64,000 nucleotides of DNA from Bdellovibrio sp. BCCA (GTDB lineage: Bacteria > Bdellovibrionota > Bdellovibrionia > Bdellovibrionales > Bdellovibrionaceae). The notes beneath the pieces were generated by a model. That model was given only the letters and a program-made list of their open reading frames with translations. It had not been told where the DNA came from and made no database searches. The translations under genes were made by a program, and so were the position numbers. The stretch is taken from the NCBI RefSeq assembly GCF_037996825.1, contig NZ_JBBNAC010000001.1, positions 2,356,001 to 2,420,000 of the forward strand. The letters run 5' to 3'. Below are positions 1-64,000 of this stretch, piece by piece (positions within the stretch are counted from its first letter, which is position 1; each line of letters begins with the position of its first letter).

Positions 1-1047
1 AGCACCCGTGCGATTTTTAAGCTGGCTTGAAAGCTGCTGCACAAGAGTGATGTAAGGTTTAAATTCTTCACCTTTTTCTTCTTTTAAGATGTACTCAGCG
101 ACCGCCAACATTTCAATTGTGTCTGTACGACGAGCTTCCAACGCTTTTTCAGTGATCTGCGATGTTTCAGGCTCTACGGAAAGCTCCACACGCACACCAT
201 AGTGATCAGACCAAGGCTCGCGAGGAGTTCCGCGCATATTAACTTGGCCTTCTGTCGCTTTCAAGGTTGTGCCCGACTCACCCACGTTTGAGAAAAAGAT
301 GTAGTCAAACGTATGATCTGAGAGCATCCAACCTAAGGGGTTTCCATAGCAGTATGTGCAATAGCCCTTCGGATATTGTCCTAAATACTCTTCCATTGAG
401 TCATGCGCTCCTAATGTCTTCATTAGGAATTTTCTTTCAACGCTGTCGATGTCGGAATTAAAATCTCCAGAGAACACAAGCTTCAACTGTTGATGCTTTA
501 AGCGCCATTGCAAGATGTCCAAAATCTGCGTGATACGAACGGCCTTCGATGTGGGGTGCAAATGCGTATTCATGAAAAAGAAATCTTCATCGATACCAAA
601 GAAATTAGATCTCACGATATGGTAAGCTTTTTTAACGTTAAAAGCAGAGCGAACTGAGTCAAGAACCCCGCCTTCATTGTTGACGTTAAAGTCCACAGTT
701 TGGCGGCCTTTGATATCGCCCATAAAAAACGACATCAAACCGATCTTTTCATCTTTATTTGGAGCGCTGATATTATATTGATGTTTTAAACTTTTTTCGA
801 ATTGAACAATGTGTGAGTCATTCCAAACTTCTTGCAAGTGCACCACATCACACTTGGGAATCCCTTGTAAGAAACCCGCGATTCGCTCTGTGCGACCTTC
901 GATATTTTTTGCGTAAATCGGCCCATAGGCATTGAAGTTTTGAACACAAAAACGAGGAGGACGAGGGTCCGCCTGCCAGTATTGCTCAGCCTTTACTTGT
1001 GCAGAAAACAACAACGTTCCAAGTACCAAAAGCTTTGAAATGCCCAT
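1..1047 (-). CDS. Secreted endonuclease/exonuclease/phosphatase-family protein (partial, runs off left edge)
   Basis: The minus-strand frame is open from an ATG at 1047 to the window edge, about 349 codons, and no stop is seen, so the C-terminus is missing. A GAGGG ribosome site sits about 7 bases before the ATG. The first 20 or so residues form a signal peptide ending near VKAEQ. Family hallmarks are in order: LQEVW (metal-binding Glu), NTHLHPT, SGDFNSD and a late SDHYGV (catalytic Asp-His). These define the DNase I/neutral sphingomyelinase fold, which hydrolyses phosphodiester bonds with Mg2+. The substrate (DNA, phospholipid or another phosphoester) cannot be decided from sequence. The signal peptide implies action in the periplasm or outside the cell. 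Confidence 0.85.
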   Translation of the reverse strand, partial: MGISKLLVLGTLLFSAQVKAEQYWQADPRPPRFCVQNFNAYGPIYAKNIEGRTERIAGFLQGIPKCDVVHLQEVWNDSHIVQFEKSLKHQYNISAPNKDEKIGLMSFFMGDIKGRQTVDFNVNNEGGVLDSVRSAFNVKKAYHIVRSNFFGIDEDFFFMNTHLHPTSKAVRITQILDILQWRLKHQQLKLVFSGDFNSDIDSVERKFLMKTLGAHDSMEEYLGQYPKGYCTYCYGNPLGWMLSDHTFDYIFFSNVGESGTTLKATEGQVNMRGTPREPWSDHYGVRVELSVEPETSQITEKALEARRTDTIEMLAVAEYILKEEKGEEFKPYITLVQQLSSQLKNRTGA

Positions 1048-1160
1048 AGTCTGCCCTCACGGATTTATTCCTAAGGGTCTACATTCAATTCCCATACAAA
1101 GCCGAGAACCCTTTCAGTTTGTTTTAAGCTGTCTAAGTTTGATACAGGGCGCTCTTTCGC

Positions 1161-1898
1161 CTACATCTTCACCCAAATATACTTGCCGTTTGCGACCTCA
1201 TCGCAGGTCAATGACACCAACTGATCTTGTTGATTCTTACAAGAACCCGTGGTTCCCACTTGCACTTGCGCTGATCCCAAAAGCTTTCCTAAAAAGTTTT
1301 TAGGTCCAAGACATTTTTTATTTTCGAACTCCGCACATGTTGGATAAACAGGTTTTGTTCGTCGGGTATCGACGTAAGAATAAAAGTTAGCGGTAGGCCC
1401 AAAGACATCGTCCCACAAGCCAATGCTAATTCCCTGATTGCCCTTCATCGCCATATATTGGTTTTTTCGAAGCTGAGGCTTCACGTGCTTAAGAAGATAA
1501 CTTTGCAAGTCCTCGCTGTCACTTGTCGCCAAGCACGCCGTGTTGTCGTACTCAATAGAAATGCCTTTGCTTTTCATTGTCGGTAAAAGAACGTAATCAA
1601 TATAGTTCTTGGTTTGATCACTGCTACTCCAGTGCCCCACATATCCTAGGATCAATTTATTTCCAGCCATATGAGGAAGATTAAGAGGCGCATAGCGGTC
1701 GCCGATCTCACGCACATCCCACGAGTCACACTTGTTCTGTTTGATCAGACGATTGAGCCAGGAGTTGCATCCCATTCGATAGTACTTCATTTCCGCTTTG
1801 ATCGTCGTATCGATTTCACATAGACATGTCGTCGCACTCGCCGCCGAGGAAAGACCTAAAAGACTTAACAATAAGAGCAATGACTTCTTCATGAACAT
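1161..1898 (-). CDS. Secreted protein of unknown function
   Basis: This 245-residue protein starts with MFMKK and a Leu-rich signal peptide that probably ends at SAASA-TTC. An AAGGAG ribosome site lies 6 bases before the ATG. The mature part has about nine cysteines scattered along its length, suggesting disulfides in the periplasm or outside. I recognise no domain. It lies 113 bases upstream of the nuclease-like gene on the same strand, so the two may share a transcript, but nothing in its sequence links it to nucleic acids. Confidence 0.75.
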   Translation of the reverse strand: MFMKKSLLLLLSLLGLSSAASATTCLCEIDTTIKAEMKYYRMGCNSWLNRLIKQNKCDSWDVREIGDRYAPLNLPHMAGNKLILGYVGHWSSSDQTKNYIDYVLLPTMKSKGISIEYDNTACLATSDSEDLQSYLLKHVKPQLRKNQYMAMKGNQGISIGLWDDVFGPTANFYSYVDTRRTKPVYPTCAEFENKKCLGPKNFLGKLLGSAQVQVGTTGSCKNQQDQLVSLTCDEVANGKYIWVKM

Positions 1899-2182
1899 AC
1901 GGGACTCCTTGCTTATGATGGATTCCTTAGCAAGATAAAGACCTGCAGAAAAATTATTGAAATGCTCTTAAAGTGATATCCACTGTGGTTTCTTTGAGCG
2001 TCCCTGTTTAGCACTTTGTATCAGCGACAAAAGAGGCTCTCTTGTTCGCCGAGAGAAAATCCACGAAGATGATATTTTAAACATTCCTGAAAATAGAACA
2101 GGCTCAACCCTGTCTTCAAATCTTGTCAGAAGGTTTGGGAGACCTTGTGGTATATCACCCCATCTAAAGAATGAGGTGTGAT

Positions 2183-2608
2183 ATGAAAAAAATCTTTTTG
2201 GCTCTTTTGTTCTTAAGTACAACTCAAGCTTTTGCAATCACTGATGGTAAATATAAATGCGATATCACTCCCAAGGGAGCTGATAAATCTAAAATTCAAC
2301 TTTCGTTCGAAATTTCTAAGGGCGATGTCGTCTGCAAAGAAGCCGATGGTGAATGGTGCATGCGCTGGTTTGACTTCCAGCCAGCTAAGCAAGAAAAATT
2401 TTGGCTCGATGGTTTGTACGATGGCGGCTACGAAGATCTTGATAATGGCGACTGGAAAGTTTCTGCAGACTCTGATGGCTGCAATATCGGAAAGTTAATT
2501 CTCTATAAAAACAGTGGCTTCACCAAAGGTTTTCTCACGACCGCATTTCAATGCAGTGGCAAAGTCGCTCCTTCTGCGGGCACTGTGAACTGCGTTAGGG
2601 CAAAGTAA
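2183..2608 (+). CDS. Small secreted protein of unknown function
   Basis: The start MKKIFLALLFL at 2183 is preferred over the in-frame ATG at 2171, because GAGG sits about 6 bases before it and a clean signal peptide (cleavage near AFA-ITDG) follows at once. The mature protein has about 125 residues, is rich in Trp, Asp and Gly and has several Cys; it looks like a compact beta-rich domain. No family is recognised. Its end overlaps the convergent gene at 2595-3233 by 14 bases. Confidence 0.7.
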   Translation: MKKIFLALLFLSTTQAFAITDGKYKCDITPKGADKSKIQLSFEISKGDVVCKEADGEWCMRWFDFQPAKQEKFWLDGLYDGGYEDLDNGDWKVSADSDGCNIGKLILYKNSGFTKGFLTTAFQCSGKVAPSAGTVNCVRAK

Positions 2609-3233
2609 GACAGTAGTTCTCGCCCAAATATTCAATTTGAACATTTTTAAGTGTGCTTCCCGACGGAAGCACATGACCAACAACCTTCGCAAGTTCTTCG
2701 CGGAGGACTTCGGATTCTTTATTGGCAATAGGTTTTAAAAGTAAAAAACCTTCGTGCTGATAGTCGGCTTCACAGCCCTGCACTCGTTCCCAATCAAAAG
2801 CGAAACGAATTAAATCAAAAGCCCCTTCTTTAGGAATTGATTCAATGTAGTGCTTATATTGAAACATCATTTCTTCAGGCGCTTGAGAAGAATTCCAGGA
2901 AAAGGACCACCCACGTTCTTCGCGAAAAGTAAGACTTGAAAGAATCACTCCAAGTTCCGCCGCTTTTTGCGTGAGATTAAGGCGAGTCACCGCCATGATT
3001 TCTGCAAAAGCGTGGTTGAGACTTTCTCTAGAAGATATAAAAGGATCCTTTTCTAAATCCTTTTTTAGCTTCCACAGCCACTCATCCACGAACATTAAAT
3101 TCACACTCATCCCTGACAACGGATCAATGTCATGACTAAATCCAACAGCAAGATGAAATAAAAAGCCCCGTCGTGAAGACAGGGCTCCTTGAATTACGAT
3201 TCGAATGGGAACTTCGCGAACGAGCTGCAACAT
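2595..3233 (-). CDS. Hypothetical protein, weak 6-pyruvoyl-tetrahydropterin-synthase-like segment
   Basis: The frame could be extended to 3299, but the ATG at 3233 forms a TAATG junction with the stop of the upstream chaperone-like gene, which argues for a translationally coupled start and a 212-residue protein. The stretch DIDPLSGMSVNL resembles the D-P-x-T-G-M-v-x-D strand-turn of the QueD/PTPS family, and LTFREERG could match its terminal Glu strand. The zinc-binding histidines of true PTPS enzymes are not evident, so enzymatic function is doubtful. Coupling to a periplasmic chaperone gives no pathway clue, and the protein has no signal peptide. Function unknown. Confidence 0.6.
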   Translation of the reverse strand: MLQLVREVPIRIVIQGALSSRRGFLFHLAVGFSHDIDPLSGMSVNLMFVDEWLWKLKKDLEKDPFISSRESLNHAFAEIMAVTRLNLTQKAAELGVILSSLTFREERGWSFSWNSSQAPEEMMFQYKHYIESIPKEGAFDLIRFAFDWERVQGCEADYQHEGFLLLKPIANKESEVLREELAKVVGHVLPSGSTLKNVQIEYLGENYCLTLP

Positions 3234-4270
3234 TATTGAAGTTGCAACGCTTGCGTGTTCATTGTGACGTGAGAGTTTGAACGGAATTGATTCACCCACG
3301 CTTCAAACATACCGTCGCCACGGCGTTTTTGCATCATTTCAGCCGTCATTGGCTCTAAAGCTTTCACTTCTTCCACTTTAGATTCTTTCAACTTCAAAAC
3401 GTATTTAGAGTTGCCGTCACGAACCAGACGTTTCAACAATGGTTCTGTTTTCTTAAGCTCGAAAACCGCTTCTGTTGCCACAGCGCTTGTGATTTTTGGG
3501 AAGTTATCAGACCCCAACTCTACCAAACCTGTTTCTTCCCAAGACGCTTTCAATTCTTTAAGTTGCGCGTTTACCGCTGTTTCGTCGCCTTTAGTCAAAG
3601 CTTCATCCAAAGCTTTGATAGCTGCTTCCGCTTTTTCTTTTGTCATCGCTTTGGAAGCTGCTTCTGAATCAATTTTCACAAAAAGAACATTGATCTTTTG
3701 CGCTTTCAAATCTTGAAGCTTTTTAAATTCTGCTGCTGTTGGTGCAGAAACAAGTTCAAACATTTGACGAACACGCACGTTTGCAATGTCTTTACGAACT
3801 TTGTTTTCAAAGTCGCCTGGGTTTGAACGAGTGGATTCAAGGTAACGGCTGTAGAATTCACGCTGGAATTGACCATTTTGTTGGAAGAAAGGAATGTCTT
3901 TCACGATAAAATCGCGAACTTCCGCGTCCGTCGCAAGAATGCCGTTTTTTTGCGCAGCTTGAGAAACAAGCTCCATACGCACAAGATTTTCTAGCGCTTG
4001 CTGACGAAGTAGTTGACGCTGAGAGCTAAAATCCATCTGACTTCCAAAGAGATTTTGGTAGTACTGCTGAATACGATTTTCTTCCTGCTGGAAGTCAGCC
4101 AAAGAGATCAAACTGTTGTTCACGCGCGCCACGGAACCAACACCAGCTCCCAAACGGCCTGGCAAACCGAAAAACACGAAAACCAGAATGATCGCACCGA
4201 AGAGAACGATTGCCGTAACACTCTTTGTAGAGAGCTTTCTCTTCATTTTATCAGCCATACTATCGCTCAT
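3233..4270 (-). CDS. SurA-N/PpiD-like membrane-anchored periplasmic chaperone
   Basis: The start at MSDSMADKMKRK (4270) has a strong AAGGAAGG site upstream; the longer frame to 4291 runs through that site. One transmembrane helix (about residues 21-41, AIVLFGAIILVFVFFGL) follows a basic N-terminus, giving a PpiD-like N-in topology. Then comes a helical SurA N-terminal-type domain (RVNNSLISLADFQQEE onward; ALENLVRMELVSQAA). The remaining part is Lys/Glu-rich and shows no recognisable parvulin catalytic core, so it is probably a holdase without isomerase activity. It is divergent from mreC. Total 345 residues, against about 620 for PpiD. Confidence 0.7.
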   Translation of the reverse strand: MSDSMADKMKRKLSTKSVTAIVLFGAIILVFVFFGLPGRLGAGVGSVARVNNSLISLADFQQEENRIQQYYQNLFGSQMDFSSQRQLLRQQALENLVRMELVSQAAQKNGILATDAEVRDFIVKDIPFFQQNGQFQREFYSRYLESTRSNPGDFENKVRKDIANVRVRQMFELVSAPTAAEFKKLQDLKAQKINVLFVKIDSEAASKAMTKEKAEAAIKALDEALTKGDETAVNAQLKELKASWEETGLVELGSDNFPKITSAVATEAVFELKKTEPLLKRLVRDGNSKYVLKLKESKVEEVKALEPMTAEMMQKRRGDGMFEAWVNQFRSNSHVTMNTQALQLQ

Positions 4271-4412
4271 AACTTTTCCTTCCTTAAACAAGCCTGCTGT
4301 AAGCGGATTCCATTACCTAACGAATTTCTTATTTTTTCAAGGGGAAATTGTTGAAATCTCTCGGCACTTTGACTAGCGTTTGATTATTAATACGCGTAAT
4401 AGAAGGTGACTT

Positions 4413-5402
4413 TTGAATTTTTTCAACTTTGATCTCAAGAAACTTGTGATGATCGGGATTGTTTTGGCTTTGCCGCTCATTTCCATCAACATGCAGCAAA
4501 GACCTCAAGAATCGAACTGGCTTTCCAAACCCTTCACTCTTTTAGGCAGTGCTGTGTCCGAGACTTTTTACGGATTCAGCCATGGCGTGAAAGACACGAC
4601 AGCGATGTACGTGAATCTTATCAACATCAAAAAGCACAACGAAGAGTTGCAGAGTCATAACAATGAACTGGAAGCTCGTTTAGAAAAAATGAATGAGTTG
4701 CTTTTAGAGAACGACCGCTTGCGCGGACTTTTATCTTTCAAAGATCAGACAAAGATGAATCTGATGGCAGCACAGGTGATCGGACGTGATCTGGTAATTG
4801 ACCACAGCACTGTGACAATTAACAAAGGAACTGCGGACGGCTTGAAATCAGGACAAGCCGTTATCACAACAGGTGGCGTTCTTGGTTACATCTTTAAACC
4901 AGAACCTTTCACTTCTCACGTGATGTTGATCACAGATCGTTATGCAGTGGTTGACGGTATTGTTCAACGAACTCGCGCCCACGGCATTGTTGAAGGTAAA
5001 TCTCAGTACGGCAGCACACTTTCTTTGAAATACGTCGAGAAAACGGAAGACGTGAAACAAGGTGACCTTGTTGTGACAGGCGGACTTGATAATATCTTCC
5101 CGAAAGGTTTTCCTGTTGCAGTTGTTGAATCGGTTGAAAAGAAAACGTTCAGCGTTTCTTTGAAAGTGGATTTGCGTCCGGTGGTAGATCCTTACAAAGT
5201 GGAAGAAGTATTTGTTGTGCTTTCTGCCGCCAACGAAGACTTTGGCGATAAATATGCGCCACAAGCCTCTACTGAAACGCCGATCACGGCAGAAGGTGTG
5301 ACTCCGGCAATTGCTCCGGCCGCACAAGGTCCTATTCCTGCGACGACTCCAGTGGCTCCCGCTCCTGCGGCTCCGAAAAAACCTGAGGAGAAACGTCCGT
5401 GA
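4413..5402 (+). CDS. mreC: Rod-shape-determining protein MreC
   Basis: MreC links the cytoplasmic MreB scaffold to periplasmic wall-synthesis enzymes. The 329-residue protein has one membrane segment (about 10-27), a coiled coil (about 72-108, NELEARLEKMNELLLENDRLRGLL) and the paired beta-domains of the family (about 118-275, including VITTGGVLGYI and VVTGGLDNIFPKGFPVA). The last 50 residues are a Pro/Ala-rich tail. The start is TTG, with AGAAGGTG upstream. It heads an overlapping operon with mreD, mrdA and rodA; mreB is not in this window. Confidence 0.95.
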   Translation: MNFFNFDLKKLVMIGIVLALPLISINMQQRPQESNWLSKPFTLLGSAVSETFYGFSHGVKDTTAMYVNLINIKKHNEELQSHNNELEARLEKMNELLLENDRLRGLLSFKDQTKMNLMAAQVIGRDLVIDHSTVTINKGTADGLKSGQAVITTGGVLGYIFKPEPFTSHVMLITDRYAVVDGIVQRTRAHGIVEGKSQYGSTLSLKYVEKTEDVKQGDLVVTGGLDNIFPKGFPVAVVESVEKKTFSVSLKVDLRPVVDPYKVEEVFVVLSAANEDFGDKYAPQASTETPITAEGVTPAIAPAAQGPIPATTPVAPAPAAPKKPEEKRP

Positions 5403-5935
5403 AAATCCGTTGGAATGTGATTCTGAATTTTCTCGTATTATTTGCAGTTCTGATCATGGTCGCGGGATTTCAAACGACGTTTTGGTTTCAACTCTTTGGC
5501 AATGTCCCATCCCCGCTTTTGTGGCTGAACTTAGTTGTGTATGTGACCCTTTATCGCAAACCCTTTCCTGCGATCATCACGATTTACGCGATGGGCTTTG
5601 CACTTCTCGCGTTCACGGCAATGCCTCTTAAGATGATGTGGATCAGTCTTTTGATTCTCTTTACTTTGGTCTATGGAATCAAAACTCGCGTCTTTTGGAG
5701 TGGCTCGGGATATTATACTATTATGTGTGCATTCTCGGCTGTGGCCTATCACCTGATTTATTTCTTTGGTTCCATGGTGATGGAAAAAAATCCCGCGAGT
5801 TTCGAAATTGTCGATCGCCTTGTACAGATCATCTTGACGCCCTCCTTTGCTTTTCCCATGTATTGGGTTCTCGCCAAAATCGATAAGATTTCGCAGGATG
5901 AACTTGTTCACGAGCCCGGAGGATTGGAGTTATGA
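5399..5935 (+). CDS. mreD: Rod-shape-determining protein MreD
   Basis: A 178-residue polytopic membrane protein with roughly five hydrophobic helices and little else, of the size and position expected for MreD, the partner of MreC in the elongasome. The GTG start overlaps the mreC stop by 4 bases (GTGA), and the stop overlaps the next ATG (ATGA), so translation of the operon is coupled. Sequence conservation in MreD is low, so the call rests mainly on topology and position. Confidence 0.88.
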   Translation: MKIRWNVILNFLVLFAVLIMVAGFQTTFWFQLFGNVPSPLLWLNLVVYVTLYRKPFPAIITIYAMGFALLAFTAMPLKMMWISLLILFTLVYGIKTRVFWSGSGYYTIMCAFSAVAYHLIYFFGSMVMEKNPASFEIVDRLVQIILTPSFAFPMYWVLAKIDKISQDELVHEPGGLEL

Positions 5936-7929
5936 GTACTTACGTCAGTAATCCGGACGAAGCAAAAGAGTATCAGAGTCGATACAAAATATTTTACATC
6001 ACCATCGCTTTCACTTTGGTCGCTTTCACAATGCGCTTGTGGTATCTGCAAGTCATTTCAGGAAACGAACTTCGTGAGTTCTCGGAAAAAAACCGTATCA
6101 AGCAAAATAAAATCTCGGCTCCCCGTGGTTTGATGCTGGATCGCGATGGCAAAGTGTTGGTGGAAAATCTGCCGGGCTTTGAAGCGATCTTGTCGCCTCA
6201 ATATATTGAGAATTTGGAAGATCTTGCGAAAACCGTGGGACCTGTGCTCGGCATGGAACCAGACAAACTTATGGTGAAGGTTCAAAAGAGCCGCAAACAA
6301 AACGGTCCTTTTGCGCAGATTCGTTTGAAAGAAAACTTAAGCCGTGAAGAAGTCTTTCGCCTAAAACGCATGCGCCTGGATACTCCGGGACTTGAGATTC
6401 GTGAATCTATTGTGCGCTACTACCCTCTTCGTGAAAACGGCGCGCAGCTTTTTGGTTATGTCAGTGAAATCTCGAAACGCCAGATTCCGCTTTTGAATGA
6501 TTTCTATAAAGGTGCTCTGAAGTTCGATCAAGGTGACATCATCGGTAAGAGTGGACTTGAAGAAACTCTTGAAAAAGACATTCGTGGCACGGATGGCATC
6601 AGCTTTATTCAAGTCGATGCCCATGGACGTGAAGCCGCCACACAAACTCCGAATATTTACGGAGAGCAGATCAAAGATCAAATCGCCGTTCACGGTAACA
6701 ATGCCGTTTTGACGATTGACCGCGATTTGCAAAAACAAGCTTTTGAATCCTTCAATAAGACAGGCGCTGATAATCGCGGTCACATCGGAGCGATCTTTGC
6801 CATGAAAACAAATGGCGAGGTTTTGGCTTGGGTCAGCAATCCGTCTTTTGATCCGAATGAATTTTCAACAGGTATTTCTCCTTCGACATGGTCGAAACTG
6901 ATCAACGATCCGTTCAAACCTTTGCGCAATAAAATCATTCAAGATCACACAGCTCCTGGTTCGACGTTTAAACCGTTGGTTGCGGTAGCGGCTCTTGGAG
7001 AAAAAGTAATCACTCCAACAACCGTAGTTAGTGCACCAGGTGTGTTCTATTTTGGTCGCCGTCCCTACCATGACTCTTTGAAACAAGGTCACGGAAACAT
7101 CACGGTGTACCAAGCGATCGAAGAATCTTCGAACGTGTTCTTCTATAAAATGGGTATCGCTCTTGGTGTAGATAAAATGTACGACTATATCCATAACATG
7201 GGTATCGGGCAAAAAACCGGCATTGAGCTTTCTCGTGAGATCTCGGGAATCATGCCGAACTCAGCATGGAAAAAGGCGACCGTCGGTGAAGAATGGCAAG
7301 CCGGGGAAAACCTCAGCACGGCAATCGGTCAGGGTTTCGTGACGGTGACTCCGATTTCCATGGCGATTGCTTACAACGCGATTGCCACGGAAGGTAAAGT
7401 TGTAAAGCCGTTTGTGATTCGTAAAATCATGGATCAAGACGGAAAAGTTTTACGTGAAAACTTCCCGGAAGTTGTTCGCGATTTAACTCAAGCACAACCT
7501 AATGGTGTTAAAATCAGTCCTGAAACTTTCAAAGTCGTCAAAGAAGGTATGCGCCTGGTTGCCAATGGCACCAAGGGTACAGCTCGTTACTGGAAAGTTC
7601 CTGGCGTTGAGTTCGCAGGTAAAACTGGAACAGCTCAGGTCATGGGGTTTTCTGCCGATCAGATCTATGCAAGCTGTACGTCGCGTCCGATGCACATGCG
7701 CCACCATGGTTGGTTCGTTTCCTATGCTCCCGCGGAAAATCCAGAGATCGTCATTGCGATCTTAGCTGAGCATTCTTGCCACGGTAACACGGGGGCAGTT
7801 CCTATCGCCCGCGAAATCTATCAGAAATACTTTGAAAAATATCACCCAGAGATCATCGCAGAGGCGCTGAAGAACAAAGGCGTTAAAAAAGTTAAAGTGG
7901 AAGCTGCGACCACAAGTGAGGGAGAATAA
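5932..7929 (+). CDS. mrdA: Penicillin-binding protein 2, peptidoglycan transpeptidase
   Basis: A class B PBP that crosslinks peptidoglycan during cell elongation. The 665 residues contain an N-terminal anchor helix (about 20-42), a pedestal/dimerisation region and a C-terminal transpeptidase domain. The active-site motifs are intact: SxxK as S344-T-F-K, SxN as S400-x-N neighbourhood (S399-S400-N401) and KTG at 564-566. The RGLMLDRDG motif near residue 65 is typical of PBP2. It lies between mreD and rodA, its normal partners, with 4-base and 1-base overlaps. A Lys-rich tail follows the catalytic domain. Confidence 0.96.
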   Translation: MSTYVSNPDEAKEYQSRYKIFYITIAFTLVAFTMRLWYLQVISGNELREFSEKNRIKQNKISAPRGLMLDRDGKVLVENLPGFEAILSPQYIENLEDLAKTVGPVLGMEPDKLMVKVQKSRKQNGPFAQIRLKENLSREEVFRLKRMRLDTPGLEIRESIVRYYPLRENGAQLFGYVSEISKRQIPLLNDFYKGALKFDQGDIIGKSGLEETLEKDIRGTDGISFIQVDAHGREAATQTPNIYGEQIKDQIAVHGNNAVLTIDRDLQKQAFESFNKTGADNRGHIGAIFAMKTNGEVLAWVSNPSFDPNEFSTGISPSTWSKLINDPFKPLRNKIIQDHTAPGSTFKPLVAVAALGEKVITPTTVVSAPGVFYFGRRPYHDSLKQGHGNITVYQAIEESSNVFFYKMGIALGVDKMYDYIHNMGIGQKTGIELSREISGIMPNSAWKKATVGEEWQAGENLSTAIGQGFVTVTPISMAIAYNAIATEGKVVKPFVIRKIMDQDGKVLRENFPEVVRDLTQAQPNGVKISPETFKVVKEGMRLVANGTKGTARYWKVPGVEFAGKTGTAQVMGFSADQIYASCTSRPMHMRHHGWFVSYAPAENPEIVIAILAEHSCHGNTGAVPIAREIYQKYFEKYHPEIIAEALKNKGVKKVKVEAATTSEGE

Positions 7930-9053
7930 TGTTTAGCTCACTGCACGTTGAAGAGAGAACTCTCTTCAAGAAATTAGATATTAATTTAATCATCGTGATT
8001 TTGGCGCTCAATGTGATTGGTCTTATCAATCTTTACAGTGCCACTCACGGTCCGACATCCACAGATGTGGCGTCTTTATTCATTTCGCAAATCATGTGGT
8101 TGGTTGTGGGTTGGACGGTATTCTTAGTAATGACATTACTAGATTATTCCATCGTCAGTCGTATTGCGCTGGTCGTATACGTCTTAAACCTGGGTGCCAT
8201 TATCTACGTGACCTTCTTTGGTAAAATCGCCTTGGGAGCGCAACGTTGGATTGACCTTGGATTCTTCCGCTACCAACCATCAGAAACGATGAAGCTTGCT
8301 TTGATCATGATGATGGCAAAAATTCTAGCTACAAGAAACACGCACGGTTCGGGGATGGGCTTTAAGGAGATGTTCACACCGTTGATGATTCTGGGAATTC
8401 CCTTCGTCTTCGTCGTTGAACAACCCGACCTGGGAACCGCAATGATGTTGGCGGCCATCGGTGGATCGATGTTGATCTTCTCAAAAATCAAACGCGTCAT
8501 CTTGGCTTCCATCATCACACTGGGAATCATCGCGTTGCCGGTCGCATGGAAGTTCGTCCTTCATGACTACCAAAAAAATCGTGTCTTGACGTTCTTATCG
8601 CCAACAAACGATCCGCGCGGAACTGGATACAACAGCATCCAATCTAAAATCGCCGTAGGCTCAGGCCGCTTCTTCGGAAAAGGATTTATGAAAGGAACTC
8701 AATCCCAACTTGAATTCCTTCCAGAGCGTCACACGGACTTTATTTATTCAGTTCTCAGCGAAGAACACGGCTTCGTAGGATCTATCTCCGTCATCGGTCT
8801 TTTCTGCTTCCTTTTCGTAACAGGAATCCGAATCGCCACCAACGCAAGAGATAAATTCGGAGCCCTCTTAACCGTCGGCGTTTTGTGTTACGTCTTCTGG
8901 CACATGTTCGTAAATATCGGGATGGTGATCGGACTCTTACCCATCGTCGGGGTTCCACTACCACTCTTATCTTACGGTGGATCAAGCATGCTTACCACCA
9001 TGGCGGGCTTAGGAATTATCTCCAGCGTCGCCTACAGAAGATATCTGTTCTAG
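7929..9053 (+). CDS. rodA: RodA, SEDS-family peptidoglycan glycosyltransferase
   Basis: RodA polymerises lipid II into glycan strands in complex with PBP2. The 374-residue protein has about ten hydrophobic helices. The family signature ERHTD (266-270) contains the catalytic Asp, and the C-terminal GVPLPLLSYGGSSM motif is characteristic of FtsW/RodA. The start ATG shares its A with the mrdA stop (TAATG). Linkage to mrdA and mreCD favours RodA over FtsW. Confidence 0.95.
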   Translation: MFSSLHVEERTLFKKLDINLIIVILALNVIGLINLYSATHGPTSTDVASLFISQIMWLVVGWTVFLVMTLLDYSIVSRIALVVYVLNLGAIIYVTFFGKIALGAQRWIDLGFFRYQPSETMKLALIMMMAKILATRNTHGSGMGFKEMFTPLMILGIPFVFVVEQPDLGTAMMLAAIGGSMLIFSKIKRVILASIITLGIIALPVAWKFVLHDYQKNRVLTFLSPTNDPRGTGYNSIQSKIAVGSGRFFGKGFMKGTQSQLEFLPERHTDFIYSVLSEEHGFVGSISVIGLFCFLFVTGIRIATNARDKFGALLTVGVLCYVFWHMFVNIGMVIGLLPIVGVPLPLLSYGGSSMLTTMAGLGIISSVAYRRYLF

Positions 9054-9059
9054 AAAACT

Positions 9060-9086
9060 CGAAGGCACAATTTGGCTGTGCCTTCG
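9060..9086 (+). terminator. Hairpin after the mre-rod operon
   Basis: A 10-bp perfect stem (CGAAGGCACA with its complement) and a 7-base loop lie 6 bases after the rodA stop. The T-tract is poor, so termination is likely but may be inefficient. Confidence 0.6.
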
Positions 9087-9317
9087 ACGTCTCTCTAAAA
9101 ACCACCATCCAAGAGCGAAACGTCTCGAAGAGAGAATCCGTCCTAATTCGACTAACCACTAATCAGACATTGTCTAGACATTGATTGACACCCGCTTTGA
9201 TCACCTCGAAGGAATGCCTTTTGAGGGGTGATTCATTCTAAGAACCCATTCATTCCGCGCACTTAAGGTTTCGGCACGCCCCTTGAACTTACCTCTCTGT
9301 AACAGGAGGTCGCGGAT

Positions 9318-10037
9318 ATGAAAACGAAACATCTCAAAATCGGACTCGCTCTAGCAGCCGCAACGCTCACGTCAGCTCTTTATATGAACTTCGATTTCTT
9401 CCACTGGAACACAGTGAATGTGTCAGCGCTAGAAGTCGTTAATGAGGCTTCACGCGTAGAACACGCCAAGGAACTTCTTGGTCGTAGCTACAAAGGCAGT
9501 GATGCTCAAAAGCTTGAAGGCCGAAGAGCTTTAAATGAAATGATTCACACTAAAGTACAAAATTCTTTAGCTCCTCGCTGGAAAGCTCAGGCCCGCGCTA
9601 TTGCTCGCACTGTCATCACAGAAAGTGCCAAATATAAAATGGACCCTGTGTTTGTCTTAGCAGTAGTTAAAACAGAAAGTAAATTCAATCCATTGGCTTT
9701 AGGTCGCTTTGGCGAAATTGGTTTGATGCAAATTAAACCTGACACCGCAGAATGGATCGCAAAAAAATATGGCATTGCGTGGAATGGCAAAAAGACTTTG
9801 GAAAATCCATCTTCAAACATCCGCATCGGTCTTGCGTATATGAATTACCTGCGCACAGAATTCAACGGCAAAGCCGTGAAGTATGTCAGCGCATACAATA
9901 TGGGTCCCAAGAATGTGCGCCGCTTGCTTGCAAAGAATATGAAGCCTGCTGAATATAACACTCGTGTGATGAAAAACTATGGCGAACTTTACGCGAGAAT
10001 CTCAGATAGCAACAGTCTTATCGTAGCGTCTAATTAA
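9318..10037 (+). CDS. Lytic transglycosylase (SLT domain)
   Basis: The enzyme cleaves the MurNAc-GlcNAc bond to give 1,6-anhydro ends. Residues 1-22 are a signal or anchor helix; the SLT catalytic domain spans about 95-225. The catalytic Glu is E120 in VKTESKFNPLA, followed by GEIGLMQI and AYNMGP motifs typical of Slt/MltC-type enzymes. There are 239 residues, so it is a minimal enzyme with no extra binding domain. An AGGAGGT ribosome site precedes the ATG. It follows the wall-synthesis operon but has its own 264-base upstream region. Confidence 0.92.
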   Translation: MKTKHLKIGLALAAATLTSALYMNFDFFHWNTVNVSALEVVNEASRVEHAKELLGRSYKGSDAQKLEGRRALNEMIHTKVQNSLAPRWKAQARAIARTVITESAKYKMDPVFVLAVVKTESKFNPLALGRFGEIGLMQIKPDTAEWIAKKYGIAWNGKKTLENPSSNIRIGLAYMNYLRTEFNGKAVKYVSAYNMGPKNVRRLLAKNMKPAEYNTRVMKNYGELYARISDSNSLIVASN

Positions 10038-10077
10038 TTCGGACGAGATCAGAACAAATTTTCTTCTCGTTTTTACA

Positions 10078-10129
10078 AACAAAATCAAAAAAACTGTAAA
10101 AGCCACTTTACAGTTTTTTTGATTTTGTT
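10078..10129. terminator. Long A/T-rich terminator hairpin
   Basis: An approximately 22-bp near-perfect stem with a central CTGTAAA/TTTACAG core and a 6-base loop. Runs of A on the left arm and T on the right arm suit factor-independent termination on both strands. It ends the transglycosylase transcript. Confidence 0.85.
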
Positions 10130-10290
10130 CATTTCTTTTTGATCCGCACCAAAAGCAGACACGAATATTAAAGTTTTGTTTATGTTTGATTCCCTCTAAC
10201 AAAAAAACTTTGTTACGCCGACAAGTTATAGCGTTGCAAATCCATCATGATAAAGCTGCAAACATTCCAGAAAGATTAACGCTAACAGTT

Positions 10291-10312
10291 CGCCTGTTTT
10301 TGCAGGCGGGAG
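10291..10312 (+). promoter_or_regulatory. Leader hairpin next to the ribosome site of the GNAT operon
   Basis: CGCCTG (10291-10296) pairs with CAGGCG (10303-10308), and the right arm runs directly into GGGAG, the ribosome site for the ATG at 10317. The fold could partly occlude translation or simply protect the 5' end. The rest of the 280-base upstream region shows no recognisable motif. Confidence 0.4.
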
Positions 10313-10316
10313 AAAA

Positions 10317-11042
10317 ATGCCTATGAAGGACAATGGTTCGATTTCACCTTTACTGTACGATTTGGACTATACGATTATCACGGGTAAAGATCTTCACGAT
10401 CGACAACCCACGGAGCTGCACAACAAAGCTTACGCTTATTGGAAAGCCTTCTGGAGAAATGTCTTCAAAGAAAATGGCATGCAAGGAGACGTCCTCAGAA
10501 AAGAAGATTTTTTACGGGAAGATTTTATTACCATTCTTTCGCATAAAGATGAAATCGCGGGAATACATCTGTATTGCCAATTTGATTTAGAACTCGAAGC
10601 TTCGCGCGATCATATTTATTTCATGCACAACTATGGACCTCAATTTACGGAACAACTTAGAAAAAACGGCATTCGTCACGTCATGACCATTGAGTATCTT
10701 ACGGTGGATCCGGCCTGGCGAAAATCCAAAGTGGGTGTGAGCTTGGGCCACGTTTTTTGTGCTTTAGGTGCTCAAGTGGCCGCCTACTTGGACGTGGATG
10801 CCGCCGTCAGCGCGTGTCGAATGGACGTCGGAGCCAATGACATGCTCGCCAAATGCGGCGGAGTTTCCTACGGAAAAACAGATCTCTACAACACTCCCGT
10901 GGAATACATGGTTATTCCCCGAGAACTCAATTGCACTCATTTGGATCCCGCTGTTGCCAGTTTAGTCAATCTCTATTGGAATCGCCGGATTGATCTAACC
11001 ACGCGTTTACCAAAACGAAGCCATTTAAAAATCGCAGTTTAA
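10317..11042 (+). CDS. GNAT-fold acyltransferase-like protein
   Basis: The central part (about residues 95-165) reads as a GNAT fold: a beta strand (MTIEYLTVDPAWR) followed by the acyl-CoA pyrophosphate-binding region (KSKVGVSLGHVFC). The length (241) and long N-terminal segment resemble the FeeM/N-acyl-amino-acid-synthase branch more than small acetyltransferases, but this is an inference from layout. The gene starts a co-directional trio with a diiron haem-oxygenase-like protein 14 bases downstream and a methyltransferase after that. The second ATG at 10323 is an alternative start. The substrate is unknown. Confidence 0.65.
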   Translation: MPMKDNGSISPLLYDLDYTIITGKDLHDRQPTELHNKAYAYWKAFWRNVFKENGMQGDVLRKEDFLREDFITILSHKDEIAGIHLYCQFDLELEASRDHIYFMHNYGPQFTEQLRKNGIRHVMTIEYLTVDPAWRKSKVGVSLGHVFCALGAQVAAYLDVDAAVSACRMDVGANDMLAKCGGVSYGKTDLYNTPVEYMVIPRELNCTHLDPAVASLVNLYWNRRIDLTTRLPKRSHLKIAV

Positions 11043-11056
11043 TTATTGGAGAACAC

Positions 11057-11701
11057 ATGAAAAAACAACTGGCACAAAAGTTTGAAGAAAAAATTTTGCA
11101 GACCCAGGTTCTTTTCGACAACTTCCCTTGGGAACAAAAAGAGGCGTATGCAGAACTTCTCGCGCAAACATATTACTATGTTCGCCACACGATGACGTTC
11201 ATCGCAACGAGCGTTGCGCAGTTTAATTTAATAGACCGCCCTCTTCACCGCCAATTGATAAAGCATTTAGCGGAAGAAAACGGTCATGACATTATGCTGA
11301 TTAACGATTTGAAGGCGTTAGGAATGAAAGTAGAAGACTTTCCAGAAAGGCCACAGACGTCAGCACTTTATCAATCACAATATTATTATTTCGATCATGA
11401 AAATCCGTATGCCCATTTTGGATACGCTTACTACTTGGAAGGCGTTTCAGCGCACAGTCTTCAGGCTATTGCGGATACAACGACAAGAATTTACGGTGAA
11501 AGGGCTTCCACCTTTTATCGCTTGCACGGTGAAGAAGATGTCGGCCACTTCGCCAAGGGTTTAAAACTTCTTGAGGGTCTGCCTCCGGAAGCTTTGGAGA
11601 GTATCGAGAAAAATCTCAATGAAACAAGTTTTTTCTACATGGGCATGGTTGAAGCGATCAGCCAAAAATGGGCGAAACAAAAAGGACAAAAAGCAGCTTA
11701 A
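11057..11701 (+). CDS. Iron-containing redox enzyme, haem-oxygenase-like diiron (HDO) family
   Basis: An all-helical 214-residue protein carrying the metal-ligand pattern of the HDO superfamily (relatives: CADD, UndA, SznF, BesC): E73/E74 and H77 in EENGHD, E128 in YYLEG, and H157-x3-D161-x2-H164 in HGEEDVGHF. Such enzymes use a diiron or iron-manganese centre and O2 for N-oxidation, C-C cleavage or decarboxylation, usually in small-molecule biosynthesis. All ligands appear present, so it is likely active. Its neighbours, an acyltransferase and a methyltransferase, support a dedicated metabolite pathway, but the product cannot be named. Confidence 0.82.
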   Translation: MKKQLAQKFEEKILQTQVLFDNFPWEQKEAYAELLAQTYYYVRHTMTFIATSVAQFNLIDRPLHRQLIKHLAEENGHDIMLINDLKALGMKVEDFPERPQTSALYQSQYYYFDHENPYAHFGYAYYLEGVSAHSLQAIADTTTRIYGERASTFYRLHGEEDVGHFAKGLKLLEGLPPEALESIEKNLNETSFFYMGMVEAISQKWAKQKGQKAA

Positions 11702-11710
11702 GAGGTTTTT

Positions 11711-12613
11711 ATGACTACAAACAGACAAGATCTTTTTCTTCAGTTAGTAAAAGATAATATGGAGTCGCCACAGATTTTACAGCGCACGCCAGAGCCTTCC
11801 GGCGTGACGGACGGTGAACAAAACGTGAATCAGTACAATCGCGTACTGAACACGAACATGACTTCAAATTACGCCATAGCCATGGATTTAATGTATCGCT
11901 GTCGTTCTGAAAACTCGAACCATAGCGCTTTGGATTTATGTTCAGGCCCGGGTCTGCTTACGATGGGACTTTCAAATTATCTAGGCTACAAACACGTGCT
12001 CGGAGTCGATCTGTCTCAACCGATGACGTCCATCGCCCAACAAAATGCGAAGCTCGCCGGACTTGAGGGAAAAGTGCGATTTAAAACCGGCGACGTTATT
12101 AATCTCCATGAGTCGGATCATTCGTTTGATCTGGTCAGCTTTACAAACGCCGCCCATCACCTGCCGGATCTAGCGAGCGTGCGTAGAGTCCTCACCGCCA
12201 GCGAGAAGGCTGCGAAACCTGACGGAATCATTGTTCTTACAGATATAGGTCGCCTTAAAACAGCCGAAATCACCGACCGATTTGTGGCTCTTGCCGGAGA
12301 AGAATTCATCAAACTCAACATGCCAGATATGTATGAGGACTTCAGAAACTCAATGTATGCAGGCTGGACTGCGGAGGAACTTGCCACTTGCGTTCCCAAA
12401 AATACGAAGAGAGTTTGGGTGCAGATGGTACCCACAGGGCTGACTTCGCATTTGGCTTTATTAGGTCTGCCCGCCGGAAGAGAAAAGATTTTTTTACGTG
12501 AGAGCTATGATTGGCAGGCGTCAGGTTTACTTAGAAGTGACGAGGCTAAATCGGACTGGCAGGTGTTACGGCACATTGTGAACACAGCCAACTTTAAAAA
12601 GTTGGCTGCGTAA
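11711..12613 (+). CDS. Class I SAM-dependent methyltransferase
   Basis: The Rossmann SAM-binding motif I is ALDLCSGPG near residue 75, followed by an acidic strand end (VLGVDLS) and motif IV-like VSFTNAAHHLPD. The 300-residue size leaves room for a substrate-binding cap. It begins 9 bases after the diiron gene and is the last gene of the trio. The methyl acceptor (O, N or C) cannot be told from sequence. The final codons are part of a perfect 11-bp palindrome that likely ends the transcript. Confidence 0.85.
   Translation: MTTNRQDLFLQLVKDNMESPQILQRTPEPSGVTDGEQNVNQYNRVLNTNMTSNYAIAMDLMYRCRSENSNHSALDLCSGPGLLTMGLSNYLGYKHVLGVDLSQPMTSIAQQNAKLAGLEGKVRFKTGDVINLHESDHSFDLVSFTNAAHHLPDLASVRRVLTASEKAAKPDGIIVLTDIGRLKTAEITDRFVALAGEEFIKLNMPDMYEDFRNSMYAGWTAEELATCVPKNTKRVWVQMVPTGLTSHLALLGLPAGREKIFLRESYDWQASGLLRSDEAKSDWQVLRHIVNTANFKKLAA
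12585..12608. terminator. Perfect palindrome over the methyltransferase 3' end
   Basis: CAGCCAACTTT and its exact complement are separated by two bases and lie inside the last coding codons; the stop follows. Eleven base pairs without mismatch suggest a terminator embedded in the reading frame, although no long T-run follows. It separates this operon from the convergent gene at 12620. Confidence 0.6.
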
Positions 12614-12619
12614 TAAGAA

Positions 12620-13288
12620 TTAATTCCAAAGACCTTTTACAGTCTCGATAAGTACGATGGCTTCAGTTTGTCTGTTCTTTTTCAGAGGACTGATTAACTG
12701 GATTTCCATGTAGCACTCTCTTTTCTCGCTTGAATTGATTTCTTTCAAGAAGTGAGGGCCCAAACCAGGAACGTGACTTTCAGTGATTTCACCATTGAAA
12801 ACTTTGCTGCAAACTTCGAAAGTTTTCATTGTTTCTTGAGGGTCACGTTCATAAAGATGCCACCACTCTAAAGAATAAAGTTCTTCAAGAGTATAAGTGC
12901 AGCATTCAAAGAATCTGAAATTGCGATAAAGCTGTTTATTATCCGCAGAATAAACTTCAACCAAGTTTTCGTCAGTTAAGTAATTAAAAACATCCGAACG
13001 TGGAACCAATCCCAACTTACGGAATGCTTTCCAAACGAATGTAGAGTTGTCTCTGAGCTTGTAACCCTCAGCAACTTGTTCTTCGCAAAGCTCTTTGAAG
13101 AAAGTCAAACTTTGCACGACTTCTTGTTTTTTCTCGACAGAGAGTTTTTCAAAATAAGGAAGTCCTGGAACGTAAGGCTTACGATGAACGCCTTCCGTCG
13201 CAAATAGCATGCAAACTTTTTGAGCTAGCGACTTGAATGACTCATTGAGTTTAAGGGAGGTTTCATCTTGGGTTTTTAGTATTTCCAC
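12620..13288 (-). CDS. PAS-like paralogue A (function unknown)
   Basis: A 222-residue soluble protein in two parts. Residues 15-100 are helical, with AQKVCM, GVHRKPYV and FFKELCEEQ. Residues 105-220 read like a PAS fold: NLVEVYSADNKQLYRNFRFF, then YTLEELYSLEWW where PAS domains have Y-s-x-E-E-L, then alternating strands and a final AIVLIET strand. It is about 60% identical by eye to the adjacent gene at 13441-14118 and more distantly to that at 43066-43719. There is no HTH, kinase or transmembrane part, so it could be a single-domain sensor or adaptor. The PAS assignment is an inference. Confidence 0.65.
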   Translation of the reverse strand: MEILKTQDETSLKLNESFKSLAQKVCMLFATEGVHRKPYVPGLPYFEKLSVEKKQEVVQSLTFFKELCEEQVAEGYKLRDNSTFVWKAFRKLGLVPRSDVFNYLTDENLVEVYSADNKQLYRNFRFFECCTYTLEELYSLEWWHLYERDPQETMKTFEVCSKVFNGEITESHVPGLGPHFLKEINSSEKRECYMEIQLISPLKKNRQTEAIVLIETVKGLWN

Positions 13289-13440
13289 AAATTTCCTCGA
13301 ATTTAAATAAAAACTTGTTGATTAAAACAAGAGATTCAACAATATTCTGATTTTTTTATTTTGTCCATCTTGTGAATGTCACTTAGAAGAATTTCGCCGT
13401 CATTCTTCTTATTATTACCCAAATGCAATCTTCAGGCGAA

Positions 13441-14118
13441 CTAGACTTTTCGATTTTCCACCAGCGTTGCAGATTCGATGACCAGAATCGCATCGACGCG
13501 CTTGTCCCGCTTTAAAGGACTCATGAGTTTTATCTGCTGCATAAAAACTCTTTTCTCTTCACTGCGAATTTCTTTTAAAAGGTGGGGTTCAACTTGCGGG
13601 ACATAACTCTCTGTAATGTCACCTGAGATGACTTTCGAGGCCGCATTAAAAATTTTCGAAGTCATCGCCGGATCTCTTTCGTAGAGATTCCACCACTCCA
13701 AAGAGTAGAGTTCTTCGAGTGTGTATGAACAGCATTCAAAGAATTTGAAGTTACAATAAAGCTGCTTATTGTCCTTTGAGTAAATCTCCACAAGATCTTC
13801 ATCCGACATAAAATTAAAAACATCGGCGCGCGGGACATATCCTAGTTTGCGAAAAGCTCTCCACACGAACGTAAAGTTGTCTTTTAACTTATACCCCTCG
13901 GCGGTTTGTTCTTCACAAAGCTCTTTAAAAAAGACCAAGGTTTTCACGATCTCTTGTTTCTTTTCTAAAGAGAGGGACTGGAAATAAGGAAGATCTTCCA
14001 CATAGGGTCTGCGATGCACGCCTTCGGCGGCTAACATCATACAAACTTTTTGCGCTACGACCTTGAACTCTTCAAGGAGCCGCAGAGATATATTTTCTTG
14101 AAAATTGACTTTAGCCAT
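13441..14118 (-). CDS. PAS-like paralogue B (function unknown)
   Basis: The tandem partner of paralogue A, with 225 residues and nearly the same landmarks in order: AQKVCM, GVHRRPYV, FFKELCEEQ, AEGYKL, FVWRAFRKLG, FECCSYTLEEL, LYERDP and MSPLKRD. The conserved ECC cysteines and Trp-rich LEWW segment mark the probable ligand pocket or interface. A 150-base A/T-rich gap separates it from A, so each gene could have its own promoter. A terminator for trxA lies just upstream of its start, again pointing to independent transcription. Likely a tandem duplication. Confidence 0.65.
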   Translation of the reverse strand: MAKVNFQENISLRLLEEFKVVAQKVCMMLAAEGVHRRPYVEDLPYFQSLSLEKKQEIVKTLVFFKELCEEQTAEGYKLKDNFTFVWRAFRKLGYVPRADVFNFMSDEDLVEIYSKDNKQLYCNFKFFECCSYTLEELYSLEWWNLYERDPAMTSKIFNAASKVISGDITESYVPQVEPHLLKEIRSEEKRVFMQQIKLMSPLKRDKRVDAILVIESATLVENRKV

Positions 14119-14131
14119 AGAAAGAAAAAAG

Positions 14132-14163
14132 ACAAAAAAAAAGCCCCGCTCGAAGCGGGGCTT
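14132..14163 (-). terminator. Terminator of trxA
   Basis: A GC-rich stem (AAGCCCCGCT with AGCGGGGCTT around a short CGA loop) is followed on the minus strand by a run of nine T residues: a classical factor-independent terminator 10 bases after the thioredoxin stop. Confidence 0.92.
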
Positions 14164-14172
14164 CGTGAACGC

Positions 14173-14499
14173 TTACACGTTCTTATTTAAAAAATCCAAG
14201 ATCGCATCTTTAGGATGGTTTCCTACAAGCTGACCGATTTCGCTGCCGCCTTTGAAAAGCAACATCGCAGGAATACCGCGGATGCCGTATTTACCTGGAG
14301 TTCCAGGATTCTCGTCCACGTTCACCTTCACGATTTTTACTTTTTGACCAAGCTCTTGAGCTACTTCTTCCAACTTTGGAGCCAAAGCACGGCAAGGTCC
14401 GCACCATTCTGCCCAAAAATCTACGAGGACTGGTGTCGAAGAATTCAAAACTTCTGTTTCAAAAGAACTATCTGTGACTGGTGTTGTAAATGTGCCCAT
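14173..14499 (-). CDS. trxA: Thioredoxin
   Basis: A cytoplasmic disulfide reductase of 108 residues, the usual length for thioredoxin 1. The active site W32-C33-G34-P35-C36 is intact, with the buried Asp of VLVDFWA and the cis-Pro loop RGIPAMLLF. There is no signal peptide. It appears monocistronic, with its own terminator, and the upstream gene on this strand starts 86 bases away. Confidence 0.96.
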   Translation of the reverse strand: MGTFTTPVTDSSFETEVLNSSTPVLVDFWAEWCGPCRALAPKLEEVAQELGQKVKIVKVNVDENPGTPGKYGIRGIPAMLLFKGGSEIGQLVGNHPKDAILDFLNKNV

Positions 14500-14584
14500 G
14501 AATGGCCTCCGTCTAAATCAAGTACCGATTTCTTATATTAATTTGAACATCAAAAGGTCTACCGTCAAGATGCACAAGGATCAA

Positions 14585-15649
14585 TTATTTTTTAAACATA
14601 GCCTTCGTGAATTGGCGTCGTAACTCGTCGAGTTCGTTGAGGTTTTGCGGGTCCCAATCCGCTTCCAGCTCACGTTGGCGACGACGCGCCTCAACTCGAG
14701 TCAGCGTGCTTTTCGGAGAGACCTTCACATCTGCAACAATTTCGCTGTATTTTGCAATACGCTCTTTAAGGTCCTTTTCTGATTTTTGCAGGTCTTTTTG
14801 GGCCTTAACTTGAAGTTCCTGCTCCTCCACATCGGCTTCGATTCTCTCCACTTCCGGAGCGCCTCCGCCTAAAAGTTCGCGCTCTAAGGACTTTAAATCA
14901 ACATCCGGAAATGCGGTCTCTTCATCCGGAGTGGCAGCACGCTCTTCGGAAGCCGCTGACATTCGATCGCCAAATCGAAAAGAGACTTTTCTCTCTTGTT
15001 CTTCTGTATTTAGCATGAACTCTTGAGGGTTTTCATGAACTCTCTCAACATCCAACGAAGCCTGCTCAGACCCTTCTGAAGACTCCCCTTCAACCGTTCC
15101 TTTAACATAAATGGCTTCTTCTTCTGTCGAATACTTTCCGCCAGCAACCGAGGATCCGGTCTTTTGAGGACTCTCGACATGCATTGATTTGTTTAAGCGC
15201 TCCAACAATACGGCTTCATCGTGTCCTAAGATTTTTCCGATCACTTGAACTAAACGTAAAGGCGGAACCGGGGCTTCCAAAATCATATCAACGCGAATGC
15301 GAATAAGATCCTGAGGATTGGGTTTGAAGTTTGCCGGGAAAATAAGCACTGACTTTCCCTGCCAGCGGGTCATTTCTTTCAAACGTTTTCCAACGCCCAG
15401 GGAGTTTACTTTTCCTCCGCGGCCGGCACCTACAACAAGATCCGGATTGAATGCCAACATCTGCTCCGCGATTGCGTATTCGCTGGAAAGACCGATGACA
15501 TCAAAGCCCACTTTTTTCAGTGTGGCTTCCACCTCCATCAGGTCGGCATAATCTTCGTAAACCAAAAGAATCTTGTTCATGTCATCATTGTCAGATAAGG
15601 ATGCTTTACCGTCAATAAGCTTGGTTCTGGACAATGGGCGCGATGACAC
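14585..15649 (-). CDS. Pseudo-receiver protein with charged C-terminal coiled region
   Basis: Residues 26-145 follow a CheY-like pattern: KILLVYEDYADL (strand 1 with the acidic pair reduced to E32-D33), FNPDLVVGAGRGG where strand 3 should carry the phospho-accepting Asp but has Gly/Ala, and SVLIFPA for strand 4. The receiver is therefore probably not phosphorylated. Residues 160-290 are acidic and disordered in character, and 265-354 form a Lys/Glu-rich likely coiled coil. The GTG start at 15649 has GAGGG 7 bases upstream; an ATG at 15580 that begins right at the domain is the alternative. The output function is unknown. Confidence 0.65.
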   Translation of the reverse strand: MSSRPLSRTKLIDGKASLSDNDDMNKILLVYEDYADLMEVEATLKKVGFDVIGLSSEYAIAEQMLAFNPDLVVGAGRGGKVNSLGVGKRLKEMTRWQGKSVLIFPANFKPNPQDLIRIRVDMILEAPVPPLRLVQVIGKILGHDEAVLLERLNKSMHVESPQKTGSSVAGGKYSTEEEAIYVKGTVEGESSEGSEQASLDVERVHENPQEFMLNTEEQERKVSFRFGDRMSAASEERAATPDEETAFPDVDLKSLERELLGGGAPEVERIEADVEEQELQVKAQKDLQKSEKDLKERIAKYSEIVADVKVSPKSTLTRVEARRRQRELEADWDPQNLNELDELRRQFTKAMFKK

Positions 15650-15698
15650 GAATGAGCCCTCAGACTAGAATAGACAGCATTCACAAGGAGACTCCTTT

Positions 15699-16802
15699 TT
15701 GAGTATCTTTTACGGAAAAAAAGCCGCGCAGTACATTTTCTTTGAGATGCTTCCGAGCTTCATTTTGGGACTCTTGGTCTTTATTTCAATCATCCTCATG
15801 TTTCAGGTCTTGCGCCTGACAGAGTTCGCCCTGGTTCACGGTGTGACTCTTAAAACTATCGCCGAAATCATCGGCTATGTCGTGATATCACTTCTTCCTG
15901 TTCTTTTTCCTATGGCTTTGCTTTTTTCGGTACTTTTGACTTACGGTCGCCTTAGCCAAGATTCTGAGATCGTGGCGATGAAGGCCTCAGGTCTGCCTAT
16001 GGGAACCTTACTGATGCCCGCTTTGATTTTAGCCACGTTTGTCGGAATTATTTCAGCGCAAATGTCGTTCAATATCGCGCCTTGGGGAAACCGACAGTTT
16101 GAGGTTCTTTATTCTCGTCTGGCGAACACAAAAGCGGGTGCCGTGATCAAAGAAGGAACTTTCTCTGAAGGTTTTTTTGACATGGTCGTTTACGCCAATG
16201 AGGTGAACTCTGACAAAGGACTTCTAAAGAAGGTCTTTATTTACGATGAAAAATCAGGCGACGTGCCCTTAACGATTATCGCCAAAGATGGCGATATCAT
16301 CCCCGATCCAGAACGTCCCGGCCATGAAGTTTTGTTACGCCTTAAAAATGGTGAAATTCACCGCCAGGCGAAAACACATACGAAGATCAGCTTTGATACT
16401 TATGACGTGCATTTTTCTGAACCTGTTAATACCGATGAGAAAGCAAAGTCTCCACAGTCTTTAACTTTGGAAGAAGTTCGCCATCGCCTTAAAGAAGATC
16501 TGAAAGACAAAGATCTTGAGCGCACTCTGCGCACCGAATACCACAAGCGCTGGGCAATCACTGCACTCTGCATTGTCTTTGCGATGATTGGTGTGGGCTT
16601 AGGAACAACGACCAACCGTCGCGCGGCTAAGGCTGGTGGTATGATTCTTTGTATCGGTCTGATTATTTTTTATTGGATCCTGTACGTGGCTGCCGAAGGT
16701 GCTGCACGCAGTGGTTCGCTACCAGTAGCGATTGCAATCTGGACACCTAATTTGATTTTTGCAATTTTGGGTGCTGAGGCTTTAAGAAGAAATTGGAACT
16801 AG
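15699..16802 (+). CDS. LptF/LptG-family LPS export permease
   Basis: A YjgP/YjgQ family protein of 367 residues: three transmembrane helices at the N-terminus, a periplasmic beta-jellyroll of about 150 residues (starting around QFEVLYSRLANTKAG) and three C-terminal helices. With LptB it extracts lipopolysaccharide from the inner membrane and passes it to LptC. Only one family member is present here, so whether it is LptF or LptG is not settled; GTFSEGFFDMVVYA resembles LptF. The start is TTG with AAGGAG 8 bases upstream. Confidence 0.9.
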   Translation: MSIFYGKKAAQYIFFEMLPSFILGLLVFISIILMFQVLRLTEFALVHGVTLKTIAEIIGYVVISLLPVLFPMALLFSVLLTYGRLSQDSEIVAMKASGLPMGTLLMPALILATFVGIISAQMSFNIAPWGNRQFEVLYSRLANTKAGAVIKEGTFSEGFFDMVVYANEVNSDKGLLKKVFIYDEKSGDVPLTIIAKDGDIIPDPERPGHEVLLRLKNGEIHRQAKTHTKISFDTYDVHFSEPVNTDEKAKSPQSLTLEEVRHRLKEDLKDKDLERTLRTEYHKRWAITALCIVFAMIGVGLGTTTNRRAAKAGGMILCIGLIIFYWILYVAAEGAARSGSLPVAIAIWTPNLIFAILGAEALRRNWN

Positions 16803-16817
16803 GCTGTAGAGGCGGCG

Positions 16818-16941
16818 GTCTAAAAATTAGAGCGATGCAGTAGCATCCATACTACCACGGTCATCCTTGACCACATCGCCCCTCCCTTAACTCAAATGGT
16901 AGGGGCAATCCCGGTGGCTTGCAAAAGAATTTTTTAGATCA
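16818..16941 (-). other. Structured intergenic element with GGA-loop hairpins (candidate RNA)
   Basis: Between the convergent lptF and dprA genes, read on the minus strand, GCGATG/CATCGC (16874-16879 with 16832-16837) encloses two small hairpins. One (16859-16872) has a GGTCA stem and an AGGA loop; the other (16840-16855) has a 5-bp stem with one G-T pair and an ATGGAT loop. A third stem, GCCCCT/AGGGGC, uses 16878-16906. An imperfect A/T-rich inverted repeat (16818-16828 and 16929-16941) bounds the whole. GGA in small apical loops is what CsrA/RsmA-binding RNAs show, but no promoter was identified and it may be only the dprA 3' region. Confidence 0.4.
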
Positions 16942-16983
16942 TTTCATTTTTTTCTTAAGAATTTTAGTCACTTAACAAAGCCA

Positions 16984-17931
16984 CTACAGGTAGTGGAAAG
17001 ACTCCTGAGCGCTCGCTATCCCTGCTGGGGACATTTTATCATCACCTAATTCCGAATTAAAAAACATGGATAAATCTTGAGCATCTCTCACGAGCTGAGC
17101 CCCCTCCACCAGCAAATCCAAACTTCCTGCAAAGTGCGGATCCAAAGGATGACCGGGGACAATCCATACCGCACGGCCCAACTGAATTGCCTGTTGAGCT
17201 GTGATCAAAGTGCCACTGCGCTTGCGCGCTTCCACGAGCAGCGTTGCCTTTCCGAGCGCTGCAATCAGACGATTGCGGTGATGAAAAAGATGTTTGTGCA
17301 TTCTTTGTTCGTGCGCATATTCGCTTAAGAAACATCCACCTTGATCAACAACAGACGAAATCCATTCTTTCAAGCTTTCAGGATACATGGCACCCAAACC
17401 TGACGGCAGAACCACGACGGTGGTGGCGTCTTTGCGCAAAGCTGTCGAGTGAGATTTCTGATCCACTCCCCTGGCGCCACCACTCACTACGCACGGTTTT
17501 TCTTTTTCGCAAAAAGGAGCGAATTCTTTTTCCATCCACTGCACAGATTCAAAACTAGGTTCGCGACTTCCCACGACCGACAACGTTCGTTCATTCAACC
17601 ACGCCGGTGATCCTAAAAAACTTAACGTCAGCGGAGGTTCCGCCATCCAATAGCATTGTGATGGAAAAAGTTCTTCGCCATAGCAGACAAGCCGCACGCC
17701 TTGCATTTTTAATTTTAAACTGTCTTCACAGTGCTTTTTGAAAAGCGCGTGGTTTTTTTGAATAGCGGCAAACAGTTCTGGCAGATGATCTTTCAGTCCC
17801 GACATCAAACTGTCAGCGTGAAGATTTCCGGCATTCCCGAGAGTTCGATAGAGATGATGGATCTCGTCTCTGTGCACGGTGTATAGAGGATGCGTTTTGA
17901 TTAATTGTGAGAGCGAATAAAGGTCATTCAT
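16984..17931 (-). CDS. dprA: DNA-processing protein DprA (Smf)
   Basis: DprA loads RecA on incoming single-stranded DNA during transformation. The Rossmann-like core shows LSVVGSREPS, VVSGGARGVDQKSHSTAL, LPSGLGAMYP and LVVEARKRSGTLITA, all family signatures. The protein has 315 residues from the ATG at 17931. An upstream TTG at 17949 lies inside a terminator hairpin and is unlikely to be used. There is no ribosome site outside that hairpin. The N-terminal helical extension is typical, while a C-terminal winged-helix domain is not obvious. A split comEC lies 2.5 kb away. Confidence 0.93.
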   Translation of the reverse strand: MNDLYSLSQLIKTHPLYTVHRDEIHHLYRTLGNAGNLHADSLMSGLKDHLPELFAAIQKNHALFKKHCEDSLKLKMQGVRLVCYGEELFPSQCYWMAEPPLTLSFLGSPAWLNERTLSVVGSREPSFESVQWMEKEFAPFCEKEKPCVVSGGARGVDQKSHSTALRKDATTVVVLPSGLGAMYPESLKEWISSVVDQGGCFLSEYAHEQRMHKHLFHHRNRLIAALGKATLLVEARKRSGTLITAQQAIQLGRAVWIVPGHPLDPHFAGSLDLLVEGAQLVRDAQDLSMFFNSELGDDKMSPAGIASAQESFHYL

Positions 17932-17934
17932 AGC

Positions 17935-17964
17935 AAAAGGGCCCTGCAATTCGCAGAGCCCTTT
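17935..17964 (-). terminator. Terminator hairpin directly upstream of the dprA start
   Basis: On the minus strand a 12-bp stem with one mismatch and a 5-base GAATT loop ends in TTTT, 3 bases before the dprA ATG. It follows the LysM gene stop by 9 bases, so it ends that transcript, yet its right arm occupies the place of the dprA ribosome site. Confidence 0.75.
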
Positions 17965-17973
17965 CGTTTCTTT

Positions 17974-19593
17974 TTAAAGTTCTAGATCAGAATCGTCGGT
18001 TCCGGAATCCGGCGCCGGAGCCGTCTCGTTAGAAGGAGTTGATTCTTCAAACTCTTTCTCGAAATCATCATTGGATTCTTTTTTCGACGGAGCTTCCATC
18101 ACAGGCTGCTCATTAAAAGCATGGGTGACGGCTTTTCCAACGTAATCGCCCAAAACAATGTCATCGGTAGCACGAGACACATAAGCTGTCGCAAAGTTAG
18201 GTGACACGCGAACGATTTTCACTACACCGATCACGCGGTCGTTGATCACTGCTTCCGATTTTTTATTGCGGATTCTTTCATCGGCATAAATCGGAAGACT
18301 TTGGCCCACTTGCAAACCTTGATTCGAGCCCCCGTCCAAGAACACCACAGAGTTGGATCCGAAAAGAGTGCGCTTTTTATCAAACTGCCCACCCATGATT
18401 TTAGCACCTACACCTGACGTCAATGCTGTGACCGAAGGGTCAATCATCGGAAGTTTTCCGGGAACAAGGAATGATCCGACCTCTAAAGGTTGAATCGCTT
18501 TTTTCACAATCGCGCGATAAACATTTTTTTGATCGTTCACACGCTCAAGAATTTCGATCTCACCTTGAATTTCGACCATGTAGCCCTGGCGCTCTTTCAC
18601 TTGTGGATCTTTAACTTGCGTTACGTTTTTCTGCGCAACAAATTCTTTGCCGCCGCCCTCGTCAATACGCACAAACACGTATTGATAATCACCCGCTGTT
18701 TTCATCGACATCTCTGTGCCGGTGATGACACCCACACCTTGCACCGGTGTGTCATTGATATAGTACTCAAGATACTCAGGGCCCGTCGGGAATTGATTTT
18801 TAGGAAGCTCCACTTGAACCTCGACAGGTGGCTCATTCACGGCCCCCATGCGGTACAACGGCAAACTATCGGGAAGATGCTTCAGCAGAGGAGCGCGTTT
18901 TTTTGGAGGGGGCAGAACCGTTTTTGTTGTTTGTTTGCGGACTTCCTCCGTGCCGTCTTCCTTCACAACTTTTTCTTCTTTGGTTGTCGTGACTTCCAAA
19001 GTCGGAGCTTCATCCACACTTCCGGCGAAGAATTGCACATTCATGCCCGGTTCAATTTCATGGGGATTTTCGATCTGTCCTTTATTTAAAGACCACACCT
19101 TCGGCCAAAAAAACTGATCGCCAAAAAGCGTTGTCGAAATTCCGGAAAGAGTATCGCCCTTTTGTACTTGGTAAATTTCTGCCTGACGATTGCCAGCGGC
19201 TTTTTCCCAAGATTCTTCAGAAGTGGGTTGTTCATTGTACGTTTTGTAGATGCGATGAAACTCGGCTTCACGAGAGTAATCAGGCTCGCTGCTGCCAAAG
19301 GCTGTTTCTGTACTTGGCGCTGTCTCATGCGGAGCGACTGAAGGCTCTGCAGGAATATCCATCGGAACTGTAGGCTCGGCGTATTCAGAAGGTGGCGCTG
19401 GCGTAGTTTCATGACCGCCCGGCCCGACTTCTTTAAATTCAGGAACCGTCGGTTCTACGATTTCAGTTTTTTGTGGTTCCAGAACATCCAAAGGATCAGA
19501 TTCCCAATTGGCGTCAGGAGGTGTGTCTTGCGCTTGAGCGACAAGCGCACAAAAAATCAGAGTTAACATCACGGAGAACTTTTTGTTCATCAC
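17974..19593 (-). CDS. Secreted LysM-domain protein
   Basis: A signal peptide (to about residue 22, AQA-QDT) is followed by a Pro/Glu-rich acidic linker, then one LysM module at about 139-189 (YQVQKGDTLSGIS to PGMNVQFF) with an unusual FFWPKVWSLN insertion seen in Gram-negative LysM envelope proteins. LysM binds peptidoglycan GlcNAc chains. The next 290 residues are beta-rich and unrecognised, and the tail is acidic. It follows a TPR/CpoB-like gene by 26 bases, suggesting a cell-envelope operon. The role is probably structural rather than catalytic, as no hydrolase motif is visible. Confidence 0.85.
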   Translation of the reverse strand: MMNKKFSVMLTLIFCALVAQAQDTPPDANWESDPLDVLEPQKTEIVEPTVPEFKEVGPGGHETTPAPPSEYAEPTVPMDIPAEPSVAPHETAPSTETAFGSSEPDYSREAEFHRIYKTYNEQPTSEESWEKAAGNRQAEIYQVQKGDTLSGISTTLFGDQFFWPKVWSLNKGQIENPHEIEPGMNVQFFAGSVDEAPTLEVTTTKEEKVVKEDGTEEVRKQTTKTVLPPPKKRAPLLKHLPDSLPLYRMGAVNEPPVEVQVELPKNQFPTGPEYLEYYINDTPVQGVGVITGTEMSMKTAGDYQYVFVRIDEGGGKEFVAQKNVTQVKDPQVKERQGYMVEIQGEIEILERVNDQKNVYRAIVKKAIQPLEVGSFLVPGKLPMIDPSVTALTSGVGAKIMGGQFDKKRTLFGSNSVVFLDGGSNQGLQVGQSLPIYADERIRNKKSEAVINDRVIGVVKIVRVSPNFATAYVSRATDDIVLGDYVGKAVTHAFNEQPVMEAPSKKESNDDFEKEFEESTPSNETAPAPDSGTDDSDLEL

Positions 19594-19619
19594 TCTTGCA
19601 TCCTTGCGAGTCGTGTGAG

Positions 19620-20147
19620 TTATTTAAACATTTTCAATTCAGCATCAGCACGGAAAGACTCAGGACTTCCTGGGAATTTCACGCGCACTTCTTGAAGATT
19701 GCGTTTCGCAAATTCTGGCAAATTCATTTTTTTGTATGTCATTGCTTTTGCGAATTTCGCTGCACCTAGTTTGTTACTGCGTGGATATTCTTTTTCAAGA
19801 CGCGCAAAGTATTTAATCGCCTCTGCGTAGTTGTTGTGATCCACCGCCATGCGCCCTGCTAAGAACAAAGCATTGTCAGCGTAAGAGCTTTGCGGAAATC
19901 TTGAGAGCAGGCTTTGCAGACGACTCTTAAATGCAATTTCATCGTCGCTTTGATAAGCGCTTACCATTTCAGCATATAAGGTGATGTCATTTTCTTTCGA
20001 AATATCTTTTCCTGTGAGTTCCACGAGAAGAGATTGCTGACTTAAGTCTTTCGAAGATTGTTTATGTGCTTGTGCGGCAGGCTTTGCCAACACGCTCATA
20101 GGAACACTTAAAAGGACCGTTGCTGCTAATAGTCTAAGTTGCTTCAT
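19620..20147 (-). CDS. Periplasmic TPR protein (CpoB/BamD-like)
   Basis: Starting at MKQLRLLAATVLL (20147, with AAGAGGTG upstream), the protein has a signal peptide ending near VLA-KPAA and TPR-type helical repeats: SRFPQSSYADNALFLAGR, NYAEAIKYFARLEKEYPRS and a third containing MTYKKMNLPEFAKRN. The spacing and the FPxSxxAxxA pattern are those of YbgF/CpoB and BamD, which coordinate outer-membrane assembly or constriction. There is no lipobox, which argues against BamD. It lies upstream of the LysM gene and is probably co-transcribed with it. Confidence 0.8.
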   Translation of the reverse strand: MKQLRLLAATVLLSVPMSVLAKPAAQAHKQSSKDLSQQSLLVELTGKDISKENDITLYAEMVSAYQSDDEIAFKSRLQSLLSRFPQSSYADNALFLAGRMAVDHNNYAEAIKYFARLEKEYPRSNKLGAAKFAKAMTYKKMNLPEFAKRNLQEVRVKFPGSPESFRADAELKMFK

Positions 20148-20450
20148 CTCTCGACACCTCTTGATCTTTCTCCAGTATGACACGCATTGAGAAGTGCAAA
20201 CAAGCAGGAGTTATCCACATAAAATGTTGAGTTATTGTAATGCTAGACCTTGGACCTGTTGGTTTTCAAGGGTTTCAGCGATTTGCACAGAACTTACGCA
20301 CATGATAACTATATGAAATGACTGAATATAAATACATTAATGCCGTGTAATTGAGCGAGCAAATGTCAGATCTTAAAATCCGACCTCAGGAGACGCGCGG
20401 ACCCAAAGACAGATTATTTTAGAAATCGTGCGCGTTACGAAATTTGCTAA
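20148..20450. other. Intergenic region between divergent genes
   Basis: A 303-base gap that must carry the promoters of the TPR/LysM pair and of the comEC-like pair. One perfect DnaA-box sequence (TTATCCACA) is at 20211-20219, but a single box has no clear meaning. No RNA gene or convincing paired promoter was recognised. Confidence 0.4.
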
Positions 20451-21365
20451 GTGCTGAGAACTATGATTATTCTGCTTGTTCTTGCTTTGACCTTAAGCAC
20501 ACCACTTCCCAGCTCTTTGCTTACAAACACATCAGCACTTGCCTCTACTTTCCAACAAAAATGTGTACAGATTCTGCCAAAGAATTTTGAACATCACACT
20601 TCGTTAGCATCTCTTGTTTGTGGCGAAAAAATCACAGACGCAGAGTTAAAAGAAAATCTAAGCAAAACTTCTTTGATTCATATCTTTGTGATCTCCGGTT
20701 CTCACCTCATTTTGCTTGATGAACTTCTAAGCATTTTCAAAATTCCAGTCATTGTAAGATTTCTTTTTTTGGGCTCGTACTCTTTGGTTTCAGGTTGGCA
20801 AGCGCCCGCTGTGCGAGCATTTCTTGGACTGGGTCTGCGCGAAGTTTTCCGGCGCAGGCACCTTCACTTGCCCGCTGATCTTGGCGTTCTTGCGACGGGC
20901 TTTACAACGCTGATTCTGTTTCCTGGATGGTGGAACTCGTTGTCTCTGCAAATGAGCTGGTGCGCAGCCTTAGCGCTTTCAACGTCTTCGGCGCTGCGAA
21001 TAAAAAATGCCTTTGCCCGCGCTGTTTTCTCACAGGTCGCGATTTTCTTTTTTATGAGTGCACCTCTTTGGGGACTCGGAAGCCTGCATCCGTTGAGCAT
21101 TCTTTATAATTTGTTTTTAGCTCCCGTGGTTTCTTATATTTTGTTGCCTCTGAGTTTCCTAGCGGCGGCCTTTTCCCCGTTTTTGATTTTGTTTGAAAAA
21201 GTTATGGGATTTTTTAATGACGCTTTGATTGTTCTCTCAGAGCCCATAGAGATTCACAAACGTTCGTTGCCTTCTGTAGGACTGCTTTGGACTTGGATTC
21301 TGGGGTGGCATTGTGTGATGCATTTTCTGCGTTTGCATCTGTGGCAAGGGAAAGATGCGCCATGA
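20451..21365 (+). CDS. ComEC competence-domain membrane protein (N-terminal half of a split ComEC)
   Basis: About eight hydrophobic helices and the hallmark ComEC motif HIFVISGSHL, followed by GWQAPAVRAFLGL and LSLQMSWCAALAL, identify the membrane channel domain that passes single-stranded DNA across the inner membrane. ComEC proteins are commonly 700 residues or more with an N-terminal OB-fold and a C-terminal metallo-beta-lactamase domain. This one has 304 residues, lacks the OB-fold and stops where the hydrolase should begin; that domain is encoded by the next, overlapping gene. The GTG at 20451 or the ATG at 20463 may be the start; neither has a good ribosome site. Confidence 0.85.
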   Translation: MLRTMIILLVLALTLSTPLPSSLLTNTSALASTFQQKCVQILPKNFEHHTSLASLVCGEKITDAELKENLSKTSLIHIFVISGSHLILLDELLSIFKIPVIVRFLFLGSYSLVSGWQAPAVRAFLGLGLREVFRRRHLHLPADLGVLATGFTTLILFPGWWNSLSLQMSWCAALALSTSSALRIKNAFARAVFSQVAIFFFMSAPLWGLGSLHPLSILYNLFLAPVVSYILLPLSFLAAAFSPFLILFEKVMGFFNDALIVLSEPIEIHKRSLPSVGLLWTWILGWHCVMHFLRLHLWQGKDAP

Positions 21366-22105
21366 AGTATTTAGTTTTTCTCATTGTCACGTTGAGCGCA
21401 AGTTTGCTGACAGATCTTTCAGCGCAATCCTATGTCGTTGTCTGGAATGTGGGACAAGGTCAGTGGGTTACCGCTGTTTCTCCTTCAAACTGTATTCATT
21501 TTGATATGGGCGGAGAGTTCTTTCCTTGGGGAAAAATTCTTAATTCGTGCGCCACTAAGAAAAACTTTGTTTTTTTGAGTCACTGGGACTGGGATCATAT
21601 CGGGGCTTTATCGAAAAATCCGGTTCGTTCTCAATTAAAAGATCTCTGTATTTTTCTTCCTCCCCTTGGCTCCTCGAGCACACGGAAGATGGAACTCTTA
21701 AAGAATTTTCGTTCTTGTGAAGCGGCTTCAGCTTCCGACATGGACATCTGGACGCCTTTAAAAAATAAAAATTCCAACGAGCAGAGCCGTGTCGTTTTAT
21801 ATAGAAATATTCTTTTACCTGGGGATTCGCCTTCGAGTCAGGAAAAAATCTGGCGACATCTTTCTTGGGTTCACCGAAGTCGCGTCCTAATCTTAGGTCA
21901 TCACGGAAGCGCTACGAGCACTTCCGCGGAACTGCTGCAGTCACTTCCGTCGTTAAAACTTAGCATTAGCTCGGCACGATGGGCGCGCTACAAACATCCT
22001 CACAGCACCACAGAATATCGACTCATCAAACGCCATATTCCCCTCTTACGCACTGAAGATTGGGGAAATATTTGGTTGGAGCAATCATTGGGAAATTCCT
22101 TCTAA
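21362..22105 (+). CDS. ComEC-type metallo-beta-lactamase domain protein (separate gene)
   Basis: A 247-residue protein starting at the ATG that overlaps the comEC-like stop by 4 bases (ATGA). It has its own signal-like helix (LVFLIVTLSASLL) and then the ComEC-type MBL fold: VVVWNVGQGQWV (the DVGQG strand), SHWDWDHIGAL (the metal motif), ILLPGDSPSS and LILGHHGSATSTS. In fused ComEC this domain is thought to degrade the non-transported strand or process DNA. Here it would be exported or membrane-tethered separately and coupled translationally to the channel. Confidence 0.88.
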   Translation: MKYLVFLIVTLSASLLTDLSAQSYVVVWNVGQGQWVTAVSPSNCIHFDMGGEFFPWGKILNSCATKKNFVFLSHWDWDHIGALSKNPVRSQLKDLCIFLPPLGSSSTRKMELLKNFRSCEAASASDMDIWTPLKNKNSNEQSRVVLYRNILLPGDSPSSQEKIWRHLSWVHRSRVLILGHHGSATSTSAELLQSLPSLKLSISSARWARYKHPHSTTEYRLIKRHIPLLRTEDWGNIWLEQSLGNSF

Positions 22106-22167
22106 AACTGCTTATGCGCTCCAATAGAAGCGCGCATTTCGCGGACCTGACTACTTACTAAACATCT

Positions 22168-22193
22168 GAATGCGCAAAAAACAGCGCATTTCT
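22168..22193 (+). terminator. Hairpin terminator after the comEC-like pair
   Basis: GAAATGCGC-type arms (AATGCGC 22169-22175, GCGCATT 22184-22190) close an A-rich loop and are followed by TCT. A second, imperfect hairpin with the same GCGCAT core lies at about 22113-22136. Confidence 0.6.
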
Positions 22194-22275
22194 AAGAATT
22201 CGCCCGGCATAGATCATGAATAAAGGGCTTCGAACCTAAATTGAACGTTACTTTATACAAACATAAGGAGTCCCT

Positions 22276-22614
22276 ATGAAAAAAATGGTTATCGTTGGTC
22301 TATTGCTCGCTTCGACGATTGCTCAGGCAACTGAGATCTCTCAAGTTTACTCTGCTTCAGTAACAAGCACAGTGGACTCTATTTTAGCGATCCCTCTTTT
22401 GACATCTGCGGGAACAGCAGGCACTTCAGCTGCTATTTCTGGCAATACTCATAAGCTTGTTCTTGCAGCTAAAGAAGATGCTGCGACTTTCGTGGCTTCA
22501 GACGCTACGATTCGTGGTGCGGCTCTTCAAAAAGCTTTGGAAGCGATCCGCGCTGAAAACCCAGCGTTGCAAGCTTCTGACCTTGATCTCGCTCAAGGCA
22601 TCTTAAGAATGTAA
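22276..22614 (+). CDS. DUF2388-family small exported protein
   Basis: A signal peptide (MKKMVIVGLLLASTIAQA) is followed by a Ser/Thr/Ala-rich stretch and a conserved C-terminal half: KLVLAAKEDAATFVASD, IRGAALQKALEAIR and LQASDLDLAQGIL. These match the DUF2388 family, best known from pseudomonads, where function is unknown. It is 112 residues, normal for the family. An AAGGAG ribosome site precedes the start. The DUF4105 gene follows 73 bases downstream and probably belongs with it. Confidence 0.82.
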   Translation: MKKMVIVGLLLASTIAQATEISQVYSASVTSTVDSILAIPLLTSAGTAGTSAAISGNTHKLVLAAKEDAATFVASDATIRGAALQKALEAIRAENPALQASDLDLAQGILRM

Positions 22615-22687
22615 TTTGGATTCCGGCGGAGCTTTCTCTCTCTCAGCTCCGCCGCTTCCTTCACTGTCTTGCTGAAAGGAGTTCTTT

Positions 22688-24619
22688 ATGAAATTATTAG
22701 TTCTACTTTCGCTCAATCTTCTTTTGACAGTGCAGGCCTTTGCTTTTGGATACGATCTCTCAGATAAAAGTATCCCGACGGCGGCTCGTCCCGCGTTACA
22801 AAATCTTTTTGCTAAATCTTCAAACTTGCTTCCCGTGAAGCTTAAACAAGCTCTTAAAAAAAATCTTAAAGTTGAAATTTCTGATCTTAAAGCTAAAAAC
22901 AAAGACGCAATGGCGCTTTACCGTCGCGGGCGTATTTACTTAGATAAAACAGTGCTGATCGAAGTGATGCGCGGTGAAGCCAAGGCGACACCTACGAATA
23001 GAACTCATAAAACTCTTTACAAAGAAATTCTCGCAGCTGTGCTTCACGAAACGGCTCACGCTTATGACCATGAAGATGTGCATTCTTCACAAGAATACGC
23101 CCAAATCAATTACTGTAAAAACAGCGACGACAATAGAAACAATTATCGCAGCGATCCAGAGTGCCGTCCTTACATCAATATGAATCGCAGTTTTTCTCAA
23201 AATCCGTATTTCTTGTTGATTGCGGGTTTTGAAAAAGATGACGAAAGCTGGATGAAACATCGCAGCCCTGACATTTACGAGCTTACAGATCACGAAGAAT
23301 TCTTTGCCGTGAACATGGAATACTTCCTTCTTGATCCTGAGTATGCGTGCCGCCGCCCGACGTTGGCGCGCCTTTATAAGTCACAATTTCAACATGATCC
23401 GTTTCCGGGAGTGAAATGTGACGCTCCATTGACTTACGTAGTCCCGAATTACAAAGAAAATGAAAGTCCCGTTAAAAAAATTGATTTAAGCCGCGTTTAC
23501 CAAGTTCATTACTTCCTGGCTGACGAAGGTGAAGACATGTCAAGCGGCTGGGGTCACTCCATGTTCCGGTTGGTGATTTGTTCTCCTGAAAGAAAAGTCG
23601 TCGGTCCTGAGTGTATGAAAGACGTGAATGAACACATCATTCTTTCTTACCGTGCGTTCGTAAATGGAATTCAGATCAACACTTTAAAAGGCTTAAACGG
23701 ATCTTATCCGTCGCGCTTGTTTTTTGTGCCGCTTTCTCAGGTGATTGATGAATACAATAAAACTGAAATGCGCGACATCAAGAGCATTCCACTGAATTTG
23801 ACTCGCACGGAGATCGCTCAATTTGTGACTCGCGCGATTGAAACGCACTGGAGTTATGACGGTAAGTACTACTTTGTTTCTAACAACTGCGCGACAGAGA
23901 GTTTAAATCTTTTAAAGTCTTCTGTGTGGAGACCGGGATTGATTTATGCTTCCATCAAAACTCCGATGGGTCTTGAAAAAGAGTTAGTTAACAGAAAAAT
24001 GGCTGACAACTCGATGTTCGGAAATCGTTTAAAAGCCATTGAGGACGCTTATCTTTTTGACTCGTACAGAAGTCGCTATGACATGAGTTACGGCGTGATT
24101 CAAAAGACATTGCGTTTGCCATACAAAAACTTTACGGAATTTTTAAAGCTTTCCGCAAAAGATCGCAGCGTGGTTTACCAAGGCATCAGTCGCTTAACTG
24201 GAAAAGATCGTTTGAAGTCGGCAGCGGCTTTATTGATGCTAGAAACAGCCGCTCACCGCTTTGTTATCGCCAATATCCATACGACTTTGCAGAAGTGGGT
24301 TCTTGAAGACATGAAGGCTGCGAAAAAGAATAATAAAAAATCGGATGTCGTTGAAGTGACCGAGAACATTCTTAAAATCAGCAATATGTTTTCGCAACCG
24401 GCGGCCTTCCTTGCGGGTGCACCTGGTTACGGCCTGCCGTCAGGAAGCGATTGGGAGATTTTAGAAAATCGCACCCGCCAAAGCCAATCTCAAGGTGGCA
24501 TGGTGTACAGCCAAGCGGAAGCTCAGATGTTGCAATTGATTTCTCCAGAGCAACAACGTGAGCTTGATCAAATTAAAAAGAACACTGAGTTTGGATTGTC
24601 CTTTATCAAAGCGATTTAA
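22688..24619 (+). CDS. Exported DUF4105 protein with an HExxH motif
   Basis: A 643-residue exported protein with a signal peptide to about residue 19. The N-terminal part carries H120-E121-x-x-H124 (VLHETAHAYDHE), the zinc-metallopeptidase signature. The middle carries the DUF4105 core: SSGWGHSMFRLVIC and, about 110 residues later, YFVSNNCATESLNLL, where conserved His and Cys resemble a papain-like/NlpC-type pair. The C-terminal 200 residues are helical and unrecognised. The gene ends 1 base before the convergent esterase gene. It is paired with the DUF2388 gene upstream; both probably act on an envelope or extracellular substrate. Confidence 0.82.
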   Translation: MKLLVLLSLNLLLTVQAFAFGYDLSDKSIPTAARPALQNLFAKSSNLLPVKLKQALKKNLKVEISDLKAKNKDAMALYRRGRIYLDKTVLIEVMRGEAKATPTNRTHKTLYKEILAAVLHETAHAYDHEDVHSSQEYAQINYCKNSDDNRNNYRSDPECRPYINMNRSFSQNPYFLLIAGFEKDDESWMKHRSPDIYELTDHEEFFAVNMEYFLLDPEYACRRPTLARLYKSQFQHDPFPGVKCDAPLTYVVPNYKENESPVKKIDLSRVYQVHYFLADEGEDMSSGWGHSMFRLVICSPERKVVGPECMKDVNEHIILSYRAFVNGIQINTLKGLNGSYPSRLFFVPLSQVIDEYNKTEMRDIKSIPLNLTRTEIAQFVTRAIETHWSYDGKYYFVSNNCATESLNLLKSSVWRPGLIYASIKTPMGLEKELVNRKMADNSMFGNRLKAIEDAYLFDSYRSRYDMSYGVIQKTLRLPYKNFTEFLKLSAKDRSVVYQGISRLTGKDRLKSAAALLMLETAAHRFVIANIHTTLQKWVLEDMKAAKKNNKKSDVVEVTENILKISNMFSQPAAFLAGAPGYGLPSGSDWEILENRTRQSQSQGGMVYSQAEAQMLQLISPEQQRELDQIKKNTEFGLSFIKAI

Positions 24620-24637
24620 TTTACTGAATCGCTTTTT
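24608..24637. terminator. Bidirectional terminator shared by two convergent genes
   Basis: AAAGCGATT (24608-24616) and AATCGCTTT (24627-24635) form a 9-bp stem that overlaps the stop codons of both the DUF4105 gene and the convergent esterase gene. A-rich and T-rich flanks serve both directions. Confidence 0.75.
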
Positions 24638-25607
24638 CAATCATGCTTTTAAGTGCACTCATTTGCGAGCCTGACTTAGTCATATAGTTAGGCCCTGTAA
24701 ATCCAAACCAATCCCAGCAGGCATAAGGATTGTCCTTAGGAATCTTTGCTGATTGCGGATAAAGCACAATAATACGATTTGTCTCTGCCCACTCATTATA
24801 ACCCGCTAAAGTCGCAAACTTATCTTGAATAAAATCTGGATTCATCTGGCAACCATGAAGAGCCACGTGCAAACGGCATTGAACTCCTTGCTGACATTCG
24901 CTGGGTACGTACACCCAGCCCTCTTTATAAAGCGGCGTTTTTTCATCTCCGAAATCACTCTGAGAAAACTTTAATAAGTTTTTCGGATCAAAATTTCCGC
25001 GTTCATTGAGAGCTCCATAAGCGGATTTTAAAATTTCTCCCGCAAGGTCAAAGTTGCACTTTAAAAGCCACGGCAGAAACCCCATCTGACAAGGATTTCC
25101 TGAACTCAGAGTTGGAAAACCGTGAGCCGAAGCAATGCTTTTCTCCGTCGTGATTTGCGTTGGATTTGCAAAGGCTTTGTAGAACTCTTCCAGCTTCTCT
25201 GAATTTAACGGATGAATGACGCTGTCTTTGGGGCTTGCGTAGACGTAAATTTTTTGACGAGTTATATTCGTTAAAGGATCAATCTGTCCTTCGTCAGCCA
25301 ATTTTCTGGCTTCAGCGATTTGCACGTTAGAATCAATTCCTTGAGGCTGCCCCATACAGCGGCTTTGCGCTTTTTGCGAATCCCCTTCTGAACACCAGTA
25401 AATTCCTCCAGCGATACTCGCGACGGCTGCGATATCTTTAGAATACGCAACGCCCATTTGAACTGCCATATAGCCGCCCGAAGAAACACCAGAGATTGAA
25501 ATGGAATTGCGATCAATTTTCCAAGAGCCTAACGGTGCTGTCGTTGGGGACTGATTGGGTTGAGAGGCAAAAAGAGTCGTGACCAAAATTGCAAAAAGAG
25601 CCGACAT
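24621..25607 (-). CDS. Secreted PHB-depolymerase-like esterase
   Basis: The lipase box G40-V-S42-S-G is close to the N-terminus after a signal sequence, and the C-terminal portion has VALHGCQMN (oxyanion region), AGYNEWAETNRIIVLYPQ and CWDWFGF, all typical of extracellular polyhydroxybutyrate depolymerases with the N-terminal lipase-box arrangement. At 328 residues it has the catalytic domain only, with no substrate-binding domain visible. It would cleave short-chain polyesters outside the cell or in the periplasm. Polyester specificity is inferred from family; a related esterase is possible. TCCGGAGG-type ribosome sequence precedes the start. Confidence 0.85.
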   Translation of the reverse strand: MSALFAILVTTLFASQPNQSPTTAPLGSWKIDRNSISISGVSSGGYMAVQMGVAYSKDIAAVASIAGGIYWCSEGDSQKAQSRCMGQPQGIDSNVQIAEARKLADEGQIDPLTNITRQKIYVYASPKDSVIHPLNSEKLEEFYKAFANPTQITTEKSIASAHGFPTLSSGNPCQMGFLPWLLKCNFDLAGEILKSAYGALNERGNFDPKNLLKFSQSDFGDEKTPLYKEGWVYVPSECQQGVQCRLHVALHGCQMNPDFIQDKFATLAGYNEWAETNRIIVLYPQSAKIPKDNPYACWDWFGFTGPNYMTKSGSQMSALKSMIEKAIQ

Positions 25608-25682
25608 ATATCCTCCGGAGTTGTACCAAGTTTTTCTCTGGAGATTTTTCTTGTCAATGAAGGCTTATGATTTTGCAAAATA

Positions 25683-25711
25683 AAAGGCCCGCATTTTCAT
25701 GCAGGCCTTTT
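25683..25711 (-). terminator. Terminator of the alanine dehydrogenase gene
   Basis: A stem of AAAGGCCTGCA-type arms (25683-25693 and 25700-25710, one G-T or mismatch) with a 6-base loop is followed on the minus strand by TTTTATTTT. It begins about 29 bases after the ald stop. Confidence 0.85.
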
Positions 25712-25739
25712 GAAATTTCTAGAGTAGAAACTTAAGGAA

Positions 25740-26846
25740 TTAACCTTTGTAAGGTCTGTATTCCATGTGAAGGTCTTTAGCTACTGGCTCATAACATACG
25801 TAACCACCGTAAGTGTTCAAACCTTTGAACAACGCTGGTGATTTCGCAATAGCGTCTTCAACGCCCATTGCAGCTAGCATAGAACCGTACTTCGCAGTGA
25901 CGTTTGTCAAAGCGTAAGTCGAAGTTCTAGGCACAACACCTGGCATGTTAGGCACACAGTAATGGATCACACCGTCAACTTCGTAAGTTGGGTTTTGGTG
26001 AGAAGTCGGACGGCAAGTCTCGATGCAACCACCTTGGTCAACTGCAACGTCAACAACAACAGAACCTTTGCTCATAGAAGCAATCATCTCTTTAGAAACA
26101 AGAGTTGGAGCTTTATGGCCTGTGATCAAAACACCACCGATCACAAGATCAGAATCTTTCACCGAATCTTCGATGTTTTTAGAGTTTGAGAACAAAGTCA
26201 TGCAACGACCTTGGAAGATATCATCAAGATATTCCAAGCGCGCTGTATTCACATCAAGGATCGTCACAGAAGCGCCAAGGCCGACAGCCATTTTCGCTGC
26301 GTTCGTACCAACAACACCACCACCGATGATAGTGACTTTAGCTGGTTTTACACCTGTTACACCACCCATCAAGATGCCTTTTCCACCATGATCTTTTTGG
26401 AGGTAGAAAGCACCGATTTGCGTCGCCATACGACCTGCGACTTCAGACATAGGAGTCAAAAGTGGCAAAGAACCATTATCCAATTGGATTGTTTCGTAAG
26501 CGATCGCTTTCACTTTACGTTCACAAAGAACTTTTGTGAGCTTCGCTTCTGCAGCCAAGTGAAGGTAAGTGTAAAGGATTTGGTTTTCCTTCATGAGTTC
26601 GTATTCGTCAGGAAGTGGCTCTTTCACTTTTTGGATCATGTCTGCTTTTGCATACACTTCTTTTTTAGTGTCGATGATTTTCGCACCAGCTTTTTCGTAT
26701 TGTTCATTGCTGATACCAGAACCAACACCCGCGTCTTTTTCAACGATAACTGTGTGGCCTTCTTTCACGTACTGACGAACGCCAGCTTCAGTGATACCAA
26801 CACGGTTCTCAGAAATTTTAATCTCCTTAGGAACACCGATAATCAT
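25740..26846 (-). CDS. ald: Alanine dehydrogenase
   Basis: Catalyses NAD-dependent interconversion of L-alanine with pyruvate and ammonia. The 368 residues fit the family. Landmarks: [17 protein letters not shown] at the N-terminus, the catalytic Lys/His region ([18 protein letters not shown]), the nucleotide-binding [13 protein letters not shown], and [16 protein letters not shown]. Codon use is strongly biased, suggesting high expression. A small hairpin (GGGGTT/AACCCC, 26861-26880) lies just before the ribosome site. In a predator this is a plausible entry of prey-derived alanine into carbon metabolism. Confidence 0.97.
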
Positions 26847-26946
26847 GATTACTCCTGTCGGGGGTTCTTATTAAAACCCCTTCTGTTAAACCTCATTTTG
26901 ACAACCCAGGAAATATGCCAGATCGGCAATAAAAAGCAACGGGCCC

Positions 26947-26991
26947 AAGGTGCCTGACGCAGTATGGGCCGAAAAAAGAAGCAGGCACCTT
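26947..26991. repeat. Inverted repeat with AAGGTGCCTG arms
   Basis: AAGGTGCCTG (26947-26956) and its exact complement (26982-26991) lie between the divergent ald and NlpC/P60-like genes; the right arm is followed by TTT. It could act as a terminator or be one copy of a dispersed repeat. No second copy was noticed in this window. Confidence 0.5.
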
Positions 26992-27126
26992 TTACAGGCT
27001 TGTTTAGCGAATAACGGCGGTCCTTCTGAAAAAGGGCCTCAAATGCAATTAAATCGACTTATATGCCGTATTTTTTGGCAGAGGTGTTGCTCCTTCCGTT
27101 CCCGAATATAATCGTGGAGAATTTCT

Positions 27127-28785
27127 ATGAAGTTTCTAGGCACCATCTCGTTCGTTTTTCTGGCCTCTTTTGCGGCTCAGGCCCAGTCTGCGGCGACCCA
27201 GTGGCGTATTACTCAGCCGACCTGGACAGACCTGCATGAACGTCAATTTGGCGAGTTTGTTACACGTATTGGTGAGGCCGTTGAAAAACGTCAATGCTGG
27301 AAAGTGGATAACTGCCTCAAAAGCTCCGCGAACCCTTATTTCAATTCAGATCCTGCAGGTCTTAAATATTTCGCAGACTGCGCGGATCTTCCTTATTACT
27401 TGCGCGCGTATTTTTCATGGAAAAACGGTCTTCCGTTTTCGATCGTGAGCGAGGTTAAAGCGAACTTAGAGCCGGGACAAGATCCTAAAGAAGTGAAGGA
27501 CCTTCGCTACAACAACCTCGGCAACTACGTAAATAAACGCTACGACGTTCTCACAAAGAATGGCCTTTTCAAAAATACATACCCGAATGCTCTTGAAGTT
27601 TTGAATGACATCGTTCCAGGTTACACATTCTCTGCGACGTACCGTATGTTGGGTGATGTTGATCAAGACCTTTTCACGGATTTCTATCCTGCTAAAATTG
27701 ATCGCAACGGTGTTCGTCCTGGAACTGTGATCTACGATCCTAATGGGCACGTGGCGATTGTTTATAAAGTCGCTGATGATGGACGTGTTTTCTACATCGA
27801 TGCTCACCCTGACAACTCTTTGACGATGGGGATGTTCACACCGAAGTTTGTTCGCAGCCGTCCTGCTCAAGGTGCCGGATTTAAAAACTTCCGTCCTTTG
27901 GCAGTCGTAGACGCAAAATTGGATTCATCCGGAAATTATATTGGTGGAAAAATTATTGCTGCTGCTAACACACAACTCGCTTCATTTGGTTTGGAGCAAT
28001 ACTACGGAACACAACCCGATCCTCAAGGTTGGAGCAAAGGCAAGTTCGTCATCAACGGACAGACTGTGAATTTCTACGACTACGTTCGTATGAGCTTGAT
28101 GCAAGGTGAACAGCATATTGATCCATTAAAAGACATGGCACAATTGACAGATGATATTTGCGTAAGCTTAAAAGACCGCGTTGACGCTGTCGAGGCCGCT
28201 CGCACTTCAGGGGTTTACTTGAAACCTCATCCAGAAAAATTACCGGCGAACATTTATGGCGCTGAAGGCGAATGGGAGGCTTATGCCACTCCTTCTCGTG
28301 ATGCGCGTTTGAAAGTGGCTTTCATTGATTTATTGAATCAAACAAAATCAAACATTGAACGCTACAAAAAAAGAGATCCGGCCATCCGTTATAGCGGCGG
28401 AAACTTAGCGGCTGACTTGTTTGCAATTTATGCGCAAAAAGCTCAGGCTTGTCAGTTCTCTTACACGACGACAAATGGTCTGACCGTAAGAATGAACTTG
28501 GAAGCTGCCCGCCAAAGATTGTTTGCGATGAGTTTTGACCCTTATCACTGTATTGAAAATCGCTGGGGCGCAAGACTTGATCAAGAAATGGCTTCTTGCA
28601 CAGACGACGAAAACAAACGCGCGTGGTATGAAAAAGAAAAATGGTTGCGCAATCAACCTGAGCGTAAATACGACGCTCGTATGGATTACACGCTGGATGA
28701 GATCACGGGCCCGATGCCCGGCGGGGTGGGAATCGAAACCGCTCCCGATGTGGACATCGTTGGCTACTTGAAATCACAAAGATAA
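27127..28785 (+). CDS. Secreted protein with a candidate NlpC/P60-like Cys-His site
   Basis: The 552-residue protein has a signal peptide (cleavage near AQA-QSA). A candidate papain-like active site is present: C85 in YFADCADLPYY, H208 in DPNGHVAIVYKV, and D225/H227 in FYIDAHPDN, in the order and spacing of NlpC/P60 and related amidases that cut peptidoglycan peptides. The C-terminal 300 residues are helical with several Cys and unrecognised. It is monogenic, with a terminator after it. Function as a wall amidase is an inference; a protease or an inactive relative is possible. Confidence 0.65.
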   Translation: MKFLGTISFVFLASFAAQAQSAATQWRITQPTWTDLHERQFGEFVTRIGEAVEKRQCWKVDNCLKSSANPYFNSDPAGLKYFADCADLPYYLRAYFSWKNGLPFSIVSEVKANLEPGQDPKEVKDLRYNNLGNYVNKRYDVLTKNGLFKNTYPNALEVLNDIVPGYTFSATYRMLGDVDQDLFTDFYPAKIDRNGVRPGTVIYDPNGHVAIVYKVADDGRVFYIDAHPDNSLTMGMFTPKFVRSRPAQGAGFKNFRPLAVVDAKLDSSGNYIGGKIIAAANTQLASFGLEQYYGTQPDPQGWSKGKFVINGQTVNFYDYVRMSLMQGEQHIDPLKDMAQLTDDICVSLKDRVDAVEAARTSGVYLKPHPEKLPANIYGAEGEWEAYATPSRDARLKVAFIDLLNQTKSNIERYKKRDPAIRYSGGNLAADLFAIYAQKAQACQFSYTTTNGLTVRMNLEAARQRLFAMSFDPYHCIENRWGARLDQEMASCTDDENKRAWYEKEKWLRNQPERKYDARMDYTLDEITGPMPGGVGIETAPDVDIVGYLKSQR

Positions 28786-28793
28786 AAATCACC

Positions 28794-28827
28794 AAAGGCT
28801 GCATGGAAAACCCTGCAGCCTTTTTCT
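28794..28827 (+). terminator. Terminator after the NlpC/P60-like gene
   Basis: AAAGGCTGCA (28794-28803) pairs with TGCAGCCTTT (28814-28823), followed by TTCTTTT. A standard factor-independent terminator 8 bases after the stop. Confidence 0.9.
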
Positions 28828-28868
28828 TTTCCCTCCAGTAAGATCCGATAATCGCATTTCAAGAAGGT

Positions 28869-29002
28869 TACATTTCGATATAATGTAGGCCCGAAATCAG
28901 CTTACTCAAAATTACCAAATGAAAAGTAAGCCCAAACCTAATATATCGAATTTGAATGCCTCCAGCAGCCTTGAAAAAAATAATACAATGTATTACATTG
29001 TA
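28869..29002 (+). promoter_or_regulatory. brnTA promoter with two BrnA-type operators
   Basis: A consensus -10 box TATAAT is at 28879-28884, inside an inverted repeat TACATT-N7-AATGTA (28869-28887). A second, tighter palindrome, TACAATGTA-T-TACATTGTA, is at 28984-29002. Both share the half-site AATGTA. BrnTA systems are known to be autoregulated by the antitoxin, so these are probable BrnA binding sites. The second site overlaps the proposed brnT start codon. Confidence 0.65.
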
Positions 29003-29278
29003 GGAGCGGTCGTTCGATGGGACGACAAAAAGGCCCAAGCCAATCTTAAGAAACATGGAGTTTCTTTCGAAGAGGCCGCAACCGTTCTATTTACAGAGAA
29101 CACCATTGAAATTGAAGATCTCAGACATGACGAACAAAGATTTATCACTATTGGTTTCTCAGTTCGCACAAGGCTTCTTACGGTTGTCTACGCATACAGA
29201 TACAAAGAAGAAATAAGAATTATCTCGGCACGGAAAGCGACTAAAAACGAGGCTAAACAATATGAAGAAAGAATATAA
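28988..29278 (+). CDS. brnT: BrnT-family toxin (RelE-like RNase)
   Basis: The body matches BrnT: VRWDDKKAQANLKKHGVSFEEAATVLF, then DLRHDEQRFITIGFS, LLTVVYAYR and IRIISARKATKNE. These include the family's conserved Arg/His-type residues, so the toxin, an mRNA-cutting enzyme of RelE-like fold, is probably active. The start at 28988 gives 96 residues, the usual size; an ATG at 28919 would add 23 residues and also lacks a ribosome site, so the start is uncertain. It overlaps brnA by 17 bases. Confidence 0.88.
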   Translation: MYYIVGAVVRWDDKKAQANLKKHGVSFEEAATVLFTENTIEIEDLRHDEQRFITIGFSVRTRLLTVVYAYRYKEEIRIISARKATKNEAKQYEERI

Positions 29279-29513
29279 TTTTTCAAAAGGTAAAGTGAGA
29301 AAAAAACCGACCCTCAATGCTAAGGACACGAAAGTGCAAACTAGCGTTAGGATTGATGCAGATATTTTTTTATGGCTCCAAGCCGAAGCGGACAGGCAGC
29401 ATCTGCCGTACCAAACCCTGCTCAATAAATATTTGCGTGATGCTATGGATAAACCTTCGATTGAAAGCAGACTTGCCGCTATCGAAAAAGCCGTCTTTAA
29501 AAAAGCTTTATAG
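29262..29513 (+). CDS. brnA: BrnA-family antitoxin
   Basis: An 83-residue protein starting MKKEYNFSKGK, the typical BrnA N-terminus that inhibits BrnT, followed by a ribbon-helix-helix-like DNA-binding part (VQTSVRIDADIFLWLQAEA, LPYQTLLNKYLRDAM). It neutralises the toxin and represses the operon. The toxin-first order and overlap are normal for this system. The pair sits between a terminator and the convergent lpxC, as a small inserted cassette would. Confidence 0.9.
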   Translation: MKKEYNFSKGKVRKKPTLNAKDTKVQTSVRIDADIFLWLQAEADRQHLPYQTLLNKYLRDAMDKPSIESRLAAIEKAVFKKAL

Positions 29514-29525
29514 GGTTCAAGAACG

Positions 29526-30434
29526 CTACATTGGAACAGTCCAGCCGTTGTAGCGCTGAACTTCTTCGGAGATATCGGCTCCGAGTTCTACGTGACGGTA
29601 GCTTGTTGGGGAGTCCCAGATTTTTTTAACGAGCTTATTCATCACATCGTGGCCGGCTTTATAGAGCACCACGTGTCCCATCAAAGGCATTTCTAAAGTC
29701 ACAAGATCTCCCAGGGCATCTAAGGCTTTGTGACGAACGAACTCATCTTCCCAACGAAGACCTTCGGGATTGATGATGGCTTCGTGATCTAAAACGATAC
29801 AGTTATCAAGGCTGCCGCCTTTAGCAAGACCGCGGGATTTTAGGGCCTCGACGTCTTTCATAAAACCAAAAGTTCTGGCACCTGCGACATCGCGACCGAA
29901 AGATTGTTCGTTGATATCCAAATCAATTGTCTGCTTTCCGATTTTTGGATGAGGGAAATCAATTGTCACCGTCAGACGTAGTCCGTGGTAAGGAACAACG
30001 TAGGCGTGCTTCTCCCCTTCGCTAAAATAAATCGGTTCGGTGATGTAGCAGTATTTGCGGGGTTGATCTTGCTCCACAATGCCGACCTCTAAAAGAGCTT
30101 TCAAAAAGTCGCGAGCACTCCCATCGCCGATCGGAATTTCAGGGCCATCAAGTTCAATAAATAAATTATCAATACGAAGAGCCGACAATGCTGACAAACA
30201 GTGTTCAATCGTTGCGACAGAAAAAGCGCCGCCACCAATGGTTGTTTGGTGAGATGTCGCTTGAACATTTTTAGCTGTGACTTTGAGTGAAGGACTGCCC
30301 GGCAAATCATTGCGGATAAAGTAAACGCCCGTATCAGCAGGAGCTGGCCTGAAAGTGAGAGTGCAAGGATCACCTGAATGAATCCCGATACCATGAACAA
30401 CTGTTTTTTTACGGATCGTTTTCTGCAAAAACAT
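29526..30434 (-). CDS. lpxC: UDP-3-O-acyl-N-acetylglucosamine deacetylase LpxC
   Basis: Catalyses the committed step of lipid A synthesis. The zinc ligands and base are conserved: E77-H78 in ATIEHCLSAL and H235/D239 in FVRHKALDALGD. QKTIRKKTVVHGIGIHSG and GPEIPIGDGSA are family signatures. It has 302 residues, the usual length. It is the last gene of the minus-strand run ruvC-ruvA-ruvB-asparaginase-lpxC, starting 21 bases after the asparaginase stop, so co-transcription is likely despite unrelated functions. Confidence 0.97.
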   Translation of the reverse strand: MFLQKTIRKKTVVHGIGIHSGDPCTLTFRPAPADTGVYFIRNDLPGSPSLKVTAKNVQATSHQTTIGGGAFSVATIEHCLSALSALRIDNLFIELDGPEIPIGDGSARDFLKALLEVGIVEQDQPRKYCYITEPIYFSEGEKHAYVVPYHGLRLTVTIDFPHPKIGKQTIDLDINEQSFGRDVAGARTFGFMKDVEALKSRGLAKGGSLDNCIVLDHEAIINPEGLRWEDEFVRHKALDALGDLVTLEMPLMGHVVLYKAGHDVMNKLVKKIWDSPTSYRHVELGADISEEVQRYNGWTVPM

Positions 30435-30455
30435 ACTAGTTAGACATTACTCTAA

Positions 30456-31460
30456 CTAGCGGGCCTTCGCAATGCGCATTTGCCCGACGACATCGCCCTT
30501 CCAGTTCGTCACCGTCGGCATTGTGTACTTGGCCAAGGCTTTGAACTCCGTCTCATTAAGACCACCCAATTGCAGTAATAACGAAGCTGTTGCCACTTGA
30601 GCGGCGCGACCGGCGCCATCAGAGGCTTTGATTGCGAAGGCGACTCTTTTTTCTGGAAGAACTCCGCAGAACACACCTTCAGCTCCACCTTTGATAATAG
30701 CCCTTCCGTGTGTCTTTTCAATCACAGCTGTGGCGAAATTGTCACTGCCGGAAATGTAAAACGGAAAACTTCTCACAGCTCGCAAAATGCGCTCTGAAGC
30801 GGCTTTCCTTGCCGGAGATTCTTTGGAGTTGATCAAAACAGACATCCCTACGGCCATGTTTTGCAGAGGAACGGCGTAAGTGGGAATTCCACAACCATCA
30901 ATTCCGTAGGCGGTTTTTGAATGATCGTAGCGCATGGTTTCGGTCAAAACTTTGCGCAAACGTTTCTGCGCATTATGTTCGTATTTTTCATAACCCGTTG
31001 GATCTTCACCCAAGTGCAAACATGTCGTGATAAGTGCTGAATGTTTTCCTGCACAGTTATTACAAAGCACAGTGGGCTTTTGCCCTTTGCGAGTCATTTC
31101 CAAAGCGCTTTCTTCGTTATAAGGAAGATGTGGAGCGCAGACGTAAGATGATTCTTTAATGCCAACCTTGTCCATCCACTGCGTGAGTGCCGTGATGTGA
31201 TCTTTTTCTCCGCGATGAGAAGAACAAGCTAAAGCAATGTGCTTATCTTCAAGTTCAAATTTATCAGCGGCACCTGATTCAATAAGTGGTAAAGCTTGAA
31301 GCATTTTGATCGCACTTCGAGGCATCGTTAGAAACTGCGGATGCCCCCAGTACTGAGTGATGCTGCCGATTTCATTCACAACGACAGCCATGACTTGATG
31401 AAGGGACTCCACAACGGGGCCCCGTAATACTTCAACAACCAGCGGTTGCTTTGAAGCCAT
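30456..31460 (-). CDS. L-asparaginase (Rhizobium-type, asparaginase II family)
   Basis: The 334-residue cytoplasmic protein matches the AnsA/ReAII-type asparaginase family, not the E. coli type: VEVLRGPVVESLHQ, HPQFLTMPRSAIKMLQALPLIESGAAD, LACSSHRGEKDH, VLCNNCAGKHSAL and YGIDGCGIPTYAVPL. The Ser-Cys and Lys residues in SSHRGE and CAGKHS correspond to the catalytic/zinc region. It hydrolyses asparagine to aspartate and ammonia. The gene begins 1 base after the ruvB stop. Confidence 0.92.
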   Translation of the reverse strand: MASKQPLVVEVLRGPVVESLHQVMAVVVNEIGSITQYWGHPQFLTMPRSAIKMLQALPLIESGAADKFELEDKHIALACSSHRGEKDHITALTQWMDKVGIKESSYVCAPHLPYNEESALEMTRKGQKPTVLCNNCAGKHSALITTCLHLGEDPTGYEKYEHNAQKRLRKVLTETMRYDHSKTAYGIDGCGIPTYAVPLQNMAVGMSVLINSKESPARKAASERILRAVRSFPFYISGSDNFATAVIEKTHGRAIIKGGAEGVFCGVLPEKRVAFAIKASDGAGRAAQVATASLLLQLGGLNETEFKALAKYTMPTVTNWKGDVVGQMRIAKAR

Positions 31461-31461
31461 A

Positions 31462-32454
31462 TTATTTCTCCGACATTAATACTGTGTTCTTCGCAAACTC
31501 AGTGATGACACGTCCACGCTGAGTTTTTTGAATAAAGCCTTCTTGAATCAAGAAAGGCTCATAGACCTCTTCAAGAGTGTCTCTCTCTTCACTGAGGGCC
31601 GCTGCTATTGTATCAATGCCGACGGGTCCACCGTTATATTTTTCTTGGATTAGGCTCAAAATACGACGATCCATCAGGTCCAGACCGTATTGATCCACAC
31701 CCAACTGGTTCAAAGCATAGACCGCGATATCCTTTGAGATCGTGCCGTTGCCTTTGACTTGAGCGTAATCGCGAACACGTTTTAATAATCTGTTCGCCAC
31801 GCGAGGAGTACCGCGAGATCGACGAGCGACTTCTTCAGCTCCTTCGGAATCCATTTTCACTTTGAGAATCTCTGAGGACCTCATCAAAATTTGTTGAAGG
31901 GCATCCTTATCATAAAACTGCAAACGCTCGACAATTCCGAAACGATCTCGGAACGGCGGATTTAAAAGTCCCGCTCTGGTTGTCGCCCCGACCAATGTAA
32001 ATGGTGCGAGTTGAAATTTCATTGAGCGAGCGCCAAGACCTTCTCCTGTTACGATGTCGATATAATAATCTTCCATCGCCGTATACAGATACTCTTCGAC
32101 GTGACGACTGAGACGATGAATCTCATCAATAAATAAAACAGAGTGCGGCTTAAGCGAAGTCAACACCGCCGCCAGATCACCTTTTTTATCGATCGCTGGA
32201 GCGGAGGTCATTTTAATTTCCGCCCCCATGTCGTTGGCGATAATTTTGGAAAGTGTCGTTTTACCCAAACCCGGAGGCCCACACAAAAGAACGTGATCCA
32301 AAGATTCACCACGGTGTTTCGCCGCCGCTACGAAAACTTTTAATTTTTCTTTCACATCAGTTTGACCGGGGAAGTCTTCGAACTTTTGCGGGCGCAGTTC
32401 GTTTTCCCAGCTCTTCTCCCCTTCTACGGGATCGCCTTCAAGGATGCGACTCAT
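31462..32454 (-). CDS. ruvB: Holliday junction branch migration ATPase RuvB
   Basis: An AAA+ motor of 330 residues with Walker A GPPGLGKTT (59-67), Walker B LFIDEIHRL, sensor-1-like GATTRAGLL and a C-terminal winged helix (KYNGGPVGIDTIAAALSEERDTLEEVYEPFLIQ). With RuvA it drives branch migration. Its ATG overlaps the ruvA stop by 4 bases. Confidence 0.98.
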   Translation of the reverse strand: MSRILEGDPVEGEKSWENELRPQKFEDFPGQTDVKEKLKVFVAAAKHRGESLDHVLLCGPPGLGKTTLSKIIANDMGAEIKMTSAPAIDKKGDLAAVLTSLKPHSVLFIDEIHRLSRHVEEYLYTAMEDYYIDIVTGEGLGARSMKFQLAPFTLVGATTRAGLLNPPFRDRFGIVERLQFYDKDALQQILMRSSEILKVKMDSEGAEEVARRSRGTPRVANRLLKRVRDYAQVKGNGTISKDIAVYALNQLGVDQYGLDLMDRRILSLIQEKYNGGPVGIDTIAAALSEERDTLEEVYEPFLIQEGFIQKTQRGRVITEFAKNTVLMSEK

Positions 32455-33032
32455 GACAAGCTCCCAGAAAGAGTTTGCAGACCTTTACGAACTCCGTCTT
32501 CTAAAGACGTATCCGTTGGCAACGTAGAAACGAATTGATCGACCAGTTGAGATTTGTAACCCAAGTTGAGCAAAGCCGAAGTGATTTGCGTGTGCGATTC
32601 TGATTTGGATTTGATTGTTTCTTCGATGGAAACAAGTTTTCCTTTTAAAGTCAGAATGATTTGTTCTGCAGTTTTCTTACCGACCTTCGGAAGGCTTGAA
32701 AGACCCTTGGCATTTCCGGCTTCAATCATTTCCTGAATTTGCGCGGGGCGACCGCCAGAAAGAATGCTCAACGCCATTTTAGGCCCGACACCATTCACTT
32801 TTAAAAGAGACAAGAAAAGATTTTTTTCTTCTTTAGAATGGAAACCAAAAAGATTCAAAGCATCTTCACGCACGTGCGTGTGAATCCACACGATAATGTC
32901 TTTACCTAAAAGAGATTGCAGGTCGATCAACGTGTTGGAGGACGCGTGAATTTCGTATCCCACACCTTGCACATCGATCAAAGCGGTGTCGCTTGCTACT
33001 TCAATAATTTTTCCACGTAAATAACCAATCAT
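32451..33032 (-). CDS. ruvA: Holliday junction DNA-binding protein RuvA
   Basis: A 193-residue protein with the N-terminal OB-fold (MIGYLRGKIIEV, VGYEIHAS), tandem helix-hairpin-helix motifs (FLSLLKVNGVGPKMALSIL and LSSLPKVGKKTAEQIILTLK) and a C-terminal RuvB-contacting domain. It recognises four-way junctions. It overlaps both ruvC and ruvB by 4 bases. Confidence 0.98.
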   Translation of the reverse strand: MIGYLRGKIIEVASDTALIDVQGVGYEIHASSNTLIDLQSLLGKDIIVWIHTHVREDALNLFGFHSKEEKNLFLSLLKVNGVGPKMALSILSGGRPAQIQEMIEAGNAKGLSSLPKVGKKTAEQIILTLKGKLVSIEETIKSKSESHTQITSALLNLGYKSQLVDQFVSTLPTDTSLEDGVRKGLQTLSGSLS

Positions 33033-33535
33033 AAACTCACCGCTCTCTCAAGAATCGCTTTTTTCTTTAACTCAAAGGCATGATGGCAGGCCATCGCCAA
33101 GGCATCGGAGGCGTCAATGCGATTGATCACCTTGATGTTCAGCACCGCTTTTAAAATCGCCTGCACGTCTTCTTTGGAAGCGCCACCGTTTCCGGTCACA
33201 CCTTTTTTTACGACCCGCGTGGCGTATTCGTAAACGTCGGCATCGCCCAAACCGGCTTCATACATCACGACTCCGCGGGCATGACCGAGCTTAAAAGCAC
33301 TGTCGGCGTTTTTTCCCAAAAAGATTTTTTCGATCACCACTTGGTTGGGTTTGTATTTTTCCATGACTTCACGGAAGGCTGAACCCAGTTCTTTCATGCG
33401 GCCCGGAAAAGCTTGATCAGCATCGAGCAAAATCACGCCGTGATTGATATGTTCAATCTTTCCGTTCGTGACTCGAACAACACCAAAACCAGTAATGCGG
33501 GAACCAGGATCGACCCCGAGAATCGTCAATGACAT
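33029..33535 (-). CDS. ruvC: Holliday junction resolvase RuvC
   Basis: A RNase-H-fold endonuclease that cuts four-way junctions. All four acidic catalytic residues are visible: D9 (LGVDPG), E69 (VVIEKIF), D141 and D144 (RIDASDALA). It has 168 residues, the usual size. It is the first gene of the ruvCAB run, divergent from a TPR gene 98 bases away. Confidence 0.98.
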   Translation of the reverse strand: MSLTILGVDPGSRITGFGVVRVTNGKIEHINHGVILLDADQAFPGRMKELGSAFREVMEKYKPNQVVIEKIFLGKNADSAFKLGHARGVVMYEAGLGDADVYEYATRVVKKGVTGNGGASKEDVQAILKAVLNIKVINRIDASDALAMACHHAFELKKKAILERAVSL

Positions 33536-33633
33536 TAAAACACCATCCGTCGCCCTTATTTGAAGCTGAAGCTATTGCTTAGTCAATAAATCTGAAATAG
33601 TATTTAGGTGTATCCACGAACGGATTGGGATTA

Positions 33634-34458
33634 ATGCAACTGATGAAAATAGATGCAAGCACTGTTGAAAAGTATCAAATGATTCTTGAGAAAGACCCGA
33701 ATTCTCAGGTGTTTGCTCCGTTGGCTGAAGCGTATCGTGAAATGAAAATGCTTCAGGAAGCGCAAAAAGTTGTGACTGCTGGCGTTCAACGCCACCCGCA
33801 ATTTGTTGGCGGCCTTGTCACTTACGCGAAAGTGATGCGCGACCTAGGACAATTACCAAAAGCCCTGGATGCCTTAAAGAGAGCCACTTCCCTGGCTCCA
33901 GAGAATATTTTAGCGCATCAATTGCTTGCCGAAGTTCAACTGGCTTCGAAAAATCCGAAGGACGCTCTTAAAGCGTTTAAAATGGTTTTGTTTTTAAATC
34001 CGAACTCTCAGTCAGCGCAAAAAGCTGTGCAAAAATTAGAATCTTTGACGGCCGATGAGTACGACGAAGAAGTTTTTGCGATGACAAAACTTCCGGAAGT
34101 GAATTTAGAAAAAACTCACGAACCCGTGACAAAATCGGAACCTGTGATGGTGATGCCTGCGCAACCGACGACTCCAAGCAAAGCCATGGAGCGCATGCTT
34201 TCTTTGATAGATGCCTTTATCGTGCGCAATGATTTGGAGAAAGCGCATGCTCTTTTAAAGGACACGCGCATTGAGTTTGGCGATCATCCGGAAATTCAAA
34301 GACGAATGAAGACTCTGCAAGTCCGATACAATGACACGGATGAGGCAACACCACTGCGCCCCCTACAGCCTCGCGATAAACTGATCCGCGAAAAGAAGTT
34401 AGAAGTTCTTGAGGCGATGCTGCGTCAAGTTGAAGAGTACCGCTCTCAAGGAATCTAA
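33634..34458 (+). CDS. TPR-repeat protein
   Basis: The N-terminal 140 residues are TPR-like repeats (VFAPLAEAYREMKMLQEAQKVV, GGLVTYAKVMRDLGQLPKALDALKRAT, ILAHQLLAEVQLASKNPKDALKAFKMV). The C-terminal half has a linker and a helical segment with another repeat-like motif (AFIVRNDLEKAHALLKD). It has no signal peptide, so is probably cytoplasmic. The ATG at 33634 is chosen over the TTG at 33625, since the GGATTGGGA upstream is the only G-rich sequence. The partner is unknown. It lies upstream of efp but with a separate promoter between. Confidence 0.75.
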   Translation: MQLMKIDASTVEKYQMILEKDPNSQVFAPLAEAYREMKMLQEAQKVVTAGVQRHPQFVGGLVTYAKVMRDLGQLPKALDALKRATSLAPENILAHQLLAEVQLASKNPKDALKAFKMVLFLNPNSQSAQKAVQKLESLTADEYDEEVFAMTKLPEVNLEKTHEPVTKSEPVMVMPAQPTTPSKAMERMLSLIDAFIVRNDLEKAHALLKDTRIEFGDHPEIQRRMKTLQVRYNDTDEATPLRPLQPRDKLIREKKLEVLEAMLRQVEEYRSQGI

Positions 34459-34520
34459 GCTCCTTCACCGCAAAACCATCTCTGACGCATTAAGACTACC
34501 GCCTCTCAAAAAGCCCATTG

Positions 34521-34550
34521 TTGACCAAATACAACCGTTTAGGACAATAT
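34521..34550 (+). promoter_or_regulatory. Probable efp promoter
   Basis: TTGACC (34521-34526) and CAATAT (34545-34550) are separated by 18 bases and lie 37 bases before the efp start, in otherwise non-coding sequence. An AAGGA ribosome site follows. Confidence 0.5.
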
Positions 34551-34587
34551 GGCCCTTCTGTAGTTTTAATATAACAAGGATTATACA

Positions 34588-35154
34588 ATGTACGAAACGT
34601 CGGATTTTAAAAAAGGTCTTAAAATCATGATCGAGGGGAAACCCTATGTGATCGTGGATTTCCAACACGTGAAACCAGGTAAAGGAAATCAATTCACACG
34701 CACAAAACTAAGAAACATGCTCACTGGCCAAAATTTGGAATCGACTTTCAAATCAGGTGAGAAATTTGAAGTTCCTAACGTTGAAAATAAAGAGATGACT
34801 TATCTTTATAAAGACGACTCTGGCTACAACTTCATGTCTCCGGAATCTTACGAACAAATCGCTATGTCTGAAGAAGATCTTGGCGAATCTAAATACTACC
34901 TGACTGAAAACTTGAAAGTTGTGATCTTGTTCTACAACGAAAAAGCGGTCGCTTGTGACGTTCCAAAAGCTGTGAACTTGACTGTGGCACAAACAGATCC
35001 GGGCATCAAAGGTGACCGTGTAACTGGTGCGACGAAGCCGGCGACTATGGAAACAGGCTTGTCTGTAAACGTTCCACTTCACATCAATGAAGGCGATGTT
35101 CTTCGTATCGACACTTCATCTGGTGAGTACGTAGAGCGCGTTAGCCAAAAATAA
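34588..35154 (+). CDS. efp: Translation elongation factor P
   Basis: EF-P relieves ribosome stalling at polyproline. The 188 residues comprise the three expected beta-domains. The tip loop PGKGNQ carries Lys32, the residue that EpmA-type enzymes modify with beta-lysine in many bacteria; the modifying enzyme is not in this window. Later motifs VPLHINEGDVLRIDTSSGEYVER are standard. Codon bias is strong, suggesting abundant expression. Confidence 0.97.
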   Translation: MYETSDFKKGLKIMIEGKPYVIVDFQHVKPGKGNQFTRTKLRNMLTGQNLESTFKSGEKFEVPNVENKEMTYLYKDDSGYNFMSPESYEQIAMSEEDLGESKYYLTENLKVVILFYNEKAVACDVPKAVNLTVAQTDPGIKGDRVTGATKPATMETGLSVNVPLHINEGDVLRIDTSSGEYVERVSQK

Positions 35155-35175
35155 GACTAACGCCCAGTATTAAGT

Positions 35176-35236
35176 CTCCGCAACCACTGAATTTTATCGC
35201 AAAATAAAGCGATAGTTTTAGGATAGGGTCGCGGAG
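35176..35236 (+). promoter_or_regulatory. Nested inverted repeats between efp and the next gene
   Basis: An outer CTCCGC/GCGGAG pair (35176-35181, 35231-35236) encloses an inner TATCGC/GCGATA hairpin (35195-35214). The outer right arm contains the GGAGG ribosome site of the TTG-started gene at 35245 and is followed by CTTTTC. It may terminate efp transcripts, or hide the downstream ribosome site. Confidence 0.5.
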
Positions 35237-35244
35237 GCTTTTCT

Positions 35245-36294
35245 TTGTCCACATATATTGAGTTAGAAATTCAAAATTTACTCAATGAGATCGATGATCT
35301 TGATCAGGTGGGCGAGCGCCTTATTCAGCACCTTGAAGCGTCTCCGGATCATTTCACTCAAGATAATATCTACTCGCTTTGTCGCTTTCTTCTGAAATCA
35401 AAATATCCAATCAAACTTGTGAACTTCGTTCTTCGTTACATTGAGAATGAACACTTCCCTATTCCATGGCCGTATTTTCTTGAAGCCTTGGGCATGATTG
35501 GTGCGGAGCTTGATGAAAAAACTTTGAAAGCTTTGATCGAAGGTATTGAAGAAGACAACGCAGAGTCTGAAGCCGCTAGATCACAAGCGCTTAACAAAAA
35601 TATCGAGCAGCTTGGCGAGTGGCGCAGCAATCGTAAATATAAAATTCATAAAGATTACCTGAATAATAAAAAACTTTTGTTAGAGCAGTTGATCACTCTG
35701 CGCACACAGCAGCTTTATGAACAGGAAAAAAATCTTCTCGCACGTTTGCAAAAACTTTATCCCGGCGACTCTGAAATTCGCAAGGAAGTGAACGAACACA
35801 AACAGCGTTATGCTCTTGAGATTTTGCAGCGTCGTTCTCCGAAAGCTCGCGCGATCAATACCGAAGAATTTTCGCCTAAAGATCCCGAAGTTGAAAAAGC
35901 TTTGGAAGCTTTGATGCAAAGTCTGCTGGAACATGCGGAGCAAAATCCCGAGATGGCGTTTGATTTTGCAGTGGTTGCGTTCATGCTTGAAAGTTATGAG
36001 ACTGCTTTAGAACTTCTCTTTTTCAGTGAAGAGACCACATCGCTTTTGTGGTTCCGCTTAGAAGTGCTGTTGAAATGCCGCCGCTTTATAGAATTGCTTA
36101 ACGAACTGGCGCGCATTGAAGTTTTGCTGGCTCACGAACCGGAAACTTTTTTTGCGACAGCTTATTTGCGCGCGCAAGCTCTGTGGGGCTTAGGTCAAAA
36201 ACACACGGCCATTGAAGTGATGGAAGGCTTGATGGCTTCTCGTCCTCACTACCGTGCAGCGAGTGCTTTGATCAGCATCTGGAGCGGTCAATGA
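35245..36294 (+). CDS. Cytoplasmic helical-repeat protein in the tam operon
   Basis: A 349-residue protein without signal peptide, predicted almost wholly helical. The middle (about 125-215) is strongly charged and coiled-coil-like; the C-terminal third has TPR-like pairs (FDFAVVAFMLESYETALELLFF, FATAYLRAQALWGLGQKHTAIEVMEGLM). No family is recognised. The TTG start has GCGGAGG upstream. Its stop overlaps the tamB start (ATGA), which ties it to outer-membrane assembly, but its role there is unknown. Confidence 0.75.
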   Translation: MSTYIELEIQNLLNEIDDLDQVGERLIQHLEASPDHFTQDNIYSLCRFLLKSKYPIKLVNFVLRYIENEHFPIPWPYFLEALGMIGAELDEKTLKALIEGIEEDNAESEAARSQALNKNIEQLGEWRSNRKYKIHKDYLNNKKLLLEQLITLRTQQLYEQEKNLLARLQKLYPGDSEIRKEVNEHKQRYALEILQRRSPKARAINTEEFSPKDPEVEKALEALMQSLLEHAEQNPEMAFDFAVVAFMLESYETALELLFFSEETTSLLWFRLEVLLKCRRFIELLNELARIEVLLAHEPETFFATAYLRAQALWGLGQKHTAIEVMEGLMASRPHYRAASALISIWSGQ

Positions 36295-39200
36295 AGCGAG
36301 CGTTCTGGATTTTAATCACGCCTCTTGCGGGATTTTTAGTGCTTTGGGTTTTGGGCTCCATGGTGATTGGACCTAAAATCGAATCGTGGGCGCTGAATAA
36401 AATCCAAACGTATTCGGATTCCTCACTTCCCGTTCGCATCCGTGCACAAAATTTAAATCTAAAACTTTTTAAACCTTCGTTGGCTTTAGAAGGTATTGAT
36501 ATCGAGGGCAAAGGTGAACTGGCCGAACCGCTTAAAAAAATTCATATCGGCGGCGTTCGTGTTTTTGTCGATTTCTTTCATCTGCTCAGCGGTCGCATGA
36601 CTCTCTCAGCGGTGATTATCGACTCACCGGAAGTTGAATTGAATATCGATCCTTTTTTAAAAAGCGATACGCCTCCCAAAGAGCTTCCGATGGATGCTCT
36701 TTTCAATCAGCTTGAAAAGCTGCCGCTGCAAAGAGTGTTTTTGCAGAACATCCAGCTTCGCGTGACTTCTCAAGATTTGAAATTAGACACCGTTGTTCAA
36801 AGCGGCGATCTTCTTTTAACGAACATGGGAAAGAACATCACTGCAAAAATCGATGTTCCTGCCGTGGCCTTGACGCTGGGAAATTTTGGAAGTTTCCAAG
36901 GATCTTTGGATGGTCACTTGTATTTGACTCGTCAATCCTTGCGCATCATTCAGCTGGGCGCTCGTTTCGATGAATCTGAAATCCTCGCCCGCGGTGAACT
37001 CACTCGTTTTAGCGAAATCACGATCAAGCCTTCAGGGCTTTTAGATATCTCAGGTCGTATCAACCTGGCAGATATTCACAAGGAACTTAAAAAAGCGCGT
37101 CCGCAAATGAAGCTGCCAGGGCTTTCCGGCGAAGTGAATCTCGATGTAGAAACTCGTTTCGACGGTTTAGAAAACCTGCGTGGCAAAGCCGATATTACGA
37201 CGCGCTCTTTGGTGGTCGATAAATTTGAAATCGGTGATGCTCGTATTCAGGGTGAATATAAAGATCGCACCGTGACTTTCTCGGAAGTTAAAGTTCAACA
37301 TCCGGCAGGTGATGCCACTGTTACAAAATCACAGATTTCTCTGCGTGATGATTACGAATTCAAGGCAAAAATCAATGTTCCCGCTCTGGATCTGCAAAAG
37401 CTGTTTCAATCTTTGGATTTAAACAACATTCCCGTCGGAGCGGAACTTCAAGGGGAACTTCCTTGCGCGGGACAAATTTATCCCCACTTCCAGGTGACTT
37501 GCACAGGCGCATCGATCTCAGCACAAAATCTTTGGGTGAAATCCGGAATGAAGCCGAAAGATTTAGCTATTTTAAATCTAGACTCAATGAGCGCTCAAGG
37601 TCAGGTGCAAGTCACCCCTCAAGCTGTGAGTTATGCCGCGGCTTTGAACCTTGGGACGAGTACTGGCAACAGTGACGGTGTGATTGATTTTAGCAAAGGT
37701 TTTAAGATCAATTTCAAAACCAAAAAACTGGAACTCAAAAATATAAAAAATCTGGCAAATCTAAAACTCGAAGGCTCAACAAGCATCGAAGGATCTACAT
37801 CAGGGGACTCTGCCGCTGCGATCTTTGATATAAACCTGAATGCCCGCGATTTTATTTTCGAGGATTTCGCATTAGGAAACTTGATCAGCACTCTCAAATA
37901 CCGCGGCGGTACATTGTATTTTGATGATATCGCTGGAGCCGTTAATAAAACTCAGTATTTAGGTGATTTAAAAGTGGATTTGAATCACAGCACACTGGGC
38001 GGAGAATTCAGCGCACCAACGGCGGATCTTAACGACATCGCTTTGGTTTTTGCGCGCATTTATAAATTCCCAGTGGATGTTGCGGGGATCGGTGCCGCGA
38101 AAGCGCGCGTGCACGGTCCTTTGAGCTTTTGGAAAATGAATTACAATCTGGAGTCTGCGTTTAAGAATGTGATGATCGGTCCTGAAAGTTTCGACATTCT
38201 TAACTTTAACGTCTCAGCGCAAAATGGAAATATCAAAACCGACAAGGTCCTTCTGCAAAAAGGCAATGCCACTTTAGCGGTTCAAGGCGGCATCAGCTCT
38301 GAGCAGGTGATGAATCTTTATGCGGATGGAAAAAACTGGAAACTTGAAGAGTCGGATATTATCAGCAAAATCAATTCGAACATTCTTGGAAACTTAAACT
38401 TTGCAGCGGAACTTAAAGACTCCGTCAAAAATCCTCAAGTGATGATCAAAGGTGCCGTGACGGATACTTACTTTGAGGATCAGGAGATTCCTAATTCGAA
38501 TTTCATTCTTACTTTAAATCGCAACAGCTTTGGCGCGCAGCTCAGTCTTTTCGGCGACAAGGTTCAAGGAGAATTCCAACTGCCATTTGAAAAAGGCAAA
38601 GCTCCTTTGTTAGTGAAGATGAAGACCAATAATTGGAATTACTCTTCCCTGCTGGGCCTTATCGGCGGAGCCAACCTTGCCAGTGAGTACAGTTCATCTT
38701 TAACCTCCACCGTAGATTTGCGCGCAGATACGGGAGACTTCTTTAAGTCATCGGGGAAAATTCATATCCAAACATTCGCTTTAAAACGCGGCACTCTTTC
38801 AACTTCCAATAAAAATGGTCCTATTGATATCACGAGCAACAATGGTGTCGTCGATATTAAAAATTTCCACTTAGAAGGCCCGAACAACAACTTAGTCGTC
38901 AAAGGTGAAAATTTCACGGCCGAGGACTTAAATGTTGCCGTGAGTGCGCAGATGGACATCCGCCTTTTGCAAATCTTTATGCCGTTCTTAGATGATCTAG
39001 GCGGAACTCTGCACGCCTCAACAACGGTGTCTGGTTCCGTTAAAAAACCTGAGATCTTAGGAAATCTTAATACAGAAAATGCCTTCCTAAAACTCAAAGG
39101 TTTTCCTCACCCGCTTGAGCGCCTTTCGATGGAAGTAGTTTTCTCGCAAAGCAAAGTTTTGGTGAATTCGATCCGTGCCAATATCGCCGGCGGAACTCTT

Positions 39201-40259
39201 ACTGGAGACGGTGGCATTTTAATCAACGGCATTCGCGACATCCCGACGTCCATTCGTCTGCGCATGGACAATGTCACCTTCAATGTTCCCGATAAAGTTC
39301 GCAGCAGCGGAAATGCCGATCTGCTCTTTTCGGGCCGTTGGTTCCCATTCACACTTTCTGGAACTTTCCACGTCAGCAGCGCTTTGGTTGAAAAAGAATT
39401 TACGGAAGAGGGTGGCGTCGCCGGAGTTAAACAAAGCGTTTATCTTCCAAAAGTCATCCGCGAGAGTCACTTTGAACCGATTCTTTTAGATCTACAGTTG
39501 ATTTTGGATCGCAATATTGTTGTGAAGAACTCCCTTATCGATGGCTCAGTCTCTGGTCACTTGCAAGTCAAAGGGGCCCCGAGCAATCCGATCTTGCTTG
39601 GAAAAATCAACATGGAAAAGAAATCCAAACTGATCTTTAAAGATAAAGTTTTCGACATTCAAAATGGTGTTATTGAGTTTAATGATCCTGATCAGATCAA
39701 CCCGAATCTTTATATCACGGCTCAGTCGCGCATTAACGACTACGATATTTCGCTTTTGGCGCAAGGACCTTCAAAAAACCTGACTATTCGTTTAACGAGC
39801 GTGCCTCCCCTGCCAGAACAAGATATTATTTCTTTGATCGCGCTGGGTGTAACATCCTCGGCGATGGATCAAAACGTTCAGTCGCGTCAACAAGCGGAGC
39901 AATTGGGTTTTGAAATCGGTGGTGCGGTGTTGGCAAAACCGATCGGCAAGGCTTTTGAAAGTGCAACAGGATTTAACTTACAAGTGGGATCCCAATACGA
40001 CTCCACTCGCAACATCAGTGTTCCAAAGGTCACTGTCAGTCGCCGTCTTTCAGAACGCGTGAAAGTTTCAGGAAGTCGTCCCGTTCGTGATACTCAGTCT
40101 TATGACTTAAAACTGGAATACTTTATTAACAACAACTGGACAGCCATCGGTTCTTTTGAAAATCGGGGTATCGAAGACAACACGACTTTGCAATCCACAC
40201 AACCGGAAGCACAAAGCATCTTCGGTTTGGATCTTGAGTTTAAGAGGGAGTTCAAATAA
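36291..40259 (+). CDS. tamB: Translocation and assembly module protein TamB (AsmA-like)
   Basis: A 1322-residue inner-membrane-anchored periplasmic protein: one N-terminal helix (about 4-24) and then a very long repetitive beta-structure, as in TamB/AsmA proteins that form a hydrophobic groove spanning the periplasm. The C-terminal DUF490 portion is clear (VKGAPSNPILLGKINMEKKSKLIFKDK, PEQDIISLIALGVTSSAM, LQVGSQYDSTRNISVPKVTVSRRLSERV). It works with the Omp85 protein encoded next, and lipid transport to the outer membrane is also proposed for the family. Start and stop overlap both neighbours. Confidence 0.93.
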   Translation: MKRAFWILITPLAGFLVLWVLGSMVIGPKIESWALNKIQTYSDSSLPVRIRAQNLNLKLFKPSLALEGIDIEGKGELAEPLKKIHIGGVRVFVDFFHLLSGRMTLSAVIIDSPEVELNIDPFLKSDTPPKELPMDALFNQLEKLPLQRVFLQNIQLRVTSQDLKLDTVVQSGDLLLTNMGKNITAKIDVPAVALTLGNFGSFQGSLDGHLYLTRQSLRIIQLGARFDESEILARGELTRFSEITIKPSGLLDISGRINLADIHKELKKARPQMKLPGLSGEVNLDVETRFDGLENLRGKADITTRSLVVDKFEIGDARIQGEYKDRTVTFSEVKVQHPAGDATVTKSQISLRDDYEFKAKINVPALDLQKLFQSLDLNNIPVGAELQGELPCAGQIYPHFQVTCTGASISAQNLWVKSGMKPKDLAILNLDSMSAQGQVQVTPQAVSYAAALNLGTSTGNSDGVIDFSKGFKINFKTKKLELKNIKNLANLKLEGSTSIEGSTSGDSAAAIFDINLNARDFIFEDFALGNLISTLKYRGGTLYFDDIAGAVNKTQYLGDLKVDLNHSTLGGEFSAPTADLNDIALVFARIYKFPVDVAGIGAAKARVHGPLSFWKMNYNLESAFKNVMIGPESFDILNFNVSAQNGNIKTDKVLLQKGNATLAVQGGISSEQVMNLYADGKNWKLEESDIISKINSNILGNLNFAAELKDSVKNPQVMIKGAVTDTYFEDQEIPNSNFILTLNRNSFGAQLSLFGDKVQGEFQLPFEKGKAPLLVKMKTNNWNYSSLLGLIGGANLASEYSSSLTSTVDLRADTGDFFKSSGKIHIQTFALKRGTLSTSNKNGPIDITSNNGVVDIKNFHLEGPNNNLVVKGENFTAEDLNVAVSAQMDIRLLQIFMPFLDDLGGTLHASTTVSGSVKKPEILGNLNTENAFLKLKGFPHPLERLSMEVVFSQSKVLVNSIRANIAGGTLTGDGGILINGIRDIPTSIRLRMDNVTFNVPDKVRSSGNADLLFSGRWFPFTLSGTFHVSSALVEKEFTEEGGVAGVKQSVYLPKVIRESHFEPILLDLQLILDRNIVVKNSLIDGSVSGHLQVKGAPSNPILLGKINMEKKSKLIFKDKVFDIQNGVIEFNDPDQINPNLYITAQSRINDYDISLLAQGPSKNLTIRLTSVPPLPEQDIISLIALGVTSSAMDQNVQSRQQAEQLGFEIGGAVLAKPIGKAFESATGFNLQVGSQYDSTRNISVPKVTVSRRLSERVKVSGSRPVRDTQSYDLKLEYFINNNWTAIGSFENRGIEDNTTLQSTQPEAQSIFGLDLEFKREFK

Positions 40260-43057
40260 TGTTCCGTTCTCGAACCCTTTTATCTCTTTTGCTTTTGACC
40301 AGTGCTTTGGCCGCTCCCCTTCCGGGCTGGGCGAAGAAGATGTTGAAGTATTCAAATCTTCCTCCCGAGATCCAAACGGAATTGTTAAAAAGATTTCCGC
40401 AAGTTGAAAAAGAAAAACTAACGCTCGAACAAATCGACGAAGTGATTCGCTTCTTGCAACTGAAACCTCAATTCACTTCAATCCGCGTCATGGATGACGG
40501 CAACGGCAGTCCGTACCGTATGGAATTTTTAAGAACCCGCCGTGTGACGAATTTGAAATTCTTCGGCAACAAAGGTATTTCCGATACGGAAGTTGAAAAT
40601 ATTTTCGGCGTCAAAAATGGAGACGTTTTCGATCAGCAGAACTTAATTGAAGGTGCTGAAAAGATTCGTCAGGCGTATAAAGAGCGTGGCTACTACAATG
40701 CCATTGTCGATATTGAAATGCCTCCGGAAAGCGAAGACCTGGTTGGCGTGGCCGTTAAAATCACGGAAAACAAGCAGACCGTCATCCATAACATCGTTTT
40801 ACAAAGTGCGAACGTAGAACTGAATAAAACTCTGGCGAAAAAACTCAGTAAGTATTTAAATGATCCGTTTACGGACAACTCTCTTTCTGAGGTGAATAAA
40901 AGGGCCCGCGATTATTTGCGCTCCAACCACTATATTCGCGCCGATATTACGGGACCGACGACCGAGTTTAGCTCAGATGAATCTCAAGTGACGCTGTTTT
41001 ATAGCATTGATAAAACGGAAAGTTATACGTTTGACTATCAAGGATACCAAGGCGTCAAGATCCTCAAAATCCGGGACGTTGAAAAGGCTTTGGATTTGGA
41101 TAATTTTTATTCAGGCAATCCTGCCGTGGGCACGGAGCTTGGACAGAAAATTCGCGCTTACTATCTGGCGCAAGGTTATGCCCGCGCCGAGGTAAAAGCT
41201 GAAGAAACAGAAGGAAAGAATCGCTTTGAGCGTAAAGTGACTTTTTCAATCAACGAAGGCCCTCGCGTTAAAATTCAGAAAATTAATTTTACAGGCCGCT
41301 TTAGCAAGAACGAAAGTTACTATGCGGAGTTTATTGAAAAACACAGCTCTCCGGTGGTCAGCGAGCGTTATTACAATAAAGACGATGTCGATACGGGAAT
41401 TAAGAACTTAGTTTTGGAACTTCAGAACAACGGATTTTTGCAAGCCAAAGTGCTGTCTTCGCGCACGCAGTACAATAAGGACAAAGACGCCGTCACTATT
41501 TACGTGAACTTGGATGAAGGACCTTTGACGGTTGTGGAATCGGTGGAATTCACCGGAAATTCTTCTTTTAGCAATGAAGAGCTTCTTAAAGTCACTCGTC
41601 TTCGCGCGGGGCCGTTGCGTTTAGGCCATATCGAGGAATCAATCAGCCGTCTTAAAGATTTCTATCATGAGCGGGGCTACATTGAGATGATTCTGCTCAA
41701 TGAAAAAGAAGATCTGGTCACTTATGACGATACAAATACCAAAGCGTCTTTGCATTTTAAAATCTTTGAAGGACCTCAGGTTCGCGCAGCCTCTATTATT
41801 TTAGAAGGCAATAACTTCACCAAAGATTATGTGATTCAAAAAGAACTGGAGTTCACACAAGGAGACCTCATCACTCCAAGCAAGGTTGAAGAGTCCATCG
41901 CTCGCCTGCAGCGCACGGGATTTTTTAGCTCTGTTGAAATCCGCACTCTGGAGGAAAAAACCAACGTCGCTAATCGCACGGTTTTGGTGAAAGTCTCTGA
42001 AAGAGAGCCGGGACTTTTTACCATCGGTGGTGGCGCGACGAATGAACGAACGCTGACTTTGCGTGGTTACTTGGGTGTGGCCTATCGCAATTTGTGGGGA
42101 ACCGGTCGCGGAGTTTCTGTGCGCCTGGAAGGAAACTACAATGTCGCGGATATCAAGTTTCTCGAAAGCCGCATCATCCTCGGCTATTTAGAGCCTTATA
42201 TTTTCGGCACACGTGTTCGCGGTCGTATTAATTTAGCCCGATCTAAAACCGTGACTGATTATGATCTTCGTAAAATCACCGAAGTGAACTCCACAACTTA
42301 TTCGCTTGAAAAAGATTTCACGTCCCATGTCTTGGGTATCTGGGATTTATGGTCTTTAGCGACAATCAAAGACTACAGCTTGGAAGACAAGTTCCCTTCG
42401 ATCACGCAAGATATCGCGACGACAGGACCGACTTTAGATGTCGACTTCCGCGACAATCCATTTAATCCGACCAAAGGAACTTTCACGCGTTGGAGTGCGG
42501 AGTATTCGTCTCCGGATCTAGGCAGCACACGCACGATTGAATTCTGGCGCAGCACTTTAAGCTTCACTCACTACTGGACAGTGGCGCATTATAAAATGCA
42601 ACCCGTTGTTTGGGCGAATCAGGTGCGCGGCGGGTATCTAAAAAACTTAAGCGATAACGGCGGCGTTCCTTGGGATAAAAAAGGTTTCACTTTGGGAGGC
42701 CAATCAACCATTCGTGGTTACGAAGCCGGTACTCAGGAAGTCTTCCCGAATCGTACGGATTTAGGAATCGGTCCGAATGATTCCACTTATTACCTCAGAA
42801 CTGACTCGACAATGTATCTCGTGAAATCAGAACTTCGTTTTCCTATTTACGGAAACTTAGGTGGAGCTGTTTTCTATGATGGTGGCTCCGTACAAATTCA
42901 AGGTTTGCATTTCCAAGACAGCTATCGCGACTCGGCGGGATTCGGTATTCGCTACAATACGCCGGTGGGACCTTTGAGCTTGGAATGGGCTTGGAAATTA
43001 GACGCGCGCCCGACAGAAGAACCTTGGCGCTTCCATCTGTCGATTGGAACTTTCTAA
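40259..43057 (+). CDS. tamA: Omp85-family outer-membrane assembly protein (TamA-like)
   Basis: The 932-residue protein has a signal peptide (cleavage near GWA-KKM), a series of about five POTRA domains (for example RVTNLKFFGNKGISDTEV, VESVEFTGNSSFSNEELL, RAASIILEGNNFTKDYVI) and a C-terminal 16-strand-type barrel with the L6-loop motif LGGQSTIRGYE and a terminal Phe. It is longer than E. coli TamA (three POTRAs) and closer in size to BamA. Linkage to tamB (TAATG overlap) supports TamA; a BamA identity cannot be fully excluded. Confidence 0.88.
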   Translation: MFRSRTLLSLLLLTSALAAPLPGWAKKMLKYSNLPPEIQTELLKRFPQVEKEKLTLEQIDEVIRFLQLKPQFTSIRVMDDGNGSPYRMEFLRTRRVTNLKFFGNKGISDTEVENIFGVKNGDVFDQQNLIEGAEKIRQAYKERGYYNAIVDIEMPPESEDLVGVAVKITENKQTVIHNIVLQSANVELNKTLAKKLSKYLNDPFTDNSLSEVNKRARDYLRSNHYIRADITGPTTEFSSDESQVTLFYSIDKTESYTFDYQGYQGVKILKIRDVEKALDLDNFYSGNPAVGTELGQKIRAYYLAQGYARAEVKAEETEGKNRFERKVTFSINEGPRVKIQKINFTGRFSKNESYYAEFIEKHSSPVVSERYYNKDDVDTGIKNLVLELQNNGFLQAKVLSSRTQYNKDKDAVTIYVNLDEGPLTVVESVEFTGNSSFSNEELLKVTRLRAGPLRLGHIEESISRLKDFYHERGYIEMILLNEKEDLVTYDDTNTKASLHFKIFEGPQVRAASIILEGNNFTKDYVIQKELEFTQGDLITPSKVEESIARLQRTGFFSSVEIRTLEEKTNVANRTVLVKVSEREPGLFTIGGGATNERTLTLRGYLGVAYRNLWGTGRGVSVRLEGNYNVADIKFLESRIILGYLEPYIFGTRVRGRINLARSKTVTDYDLRKITEVNSTTYSLEKDFTSHVLGIWDLWSLATIKDYSLEDKFPSITQDIATTGPTLDVDFRDNPFNPTKGTFTRWSAEYSSPDLGSTRTIEFWRSTLSFTHYWTVAHYKMQPVVWANQVRGGYLKNLSDNGGVPWDKKGFTLGGQSTIRGYEAGTQEVFPNRTDLGIGPNDSTYYLRTDSTMYLVKSELRFPIYGNLGGAVFYDGGSVQIQGLHFQDSYRDSAGFGIRYNTPVGPLSLEWAWKLDARPTEEPWRFHLSIGTF

Positions 43058-43065
43058 AAAAATTT

Positions 43066-43719
43066 TTAGTATAAAAGAGGACGGCAATCAATAATGCAGG
43101 CAAAACCCTCAACGGCTTCTTTTTGCATTAAAGGTAAAAGATGAACTCCGTCAACGGTGATAGTCACTCTTTCAAGAGAAGCTTTCTCCGTTAGTAAATG
43201 TTGATTTGGGACCAAAACTCCCTCAGGTCCCGCAGCCTTGGTAAGGACAGCCCCTACTCCTTGAATTAAAAGATTATCGATTTCTTCATCGCGGATATAA
43301 AGATGATTCCAAGGACGACAGTAAAGGTCTTCGATTGTGTAACTGGCGAATTCAAAATAGTTAATTGTTCTGAAAATCTGCGTGTTCTGAGGCGTATAAA
43401 ACTCAACGACACGGCTTTCTTTTTCCACCATTTCAAAAATGGAGGGATGGCATTGATAACCAAAATATTCCAAACCTTTTTGAACCAAGAATGCAGAGTC
43501 TTTGAGACTGTGGTTTTCCTTATAGACGGACCGACAAACCTCAATATAGTTTCGCAGGGTTTCAATGGCAGTTTGTTGGCCTTCTTCTGTCAGCTGTTGA
43601 AAATAGGACAGTCCCGGATGACTATAAGGACGGACCGCCATTCCCTCTTGTTCAATAAACGAACAAAGCTCTTCGCTTAACGCTTTAAACAGTTTCGTTC
43701 TCACCAATTCACCTTGCAA
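43066..43719 (-). CDS. PAS-like paralogue C (diverged copy)
   Basis: A 217-residue relative of the tandem genes at 12620-14118. Shared landmarks in the same order: EGMAVRPY (GVHRKPY in A), LSYFQQLTEEGQQ, an LKDSAFLV segment, VVEFYTPQNTQIFRTINYFEFASYTIEDLY, HLYIRDEE. The ECC cysteines of A and B are replaced by EFA, and the Trp pair is reduced to one. It is convergent with tamA (8 bases) and follows an XRE-type regulator gene on its own strand, but a terminator separates the two. Confidence 0.6.
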   Translation of the reverse strand: MQGELVRTKLFKALSEELCSFIEQEGMAVRPYSHPGLSYFQQLTEEGQQTAIETLRNYIEVCRSVYKENHSLKDSAFLVQKGLEYFGYQCHPSIFEMVEKESRVVEFYTPQNTQIFRTINYFEFASYTIEDLYCRPWNHLYIRDEEIDNLLIQGVGAVLTKAAGPEGVLVPNQHLLTEKASLERVTITVDGVHLLPLMQKEAVEGFACIIDCRPLLY

Positions 43720-43742
43720 AAGAAAATTTCGAATTCATCTGC

Positions 43743-43779
43743 CAAAAAAACAAAACGAGCGCCATAACTGGAGCTCGTT
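43743..43779 (-). terminator. Terminator of the XRE regulator gene
   Basis: AACGAGC-type arms (43754-43760 and 43772-43778 region) enclose a 10-11-base loop; on the minus strand a TTTTGTTTTTTT tract follows. A standard terminator shortly after the regulator stop. Confidence 0.8.
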
Positions 43780-43808
43780 CCAAATTTAACTCTAAAAACT
43801 GGTATAAA

Positions 43809-44087
43809 TTAGCGAGCTTTGCTGCTTGCGAATTTGCGGCGAAGATCTTGAGTCACCTCTTGAACCGTCGCATTGAGCGTCACTTCAAAAAGATCATCAG
43901 CTGATACTTTATAAAGTTCTCCCAACTTCTTAAGAGCGTTGATTGGAGGATGAGAAACTCCTCTTTCCCAGTTAGAAATAAACTGAGGAGTTGAGTATCC
44001 CAATTTGTCAGCCACGTCTCTTTGAGAAAGACCTGCTGCTACACGTTTTTGCTTTAAAAAATCTGCTAACATATTTTTTTGTCTCAT
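43809..44087 (-). CDS. XRE-family helix-turn-helix regulator
   Basis: A 92-residue protein starting MRQKNMLADFL at 44087, with AGGTGG upstream (an in-frame TTG at 44093 is the alternative). The HTH spans about 8-62: LKQKRVAAGLSQRDVADKLGYSTPQFISNWERGVSHPPINALKKL, a canonical Cro/CI-type domain. The 25-residue tail has no effector domain, so it probably responds by dimerisation or through a partner. Targets are unknown. The A/T-rich region upstream may be autoregulated, but no clear palindrome was found. Confidence 0.88.
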   Translation of the reverse strand: MRQKNMLADFLKQKRVAAGLSQRDVADKLGYSTPQFISNWERGVSHPPINALKKLGELYKVSADDLFEVTLNATVQEVTQDLRRKFASSKAR

Positions 44088-44294
44088 GTGCAATCCACCT
44101 AATAGTAATTAGCTTAAACACAACCACGGGAACGTGACAAGTATTTGCTTTGAAGGTTTTTCGTTTTTCACACCTCTAAACAAATACAGTATACATTGTT
44201 TGGGTCTAAATTACTTCCTGTTTTTTTGCAATTTCTATGTTTGAGATACGAGTTATTTCATGTTTTCGCGCAGGAAATATGGAATCATAGGCGC

Positions 44295-45068
44295 ATGAGC
44301 AAATCGGAATATGCCCTCTGGACAGAAAAGTATCACATTACAAGTTTGCTAGTGAATCCGTTGGGACGCTTGGGACTTTACGGCACTCTCAATCTTATCC
44401 AAGAGACCGCTTGGATGCACGCCGAACGCTTAGGTTTTGGAATGCAAGATATGGAGAAAGAAGGCCTTTATTGGGTGTTGACCCGCCAAACTCTGCACAT
44501 GAAGGAATGGCCTCGATTCGGTCAGAATATCAAAGTGCAAACGTGGCTGCGTCCACCTGAGGGCGCTTTTGTGACACGGGAGTTTGCTATTTTGAACGAG
44601 AACGACAAGGAGATCGGGCTTTGCGCAACTTCGTGGCTGGCTTTGGATCGCCAATCTAAAAAAATTCTTCCTGCACAGAACCTTCGGGATTGGGATCATT
44701 TAACTTATGAACGTTCTTCAGGTCTAACACCCGAAAAAATCCCCGTGGCTGGCGAATACGAAAAGCTCGCCAAGTACCGTGTTCGTAACTCTGACTTAGA
44801 TATCAATCAACACGTGAACAACACGAAATACGCCCAGTGGATTCTGGACGCTATTCCTTATGAGTACCACAAGTCTTTGCTGTTAAAGTCCTATTCGGTC
44901 AATTTCTTGGCAGAAACTCACTTGGGAGATAAAGTTCAGATTGATCGCAGTCTGCAATCGCCCGATGTTCACAATAATTCTCAAGGAACAACGAACTACA
45001 AAGGAACTCGCGTCGGTGATGATAAGGTTCTATTTACAGCAACGTTGGAGTGGGAGAAACGTTCATGA
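44295..45068 (+). CDS. Acyl-ACP thioesterase
   Basis: The ATG at 44295 (MSKSEYALWTEKY) gives 257 residues; the frame upstream is non-coding in character. The double hot-dog fold resembles plant-type FatA/FatB and bacterial acyl-ACP thioesterases: LGRLGLYGTLNLIQETAWMHAE in the first half, and DLDINQHVNNTKYAQWILDAIP in the second, with N171 and H173 as catalytic candidates. It hydrolyses acyl-ACP to free fatty acid, setting chain length for lipid synthesis or release. It overlaps the next gene by 4 bases. Confidence 0.9.
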   Translation: MSKSEYALWTEKYHITSLLVNPLGRLGLYGTLNLIQETAWMHAERLGFGMQDMEKEGLYWVLTRQTLHMKEWPRFGQNIKVQTWLRPPEGAFVTREFAILNENDKEIGLCATSWLALDRQSKKILPAQNLRDWDHLTYERSSGLTPEKIPVAGEYEKLAKYRVRNSDLDINQHVNNTKYAQWILDAIPYEYHKSLLLKSYSVNFLAETHLGDKVQIDRSLQSPDVHNNSQGTTNYKGTRVGDDKVLFTATLEWEKRS

Positions 45069-45583
45069 AAAATCTTGTTCCATTTCATTCTACAAACCGC
45101 ACGAGTCAGTTTTCCGTTGAAGCCGACTGCTTTCAAACAAAACCCACGACTTTGACGATTGAATTTAAAATCACCGGCCCTCTTGAACATATTGTGTGGC
45201 CTTCCCCGGGAGTCATTGAATCCCGTGAAGACGGCCTTTGGCAGAGCACTTGCCTTGAGGTTTTTGTCTCTGAAACTCGTGAGAAAAATGAACCCTATCT
45301 CGAGATCAATTGCTCTCCAAACGGCAACTGGAATGCTTATAGTTTTAGCAGTTACCGTGAAGGTATGAAGCCCTCCTCGGATATCACCGTGCGTCTGAAA
45401 GAGCGCAGTTCCGAAAAGAACGAAGCGTTCTTTCGAATTGAGGTGAACAGTTCTCAGCCATTAAATCCCCGCGTTGTAGGTTTAACGGCGGTGGTGGAGT
45501 TCTTAGGTGGCGAGAAAAGCTATTGGTCGCTTCGCCATGCGGCTCCTCAACCTGACTTTCATGATAAAAACGGTTGGGAATAG
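45065..45583 (+). CDS. DOMON-like domain protein
   Basis: A 172-residue protein without signal peptide. LWQSTCLEVFVSE, EPYLEINCSPNGNWNAYSFSSYREGM and the ending SYWSLRHAAPQPDFHDKNGW are the signature segments of the DOMON-like type 1 family, a beta-sandwich related to haem- or sugar-binding domains. Its biochemical role is unknown. The start overlaps the thioesterase stop (ATGA), so the two are translated together; a shared role in lipid or cofactor handling is a guess. Confidence 0.8.
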   Translation: MKNLVPFHSTNRTSQFSVEADCFQTKPTTLTIEFKITGPLEHIVWPSPGVIESREDGLWQSTCLEVFVSETREKNEPYLEINCSPNGNWNAYSFSSYREGMKPSSDITVRLKERSSEKNEAFFRIEVNSSQPLNPRVVGLTAVVEFLGGEKSYWSLRHAAPQPDFHDKNGWE

Positions 45584-45626
45584 CCCCGCGACGCGCTGAG
45601 TGAAGCGGACTCTCCCCGTCTGATTC

Positions 45627-45684
45627 TTGACCCTTTCAGAGGCCCAAGTTAGGTTCAGTTGTTTTATTTTTAACCCCTGAAAGG
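45627..45684 (+). promoter_or_regulatory. prpD promoter with overlapping inverted repeat
   Basis: TTGACC (45627-45632) and TAGGTT (45650-45655), 17 bases apart, suit a housekeeping promoter. CCTTTCAG (45632-45639) and CTGAAAGG (45677-45684) form an inverted repeat that spans the promoter spacer and the ribosome site, a layout that would suit a repressor or activator site. Confidence 0.45.
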
Positions 45685-45691
45685 ACCTTTC

Positions 45692-47200
45692 ATGAAGAAA
45701 CACACTGTTCGCGTTTATCCTTCTAAAGAAAAGCTTGATCGCAAAGACCAACTTGCTTGGAAAATTGCTGAAATCGCTTCTGACAATGCACCTATCAAAG
45801 CTGACGTTACTGATATGGTTATCAACCGTATCATCGACAATGCTTCTGTTGCTATCGCAGCAGCAAACCGTCGCCCCGTAGCTTCGGCTCGTGCGATGGC
45901 GATTGCGCATCCTCGCGCTCATGGTGCGACTGTATTCGGTATGCCAAACGATCAAAAATTTGACTGTGAGTGGGCGGCATGGGCGAACGGTACTGCGGTT
46001 CGTGAATTGGATTTCCATGACACTTACTTGGCGGCTGACTACTCTCACCCTGGTGACAACATTCCAGCGATCTTGGCGGTTGCTCAACAAATGGGTAAAA
46101 ACGGTAAAGAGCTTTTGAAAGGGATCGTGACTGGTTATGAAGTTCATGTGGATCTAGTAAAAGCGATCTGCTTGCACGAATACAAAAAAGACCATATCGC
46201 TCACTTGTGCCCTGCTCAAGCTGCGGGTATCGGTACATTGTTGTCTCTTCCAACTGAAACTATTTTCCAAGCTGTGCAACAAGCGGTTCACGTTTCTTTC
46301 ACAACTCGCCAATCTCGTAAAGGTGAGATCTCTTCTTGGAAAGCTTACGCTCCTGCACACGCTGGTAAATTGGCTGTTGAAGCTGTCGACCGTGTTATGC
46401 GTGGCGAAGGTGCTCCGTCTCCAATTTATGAAGGTGAAGATTCAGTTATCGCTTACATGCTTTCAGGCAAAAACGGTAAATACGAAGTTCCACTTCCAGA
46501 AGTTGGCGAAGAAAAACGCGCGATCCTTGAGACTTACACGAAAGAGCACTCTGCAGAGTACCAATCTCAAGCATTGATCGACTTGGCTCGTAAAATGAAA
46601 CCAATGATCAAAAACTTCGACGATATCGCAAGCATCGTGATCCACACTTCTCACCACACTCACTATGTGATTGGTACTGGTGCAAACGATCCACAAAAAA
46701 TGGATCCAAATGCATCTCGCGAAACACTTGATCACTCGATCATGTACATCTTCGCAGTGGCTCTTCAAGACGGAACTTGGCACCACGTTAACTCGTATGC
46801 TCCAGAGCGCGCGAAACGTGCTGACACTGTGGCTTTGTGGCACAAAATTTCTACTGTTGAAGACAAACAATGGACTGCTTGGTACCACGAGACAGATCCA
46901 GATAAAAAACGCTTCGGTGGCCGCGTAGAAATCACAATGAAAGACGGTTCTAAGATCGTTGATGAACTAGGTGTGGCTGATGCTCATCCAGCGGGGGCTC
47001 GTCCATTCAAACGTGCTGACTACATCCGTAAGTTTGACACTTTGACTGAGGGAATCATCACAAAAGCAGAACGCGATCGTTTCATCGGTCTTGTTGAGAA
47101 TCTTGAGAATTTGACTGCTGAACAAGTTCAACAGTTGAACGTTCAGATTCCTATCGACAAGTTGGTTAACAATAAGCGCGATAATAAAGGGATCTTCTAG
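45692..47200 (+). CDS. prpD: 2-methylcitrate dehydratase (MmgE/PrpD family)
   Basis: Dehydrates 2-methylcitrate in the methylcitrate cycle that oxidises propionate. The 502-residue length and motifs ([81 protein letters not shown]) place it in PrpD proper, not the shorter MmgE-like group. Codon bias indicates high expression. prpB follows after an unusual inverted-repeat element; prpC is 7 kb away. Confidence 0.93.
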
Positions 47201-47217
47201 GACGGAGATCTCGGTGC

Positions 47218-47369
47218 GGGAGTGGGGTGTTTACCTTAGGGCAACCTCCACTTCGGCGGCACGCTCGTCCTTGAGCTCTGCCGCCATCGCCCGCTTTCAG
47301 CGGTCGAACGCATCACGCTTGGCGGAGGCCTTCTTCGGGTGGCTGCCCTAAGGTAAACACCCCACTCCC
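47218..47369. repeat. 152-bp element bounded by 26-bp perfect inverted repeats
   Basis: The 26 bases at 47218-47243 are repeated exactly, in reverse complement, at 47344-47369; pairing extends to about 29 with one mismatch. The interior is G/C-rich and folds further: GGCGGCA/TGCCGCC (47255-47261, 47279-47285) with an inner GCTC/GAGC, and CCGCT-TTC-AGCGG (47291-47303). No reading frame is present. It fills most of the 322-base gap between prpD and prpB (47201-47522); the rest is A/T-rich leader sequence. It could be a mobile miniature element or a very stable RNA hairpin ending prpD. Confidence 0.85.
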
Positions 47370-47522
47370 CACAAGCTCATCGTTTAGAAATTACTTTATT
47401 GTGTTTATTGAAAACATGCTCGCGTTTGGATGTGGTACGATGCTGGTGATCTTTGAGAGTTAAATCTTTTAGAATCACAAAACCGATTTTGAAACTTGGG
47501 CCAATTAAGAGATGAGGATACT

Positions 47523-48422
47523 ATGTTATTTCCTGAAATTACTCCTGCGCAGAAGCGTAAAAATTTTCGTGAAGCCTTAAAATCTGGAAAACTACTTCAA
47601 TTTCCGGGCTCTTGGTCGCCTCTTGTGAGTATGGCTATTGAGAGAGAAGGATTTGATGGGGTTTATATCTCGGGGTCTGTTCTTTCTAATGATCTTGGAT
47701 ATCCTGATATTGGGTTGACGTCTTTGACTGAAGTCGCTCAGCGTGGTCGTCAGATTTCTCGCACGACGAAGCTTCCTACTATTATTGATATTGATACTGG
47801 TTTTGGTGAGCCTATGTCTGCGACTCGCACTGTGCAAGAGATGATCGAGATGGGCCTTGCGGGTTGCCATATTGAAGATCAAATCAATCCGAAGCGTTGT
47901 GGTCACCTTGATGGCAAAGCTCTTGTGACTCGCGATGAAGCGACTCGCAAAGTGGCGGCGGCCGCTCGTGGTAAGAAGCTTGATGAGAATTTTCTTTTGA
48001 TTGCTCGTACGGATGCTCGTGCTGTTGAAGGCATTGATAAAGCCATTGATCGTGCGAAGGCTTACATTGATGCGGGAGCAGATTGCATCTTCACTGAGGC
48101 TCTTGAGAATGAAAAAGAATTTGAAACTTTCCGTAAGGCTGTGAGTGTTCCTTTGCTTGCGAACATGACAGAGTTCGGTAAAGGTCGTCTTTACACTTAT
48201 GAAGAGCTTTCTAACCTTGGATACAATATCGTGATTTATCCTGTGACAACATTCCGTCTTGCGATGGGTGCGACTGTTTCAGGTCTTCACGAAATCAAAA
48301 CTAAAGGAACTCAGGAAGGTCTTTTGGATAAGATGCAAACTCGTAAAGACTTGTATGCACTTTCTCGTTATGACGAGTACAACTCTTTTGATACCAGTAT
48401 TTTTAACTTCACTTTGAAGTAA
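47523..48422 (+). CDS. prpB: Methylisocitrate lyase
   Basis: Cleaves 2-methylisocitrate to pyruvate and succinate. The start MLFPEITPAQKR at 47523 follows GATGAGGA, a good ribosome site, and gives 299 residues. Key motifs: metal-binding DIDTGFG (89-95), HIEDQ, and the catalytic K-R-C126-G-H loop (KKCGH in most relatives), then IARTDARAVEG and NMTEFGK. The ICL/PEP-mutase superfamily also includes other lyases, but the PKRCGH loop plus prpD next door supports PrpB. Confidence 0.93.
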   Translation: MLFPEITPAQKRKNFREALKSGKLLQFPGSWSPLVSMAIEREGFDGVYISGSVLSNDLGYPDIGLTSLTEVAQRGRQISRTTKLPTIIDIDTGFGEPMSATRTVQEMIEMGLAGCHIEDQINPKRCGHLDGKALVTRDEATRKVAAAARGKKLDENFLLIARTDARAVEGIDKAIDRAKAYIDAGADCIFTEALENEKEFETFRKAVSVPLLANMTEFGKGRLYTYEELSNLGYNIVIYPVTTFRLAMGATVSGLHEIKTKGTQEGLLDKMQTRKDLYALSRYDEYNSFDTSIFNFTLK

Positions 48423-48429
48423 ACTCTTA

Positions 48430-48454
48430 GGGAGGCAGCAAGCCTCCCTTTTTT
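48430..48454 (+). terminator. Terminator after prpB
   Basis: GGGAGGC (48430-48436), loop AGCAA, GCCTCCC (48442-48448), then TTTTTT. A textbook factor-independent terminator 8 bases after the prpB stop; its T-run touches the stop of the convergent gene. Confidence 0.95.
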
Positions 48455-48821
48455 ATTTCTGAAGTAGGCGTTTATATCGATGCGTGGTCATAAGACCTAA
48501 AAGCAGCAAGATCACCATGAGCATGTGAATTAGAACATCTGGCGGAGTTCTTGGGCCAATGCCTATCGTGATCATGATGATTCCCACAAAAACTCCCAAC
48601 AGTGCAAATCCTTGCGCTGTCATAGCGAGTCTGTGAGTCCACTCTTTGGAAAGAAAACTTAGAATCAGTCCCAACGCTAAGACGCAGCCGATGACGGTTT
48701 CAGCGGTTCCTGCTTTTTGATGTTCATAGCCCGTTGCCAAAATGCCGAAATGAAAAAGAGCCGCGAGAAAAAAGACGAAAGCTTCCAGGGCTAAAAATGA
48801 GCGAATCACATTGACCTTCAT
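48453..48821 (-). CDS. Small integral membrane protein of unknown function
   Basis: A 122-residue protein with four predicted membrane helices (about 8-29, 41-58, 64-86, 98-112) and basic ends; no signature motif recognised. AAGGAG precedes the ATG. It is a single gene, divergent from the LOG-family gene. Confidence 0.7.
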   Translation of the reverse strand: MKVNVIRSFLALEAFVFFLAALFHFGILATGYEHQKAGTAETVIGCVLALGLILSFLSKEWTHRLAMTAQGFALLGVFVGIIMITIGIGPRTPPDVLIHMLMVILLLLGLMTTHRYKRLLQK

Positions 48822-48927
48822 AGCTACTCCTTTTCATATCTCAAACAAGGTCCTTTAAAAAGGCAATGGATTTCAGCTGCGTTGACATTTCCGGGGAATT
48901 TGTCATTTTAATAACTAAGAGGTTTTT

Positions 48928-49512
48928 ATGAAGAGCATCTGTGTGTTTTGTGGCTCCAGTGCCGGGGCTCAGCCGGAGTATATGTCTGCAGCAAGAAATT
49001 TAGGTAAAACTTTGGCGACCAATAAAATCACCTTGATCTATGGTGGAGCTAGTGTCGGCCTTATGGGCGCTGTCGCCGATGAGGTTCTGGCTCATGGCGG
49101 ACATGTCACGGGTGTGATTCCAAAAATTTTGATGACTAAGGAAGTAGCTCACCACGGACTCACGGATTTACGCGTTGTCGATTCTATGCACTCGCGCAAA
49201 GCTTTGATGGCCGAACTTTCTGACGGCTTTATTGCTTTACCGGGAGGCTTTGGAACTTTCGAAGAACTTTGTGAGATTGTCACTTGGTCGCAGTTGGGAC
49301 TGCATCAAAAACCTATCGGTGTTTTGGATGTATTGGATTACTACAAGCCCCTTAAAGAACTTGTTAACAAAGGCATTGAAGAAAAATTCATTCGCGAGCA
49401 ATACAAAGACCTTGTGGTCTTCGCAGAGTCCGCAGAGGACCTGCTTAAAAAGTTTTCCACTTACCAGCCACTGGATGTGCCTAAGTGGATTCGCTCGCCG
49501 TCCGAGACTTAA
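48928..49512 (+). CDS. LOG-family protein (nucleoside 5'-monophosphate phosphoribohydrolase type)
   Basis: A 194-residue Rossmann-fold protein with the family motifs VFCGSSAGAQPEY, LIYGGASVGLMGAVAD, MHSRKALM and LPGGFGTFEEL (about 104-114). Plant LOG and bacterial relatives remove ribose-5-phosphate from cytokinin nucleotides or AMP-like nucleotides. The catalytic PGGxGTxxE motif is intact. The natural substrate in this organism is unknown; nucleotide salvage is likely. Confidence 0.9.
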   Translation: MKSICVFCGSSAGAQPEYMSAARNLGKTLATNKITLIYGGASVGLMGAVADEVLAHGGHVTGVIPKILMTKEVAHHGLTDLRVVDSMHSRKALMAELSDGFIALPGGFGTFEELCEIVTWSQLGLHQKPIGVLDVLDYYKPLKELVNKGIEEKFIREQYKDLVVFAESAEDLLKKFSTYQPLDVPKWIRSPSET

Positions 49513-49535
49513 ACTTACAAGACGAAGAAAATAAA

Positions 49536-49563
49536 AAAGCCAGCGGAGTTCCCGACTGGCTTT
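49536..49563. terminator. Bidirectional terminator
   Basis: AAAGCCAG (49536-49543) pairs with CTGGCTTT (49556-49563), with an inner CGG/CCG extension; A-rich left and T-rich right flanks. It lies between the LOG gene and the convergent secreted-protein gene. Confidence 0.85.
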
Positions 49564-49587
49564 GTTTTTAAAAGTCTGTGCGTCTTA

Positions 49588-50139
49588 TTAGCAGCCAGAA
49601 CCTTCCATAATAATTTGGTGAACAACACCGTTTTCAGTATCCAAAATCATCAACGATGGGAAAGTCACTCCACACTGAACTGCACCCATAGGCGCCACAC
49701 CGTACTTAACGGATTTAATGGAGCGAAGAACGTTGAAAGCTTTGTTTAACTTTAAAGTGCCATCAGCAAATTTGATTTTATCTTGGTCCGTTTGCTCGCT
49801 ACCTTCCAAAGTATTTTCGAGACCACTTTCGATGTAGCTGTAAGCCCCGCCGCGATCTTCTTCAGCCCACAACATTTCATCTACGCCCCAGGCGTTTTTT
49901 GGAGTTGCTTCCCAGTGATCGTCGAAATCTTTTTGGTCATCAACCATTCCTTCGTTCGTAGCAAGTTCGAACAAGATTTTCTTTACGTCAGATCCCGGAG
50001 TGACTTTGAACTCTTGAGAACCTTCAGCAACCGAAGCTAAAAGGTCTGCTGCGTAACGAATACGTTTTTCAATATCTTGGTTTTTTGCGAAAGCTGATGT
50101 TGATACCAACAATGAAAGAACAATTACTAAGTGTTTCAT
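49588..50139 (-). CDS. Secreted protein of unknown function
   Basis: A 183-residue protein with signal peptide (AFA-KNQD). The mature part is acidic, with a helical N-terminal portion, an Asp/Trp-rich middle (DDHWEATPKNAWGVDEMLWAEED) and a C-terminal strand pair with two Cys (QCGVTFPS, EGSGC). No family is recognised. AAGGAAGT-type sequence precedes the start. Confidence 0.7.
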   Translation of the reverse strand: MKHLVIVLSLLVSTSAFAKNQDIEKRIRYAADLLASVAEGSQEFKVTPGSDVKKILFELATNEGMVDDQKDFDDHWEATPKNAWGVDEMLWAEEDRGGAYSYIESGLENTLEGSEQTDQDKIKFADGTLKLNKAFNVLRSIKSVKYGVAPMGAVQCGVTFPSLMILDTENGVVHQIIMEGSGC

Positions 50140-50268
50140 AAGTACTTCCTTAAAAGTTTTGAGCCCGCCGCTCTTTGTGTGGGCCCCTTATACAAATAAA
50201 CACTTAGACTATAAAATGAATAAAACGATACTATATATGCGCCTTAGGAATGGTAATAATTTCTGTTC

Positions 50269-50604
50269 TCAATGTGAACCTGAAGTGACTTTCAGTCCAA
50301 TAATAGAGACCAAAAGCAATCCTAAAAAGAACAACCGTGCCGGAGTCGCAGCCTCTTTAAAAAGAATGATGCCAAGAATCGCCGCTCCCAAGGCTCCAAT
50401 TCCCACCCACACTCCATAGGCCGTTCCAATAGGCAAAACGGTTGCTGCGCGGGCCAGTAAAAACATGCTTCCGGCTAAAGCCACAAGGGTAAAAATACTG
50501 GCGTTTAATTTTGTGAAACCTTCGGTATATTTAAGACCGATAGACCAACCGACTTCAAGAAGACCGGCGATTGATAAAAGAATCCACGCTACTGTGTTAG
50601 GCAT
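50269..50604 (-). CDS. gdx: Guanidinium exporter Gdx/SugE (SMR family)
   Basis: A 111-residue four-helix transporter starting MPNTVAWILL at 50604, with AAAGGAGT 7 bases upstream. GLLEVGWSIGLKYTEGF contains the proton/substrate-coupling Glu, and LPIGTAYGVWVGIGALGAAILGIILFKEAA is the SMR signature; these match SugE/Gdx rather than EmrE. The longer frame to 50676 runs through a guanidine-III riboswitch and is not coding. The protein works as an antiparallel dimer exporting guanidinium in exchange for protons. Confidence 0.93.
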   Translation of the reverse strand: MPNTVAWILLSIAGLLEVGWSIGLKYTEGFTKLNASIFTLVALAGSMFLLARAATVLPIGTAYGVWVGIGALGAAILGIILFKEAATPARLFFLGLLLVSIIGLKVTSGSH

Positions 50605-50631
50605 ACCAACACTCCTTTCGTTTAGAAAAAA

Positions 50632-50672
50632 GCGTCGTCTTGTCCTAACCGGGTACGTCGCACATCGTCCGG
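50632..50672 (-). promoter_or_regulatory. Guanidine-III riboswitch (ykkC-III) controlling gdx
   Basis: Read on the minus strand, the 41 bases begin CCGGACGATGTGCGACG and continue TACCCGGTTAGGACAAG, then ACGACGC. This follows the known guanidine-III aptamer almost base for base: CCGG/CCGG helix, GGACAAGACG core, and the GTGCGACG segment that pairs with ACGACGC in the pseudoknot. The differences form compensated pairs (GCGNCG with CGNCGC). A T-run follows, then the gdx ribosome site at 50611-50618. Ligand binding is expected to expose the ribosome site. Confidence 0.93.
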
Positions 50673-50809
50673 GCATTTCTGAGGATGAAATACAGACTCT
50701 ATTTAAGCCCTAAGGTGGAAAAAAAGTCAAGGTTCCGGCCTTAAACGAATATATACTCTTGGATGTCTCGTTCCTTGACCAATGTTTCTTGTAAGACTAG
50801 GTTTCGCTC

Positions 50810-51829
50810 ATGCAAAAGCTTAAAGTTTTTCTTTCAGACAGTTTTAATCCTCACCTTAATCTTGCAACCGAAGAGTGGATCTTTCACAACCTCGATCCTT
50901 CCCAACAAGTTCTTTTCTTGTGGAGAAATGAAGAAACCGTTGTGATCGGACGAAATCAAAATCCGTGGTCTGAGTGCAATCTTGCGCAAATGAAAAACGA
51001 CAATGTTCACCTTGCCCGTCGCACGACAGGCGGCGGTGCTGTTTTCCATGATCTGGGAAATACGAATTTTACTTTCTTGTCACCGAAAGAAGCCTATAAG
51101 CGCGACAACAATGTGCAGGTGATCTTCGATGCCCTTAAAAGTTTCGGCATCACCGGCGAAGCTTCAGGAAGAAACGATTTACTGATTCCTTTCCACGACG
51201 GTCCTCGTAAATTTAGCGGCAGTGCTTATCGAGAAAAGAAAGATCGTGCCTTTCATCATGGGACTTTGCTTCTTCACACGGACTTGACTCGTCTGGGAAA
51301 TTATTTGACGCCGAATCCAAAAAAGCTGCAAGCCAAAGGCAAAGAGTCCGTGCGTGCGCGCGTCGCGAACCTCAACGAAGTTTCTGCAAACATCAAACAT
51401 GATCAGATCGTTGAAACGATGGTGGCTGCTTTTGAAAAATTCTATGGCGGAAAAGCAGAGGTCGAATCTTTGACAATGGAAAGTTTAAAACGCATTCCAG
51501 AATTGAAAGCTCAATACGACACTTTAAGTTCGTGGGAATGGCTGTACGGAAATACTTTGGAGTTCAATCATAAGATGGATGAGTATCTTTCGCTGGGCTT
51601 CTTTGATTTCCAATTCCAAGTTGAAGATGGCGTCATCAAAGAACTTAAAATTTTCACAGACTGTCTTTACCCGCAATTGATTGAAGATTTGACGGCGAGT
51701 TTGCGCGGCCAAGCGTATCGCGGCGAAACAATTCGCCAGGCTCTTGCCAAAGCTCGCGAAAAGTTCGCCGATCTTTCAGCGGGGCTGACAGAGCTGGAAC
51801 AGTGGCTCTGTCGCCAGATCGAAATTTAA
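50810..51829 (+). CDS. lplA: Lipoate-protein ligase A
   Basis: Attaches scavenged lipoate to E2 and H-protein domains. The 339 residues include the catalytic fold with LWRNEETVVIGRNQNPW, the signature ARRTTGGGAVFHDLGNTNFTF and the binding-loop KFSGSAYREKKDRAFHHGTLL, followed by the smaller C-terminal accessory domain. It fits an organism that takes lipoate from prey or medium. The stop overlaps that of the convergent gene by 4 bases. Confidence 0.95.
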   Translation: MQKLKVFLSDSFNPHLNLATEEWIFHNLDPSQQVLFLWRNEETVVIGRNQNPWSECNLAQMKNDNVHLARRTTGGGAVFHDLGNTNFTFLSPKEAYKRDNNVQVIFDALKSFGITGEASGRNDLLIPFHDGPRKFSGSAYREKKDRAFHHGTLLLHTDLTRLGNYLTPNPKKLQAKGKESVRARVANLNEVSANIKHDQIVETMVAAFEKFYGGKAEVESLTMESLKRIPELKAQYDTLSSWEWLYGNTLEFNHKMDEYLSLGFFDFQFQVEDGVIKELKIFTDCLYPQLIEDLTASLRGQAYRGETIRQALAKAREKFADLSAGLTELEQWLCRQIEI

Positions 51830-52239
51830 ACGCAGTTCACCGTGACAGTATGACTGTGATCGCCATCAAAGCTGGAAAACTCCATGGTGCTTTCGTTGTT
51901 TCGCAGTCTCTTAAAATCACCGGCGGTCATAACTACAGTATGCGTGTGACCGCTTCCGTTGTCTTCTAGAACATAAATTTTATCCATACCCGCATTTATA
52001 TCGCGGATCGGAATCACTAGCGTGTGGTTCGTCGAATGCACTTGCTGTATATCGACAACCGTTCCGCTGTTCAGACAACTTGCTCCCGGTTTAGTTGGAA
52101 TCTTTCCGGGAGGAGTTTCTCCGGGATCGCTGCTGTTGTTCATGCTTTTTGAACTGCCACCGCAGGCTTTTAAAATGGCTGCACCGAAAGAGATGGCCAA
52201 AATTTTAACCGAGGTCCCTAAAAAGTTGCGACGATTCAT
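51826..52239 (-). CDS. Probable Tat-exported lipoprotein with His-rich C-terminus
   Basis: The ATG at 52239 (MNRRNFLGTS) follows AAGGAGCC. The twin-arginine NRRNF motif, hydrophobic helix and lipobox ILKA-C26 indicate a Tat substrate lipoprotein. The mature part has a Ser/Pro-rich linker and two similar C-terminal segments, SGHTHTVVMTAGDF and DGDHSHTVTV, each with paired His. The paired histidines suggest metal binding. No family was recognised; 137 residues. Confidence 0.75.
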   Translation of the reverse strand: MNRRNFLGTSVKILAISFGAAILKACGGSSKSMNNSSDPGETPPGKIPTKPGASCLNSGTVVDIQQVHSTNHTLVIPIRDINAGMDKIYVLEDNGSGHTHTVVMTAGDFKRLRNNESTMEFSSFDGDHSHTVTVNCV

Positions 52240-52317
52240 AAAGGCTCCTTGGTTTGAAACCTTTTTTATTTTCGGTCTCTTAGGAACAATCGCAACCTGT
52301 AATCTCACAAGACTTTG

Positions 52318-53097
52318 TTAAAGTGACGGAGTTCTTCCGCCATCGACAGGAAGATTAATGCCGTTAATATACGAAGCCGCAGGACTTGCTAGAAACGCAA
52401 TCGCTTCCGCCATTTCTTGCGGCTCTCCGATTCTTCCCGCAGGAATTGTTTTCTTCCAGCTTTCTTCAACTTCCTCTACCGAAGTTCGTGTCGACGTTGC
52501 CGAAGACCCCATCAAAGAACGCAGACGATCCGTGCGAATGTAGCCAGGCAAAACGTTGTTCACCGTCACGCCAAACGGAGCGAGTTCGCCAGCCAAAGTT
52601 TTTGACCAGTTTGCCATGGCCCCGCGAATAGTGTTTGAAACACCCAATCCCGGAATCGGATTTTTGACAGAGGTGGAAATCACATTGATAACACGGCCGT
52701 ATTGAGACGCCTTCATCGAAGGCAGCAGCGTCTGCACCAATAAATGGGATGCAATCAGATGAGCGCGTAAAGGAATTTCAAATTCGGTGATACTCGTTTC
52801 ATGCAAAGGCCCGCCTTTGGGGCCGCCTGTGTTGTTGATTAAAATTTGTACGGATTCTTTTTGCAGCAAAGGAAGAATATCGGTTTGCAGCTTATCGGTG
52901 TTTGCCAGATCAATTGCAAAACTCTTGTGACCCTCACCAGGTAAAGAACTGACAAGGGCTTTTAATTTTTCCTCAGTCCTTGCTAAAGCTAGAATTCGTG
53001 CGCCTCGTTCCGCTAAAAGTTTTGCGGAGGCTTCACCGATACCGCCCGAAGCGCCACACACGACCGCTGTTTTACCTTGCAAGCTCCAAGAGTTCAT
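52318..53097 (-). CDS. SDR-family protein with altered catalytic site
   Basis: The 259-residue Rossmann protein has the nucleotide motif VVCGASGGIGEA, NNTGG, and the C-terminal GRIGEPQEMAEAIAFLASPAASYINGINLPVDGG of 3-oxoacyl-reductase-like SDRs. The active-site YxxxK is replaced by S-N-T-I-R in LGVSNTIRGAM, and the preceding Ser is in VISTSVK. A subgroup of bacterial BKR-like SDRs is known to lack the tetrad, so this is probably a family trait rather than a mutation. The reaction is unknown. Confidence 0.85.
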   Translation of the reverse strand: MNSWSLQGKTAVVCGASGGIGEASAKLLAERGARILALARTEEKLKALVSSLPGEGHKSFAIDLANTDKLQTDILPLLQKESVQILINNTGGPKGGPLHETSITEFEIPLRAHLIASHLLVQTLLPSMKASQYGRVINVISTSVKNPIPGLGVSNTIRGAMANWSKTLAGELAPFGVTVNNVLPGYIRTDRLRSLMGSSATSTRTSVEEVEESWKKTIPAGRIGEPQEMAEAIAFLASPAASYINGINLPVDGGRTPSL

Positions 53098-53170
53098 TCA
53101 CTCCTCCAAGTCAGATATTCGAAGTCTAACACTTCCCAATATCATTCCTTATCTTCGGAGTGATTTCACC

Positions 53171-53656
53171 TTATTTGACTCTTTTCAGATTGCGGCACTC
53201 ATATTGTTTGTAAGTACGAGTTCCATCTTTGGCAAATTCGTGGTCAAAGTACATGTTTGCAGCCAGAACTTTTCCCGTTCCATTACTTGCGATTTTCACT
53301 TCGATAGAAGACTCTTTGTCCATCTTCAACATATAAGCATGAAAACCGTCGCGATAAAGATACGGCTTTGTCACAGACACTGTGTATTGAGCTTTGCGAG
53401 CGTCGCCCGTGTTATAAGCTTCGGGAACTTCCACTTGCATCGTTTGGATTTCGCCTTGATTTACATTAAGTGCCACGGCGCACTCTCTTTGGCTTAGTGC
53501 CAACTTCTTACATCCTAAATCCTTTGCGAAAACTCCGCCTGTGTCTGCACATTGTCTGCGGGCAGCCACAGTTCCGTGGAAAATCATTGTGTCGGCCGAA
53601 GCTCCCTGAGCGAACAATACAAACAAAGACTGCAGTAAGATCACCTTCTTAATCAT
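53171..53656 (-). CDS. Small secreted protein of unknown function
   Basis: A 161-residue protein with a signal peptide ending at ASA-DTM, four or so Cys (RRQCADTGG, LGCKKLA, RECAVAL, YECRNLK) and a strand-rich middle. GGAGGCG precedes the ATG. No family recognised. It follows the Cys-rich gene on this strand, but a stable hairpin lies between. Confidence 0.7.
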   Translation of the reverse strand: MIKKVILLQSLFVLFAQGASADTMIFHGTVAARRQCADTGGVFAKDLGCKKLALSQRECAVALNVNQGEIQTMQVEVPEAYNTGDARKAQYTVSVTKPYLYRDGFHAYMLKMDKESSIEVKIASNGTGKVLAANMYFDHEFAKDGTRTYKQYECRNLKRVK

Positions 53657-53674
53657 AAACGCCTCCTAATAATA

Positions 53675-53716
53675 AGTTCACCAGGGATAGGAGCAACATC
53701 CGTTCCCTGGTGAACT
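53675..53716 (-). terminator. Strong hairpin between two secreted-protein genes
   Basis: AGTTCACCAGGGA (53675-53687) and its exact complement (53704-53716) make a 13-bp stem with a 16-base loop. No T-run follows on the minus strand, so termination is plausible but the hairpin could instead stabilise an mRNA end. Confidence 0.7.
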
Positions 53717-53794
53717 CAAACTGAGGCTACTTTGGCAAAAAAAATCGCTAAGATTTTAGCCACATGACAAAGAGGGGCTACTTGTTCGCCAACA

Positions 53795-54115
53795 CTACTG
53801 GCAGTATACGCAGGCGTAACCAACAAGATCGCCGGCTTTATCATAGTGTTCAGTGCAGGCATTGGCGTAAGAGGCGCAGGCTGAACAATCTTGAACCTGA
53901 ACACTGGAGCACGTGCCGCCAACTTTAACATTTAAAAACAAAGGACGTCCTCCACGTGGTGGGCAGTCCGGTCCTCTCGGTGGATTGGGATTTGGATTGC
54001 TTCCACAGGGCCTGCCGTTACAACAGTCTCCTGGAACGCATGCTATGGCCGCATGAGATTGAATACCTGACATCATCAGTAAGACAGCCGTAAAGGCCGG
54101 AATAATTATTTTCAT
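53795..54115 (-). CDS. Small cysteine-rich secreted protein
   Basis: A 106-residue protein with a signal peptide ending at SHA-AIA and a mature part of about 83 residues with 11-12 cysteines (VPGDCCNGRPC, CPPRGG, GGTCSSV, DCSACASYANAC, YACVYC) and a Pro/Asn/Arg-rich spacer. A disulfide-stabilised extracellular role is likely. No family recognised. An AGGAGGATC-type ribosome site precedes the ATG. Confidence 0.75.
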   Translation of the reverse strand: MKIIIPAFTAVLLMMSGIQSHAAIACVPGDCCNGRPCGSNPNPNPPRGPDCPPRGGRPLFLNVKVGGTCSSVQVQDCSACASYANACTEHYDKAGDLVGYACVYCQ

Positions 54116-54203
54116 AGATCCTCCTATGGCCCCACCTTAGCGGGCGTCGTTGTTTTTGGCTGTTGACTTTTATGCACTATTAAAATTACTTTTCGTCAAC
54201 ACT

Positions 54204-55079
54204 ATGGCTTTTCAAATTCCACTGGATGATTGTTTGGTTGTTTTAGAATTCCGCGATGGCTCTTCCTTAAGAGACGTGGCGGCACGCCTTAATCTGGATC
54301 CTTCCGCCTTAGTTAGAAAAGTTCAAAGAATTGCTGCTGAACATGCCTTGCTGGAAAAAATCAAAGGCCGTTGGGTGTTGACGGCCAAAGGTCATCTGGT
54401 GAATCGCTGGACAGAAGACACTTTGATTTCTCAGCAACGCCTGCTAGATACTAAGCCGCAATTGCGAATCGGCACCAGCATGTGGCTTTCTGAACAAGTG
54501 CTCGTGCCCTACTCCGCTTGCTTAAATCGCGACACCTATCACAAATACAATTGGTTGATTCTCACTCCGAACCGTCATTTTGAAACGGAACTTCTAGAAG
54601 GTACCTGCGATTTTATCATTACTTGCGGAGCCCCTGTCGATCCTCTGATTGCTTACAAAAAAATTCTTCCGGAAGAGTGGATCGTTATCATCCCTAAAAC
54701 CTGGCAAAAAGATTTTAAAAATCTTAAAGATGAAAAGCAGCTTCAAACTCTTCAGCAAAAAAGCTTTGTGCGACATATAGACATCAATGCCGAAGAGTTT
54801 TTAAACCTCCCTGAGAGAATGGAAAATATCTCGGTCAGTGTGGATAACCTGATCGGCATTCGCTCTGCCGTTGCCAAAGGTTATGGGTGGAGTCTTGTGC
54901 CGCGGTTGGCGGTGTTAAAAGAGCTTCGCACCCAAGAAGTCGTCGAACTTTCGCTTTCGGAGCTTCGAGGAATTAAAAATAATCATTTAAGTCTTTGGTG
55001 GTCGCGCGCGCGGAAAGAGCATCAACAACTGGCGCCGACTCTGCAGCAATGGCTTTTAAGGTCCCTACAGGATTCTTAA
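54204..55079 (+). CDS. LysR-like transcriptional regulator
   Basis: From MAFQIPLDDCLVVLEF at 54204 the 291 residues give an N-terminal HTH (VLEFRDGSSLRDVAARLNLDPSALVRKVQRIA) and a periplasmic-binding-protein-like effector domain (LRIGTSMWLSE, FIITCGAPVDP, AVAKGYGWSLVPRLAVL). The HTH is diverged from the LysR consensus. A TTG at 54150 would add 18 residues; neither start has a ribosome site. It lies 177 bases upstream of prpC and could control it, but that is only positional. Confidence 0.78.
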   Translation: MAFQIPLDDCLVVLEFRDGSSLRDVAARLNLDPSALVRKVQRIAAEHALLEKIKGRWVLTAKGHLVNRWTEDTLISQQRLLDTKPQLRIGTSMWLSEQVLVPYSACLNRDTYHKYNWLILTPNRHFETELLEGTCDFIITCGAPVDPLIAYKKILPEEWIVIIPKTWQKDFKNLKDEKQLQTLQQKSFVRHIDINAEEFLNLPERMENISVSVDNLIGIRSAVAKGYGWSLVPRLAVLKELRTQEVVELSLSELRGIKNNHLSLWWSRARKEHQQLAPTLQQWLLRSLQDS

Positions 55080-55256
55080 GTCCTCGTTCCTGCTCCCACC
55101 GTCGAACGGCGTCTTTCGCCGCGCCAAGCAAAGTCGCTTTTGCACTGTCCATCTATTGACCGATGCCAAACCCCAAGCTAGCTTGAACCATTCATTTTTA
55201 CACACATTACGCGCCGCATCTCAAAAAGGTACGGCGTACCCATCTTCGGAGGAAAA

Positions 55257-56423
55257 ATGGCTGAATATATCAATCCAGATTACGTTCCAGAACCAGAGAA
55301 AATGAACGTGAAAAAGGGTCTTGAAGGCGTTGTTATGGATACGTCTTCTGTATCTAAAGTAAACCCTCACACAAACTCTTTGATCTACCGTGGTTATCCA
55401 GTTCAAGACTTGGCTGAAAACTGCTCTTTCGAAGAAGTGGCTTTCTTGCTTTATAATGGTGAGTTGCCAAACGCTTCTCAACTTGCTGACTTCACAAAAA
55501 AAGAACGCGGCTACCGTGAGATCTCTACAACTTTGTTGAATGTGATCAAAGCTCTTCCACAAAAATGTCACCCGATGGATTCTATCCGTACTGCGGTTTC
55601 ATTCTTGGGCACTGAAGACGCTCGTATCTGGGATGCAACTCCAGCGACAAACATGGATAAGGCGATTCAGTTGTTGGCAAAAATCCCAACAATGGTTGCT
55701 GCTGACTACCGCTTCAAAAAAGGTTTGGATTTCATTCCTCCAAAAGCGGATTTGTCTATCGCTGAAAACTTCTTCCACATGTGCTTCGGTAAGGTTCCAC
55801 AAAAAGAAGTTGTAAAAGCTTTCGACGTTTCTTTGATCCTTTACGCTGAACACAGCTTCAACGCTTCTACTTTCACAGCACGTGTTGTGACTTCAACTCA
55901 ATCTGATATCTACTCTGCAACTGTCGCGGGTATCGGTGCGTTGAAAGGTCCTTTGCACGGTGGTGCGAATGAAATGGTTATGCACATGATGAAAGAGATC
56001 GCTGATCCTGCGAAAGCAGAACAGTGGATGTTGGATGCTCTAGCTCAGAAGAAAAAAGTGATGGGCTTCGGTCACCGCGTTTACCGCTCTGGCGACTCTC
56101 GCGTTCCAACTATGAAAAAATACGCGCAAGTCATGGCTGATGTGACTGGCGAGCAAAAATGGATGCAGATGTACTCTGCATTAGAAAAAGTTATGGTTGA
56201 GAAGAAAAAAATCTACCCTAACTTGGATTTCCCAGCGGGTCCTGCTTACTACATGATGGGCTTTGAGATCGACTTCTTTACTCCGATCTTCGTGATGGCT
56301 CGTACAACGGGCTGGTCTGCTCATATCATGGAGCAAGCTGCTGACAACCGTATCATCCGTCCTCTTTCTGAGTACGTTGGTAAAGAACAGCGTAAAGTCA
56401 CTCCTATCAGCGAACGCAAATAG
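55257..56423 (+). CDS. prpC: 2-methylcitrate/citrate synthase
   Basis: A 388-residue citrate-synthase-fold enzyme. Catalytic residues are visible: His in LYAEHSFNAST, His in GFGHRVYRSGDSR, Asp in YPNLDFPAGPAYYMMG. The size and the short N-terminus (no extra domain) match the PrpC/dimeric Gram-positive-type group rather than the hexameric GltA, so methylcitrate synthase is likely, with citrate synthase possible. GGAGGAAAA precedes the ATG; a GGTACGGCGTACC palindrome (about 55229) lies in the leader. Codon bias is strong. Confidence 0.9.
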   Translation: MAEYINPDYVPEPEKMNVKKGLEGVVMDTSSVSKVNPHTNSLIYRGYPVQDLAENCSFEEVAFLLYNGELPNASQLADFTKKERGYREISTTLLNVIKALPQKCHPMDSIRTAVSFLGTEDARIWDATPATNMDKAIQLLAKIPTMVAADYRFKKGLDFIPPKADLSIAENFFHMCFGKVPQKEVVKAFDVSLILYAEHSFNASTFTARVVTSTQSDIYSATVAGIGALKGPLHGGANEMVMHMMKEIADPAKAEQWMLDALAQKKKVMGFGHRVYRSGDSRVPTMKKYAQVMADVTGEQKWMQMYSALEKVMVEKKKIYPNLDFPAGPAYYMMGFEIDFFTPIFVMARTTGWSAHIMEQAADNRIIRPLSEYVGKEQRKVTPISERK

Positions 56424-56446
56424 GAAATTACTTAATAATATGTTCG

Positions 56447-56478
56447 AAAGCCTCTGCCGAACGCAGAGGCTTTTTTTT
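56447..56478 (+). terminator. Terminator after prpC
   Basis: AAAGCCTCTGC (56447-56457) pairs with GCAGAGGCTTT (56463-56473), followed by further T residues to 56478. A strong factor-independent terminator. Confidence 0.95.
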
Positions 56479-56587
56479 GCCGTTCGCAAAGCCCATTACG
56501 CGACGGATTCTTTCAAGAATAAAACCTGACATCGCTCCTGTTCTGAATTTATTTAGGCCCACAATTCAAACAATGGAGATAACTACG

Positions 56588-56869
56588 ATGAAAAAAATAA
56601 TTGTTATGGCTGCGATCTTTGTGGGTTCTTATGCCTCTGCTCAAGTCGGCGAGGCCACTGTTTCCTTGGATTTTCCAAGTCAAAGTCAGTGGGCTATTGG
56701 CATGGTGAATATGGCTTGTGGTTCACGCTTTCATGCGGATCAGGGCTATGTCGGAACAATCACAAAAACGGATGAAGGTGTTGTCTATAGAGTTTTTGCC
56801 GACGGCGAGATCGTAGGCCGCGCCCATGCTTCATCGACATCGATCTTCGCTAGAAAAAAATGTTTTTAG
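56588..56869 (+). CDS. Small secreted protein of unknown function
   Basis: Starting MKKIIVMAAIF at 56588 with GGAGAT 7 bases upstream, the protein has 93 residues: a signal peptide (cleavage near ASA-QVG) and a compact mature domain of about 75 residues with two Cys (MACGSRF, terminal KKCF) that may form one disulfide. The upstream extension of the frame to 56477 runs over a terminator and is not coding. No family recognised. Confidence 0.72.
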   Translation: MKKIIVMAAIFVGSYASAQVGEATVSLDFPSQSQWAIGMVNMACGSRFHADQGYVGTITKTDEGVVYRVFADGEIVGRAHASSTSIFARKKCF

Positions 56870-56876
56870 TTTTAGG

Positions 56877-56899
56877 AAGGGCGCTCTCTGCGCCCTTTT
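56877..56899 (+). terminator. Terminator after the small secreted gene
   Basis: AAGGGCGC (56877-56884), loop TCTCT, GCGCCCTTTT (56890-56899). It overlaps the stop of the convergent gene. Confidence 0.88.
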
Positions 56900-57473
56900 A
56901 GTTTTCAGCTATGGAAATCATTTTGTGATCAAACTGCATGCGTTCTTGATTGTAAGACGCTACGACTTCGCGAACGACTTCAGTTGAGTCTTCTTTTGAG
57001 CTTAAGTGCTCAAGACAAGACTTCGTCACACTCAGTGAAAGCAGATAATCGCTTTTACGAATCATATTTTGGAAATCGAATTCGCGGAGCTTCGCAAAGC
57101 CACCTTTTTCACGGCGCATCTTTAGAATTGAAGTCATCGCCTTTAAATGCGCGATCATATCTTTCGAATATTGAGTTTTCATAGAGTCGATATCAACTCC
57201 GCGACGCCAGCGATCAAAACCGCTCATCGACGACACGGCAAGAATATGCAACGACTGAGCATCCAGTCGTTCAGCCCAGCGTTTTGCGGACTGCATATTC
57301 ATCTCCAGCATTTGGCGCTTGGGCATTTTGTAAACAGAGACGCCACTTATCGGCTGTCTCATTGTGAGAGAACGCTGCTGAACTCCAACAAGAGTGAGTT
57401 CCGCTGCTAAAATCGCAAAAGCCACAAATCCCAAAGCCGCTGTTCGTAGAAATAAACGCATTTTATCAGTCAT
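56898..57473 (-). CDS. Membrane-anchored protein of unknown function
   Basis: From MTDKMRLFLRTA (57473) the protein has 191 residues: one N-terminal helix (about 5-30) and a mostly helical, basic extracytoplasmic part (MQSAKRWAERLDAQSLHILA, AHLKAMTSILKMRREKGG). The overall plan, an anchor plus helical periplasmic region, resembles the sensor part of chemoreceptors without the signalling tail, but no motif confirms this. An upstream start at 57491 is possible. Confidence 0.6.
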   Translation of the reverse strand: MTDKMRLFLRTAALGFVAFAILAAELTLVGVQQRSLTMRQPISGVSVYKMPKRQMLEMNMQSAKRWAERLDAQSLHILAVSSMSGFDRWRRGVDIDSMKTQYSKDMIAHLKAMTSILKMRREKGGFAKLREFDFQNMIRKSDYLLSLSVTKSCLEHLSSKEDSTEVVREVVASYNQERMQFDHKMISIAEN

Positions 57474-57582
57474 ACAAAGTATCCAATACAAAGCTTGTGC
57501 CTATCTCATAATGAGATTGACGACTCTGAGGTACGGACTTACTTTTGGTAGTGCAACCGCGTTACGGCATTTGGAGGTTTCC

Positions 57583-58656
57583 ATGAAGAAGTTATTGCTC
57601 ATAGTTCTTTTGCTCACCGCTTGTGCGCACACTCCCAAGATTTCTGAATCAACTCCTTCAAAACCGCATGGCGTGGAAACATATGTCTCTTCTTTGCCTG
57701 CGCGTGGAATTGATTATTCAACGACACTCACAAAGATCGCTTTTGGTTCTTGCGCAAATCAAGATAAGCCCGAACCTCTTTGGAAAGATATCAGTGCTGC
57801 GAATCCGGATTTGTTTTTATTCATGGGTGACAACGTTTACGCGAGCAGCCCTTCGCAACAACCTATTGCGGAACAATACCGTAAGCTTGATTTGATTCCT
57901 GAATATCGTGCCGTTCGCGAAAAAGTTCCTTTCATGGCGACATGGGATGATCATGATTTTGGTCAGCGTGACGGAGGGTCGGATTGGACTGGCAAAGACA
58001 GTGCCCGCAAAGATTTTCTGAACTATTGGACTTACGTGAGAAACTCCATTCCGCTTGAGCAAGGTGGGGTTTACCATTCAAAAATCATCGGCCCTAAAAA
58101 GAAATCCGTGCAAGTGATCATGCTTGATACTCGCTACTATCGCAGTCCATTGAAAGAGCGTCCTGGTATGGAAGGAAAAGCGATGGACTATCTTCCGTCC
58201 GAAGACGGCACGATGTTGGGGAAAGAGCAATGGGAGTGGTTGGAAGCCCAACTCAAACGCCCGGCTGACGTGCGCTTTATTGTGAGCAGCATCCAACTTG
58301 TTGCCAATGATCCGAAGTTTGAAAAGTGGGGTAACTTTCCGAATGAACGTCAGCGCTTTTTTGATCTTCTTAAGAAAACTCGCGCGAAGAACGTGATTGT
58401 TCTTAGTGGCGATCGTCATCTGGCGACTATTGCGAAAGTGGATATTAATTCTTACGGCCCTTTGTATGACATCACTTCAAGCTCCATCAACAAAGGCAAC
58501 AACTATAACGATGCTGACAGCCACTATATTGGGCCGATCTACAATAAAGAAAACTTTGGCTTAGCGACGATTGATTGGGCTAAGAAAAAAGTTTTGGTTG
58601 AGATTCGCGGCTTCAACAATGAAGTCGCGAATTCTGTAGAAATAAAACTAAGATAG
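57583..58656 (+). CDS. PhoD-like alkaline phosphatase/phosphodiesterase, lipoprotein
   Basis: The ATG at 57583 follows TTGGAGG; the lipobox LLTA-C14 marks a lipoprotein. The metallophosphatase core is clear: IAFGSCANQ, LFLFMGDNVYA, FMATWDDHDFGQRDGG, VIMLDTRYYR, FIVSSIQL and VIVLSGDRHLATIA, the order expected for PhoD-family enzymes. It has 357 residues. It would hydrolyse phosphate esters at the cell surface or in the periplasm. Its end overlaps that of the convergent doxX gene by 9 bases. Confidence 0.92.
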   Translation: MKKLLLIVLLLTACAHTPKISESTPSKPHGVETYVSSLPARGIDYSTTLTKIAFGSCANQDKPEPLWKDISAANPDLFLFMGDNVYASSPSQQPIAEQYRKLDLIPEYRAVREKVPFMATWDDHDFGQRDGGSDWTGKDSARKDFLNYWTYVRNSIPLEQGGVYHSKIIGPKKKSVQVIMLDTRYYRSPLKERPGMEGKAMDYLPSEDGTMLGKEQWEWLEAQLKRPADVRFIVSSIQLVANDPKFEKWGNFPNERQRFFDLLKKTRAKNVIVLSGDRHLATIAKVDINSYGPLYDITSSSINKGNNYNDADSHYIGPIYNKENFGLATIDWAKKKVLVEIRGFNNEVANSVEIKLR

Positions 58657-59106
58657 TTTTTTACTAACAACAAGATCCGTCGAGTACGCTCCCCCTCCGC
58701 GGACGACCAATGCCACAGCAATGGCAATCGCTAGAAGGTGAAATTCCCAACCCTCCCCTTTTTGATTGCCGAACCAGTTCATAAAAAAACCGTTCTGCAC
58801 ATGAGACGTAAGAGCTGCCACCGCCATAACCGCTCCGACAAGAAGCGCGGCCCATCGAGTTCCAATTCCTAAAATCAGAGCAAAGCCTCCAGCAAATTCA
58901 GCGGCGATTGCCATAAATGCGAAAGGCGCGGGAATTCCCATCGTATCTGTAAAAAACTGCATTGTGCCCGTGTAGCCATAACCACCGAACGCACCAAAAG
59001 TTTTTTGCAATCCGTGAGGGAGAATCATGGCTCCCAGAGCCACTCTTAAGAAAAATTCTGTAAGACTTTTATCTGTCGCCAGTGTTTTTAAAATCAATGA
59101 TTTCAT
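58648..59106 (-). CDS. DoxX-family membrane protein
   Basis: A 152-residue protein with four membrane helices and DoxX landmarks: RVALGAMILPHGLQKTFG, GIPAPFAFMAIAAEFAGGFALILGIGTRWAAL, HVQNGFFMNW. DoxX-like proteins are linked to redox stress and membrane integrity; the exact activity is unknown. It is divergent from a MarR regulator with two palindromic operators between them, so it is very likely the regulated target. Confidence 0.88.
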   Translation of the reverse strand: MKSLILKTLATDKSLTEFFLRVALGAMILPHGLQKTFGAFGGYGYTGTMQFFTDTMGIPAPFAFMAIAAEFAGGFALILGIGTRWAALLVGAVMAVAALTSHVQNGFFMNWFGNQKGEGWEFHLLAIAIAVALVVRGGGAYSTDLVVSKKLS

Positions 59107-59183
59107 ATTTACATCCTTTATTTGAGTCCTTTATTTGAATCCTTGAAGTTCAACAATATTAGCCACAAGGCTCATTTCAATAT

Positions 59184-59237
59184 TAGTTGCGCGTGCAACT
59201 ATCTAGAGAATACCAGATTTAGTTGCGCGTGCAACTA
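59184..59237. promoter_or_regulatory. Two identical palindromic operators between doxX and marR
   Basis: TAGTTGCGCGTGCAACTA occurs at 59184-59201 and again at 59220-59237. The arms TAGTTGC/GCAACTA are perfect with a GCGT centre. The two sites have the same orientation and are 36 bases apart, close to 3.5 helical turns. This is a typical MarR-family arrangement controlling both divergent genes. Confidence 0.85.
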
Positions 59238-59257
59238 TTTTGTGGCAGAGTTTAAAC

Positions 59258-59701
59258 ATGGACGATAAAAACTCTGCAAATCAGCTAAAAGCTTGGGAAA
59301 TGTTAATTTCTCGCCATTCTCTTGTTTTGAGAAAGATTGAAAAAGATCTGGAACAACGAAAAGGCGTTCTTCCGCTTCATTGGTATGATGTTCTTTTGGT
59401 TTTATATCGTTCACCAGAGCAACGCTTGAGACTCAGTGAAATTGCTGATCGCATTGTAACCAGCCGAAGCGCTTTAACAAGATCCGTTGAAAAACTAGAG
59501 CAGGAAGGTCTTCTTACAAAAGAAGTATGTGCCGAAGATAAACGAGGCCAATACGCCCATATTACTTCGGCAGGGAAAAAAGCCCTGAAAGAAACATGGG
59601 TCTATTATAAAGCTGCGATTGAAGAACATTTTGGTCAGTATTTTACAAACACCGAGGCCAAAGAGTTTCAAAGACTTTTAGAAAAATTGCCTTCTTCCTA
59701 A
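59258..59701 (+). CDS. MarR-family transcriptional regulator
   Basis: The ATG at 59258 (MDDKNSANQLK) gives 147 residues, the usual length. The winged helix is evident: LRLSEIADRIVTSRSALTRSVEKLEQEGLLTKEVCAEDKRGQYAHITSAGKKALKE, with the D-x-R wing. A single Cys (VCAED) lies in the wing base, where some relatives sense oxidants; this is only suggestive. It probably represses doxX and itself through the twin palindromes upstream. Confidence 0.92.
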   Translation: MDDKNSANQLKAWEMLISRHSLVLRKIEKDLEQRKGVLPLHWYDVLLVLYRSPEQRLRLSEIADRIVTSRSALTRSVEKLEQEGLLTKEVCAEDKRGQYAHITSAGKKALKETWVYYKAAIEEHFGQYFTNTEAKEFQRLLEKLPSS

Positions 59702-59702
59702 A

Positions 59703-60836
59703 CTAGCGAAGGCTTGTGTAGCCATTACTTAGGCCGTGCTTCGTTAAAACAATTTGCCACAATTGTGTTCTGCGCGCTCTGAATGTACCCGCGCAACTCA
59801 GAAGATAATACTTCCATTTGCGGTAAAATGTTTTATCAAACTTGTCTTGCAACTTAGGCCAGCCGTGATCGAAGTTTTCAAACCAACTTAGCAATGTCTT
59901 ATCATAGTGAGGGCCGAAGTTGTGCCAGTCCTCCATAACAAAAAGTCCCTCAATGGCAGTCGCGACATGTGAGATGGAAGGTATCATAGAGTTTGGAAAA
60001 ATGTATTTCTCTATCCAAGGATCCGTTCCGCCTCCCGAAGGTTCACTGTTTCCGATTGTATGTAAAAGAAAAATTCCATCATCCGTAAGACACTCTGCCG
60101 CCTTTTTAAAAAACGTCAGGTAGTTCTTTTTACCCACGTGCTCAAACATACCGATAGAAACGATACGATCAAACTGCCCGACTGTTTCGCGGTAGTCTTC
60201 CAAACGGATGTCGATGGCAAAGCCTTGGCAATTTTTCTTGGCTTCACTTGCCTGCTCTTTTGAGACTGTGACACCCACACCTTTAATTCCATAATTTTCA
60301 GCAGCGTATTTTAAGAATCCACCCCAACCGCAACCGATATCCAGAACTCGCATCCCGGGCTCTAGATAAAGTTTGTCACAGATAAGTTGCAGTTTATTTT
60401 CTTGAGCCTCATCAAGACTTAAAGCGTCCTGCCAATAGCCACAGGTGTAGATCATTCTTTTATCCAACATCACGCGGTACAAATCGTCGCTCAAATCATA
60501 GTGGAACTCTCCGATCTTGTAGGGATCGTTTCGTCCCAACGTAAGAACTTTGGACTTCAATGATTGCAGTGCCAAGGTCGCAGGATTGACAGCCTCATCC
60601 AAACGGGCGCGCAAAAGAAGAAAGAAAAATTGGCTAAGATCTTCACAATCCCACCACCCATCCATATAGGATTCACCCAACCCGAGAGAACCTTGAGCTA
60701 AAACCCGATTATAAAATTTTGTATTGTGAACTTTAATGTCCGAGGCCATACGACCGTTGGCGGTGATGCCGGCACGATTAAAAATATTCGTAACAAACTC
60801 TTGGGCACTGCTTAGTGACAATGTTTCTGGATTCAC
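59703..60836 (-). CDS. cfa: Cyclopropane-fatty-acyl-phospholipid synthase
   Basis: Adds a methylene group from SAM to unsaturated membrane acyl chains. The 377 residues resemble E. coli Cfa throughout: YMDGWWDCEDLSQFF, HYDLSDDLYRVMLDKRMIYTCGYW, SAM motif VLDIGCGWGGFLKYAAENYG, GMFEHVGKKNY, GTDPWIEKYIFPNSMIPS and the C-terminal YYLLSCAGTFRAR. It is convergent with marR, 1 base apart. Membrane cyclopropanation may protect the cell in stationary or attack phase. Confidence 0.96.
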   Translation of the reverse strand: MNPETLSLSSAQEFVTNIFNRAGITANGRMASDIKVHNTKFYNRVLAQGSLGLGESYMDGWWDCEDLSQFFFLLLRARLDEAVNPATLALQSLKSKVLTLGRNDPYKIGEFHYDLSDDLYRVMLDKRMIYTCGYWQDALSLDEAQENKLQLICDKLYLEPGMRVLDIGCGWGGFLKYAAENYGIKGVGVTVSKEQASEAKKNCQGFAIDIRLEDYRETVGQFDRIVSIGMFEHVGKKNYLTFFKKAAECLTDDGIFLLHTIGNSEPSGGGTDPWIEKYIFPNSMIPSISHVATAIEGLFVMEDWHNFGPHYDKTLLSWFENFDHGWPKLQDKFDKTFYRKWKYYLLSCAGTFRARRTQLWQIVLTKHGLSNGYTSLR

Positions 60837-60962
60837 CGGTTCTTCCTTTGCAGGTTAGAACCCATATTTTTTCTAGGCTGCGTGGTTATTCAATTTTCTT
60901 TGAGGTAATCTGTGAAGTCGCATTAGTGAACGCCGGGTCCGATTTACGGGAACCTCCACCAC

Positions 60963-61550
60963 TTATTTATCTGAACGGCTCCAATCGATATTTTGCGGTT
61001 CGTTCTTTTGTTCGGGCAGACTGCCGTTAAACAAAGTTCTGGTCCAAAGGACGACTTCGTCCACGGCAGAATCCAAATGAGTTTCATCAATAACGATGGA
61101 GGGAATTTCTAAATCTCTTGTGACATTTTGGGAGTCATCAAAGGGGCCTTGCAACATGATAAGGCCTTTGCAGTAATTCGTTTCTCTGCAAACTTGAGCC
61201 ATGTATTCGACGCCGACACTGACTCCCACGCCGACAATTTTTTCACTGTCCACGGCTGCATGATCGATTAAAAATCGCAGCGCTGCTTTGATATCCTCTA
61301 GTCGTTTGGACGGAGATTCCCAGGGCTGCGCCGCTCCTTCATCATCACCGTAGAAGCTGTGATCCATCACAAGACACACAAATCCCTGCAGCGAAACTTC
61401 ACGTGCTATCAACTCTGCAATTTGGTTGGTTGCCCCTGTCATGGAGCCTTCAAACAAAAGACCAGGAACGACACCTTGACTGCTTTCTGGTAAAAAAAGA
61501 AGTCCTTCAAGCATGCGTCCTTGCGACGTAAAGGTGACGGTGATTTTCAT
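60963..61550 (-). CDS. Alpha/beta hydrolase (dienelactone-hydrolase-like)
   Basis: The ATG at 61550 follows GGGAGGTT and gives 195 residues; the upstream extension is not supported. The fold shows LLFLPESSQGVVPGLLFEGS (oxyanion strand), LVMDHSFYGDDEG, and the nucleophile elbow GVGVSVGVEYM with Ser. A late Asp (VIDETHLDS) and His are candidate triad members. It is cytoplasmic, with a specificity that cannot be assigned. Confidence 0.8.
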   Translation of the reverse strand: MKITVTFTSQGRMLEGLLFLPESSQGVVPGLLFEGSMTGATNQIAELIAREVSLQGFVCLVMDHSFYGDDEGAAQPWESPSKRLEDIKAALRFLIDHAAVDSEKIVGVGVSVGVEYMAQVCRETNYCKGLIMLQGPFDDSQNVTRDLEIPSIVIDETHLDSAVDEVVLWTRTLFNGSLPEQKNEPQNIDWSRSDK

Positions 61551-61745
61551 AACTGAACCTCCCGCTCTTATATGATAGATTTGCTTTTGAATCAGACGGA
61601 GGTATTTCGCAAACCTTTGTGATTTTACAGAGAAATTCTTTCCCAAAAAATTTCCAGACGTCACCTTGACAAATTTCAGGCTCATCCCAGTTTTTTATTA
61701 GAAATATCGTGTTCAACGACAATAATTCAACCGAGGAGGAAAGTT

Positions 61746-61838
61746 ATGACACTCACTGGGTGGCGTAACCTGCTCCATAAGTTCATTGCTGTTATTGGAT
61801 TTATGGCGCTTATTGCGGTGATAACTGGAGCAACATAA
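61746..61838 (+). CDS. Tiny membrane-helix protein (30 residues)
   Basis: An ATG with an excellent GAGGAGGAAAG ribosome site opens a 30-residue frame, MTLTGWRNLLHKFIAVIG then a hydrophobic stretch to AVITGAT. The N-terminus is weakly basic and the helix (about 13-28) is long enough to span or lie on the membrane. A stable hairpin follows 4 bases after the stop. The combination suggests a real small protein, but length alone gives little proof. Confidence 0.5.
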   Translation: MTLTGWRNLLHKFIAVIGFMALIAVITGAT

Positions 61839-61842
61839 AAGA

Positions 61843-61872
61843 CGGCGCCTGTCGGATTCCCGGTAGGCGCCG
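61843..61872 (+). terminator. GC-rich hairpin after the tiny gene
   Basis: CGGCGCCT (61843-61850) pairs with AGGCGCCG (61865-61872), with an inner TCGG/CCGG extension. There is no T-run after it. Confidence 0.6.
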
Positions 61873-62010
61873 AAGACACAACAGTATGTCTTGCTGGGCC
61901 TCCGGCATCCCCGCTTTTAAACCTTTTATATTGCAGATAAGGCTCTTAAAAGTTGGTATCGCGATTGCTTTTCTACGAAGACATAACAATCTTTTTGAAA
62001 GGCAAATAAA

Positions 62011-62343
62011 ATGAAATCACTTACTAAAAAAATCGTTCAAACTTTAACTTTCGCACTTCTTGCTTTACCGACAATTGGCCACGCCTCAATGCGCGTTTAT
62101 AATAACACTCAACACGTTGTCAAATTTGCGATCTATCAAGGCTCGGAAGGCAATACGCTTCAAAGCATTGTTGTTCCCGCTAACACGCAAAGAACGCTTT
62201 CTTTGGCGAGACAATACAAAATTGTTGTTGTAGTCGACGGCGTGACTTTAGACCCTGTGGTTACTGCAAATCCAAATACGAACTTCAGAGTGATCTCAAC
62301 TGTTGACCGCGACGGCAACGAAGGTTTCGAAGTACAGTTCTAA
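62011..62343 (+). CDS. Small secreted protein of unknown function
   Basis: A 110-residue protein with a signal peptide ending at GHA-SMR and an all-beta-looking mature domain (MRVYNNTQHVVKFAIYQGS, IVVPANTQRTLSLARQYKIVVVVDG), similar in style to small Ig-like or pilin-like sandwiches. No Cys, no recognised family. Convergent with the solute-binding protein gene. Confidence 0.7.
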   Translation: MKSLTKKIVQTLTFALLALPTIGHASMRVYNNTQHVVKFAIYQGSEGNTLQSIVVPANTQRTLSLARQYKIVVVVDGVTLDPVVTANPNTNFRVISTVDRDGNEGFEVQF

Positions 62344-62351
62344 ACGGTCAC

Positions 62352-63140
62352 TTACTTTTTTTTGCTGCTGCTGTCTTGAAGGTGCTCAAGATAGAAGTCA
62401 ATGTGGCGATTCGCCTCTTCAAAAGAACTAACTTTATTGAATACCTTCAAAAGAGCCTCGTGATCGGGGCTCTTTTTTAATGCCAATCCATATTCTGTGA
62501 CAGTGATAAACTTGGGATTGATCTGCAGAGCTTCTCGAAAAGATTGCAGTTTAGGCTCCACCCACATTTGATATTTGAAAACCGTCGCATCCATGGTTAT
62601 GAAATCGATTCTTTTGTTGGCAAGCTTCAACAAATTGTTCAGATCAGTCGAGGCGTTTTCGACTTTGAGTTTATTTGTTTCTGCCAGCTCTTTAATTCCA
62701 GGACGAAGTTCGACTCCTGTCACATTACCCATCGTGAACTTGCTCAAATCTTCGATCTTATCCCACGTGATGGGATTTTGTTTTCTTTCAACAATCACCC
62801 ACTTAGCCCGATAGATGGGTTTTGAGTAAAGAAAATCCGCTAGATCTTTAGCCGCGTATGGAAATATCCCGCCTACACTCGCATCCGAACGCGCGATGAC
62901 CTTCGCTCGCTCCCATGGCGCAAAGCGAACTTCAAGATCGTAGCCCGCTTTTTTTAACAATTTTCTGAGAGCGAAAATTCCAGCACCCTGATCTTTCATA
63001 CTTTCAGATAAAAACGGAGGAGACTCCGTGGACATCAAAACTATTTTTTTGGACTTTGTTTTTGCATTCAGCGAGAGCGGTAGAGATATTACTCCGGATA
63101 AAAGAAATACGCTAAGAATTCCCCAGAGAGAAGTACGCAT
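62352..63140 (-). CDS. Periplasmic solute-binding protein (family 3-like)
   Basis: A 262-residue exported protein (signal peptide to about 26, LNA-KTK) with a two-lobe binding fold: IVLMSTESPPFLSESMKDQGAGIFALRKLLKKAGYDLEVRFAPWERA, a GNVTGVELRPGIKELA hinge region and DFITMDATVFKYQM. PPF.....DQGAG....L matches the ligand-cleft pattern of bacterial extracellular solute-binding proteins family 3 (amino acids). No transporter genes adjoin it, so it may serve a distant ABC system or a sensor. Confidence 0.82.
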   Translation of the reverse strand: MRTSLWGILSVFLLSGVISLPLSLNAKTKSKKIVLMSTESPPFLSESMKDQGAGIFALRKLLKKAGYDLEVRFAPWERAKVIARSDASVGGIFPYAAKDLADFLYSKPIYRAKWVIVERKQNPITWDKIEDLSKFTMGNVTGVELRPGIKELAETNKLKVENASTDLNNLLKLANKRIDFITMDATVFKYQMWVEPKLQSFREALQINPKFITVTEYGLALKKSPDHEALLKVFNKVSSFEEANRHIDFYLEHLQDSSSKKK

Positions 63141-63191
63141 ACTTCTCTTATACTAACCGTATTTGGAAAATATGGAATAGGTTTATGATTT

Positions 63192-64000
63192 TTAATTTTT
63201 TCGGCAGAATAGAACGGCGACGTTTTTAGGACGTGTTTCTGCACCGCCAGTACTGCTTAACACACCTGTTATCGTGCTTTTGTCGTATCCCGTGACTTGG
63301 GTCGATCCATCTAAGTCTCCGTCAGCACCTGACGTGCCGGAAACAAAGTATCCATTGGGTGAATGCGTGTGGCTTTTAAAATCGTCCACTTGTACGCTTC
63401 CGGGAGCACGGGTCCCGCTCGGATCGTTACCAGCACCGTTGTCGATCCCACGAAGAAACCGACCTCGGGCGGCTGTGTACTCGGTCCAACCGGAAGGGCA
63501 GCTTGTTAAATCAAATGCCATGACCGCGCCGGTGGGTATACTGCTCGATCCAGTGAAAGATTGCCAAGCGATGCCATCACAAAACTCCATAATTTTCAGA
63601 GTTGAATTATAGCGCTGTGAACCTTCTTGGCTGGCAGTACACGCTGTCATGGACCCCAGCTTGATACCGCCGACAACCTCAAGGGTGGCTGCCGGATTGG
63701 TTGTGCCGATGCCGATATTTCCTCCGGTAAGGATGGTCATTTTAGTGGTTCCGCCGGTTTCAAAATTTAAAGCATAAGCATCATTTGTACCTAAAGTGGC
63801 GGCTCCAGAAAAACTGTTTCCGCCATTAGCAAAAATATTTGAAGCCGAATAATTTGTACATCCCATCACTCCCCCGCTGTCGAATGTCATCAACTGTCCT
63901 ACCGCACAGGTAAATGTTGTAACCGCAGCTCCTGTGCCATCACTGGCAAGAAGACGGCTGGCGGTCAGAGACGTTACACCTGTCCCCCCCTTGCTCACAG
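63192..64000 (-). CDS. Tail-fibre/collar-like surface protein (partial, runs off right edge)
   Basis: The frame is open to the window edge, so the N-terminus is missing. It starts with GGTGVTSLTASRLL and has NIGIGTTNPAATLEVVGGIKLG, sequences common in repeat-rich phage tail fibres and bacterial adhesins. The C-terminal 120 residues form a tail-collar-like domain: IPTGAVMAFDLTSCPSGWTEYTAARGRFLRGIDNG, SHTHSPNGYF and ETRPKNVAVLFCRKN. Four Cys are present. A run of seven G (minus strand, 63984-63990) is in frame here. No other phage genes adjoin, so a host-encoded surface fibre is more likely than a prophage. Confidence 0.8.
   Translation of the reverse strand, partial: VSKGGTGVTSLTASRLLASDGTGAAVTTFTCAVGQLMTFDSGGVMGCTNYSASNIFANGGNSFSGAATLGTNDAYALNFETGGTTKMTILTGGNIGIGTTNPAATLEVVGGIKLGSMTACTASQEGSQRYNSTLKIMEFCDGIAWQSFTGSSSIPTGAVMAFDLTSCPSGWTEYTAARGRFLRGIDNGAGNDPSGTRAPGSVQVDDFKSHTHSPNGYFVSGTSGADGDLDGSTQVTGYDKSTITGVLSSTGGAETRPKNVAVLFCRKN

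Follow-up and report, generated by a model that had tools for sequence, protein, structure and literature searches.

Three co-directional genes lie on the forward strand in the window, that is, the whole stretch of 64,000 nucleotides of Bdellovibrio sp. BCCA that was analysed. The ORF calls place a gene for a GNAT-fold protein at 10317-11042 (241 residues, ending KIAV), a gene for a predicted haem-oxygenase-like diiron oxidase (HDO) at 11057-11701 (214 residues, ending QKAA), and a gene for a SAM-dependent methyltransferase at 11711-12613 (300 residues, ending KKLAA). The intergenic gaps are 14 bases between GNAT and HDO and 9 bases between HDO and the methyltransferase, as the original prediction had stated, and a purine-rich ribosome-binding site precedes each ORF. 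The reading of the three genes as an operon is supported. The same prediction had the operon flanked by terminators, and this was borne out on the upstream side only: a long inverted repeat that resembles a terminator on either strand is found at 10080-10127, where it separates a lytic transglycosylase gene from that of GNAT. The downstream element is a strong hairpin without a T-run (about 12583-12610, forward strand; -16.8 kcal/mol), which overlaps the 3'-terminal codons of the methyltransferase, where its gene meets the convergent one that follows.

This following gene (12620-13288, reverse strand) encodes a PAS-like putative sensor, referred to as c2, and a second, tandem c2 gene is located at 13441-14118 on the same strand; both were found by neighbourhood comparison. 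A solo c2 gene occurs about 30 kb from the operon (43066-43719, reverse strand). It adjoins the gene of an XRE/Cro-C1 helix-turn-helix protein, c5 (43809-44093, reverse strand), which lies 5' of it and was found with the c5 profile. There is no XRE gene beside the window's own cassette, and this pair at 43066-44093 is the nearest c2-c5 pair. Its flanking genes are BamA-like on one side and acyl-ACP-thioesterase-like on the other, and c2-c5 pairs of like spacing recur across other genomes of the genus.

Searches with the GNAT sequence gave no Pfam, NCBIfam or PDB match, and structure comparison alone was informative. The predicted structure (pLDDT 89) adopts the GNAT fold, as had been proposed for the first gene. 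Its structural matches include the AHL synthases RpaI, BjaI, MesI and EsaI. The longest alignment was obtained with RpaI (196 residues, Z 15.0), plain acetyltransferases being equal in Z, and FeeM was aligned over 170 residues with a Z of 14.0. At the level of sequence profiles, none of 32 GNAT members matched a LuxI profile of Pfam or NCBIfam, or the FeeM profile PF21926. Therefore, membership of the LuxI or FeeM family is not claimed; judged from the predicted structure, the GNAT is a putative acyltransferase of an unnamed family, possibly with LuxI/FeeM-like architecture. It should be mentioned that the genus also has a branch of solo GNATs (L213, G002:C1:3355492, G006:C1:3152330, G018:C1:1306481, G020:C3:603919 and G023:C1:643621) with neither HDO nor c2 nearby, and the members that were read mostly do not carry the AA/VA ending described below.

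The HDO matched Pfam PF14518 (E=8e-15), and its structure model (pLDDT 93) shows a haem-oxygenase fold. In structure comparison, the closest solved structures were 3dde, CtCADD and UndA, and the Z values against 3dde, CADD, UndA and HrmI were 20-23. The fold thus matches those of CADD and UndA, with which superposition had been suggested. The residues previously listed for this protein (E73, E74, H77, E128, H157, D161 and H164) are in place. Among 68 family members, E74, H77 and D161 are invariant (68/68) and E128, H157 and H164 occur in 67/68, so that all six positions of the 3His/3carboxylate set are kept in at least 67 of the 68; E73 is conserved in 66. With the Pfam match, the confident fold and these near-invariant ligands, the assignment as an HDO with a complete ligand set is confirmed.

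The nearest solved relative by both sequence and fold is the unstudied HDO Sden_3740 of Shewanella (3dde), which has the HxxEExGH motif in common with the present protein. MboA, an HDO that desaturates a side chain and takes part in mangotoxin production, has the ligands Glu86, His89, Glu143, His172, Asp176 and His181, joined in one chain by Asp90, and Tyr82 is its proposed base (PMC13185094). The cassette HDO resembles MboA and UndA in its fold, in the 3His/3carboxylate ligands and in the E-x2-H spacing. It further resembles MboA in the E-x2-H-D/E motif, where an acidic residue follows the first His. In contrast to MboA, the position of Tyr82 is occupied by H70, four residues N-terminal of E74 and conserved in 64 of the 68 members, and the cassette has no MboB-like redox partner or ATP-grasp ligase. 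A self-sacrificing chemistry of the CADD type was also considered as a candidate for the HDO; Y31 is conserved in 65 of the 68 members.

The methyltransferase matched Pfam PF13649 (E=3e-16), in agreement with its earlier identification. Among 60 relatives searched, it had matches in only four, and outside its own genome these showed 26-31% identity; none of the distant homologues adjoins GNAT or HDO. In the same search, HDO was found in 49 genomes and GNAT in 46, and the two genes form an adjacent pair in 43 of the 60, including all 24 Bdellovibrio sampled. Across these 43 genomes, 51 GNAT and 51 HDO matches are adjacent. Three pairs have changed in orientation or order and still kept their adjacency, and the cassette genes remain linked among lineages in which gene orders have been reshuffled. 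Since GNAT and HDO are adjacent in 43 genomes and the methyltransferase is distant elsewhere, the conserved unit is GNAT plus HDO. The three genes had been expected to co-occur in relatives as a minimal metabolite pathway. A small-molecule role is still likeliest, but the trio is absent from all other genomes searched and was rejected as a conserved unit, the methyltransferase being confined to one genome. Judged from these comparisons, the methyltransferase is a strain-specific addition to the GNAT-HDO unit.

With a tighter HDO alignment, a contig scan gave 18 loci; by record title, 17 belong to Bdellovibrionota, and the remaining one is called just "bacterium". A complete c5-GNAT-HDO-c2 cassette, annotated as hypothetical proteins, is carried by plasmid pBdHM1 of Bdellovibrio sp. 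HM001 (AP029175.1). Outside the phylum, the nearest HDOs found on plasmids were those of Gammaproteobacteria and Deefgea. Four gammaproteobacterial plasmids (L115, L116, L117 and L119) have a recurrent operon of a "thermostable hemolysin" (PF12261), an AMP-binding protein, an HDO, an SDR and a TPR protein. The Deefgea plasmid operon (L118, 4203-7101) encodes a weakly FeeM-like protein, an HDO, a DUF3419 protein and an adenosylmethionine decarboxylase. The thermostable hemolysin was tried as a homologue of the GNAT and dropped, as profile comparison with a small alignment gave no support.

The c2 family is a recurrent neighbour of the cassette. Its members have about 225 residues, and the gene is usually convergent with that of HDO. 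In 144 genomes of the phylum, GNAT was found in 50, c2 in 50 and both in 45 (Fisher p 7e-26, with kinship ignored); c2 is absent near 17 of 62 GNATs. The C-terminal half of c2 was related by profile comparison to PAS domains of the same genome (E=1.3e-4 vs 0.3-0.4 for the GNAT and HDO controls). The alignment is weak (hhalign probability 53%), the best Pfam hit, PAS_9 at 0.0053, is below threshold, and a sequence search of the PDB with c2 gave no match. The family is regarded as weakly PAS-like and as a putative sensor. Its c5 partners have an HTH_3 domain in 15 of 15 members, and the two families are often coupled: 25 co-directional pairs were found, several with a 4-base overlap.

Over 48 cassettes, the pairwise distances within GNAT, HDO and c2 correlate with one another (Mantel r 0.67-0.72), which partly reflects species relationships. 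In the GNAT and HDO trees, the proteins of Bdellovibrio sp. BCCA group with another family of the order (f8, G043; support 0.84 and 0.79, respectively), whereas in the c2 tree its protein groups with Bdellovibrio (0.997), at a locus syntenic in the genus. From these trees, the synthase genes in the region 10317-14118 appear to have been replaced by xenologous ones, and the resident Bdellovibrio-type sensor to have been kept and duplicated. Such a replacement could mean a changed signal, or xenologous enzymes with the same product.

The C-terminal residues of most GNAT and HDO proteins are AA, VA, IA or AV, commonly behind basic residues. In a first count, an AA end was present in 22 of 53 GNATs, 29 of 46 HDOs and 5 of 324 other ORFs. 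In a larger set, 54 of 66 paired GNATs and 49 of 69 HDOs were tailed, compared with 21 of 541 other ORFs and 1 of 63 c2 proteins; the background consists of ORFs from fetched genome stretches rather than a full proteome, and some of them may be non-genes. Among the 53 ORFs of more than 150 residues in the window, AA, AV, VA, IA or LA ends occur only on the three operon proteins. The methyltransferase seems to have been recruited to the pathway in Bdellovibrio sp. BCCA, because it has this tail in common with the other operon enzymes; its tail codons overlap the hairpin, and its tail is weaker evidence when taken alone. The tmRNA tag of the strain is GNDYALAA, that is, it ends in ALAA, and LAA, like its variants LVA and AAV, marks proteins for degradation by ClpXP (PMC9382460). 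By analogy, the tail of the cassette enzymes would be an ssrA-like degron, with clearance by ClpXP.

The codons of the tail alanines are diverse, and local RNA folding energy is alike in tailed and untailed genes. A by-product of codon choice or of RNA structure at the gene end was therefore rejected as the origin of the tail, and selection appears to act at the protein level. Eight of ten tailed genes directly adjoining GNAT or HDO are co-directional with them, and several of the tailed proteins counted as "other" are pathway neighbours. A general habit of desaturases was also rejected as an explanation, since 10 of 14 cassette-adjacent desaturases are tailed vs 7 of 44 other desaturases; three of these seven are in GNAT-bearing loci, more than 1 kb off. 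One fatty-acid desaturase apart from any GNAT or HDO (L227, G007:C1:170279) ends in QKAA. Further pathway members elsewhere in such genomes may be marked by the tail in the same way.

The extra enzymes that carry the tail near GNAT or HDO are mostly fatty-acid desaturases (PF00487); the others are one acyl-CoA dehydrogenase and two FAD oxidases. At five of the six GNAT-c2 loci without HDO, its place is taken by a fatty-acid desaturase with the tail (G051, G055, G097 and G043:C9) or by a tailed FAD oxidase (G163), and the sixth (G088) is on a 3.2 kb contig too short to judge. Elsewhere, tailed desaturases or an acyl-CoA dehydrogenase come in addition. Because these enzymes replace HDO at the loci that do not have it, the simplest reading of the gene content is oxidation of an acyl chain by HDO, the acyl group being used by GNAT. 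Such an oxidation would be within known HDO chemistry, since UndA works on fatty acids and MboA introduces a double bond into a side chain. Taken together, the c2 and c5 partners, the tail and the desaturase swaps favour an acyl-derived product under regulation over a three-gene pathway that stands alone; all three had been missed in the original prediction.

We give about an even chance to a model in which GNAT and HDO form the synthesis part of a compact cassette for an acyl signal in Bdellovibrionota, with the product read by c2 and the XRE protein and the enzymes cleared by ClpXP. The model starts from what was observed: the conservation and adjacency of the cassette, the folds, the diiron ligands, the tails and the enzyme swaps. 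To these we add by inference the substrates, the product, the order of the steps, sensing by c2, the action of c5 as its DNA-binding partner, and proteolysis. The GNAT, whose fold may be of LuxI/FeeM type, would take a fatty acyl group from acyl-ACP or acyl-CoA and attach it to a small amine, most likely an amino acid. Desaturation or another oxidation of the acyl chain would be the task of the predicted diiron HDO; elsewhere, desaturases of fatty acids or flavin oxidases would replace or supplement it, and in Bdellovibrio sp. BCCA the methyltransferase may cap the product. The neighbouring PAS-like c2 would sense the product together with an XRE-type DNA-binding protein. The ssrA-like degron would lead to quick removal of the synthesis enzymes by ClpXP, so that output tracks transcription. 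Several points speak against this signal model: the GNAT has no LuxI or FeeM profile match and is aligned with plain acetyltransferases at equal Z, the PAS assignment of c2 is weak, c2 is absent near 17 of 62 GNATs, the window's own cassette has no adjoining XRE gene, and the co-occurrence statistics ignore kinship. In addition, the synthase and c2 of this strain differ in their phylogenetic grouping, which is odd for a synthase and receptor that co-evolve. The broader proposal, that Bdellovibrionota have an acyl signalling class of their own, with an unclassified GNAT plus HDO or desaturase, a PAS-like/XRE receptor and degron-coupled synthesis, newly recruited enzymes included, seems to us to fall somewhat short of even.

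In neighbourhood comparison, no exporter, immunity or shared scaffold gene is conserved in the cassette, and this bears on several other explanations. Sensing of oxygen or redox state is common among PAS domains. The cassette might be a membrane or envelope-lipid module, in which the GNAT makes an aminolipid (cf. OlsB, the ornithine-lipid acyltransferase), HDO or the desaturases tune the chain, the PAS-like and XRE proteins sense oxygen, redox or membrane state instead of the product, and the tails serve quick remodelling. The desaturases and the acyl-CoA dehydrogenase among the partner enzymes would suit such a module, as would the missing exporter. We consider it unlikely, since what is conserved next to the synthase is a soluble regulator of PAS-like/XRE type, c2 has extra solo copies in the manner of LuxR-type receptors, and the GNAT fold aligns longest with AHL synthases, although none of these points is decisive. 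As to the tails, they might be docking or cargo tags to one scaffold, compartment or membrane site rather than degrons: they are common to structurally unrelated enzymes of one pathway, and basic residues often precede them. This is rather improbable, because the endings match ssrA and known degradation variants and no common scaffold gene is present.

Bdellovibrio organisms are predators, and the product might be an antimicrobial or prey-directed acyl compound with self-regulated production, a weapon rather than a signal. Several characterised HDOs yield toxins or antibiotics, as MboA does in mangotoxin, and one cassette is plasmid-borne; the cassette is near-universal in the genus, unlike most weapons, and has no conserved immunity or export gene, so that this explanation is quite doubtful. 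Least probable is a self-contained GNAT-HDO-methyltransferase metabolite pathway without a dedicated regulator, to which the operon structure and the tail of the methyltransferase would be suited: with the trio in no other genome searched and c2 as the conserved partner, it is contradicted as a conserved unit and is possible for the end product of this strain.

If the acyl-signal model is true, acyl-chain oxidation in signal synthesis would join the HDO repertoire, and a degron common to unrelated pathway enzymes would be a sequence mark for finding further members. Being present in all 24 Bdellovibrio sampled, the cassette is a testable candidate for mutual sensing of the predators or for the timing of growth in prey. 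A literature search found no paper on a self-made acyl signal or a LuxI-type synthase in Bdellovibrio, and no description of the GNAT-HDO cassette, the c2/c5 receptor pair or the common tail. The response of Bdellovibrio to Pseudomonas quinolone signals has been studied (PMC8461301). The GNAT-HDO cassette of predatory bacteria is apparently undescribed. The HDO fold and chemistry, GNAT acyl synthases, XRE and PAS proteins and ssrA-type degrons are already known.

An acyl synthase with a regulator is likewise a known kind of system; the putative one described here is set apart by its parts and the common tail. As in LuxI/LuxR quorum sensing, a GNAT-fold putative acyl synthase, which matches AHL synthases and, at equal Z, plain acetyltransferases in structure, lies beside a putative regulator gene, often convergent, and solo receptor-like copies are found elsewhere. 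Unlike that system, the cassette has no LuxI or LuxR sequence match; PAS-like c2 and XRE c5 would stand in place of the receptor, an HDO or desaturase is within the cassette, and the synthases have ssrA-like tails. The FeeM N-acyl amino acid synthases (PF21926) are similar in fold, and on the Deefgea plasmid an HDO accompanies a weakly FeeM-like protein; no GNAT from Bdellovibrio was recognised by the FeeM profile, however, and the cassette adds the regulator and the tail. In the gammaproteobacterial operons of T_hemolysin (PF12261), AMP ligase, HDO and SDR, an HDO of the same branch is beside a small acyltransferase-like gene, but this acyltransferase has no detectable homology to the GNAT, ligase, SDR and TPR genes are extra, and c2 and c5 are missing. 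Finally, the AA, VA and AV endings of the cassette match ssrA, its variants and the strain's own tag; in contrast to ssrA-type degrons, they are gene-encoded and occur, phylum-wide, on unrelated enzymes of one pathway.
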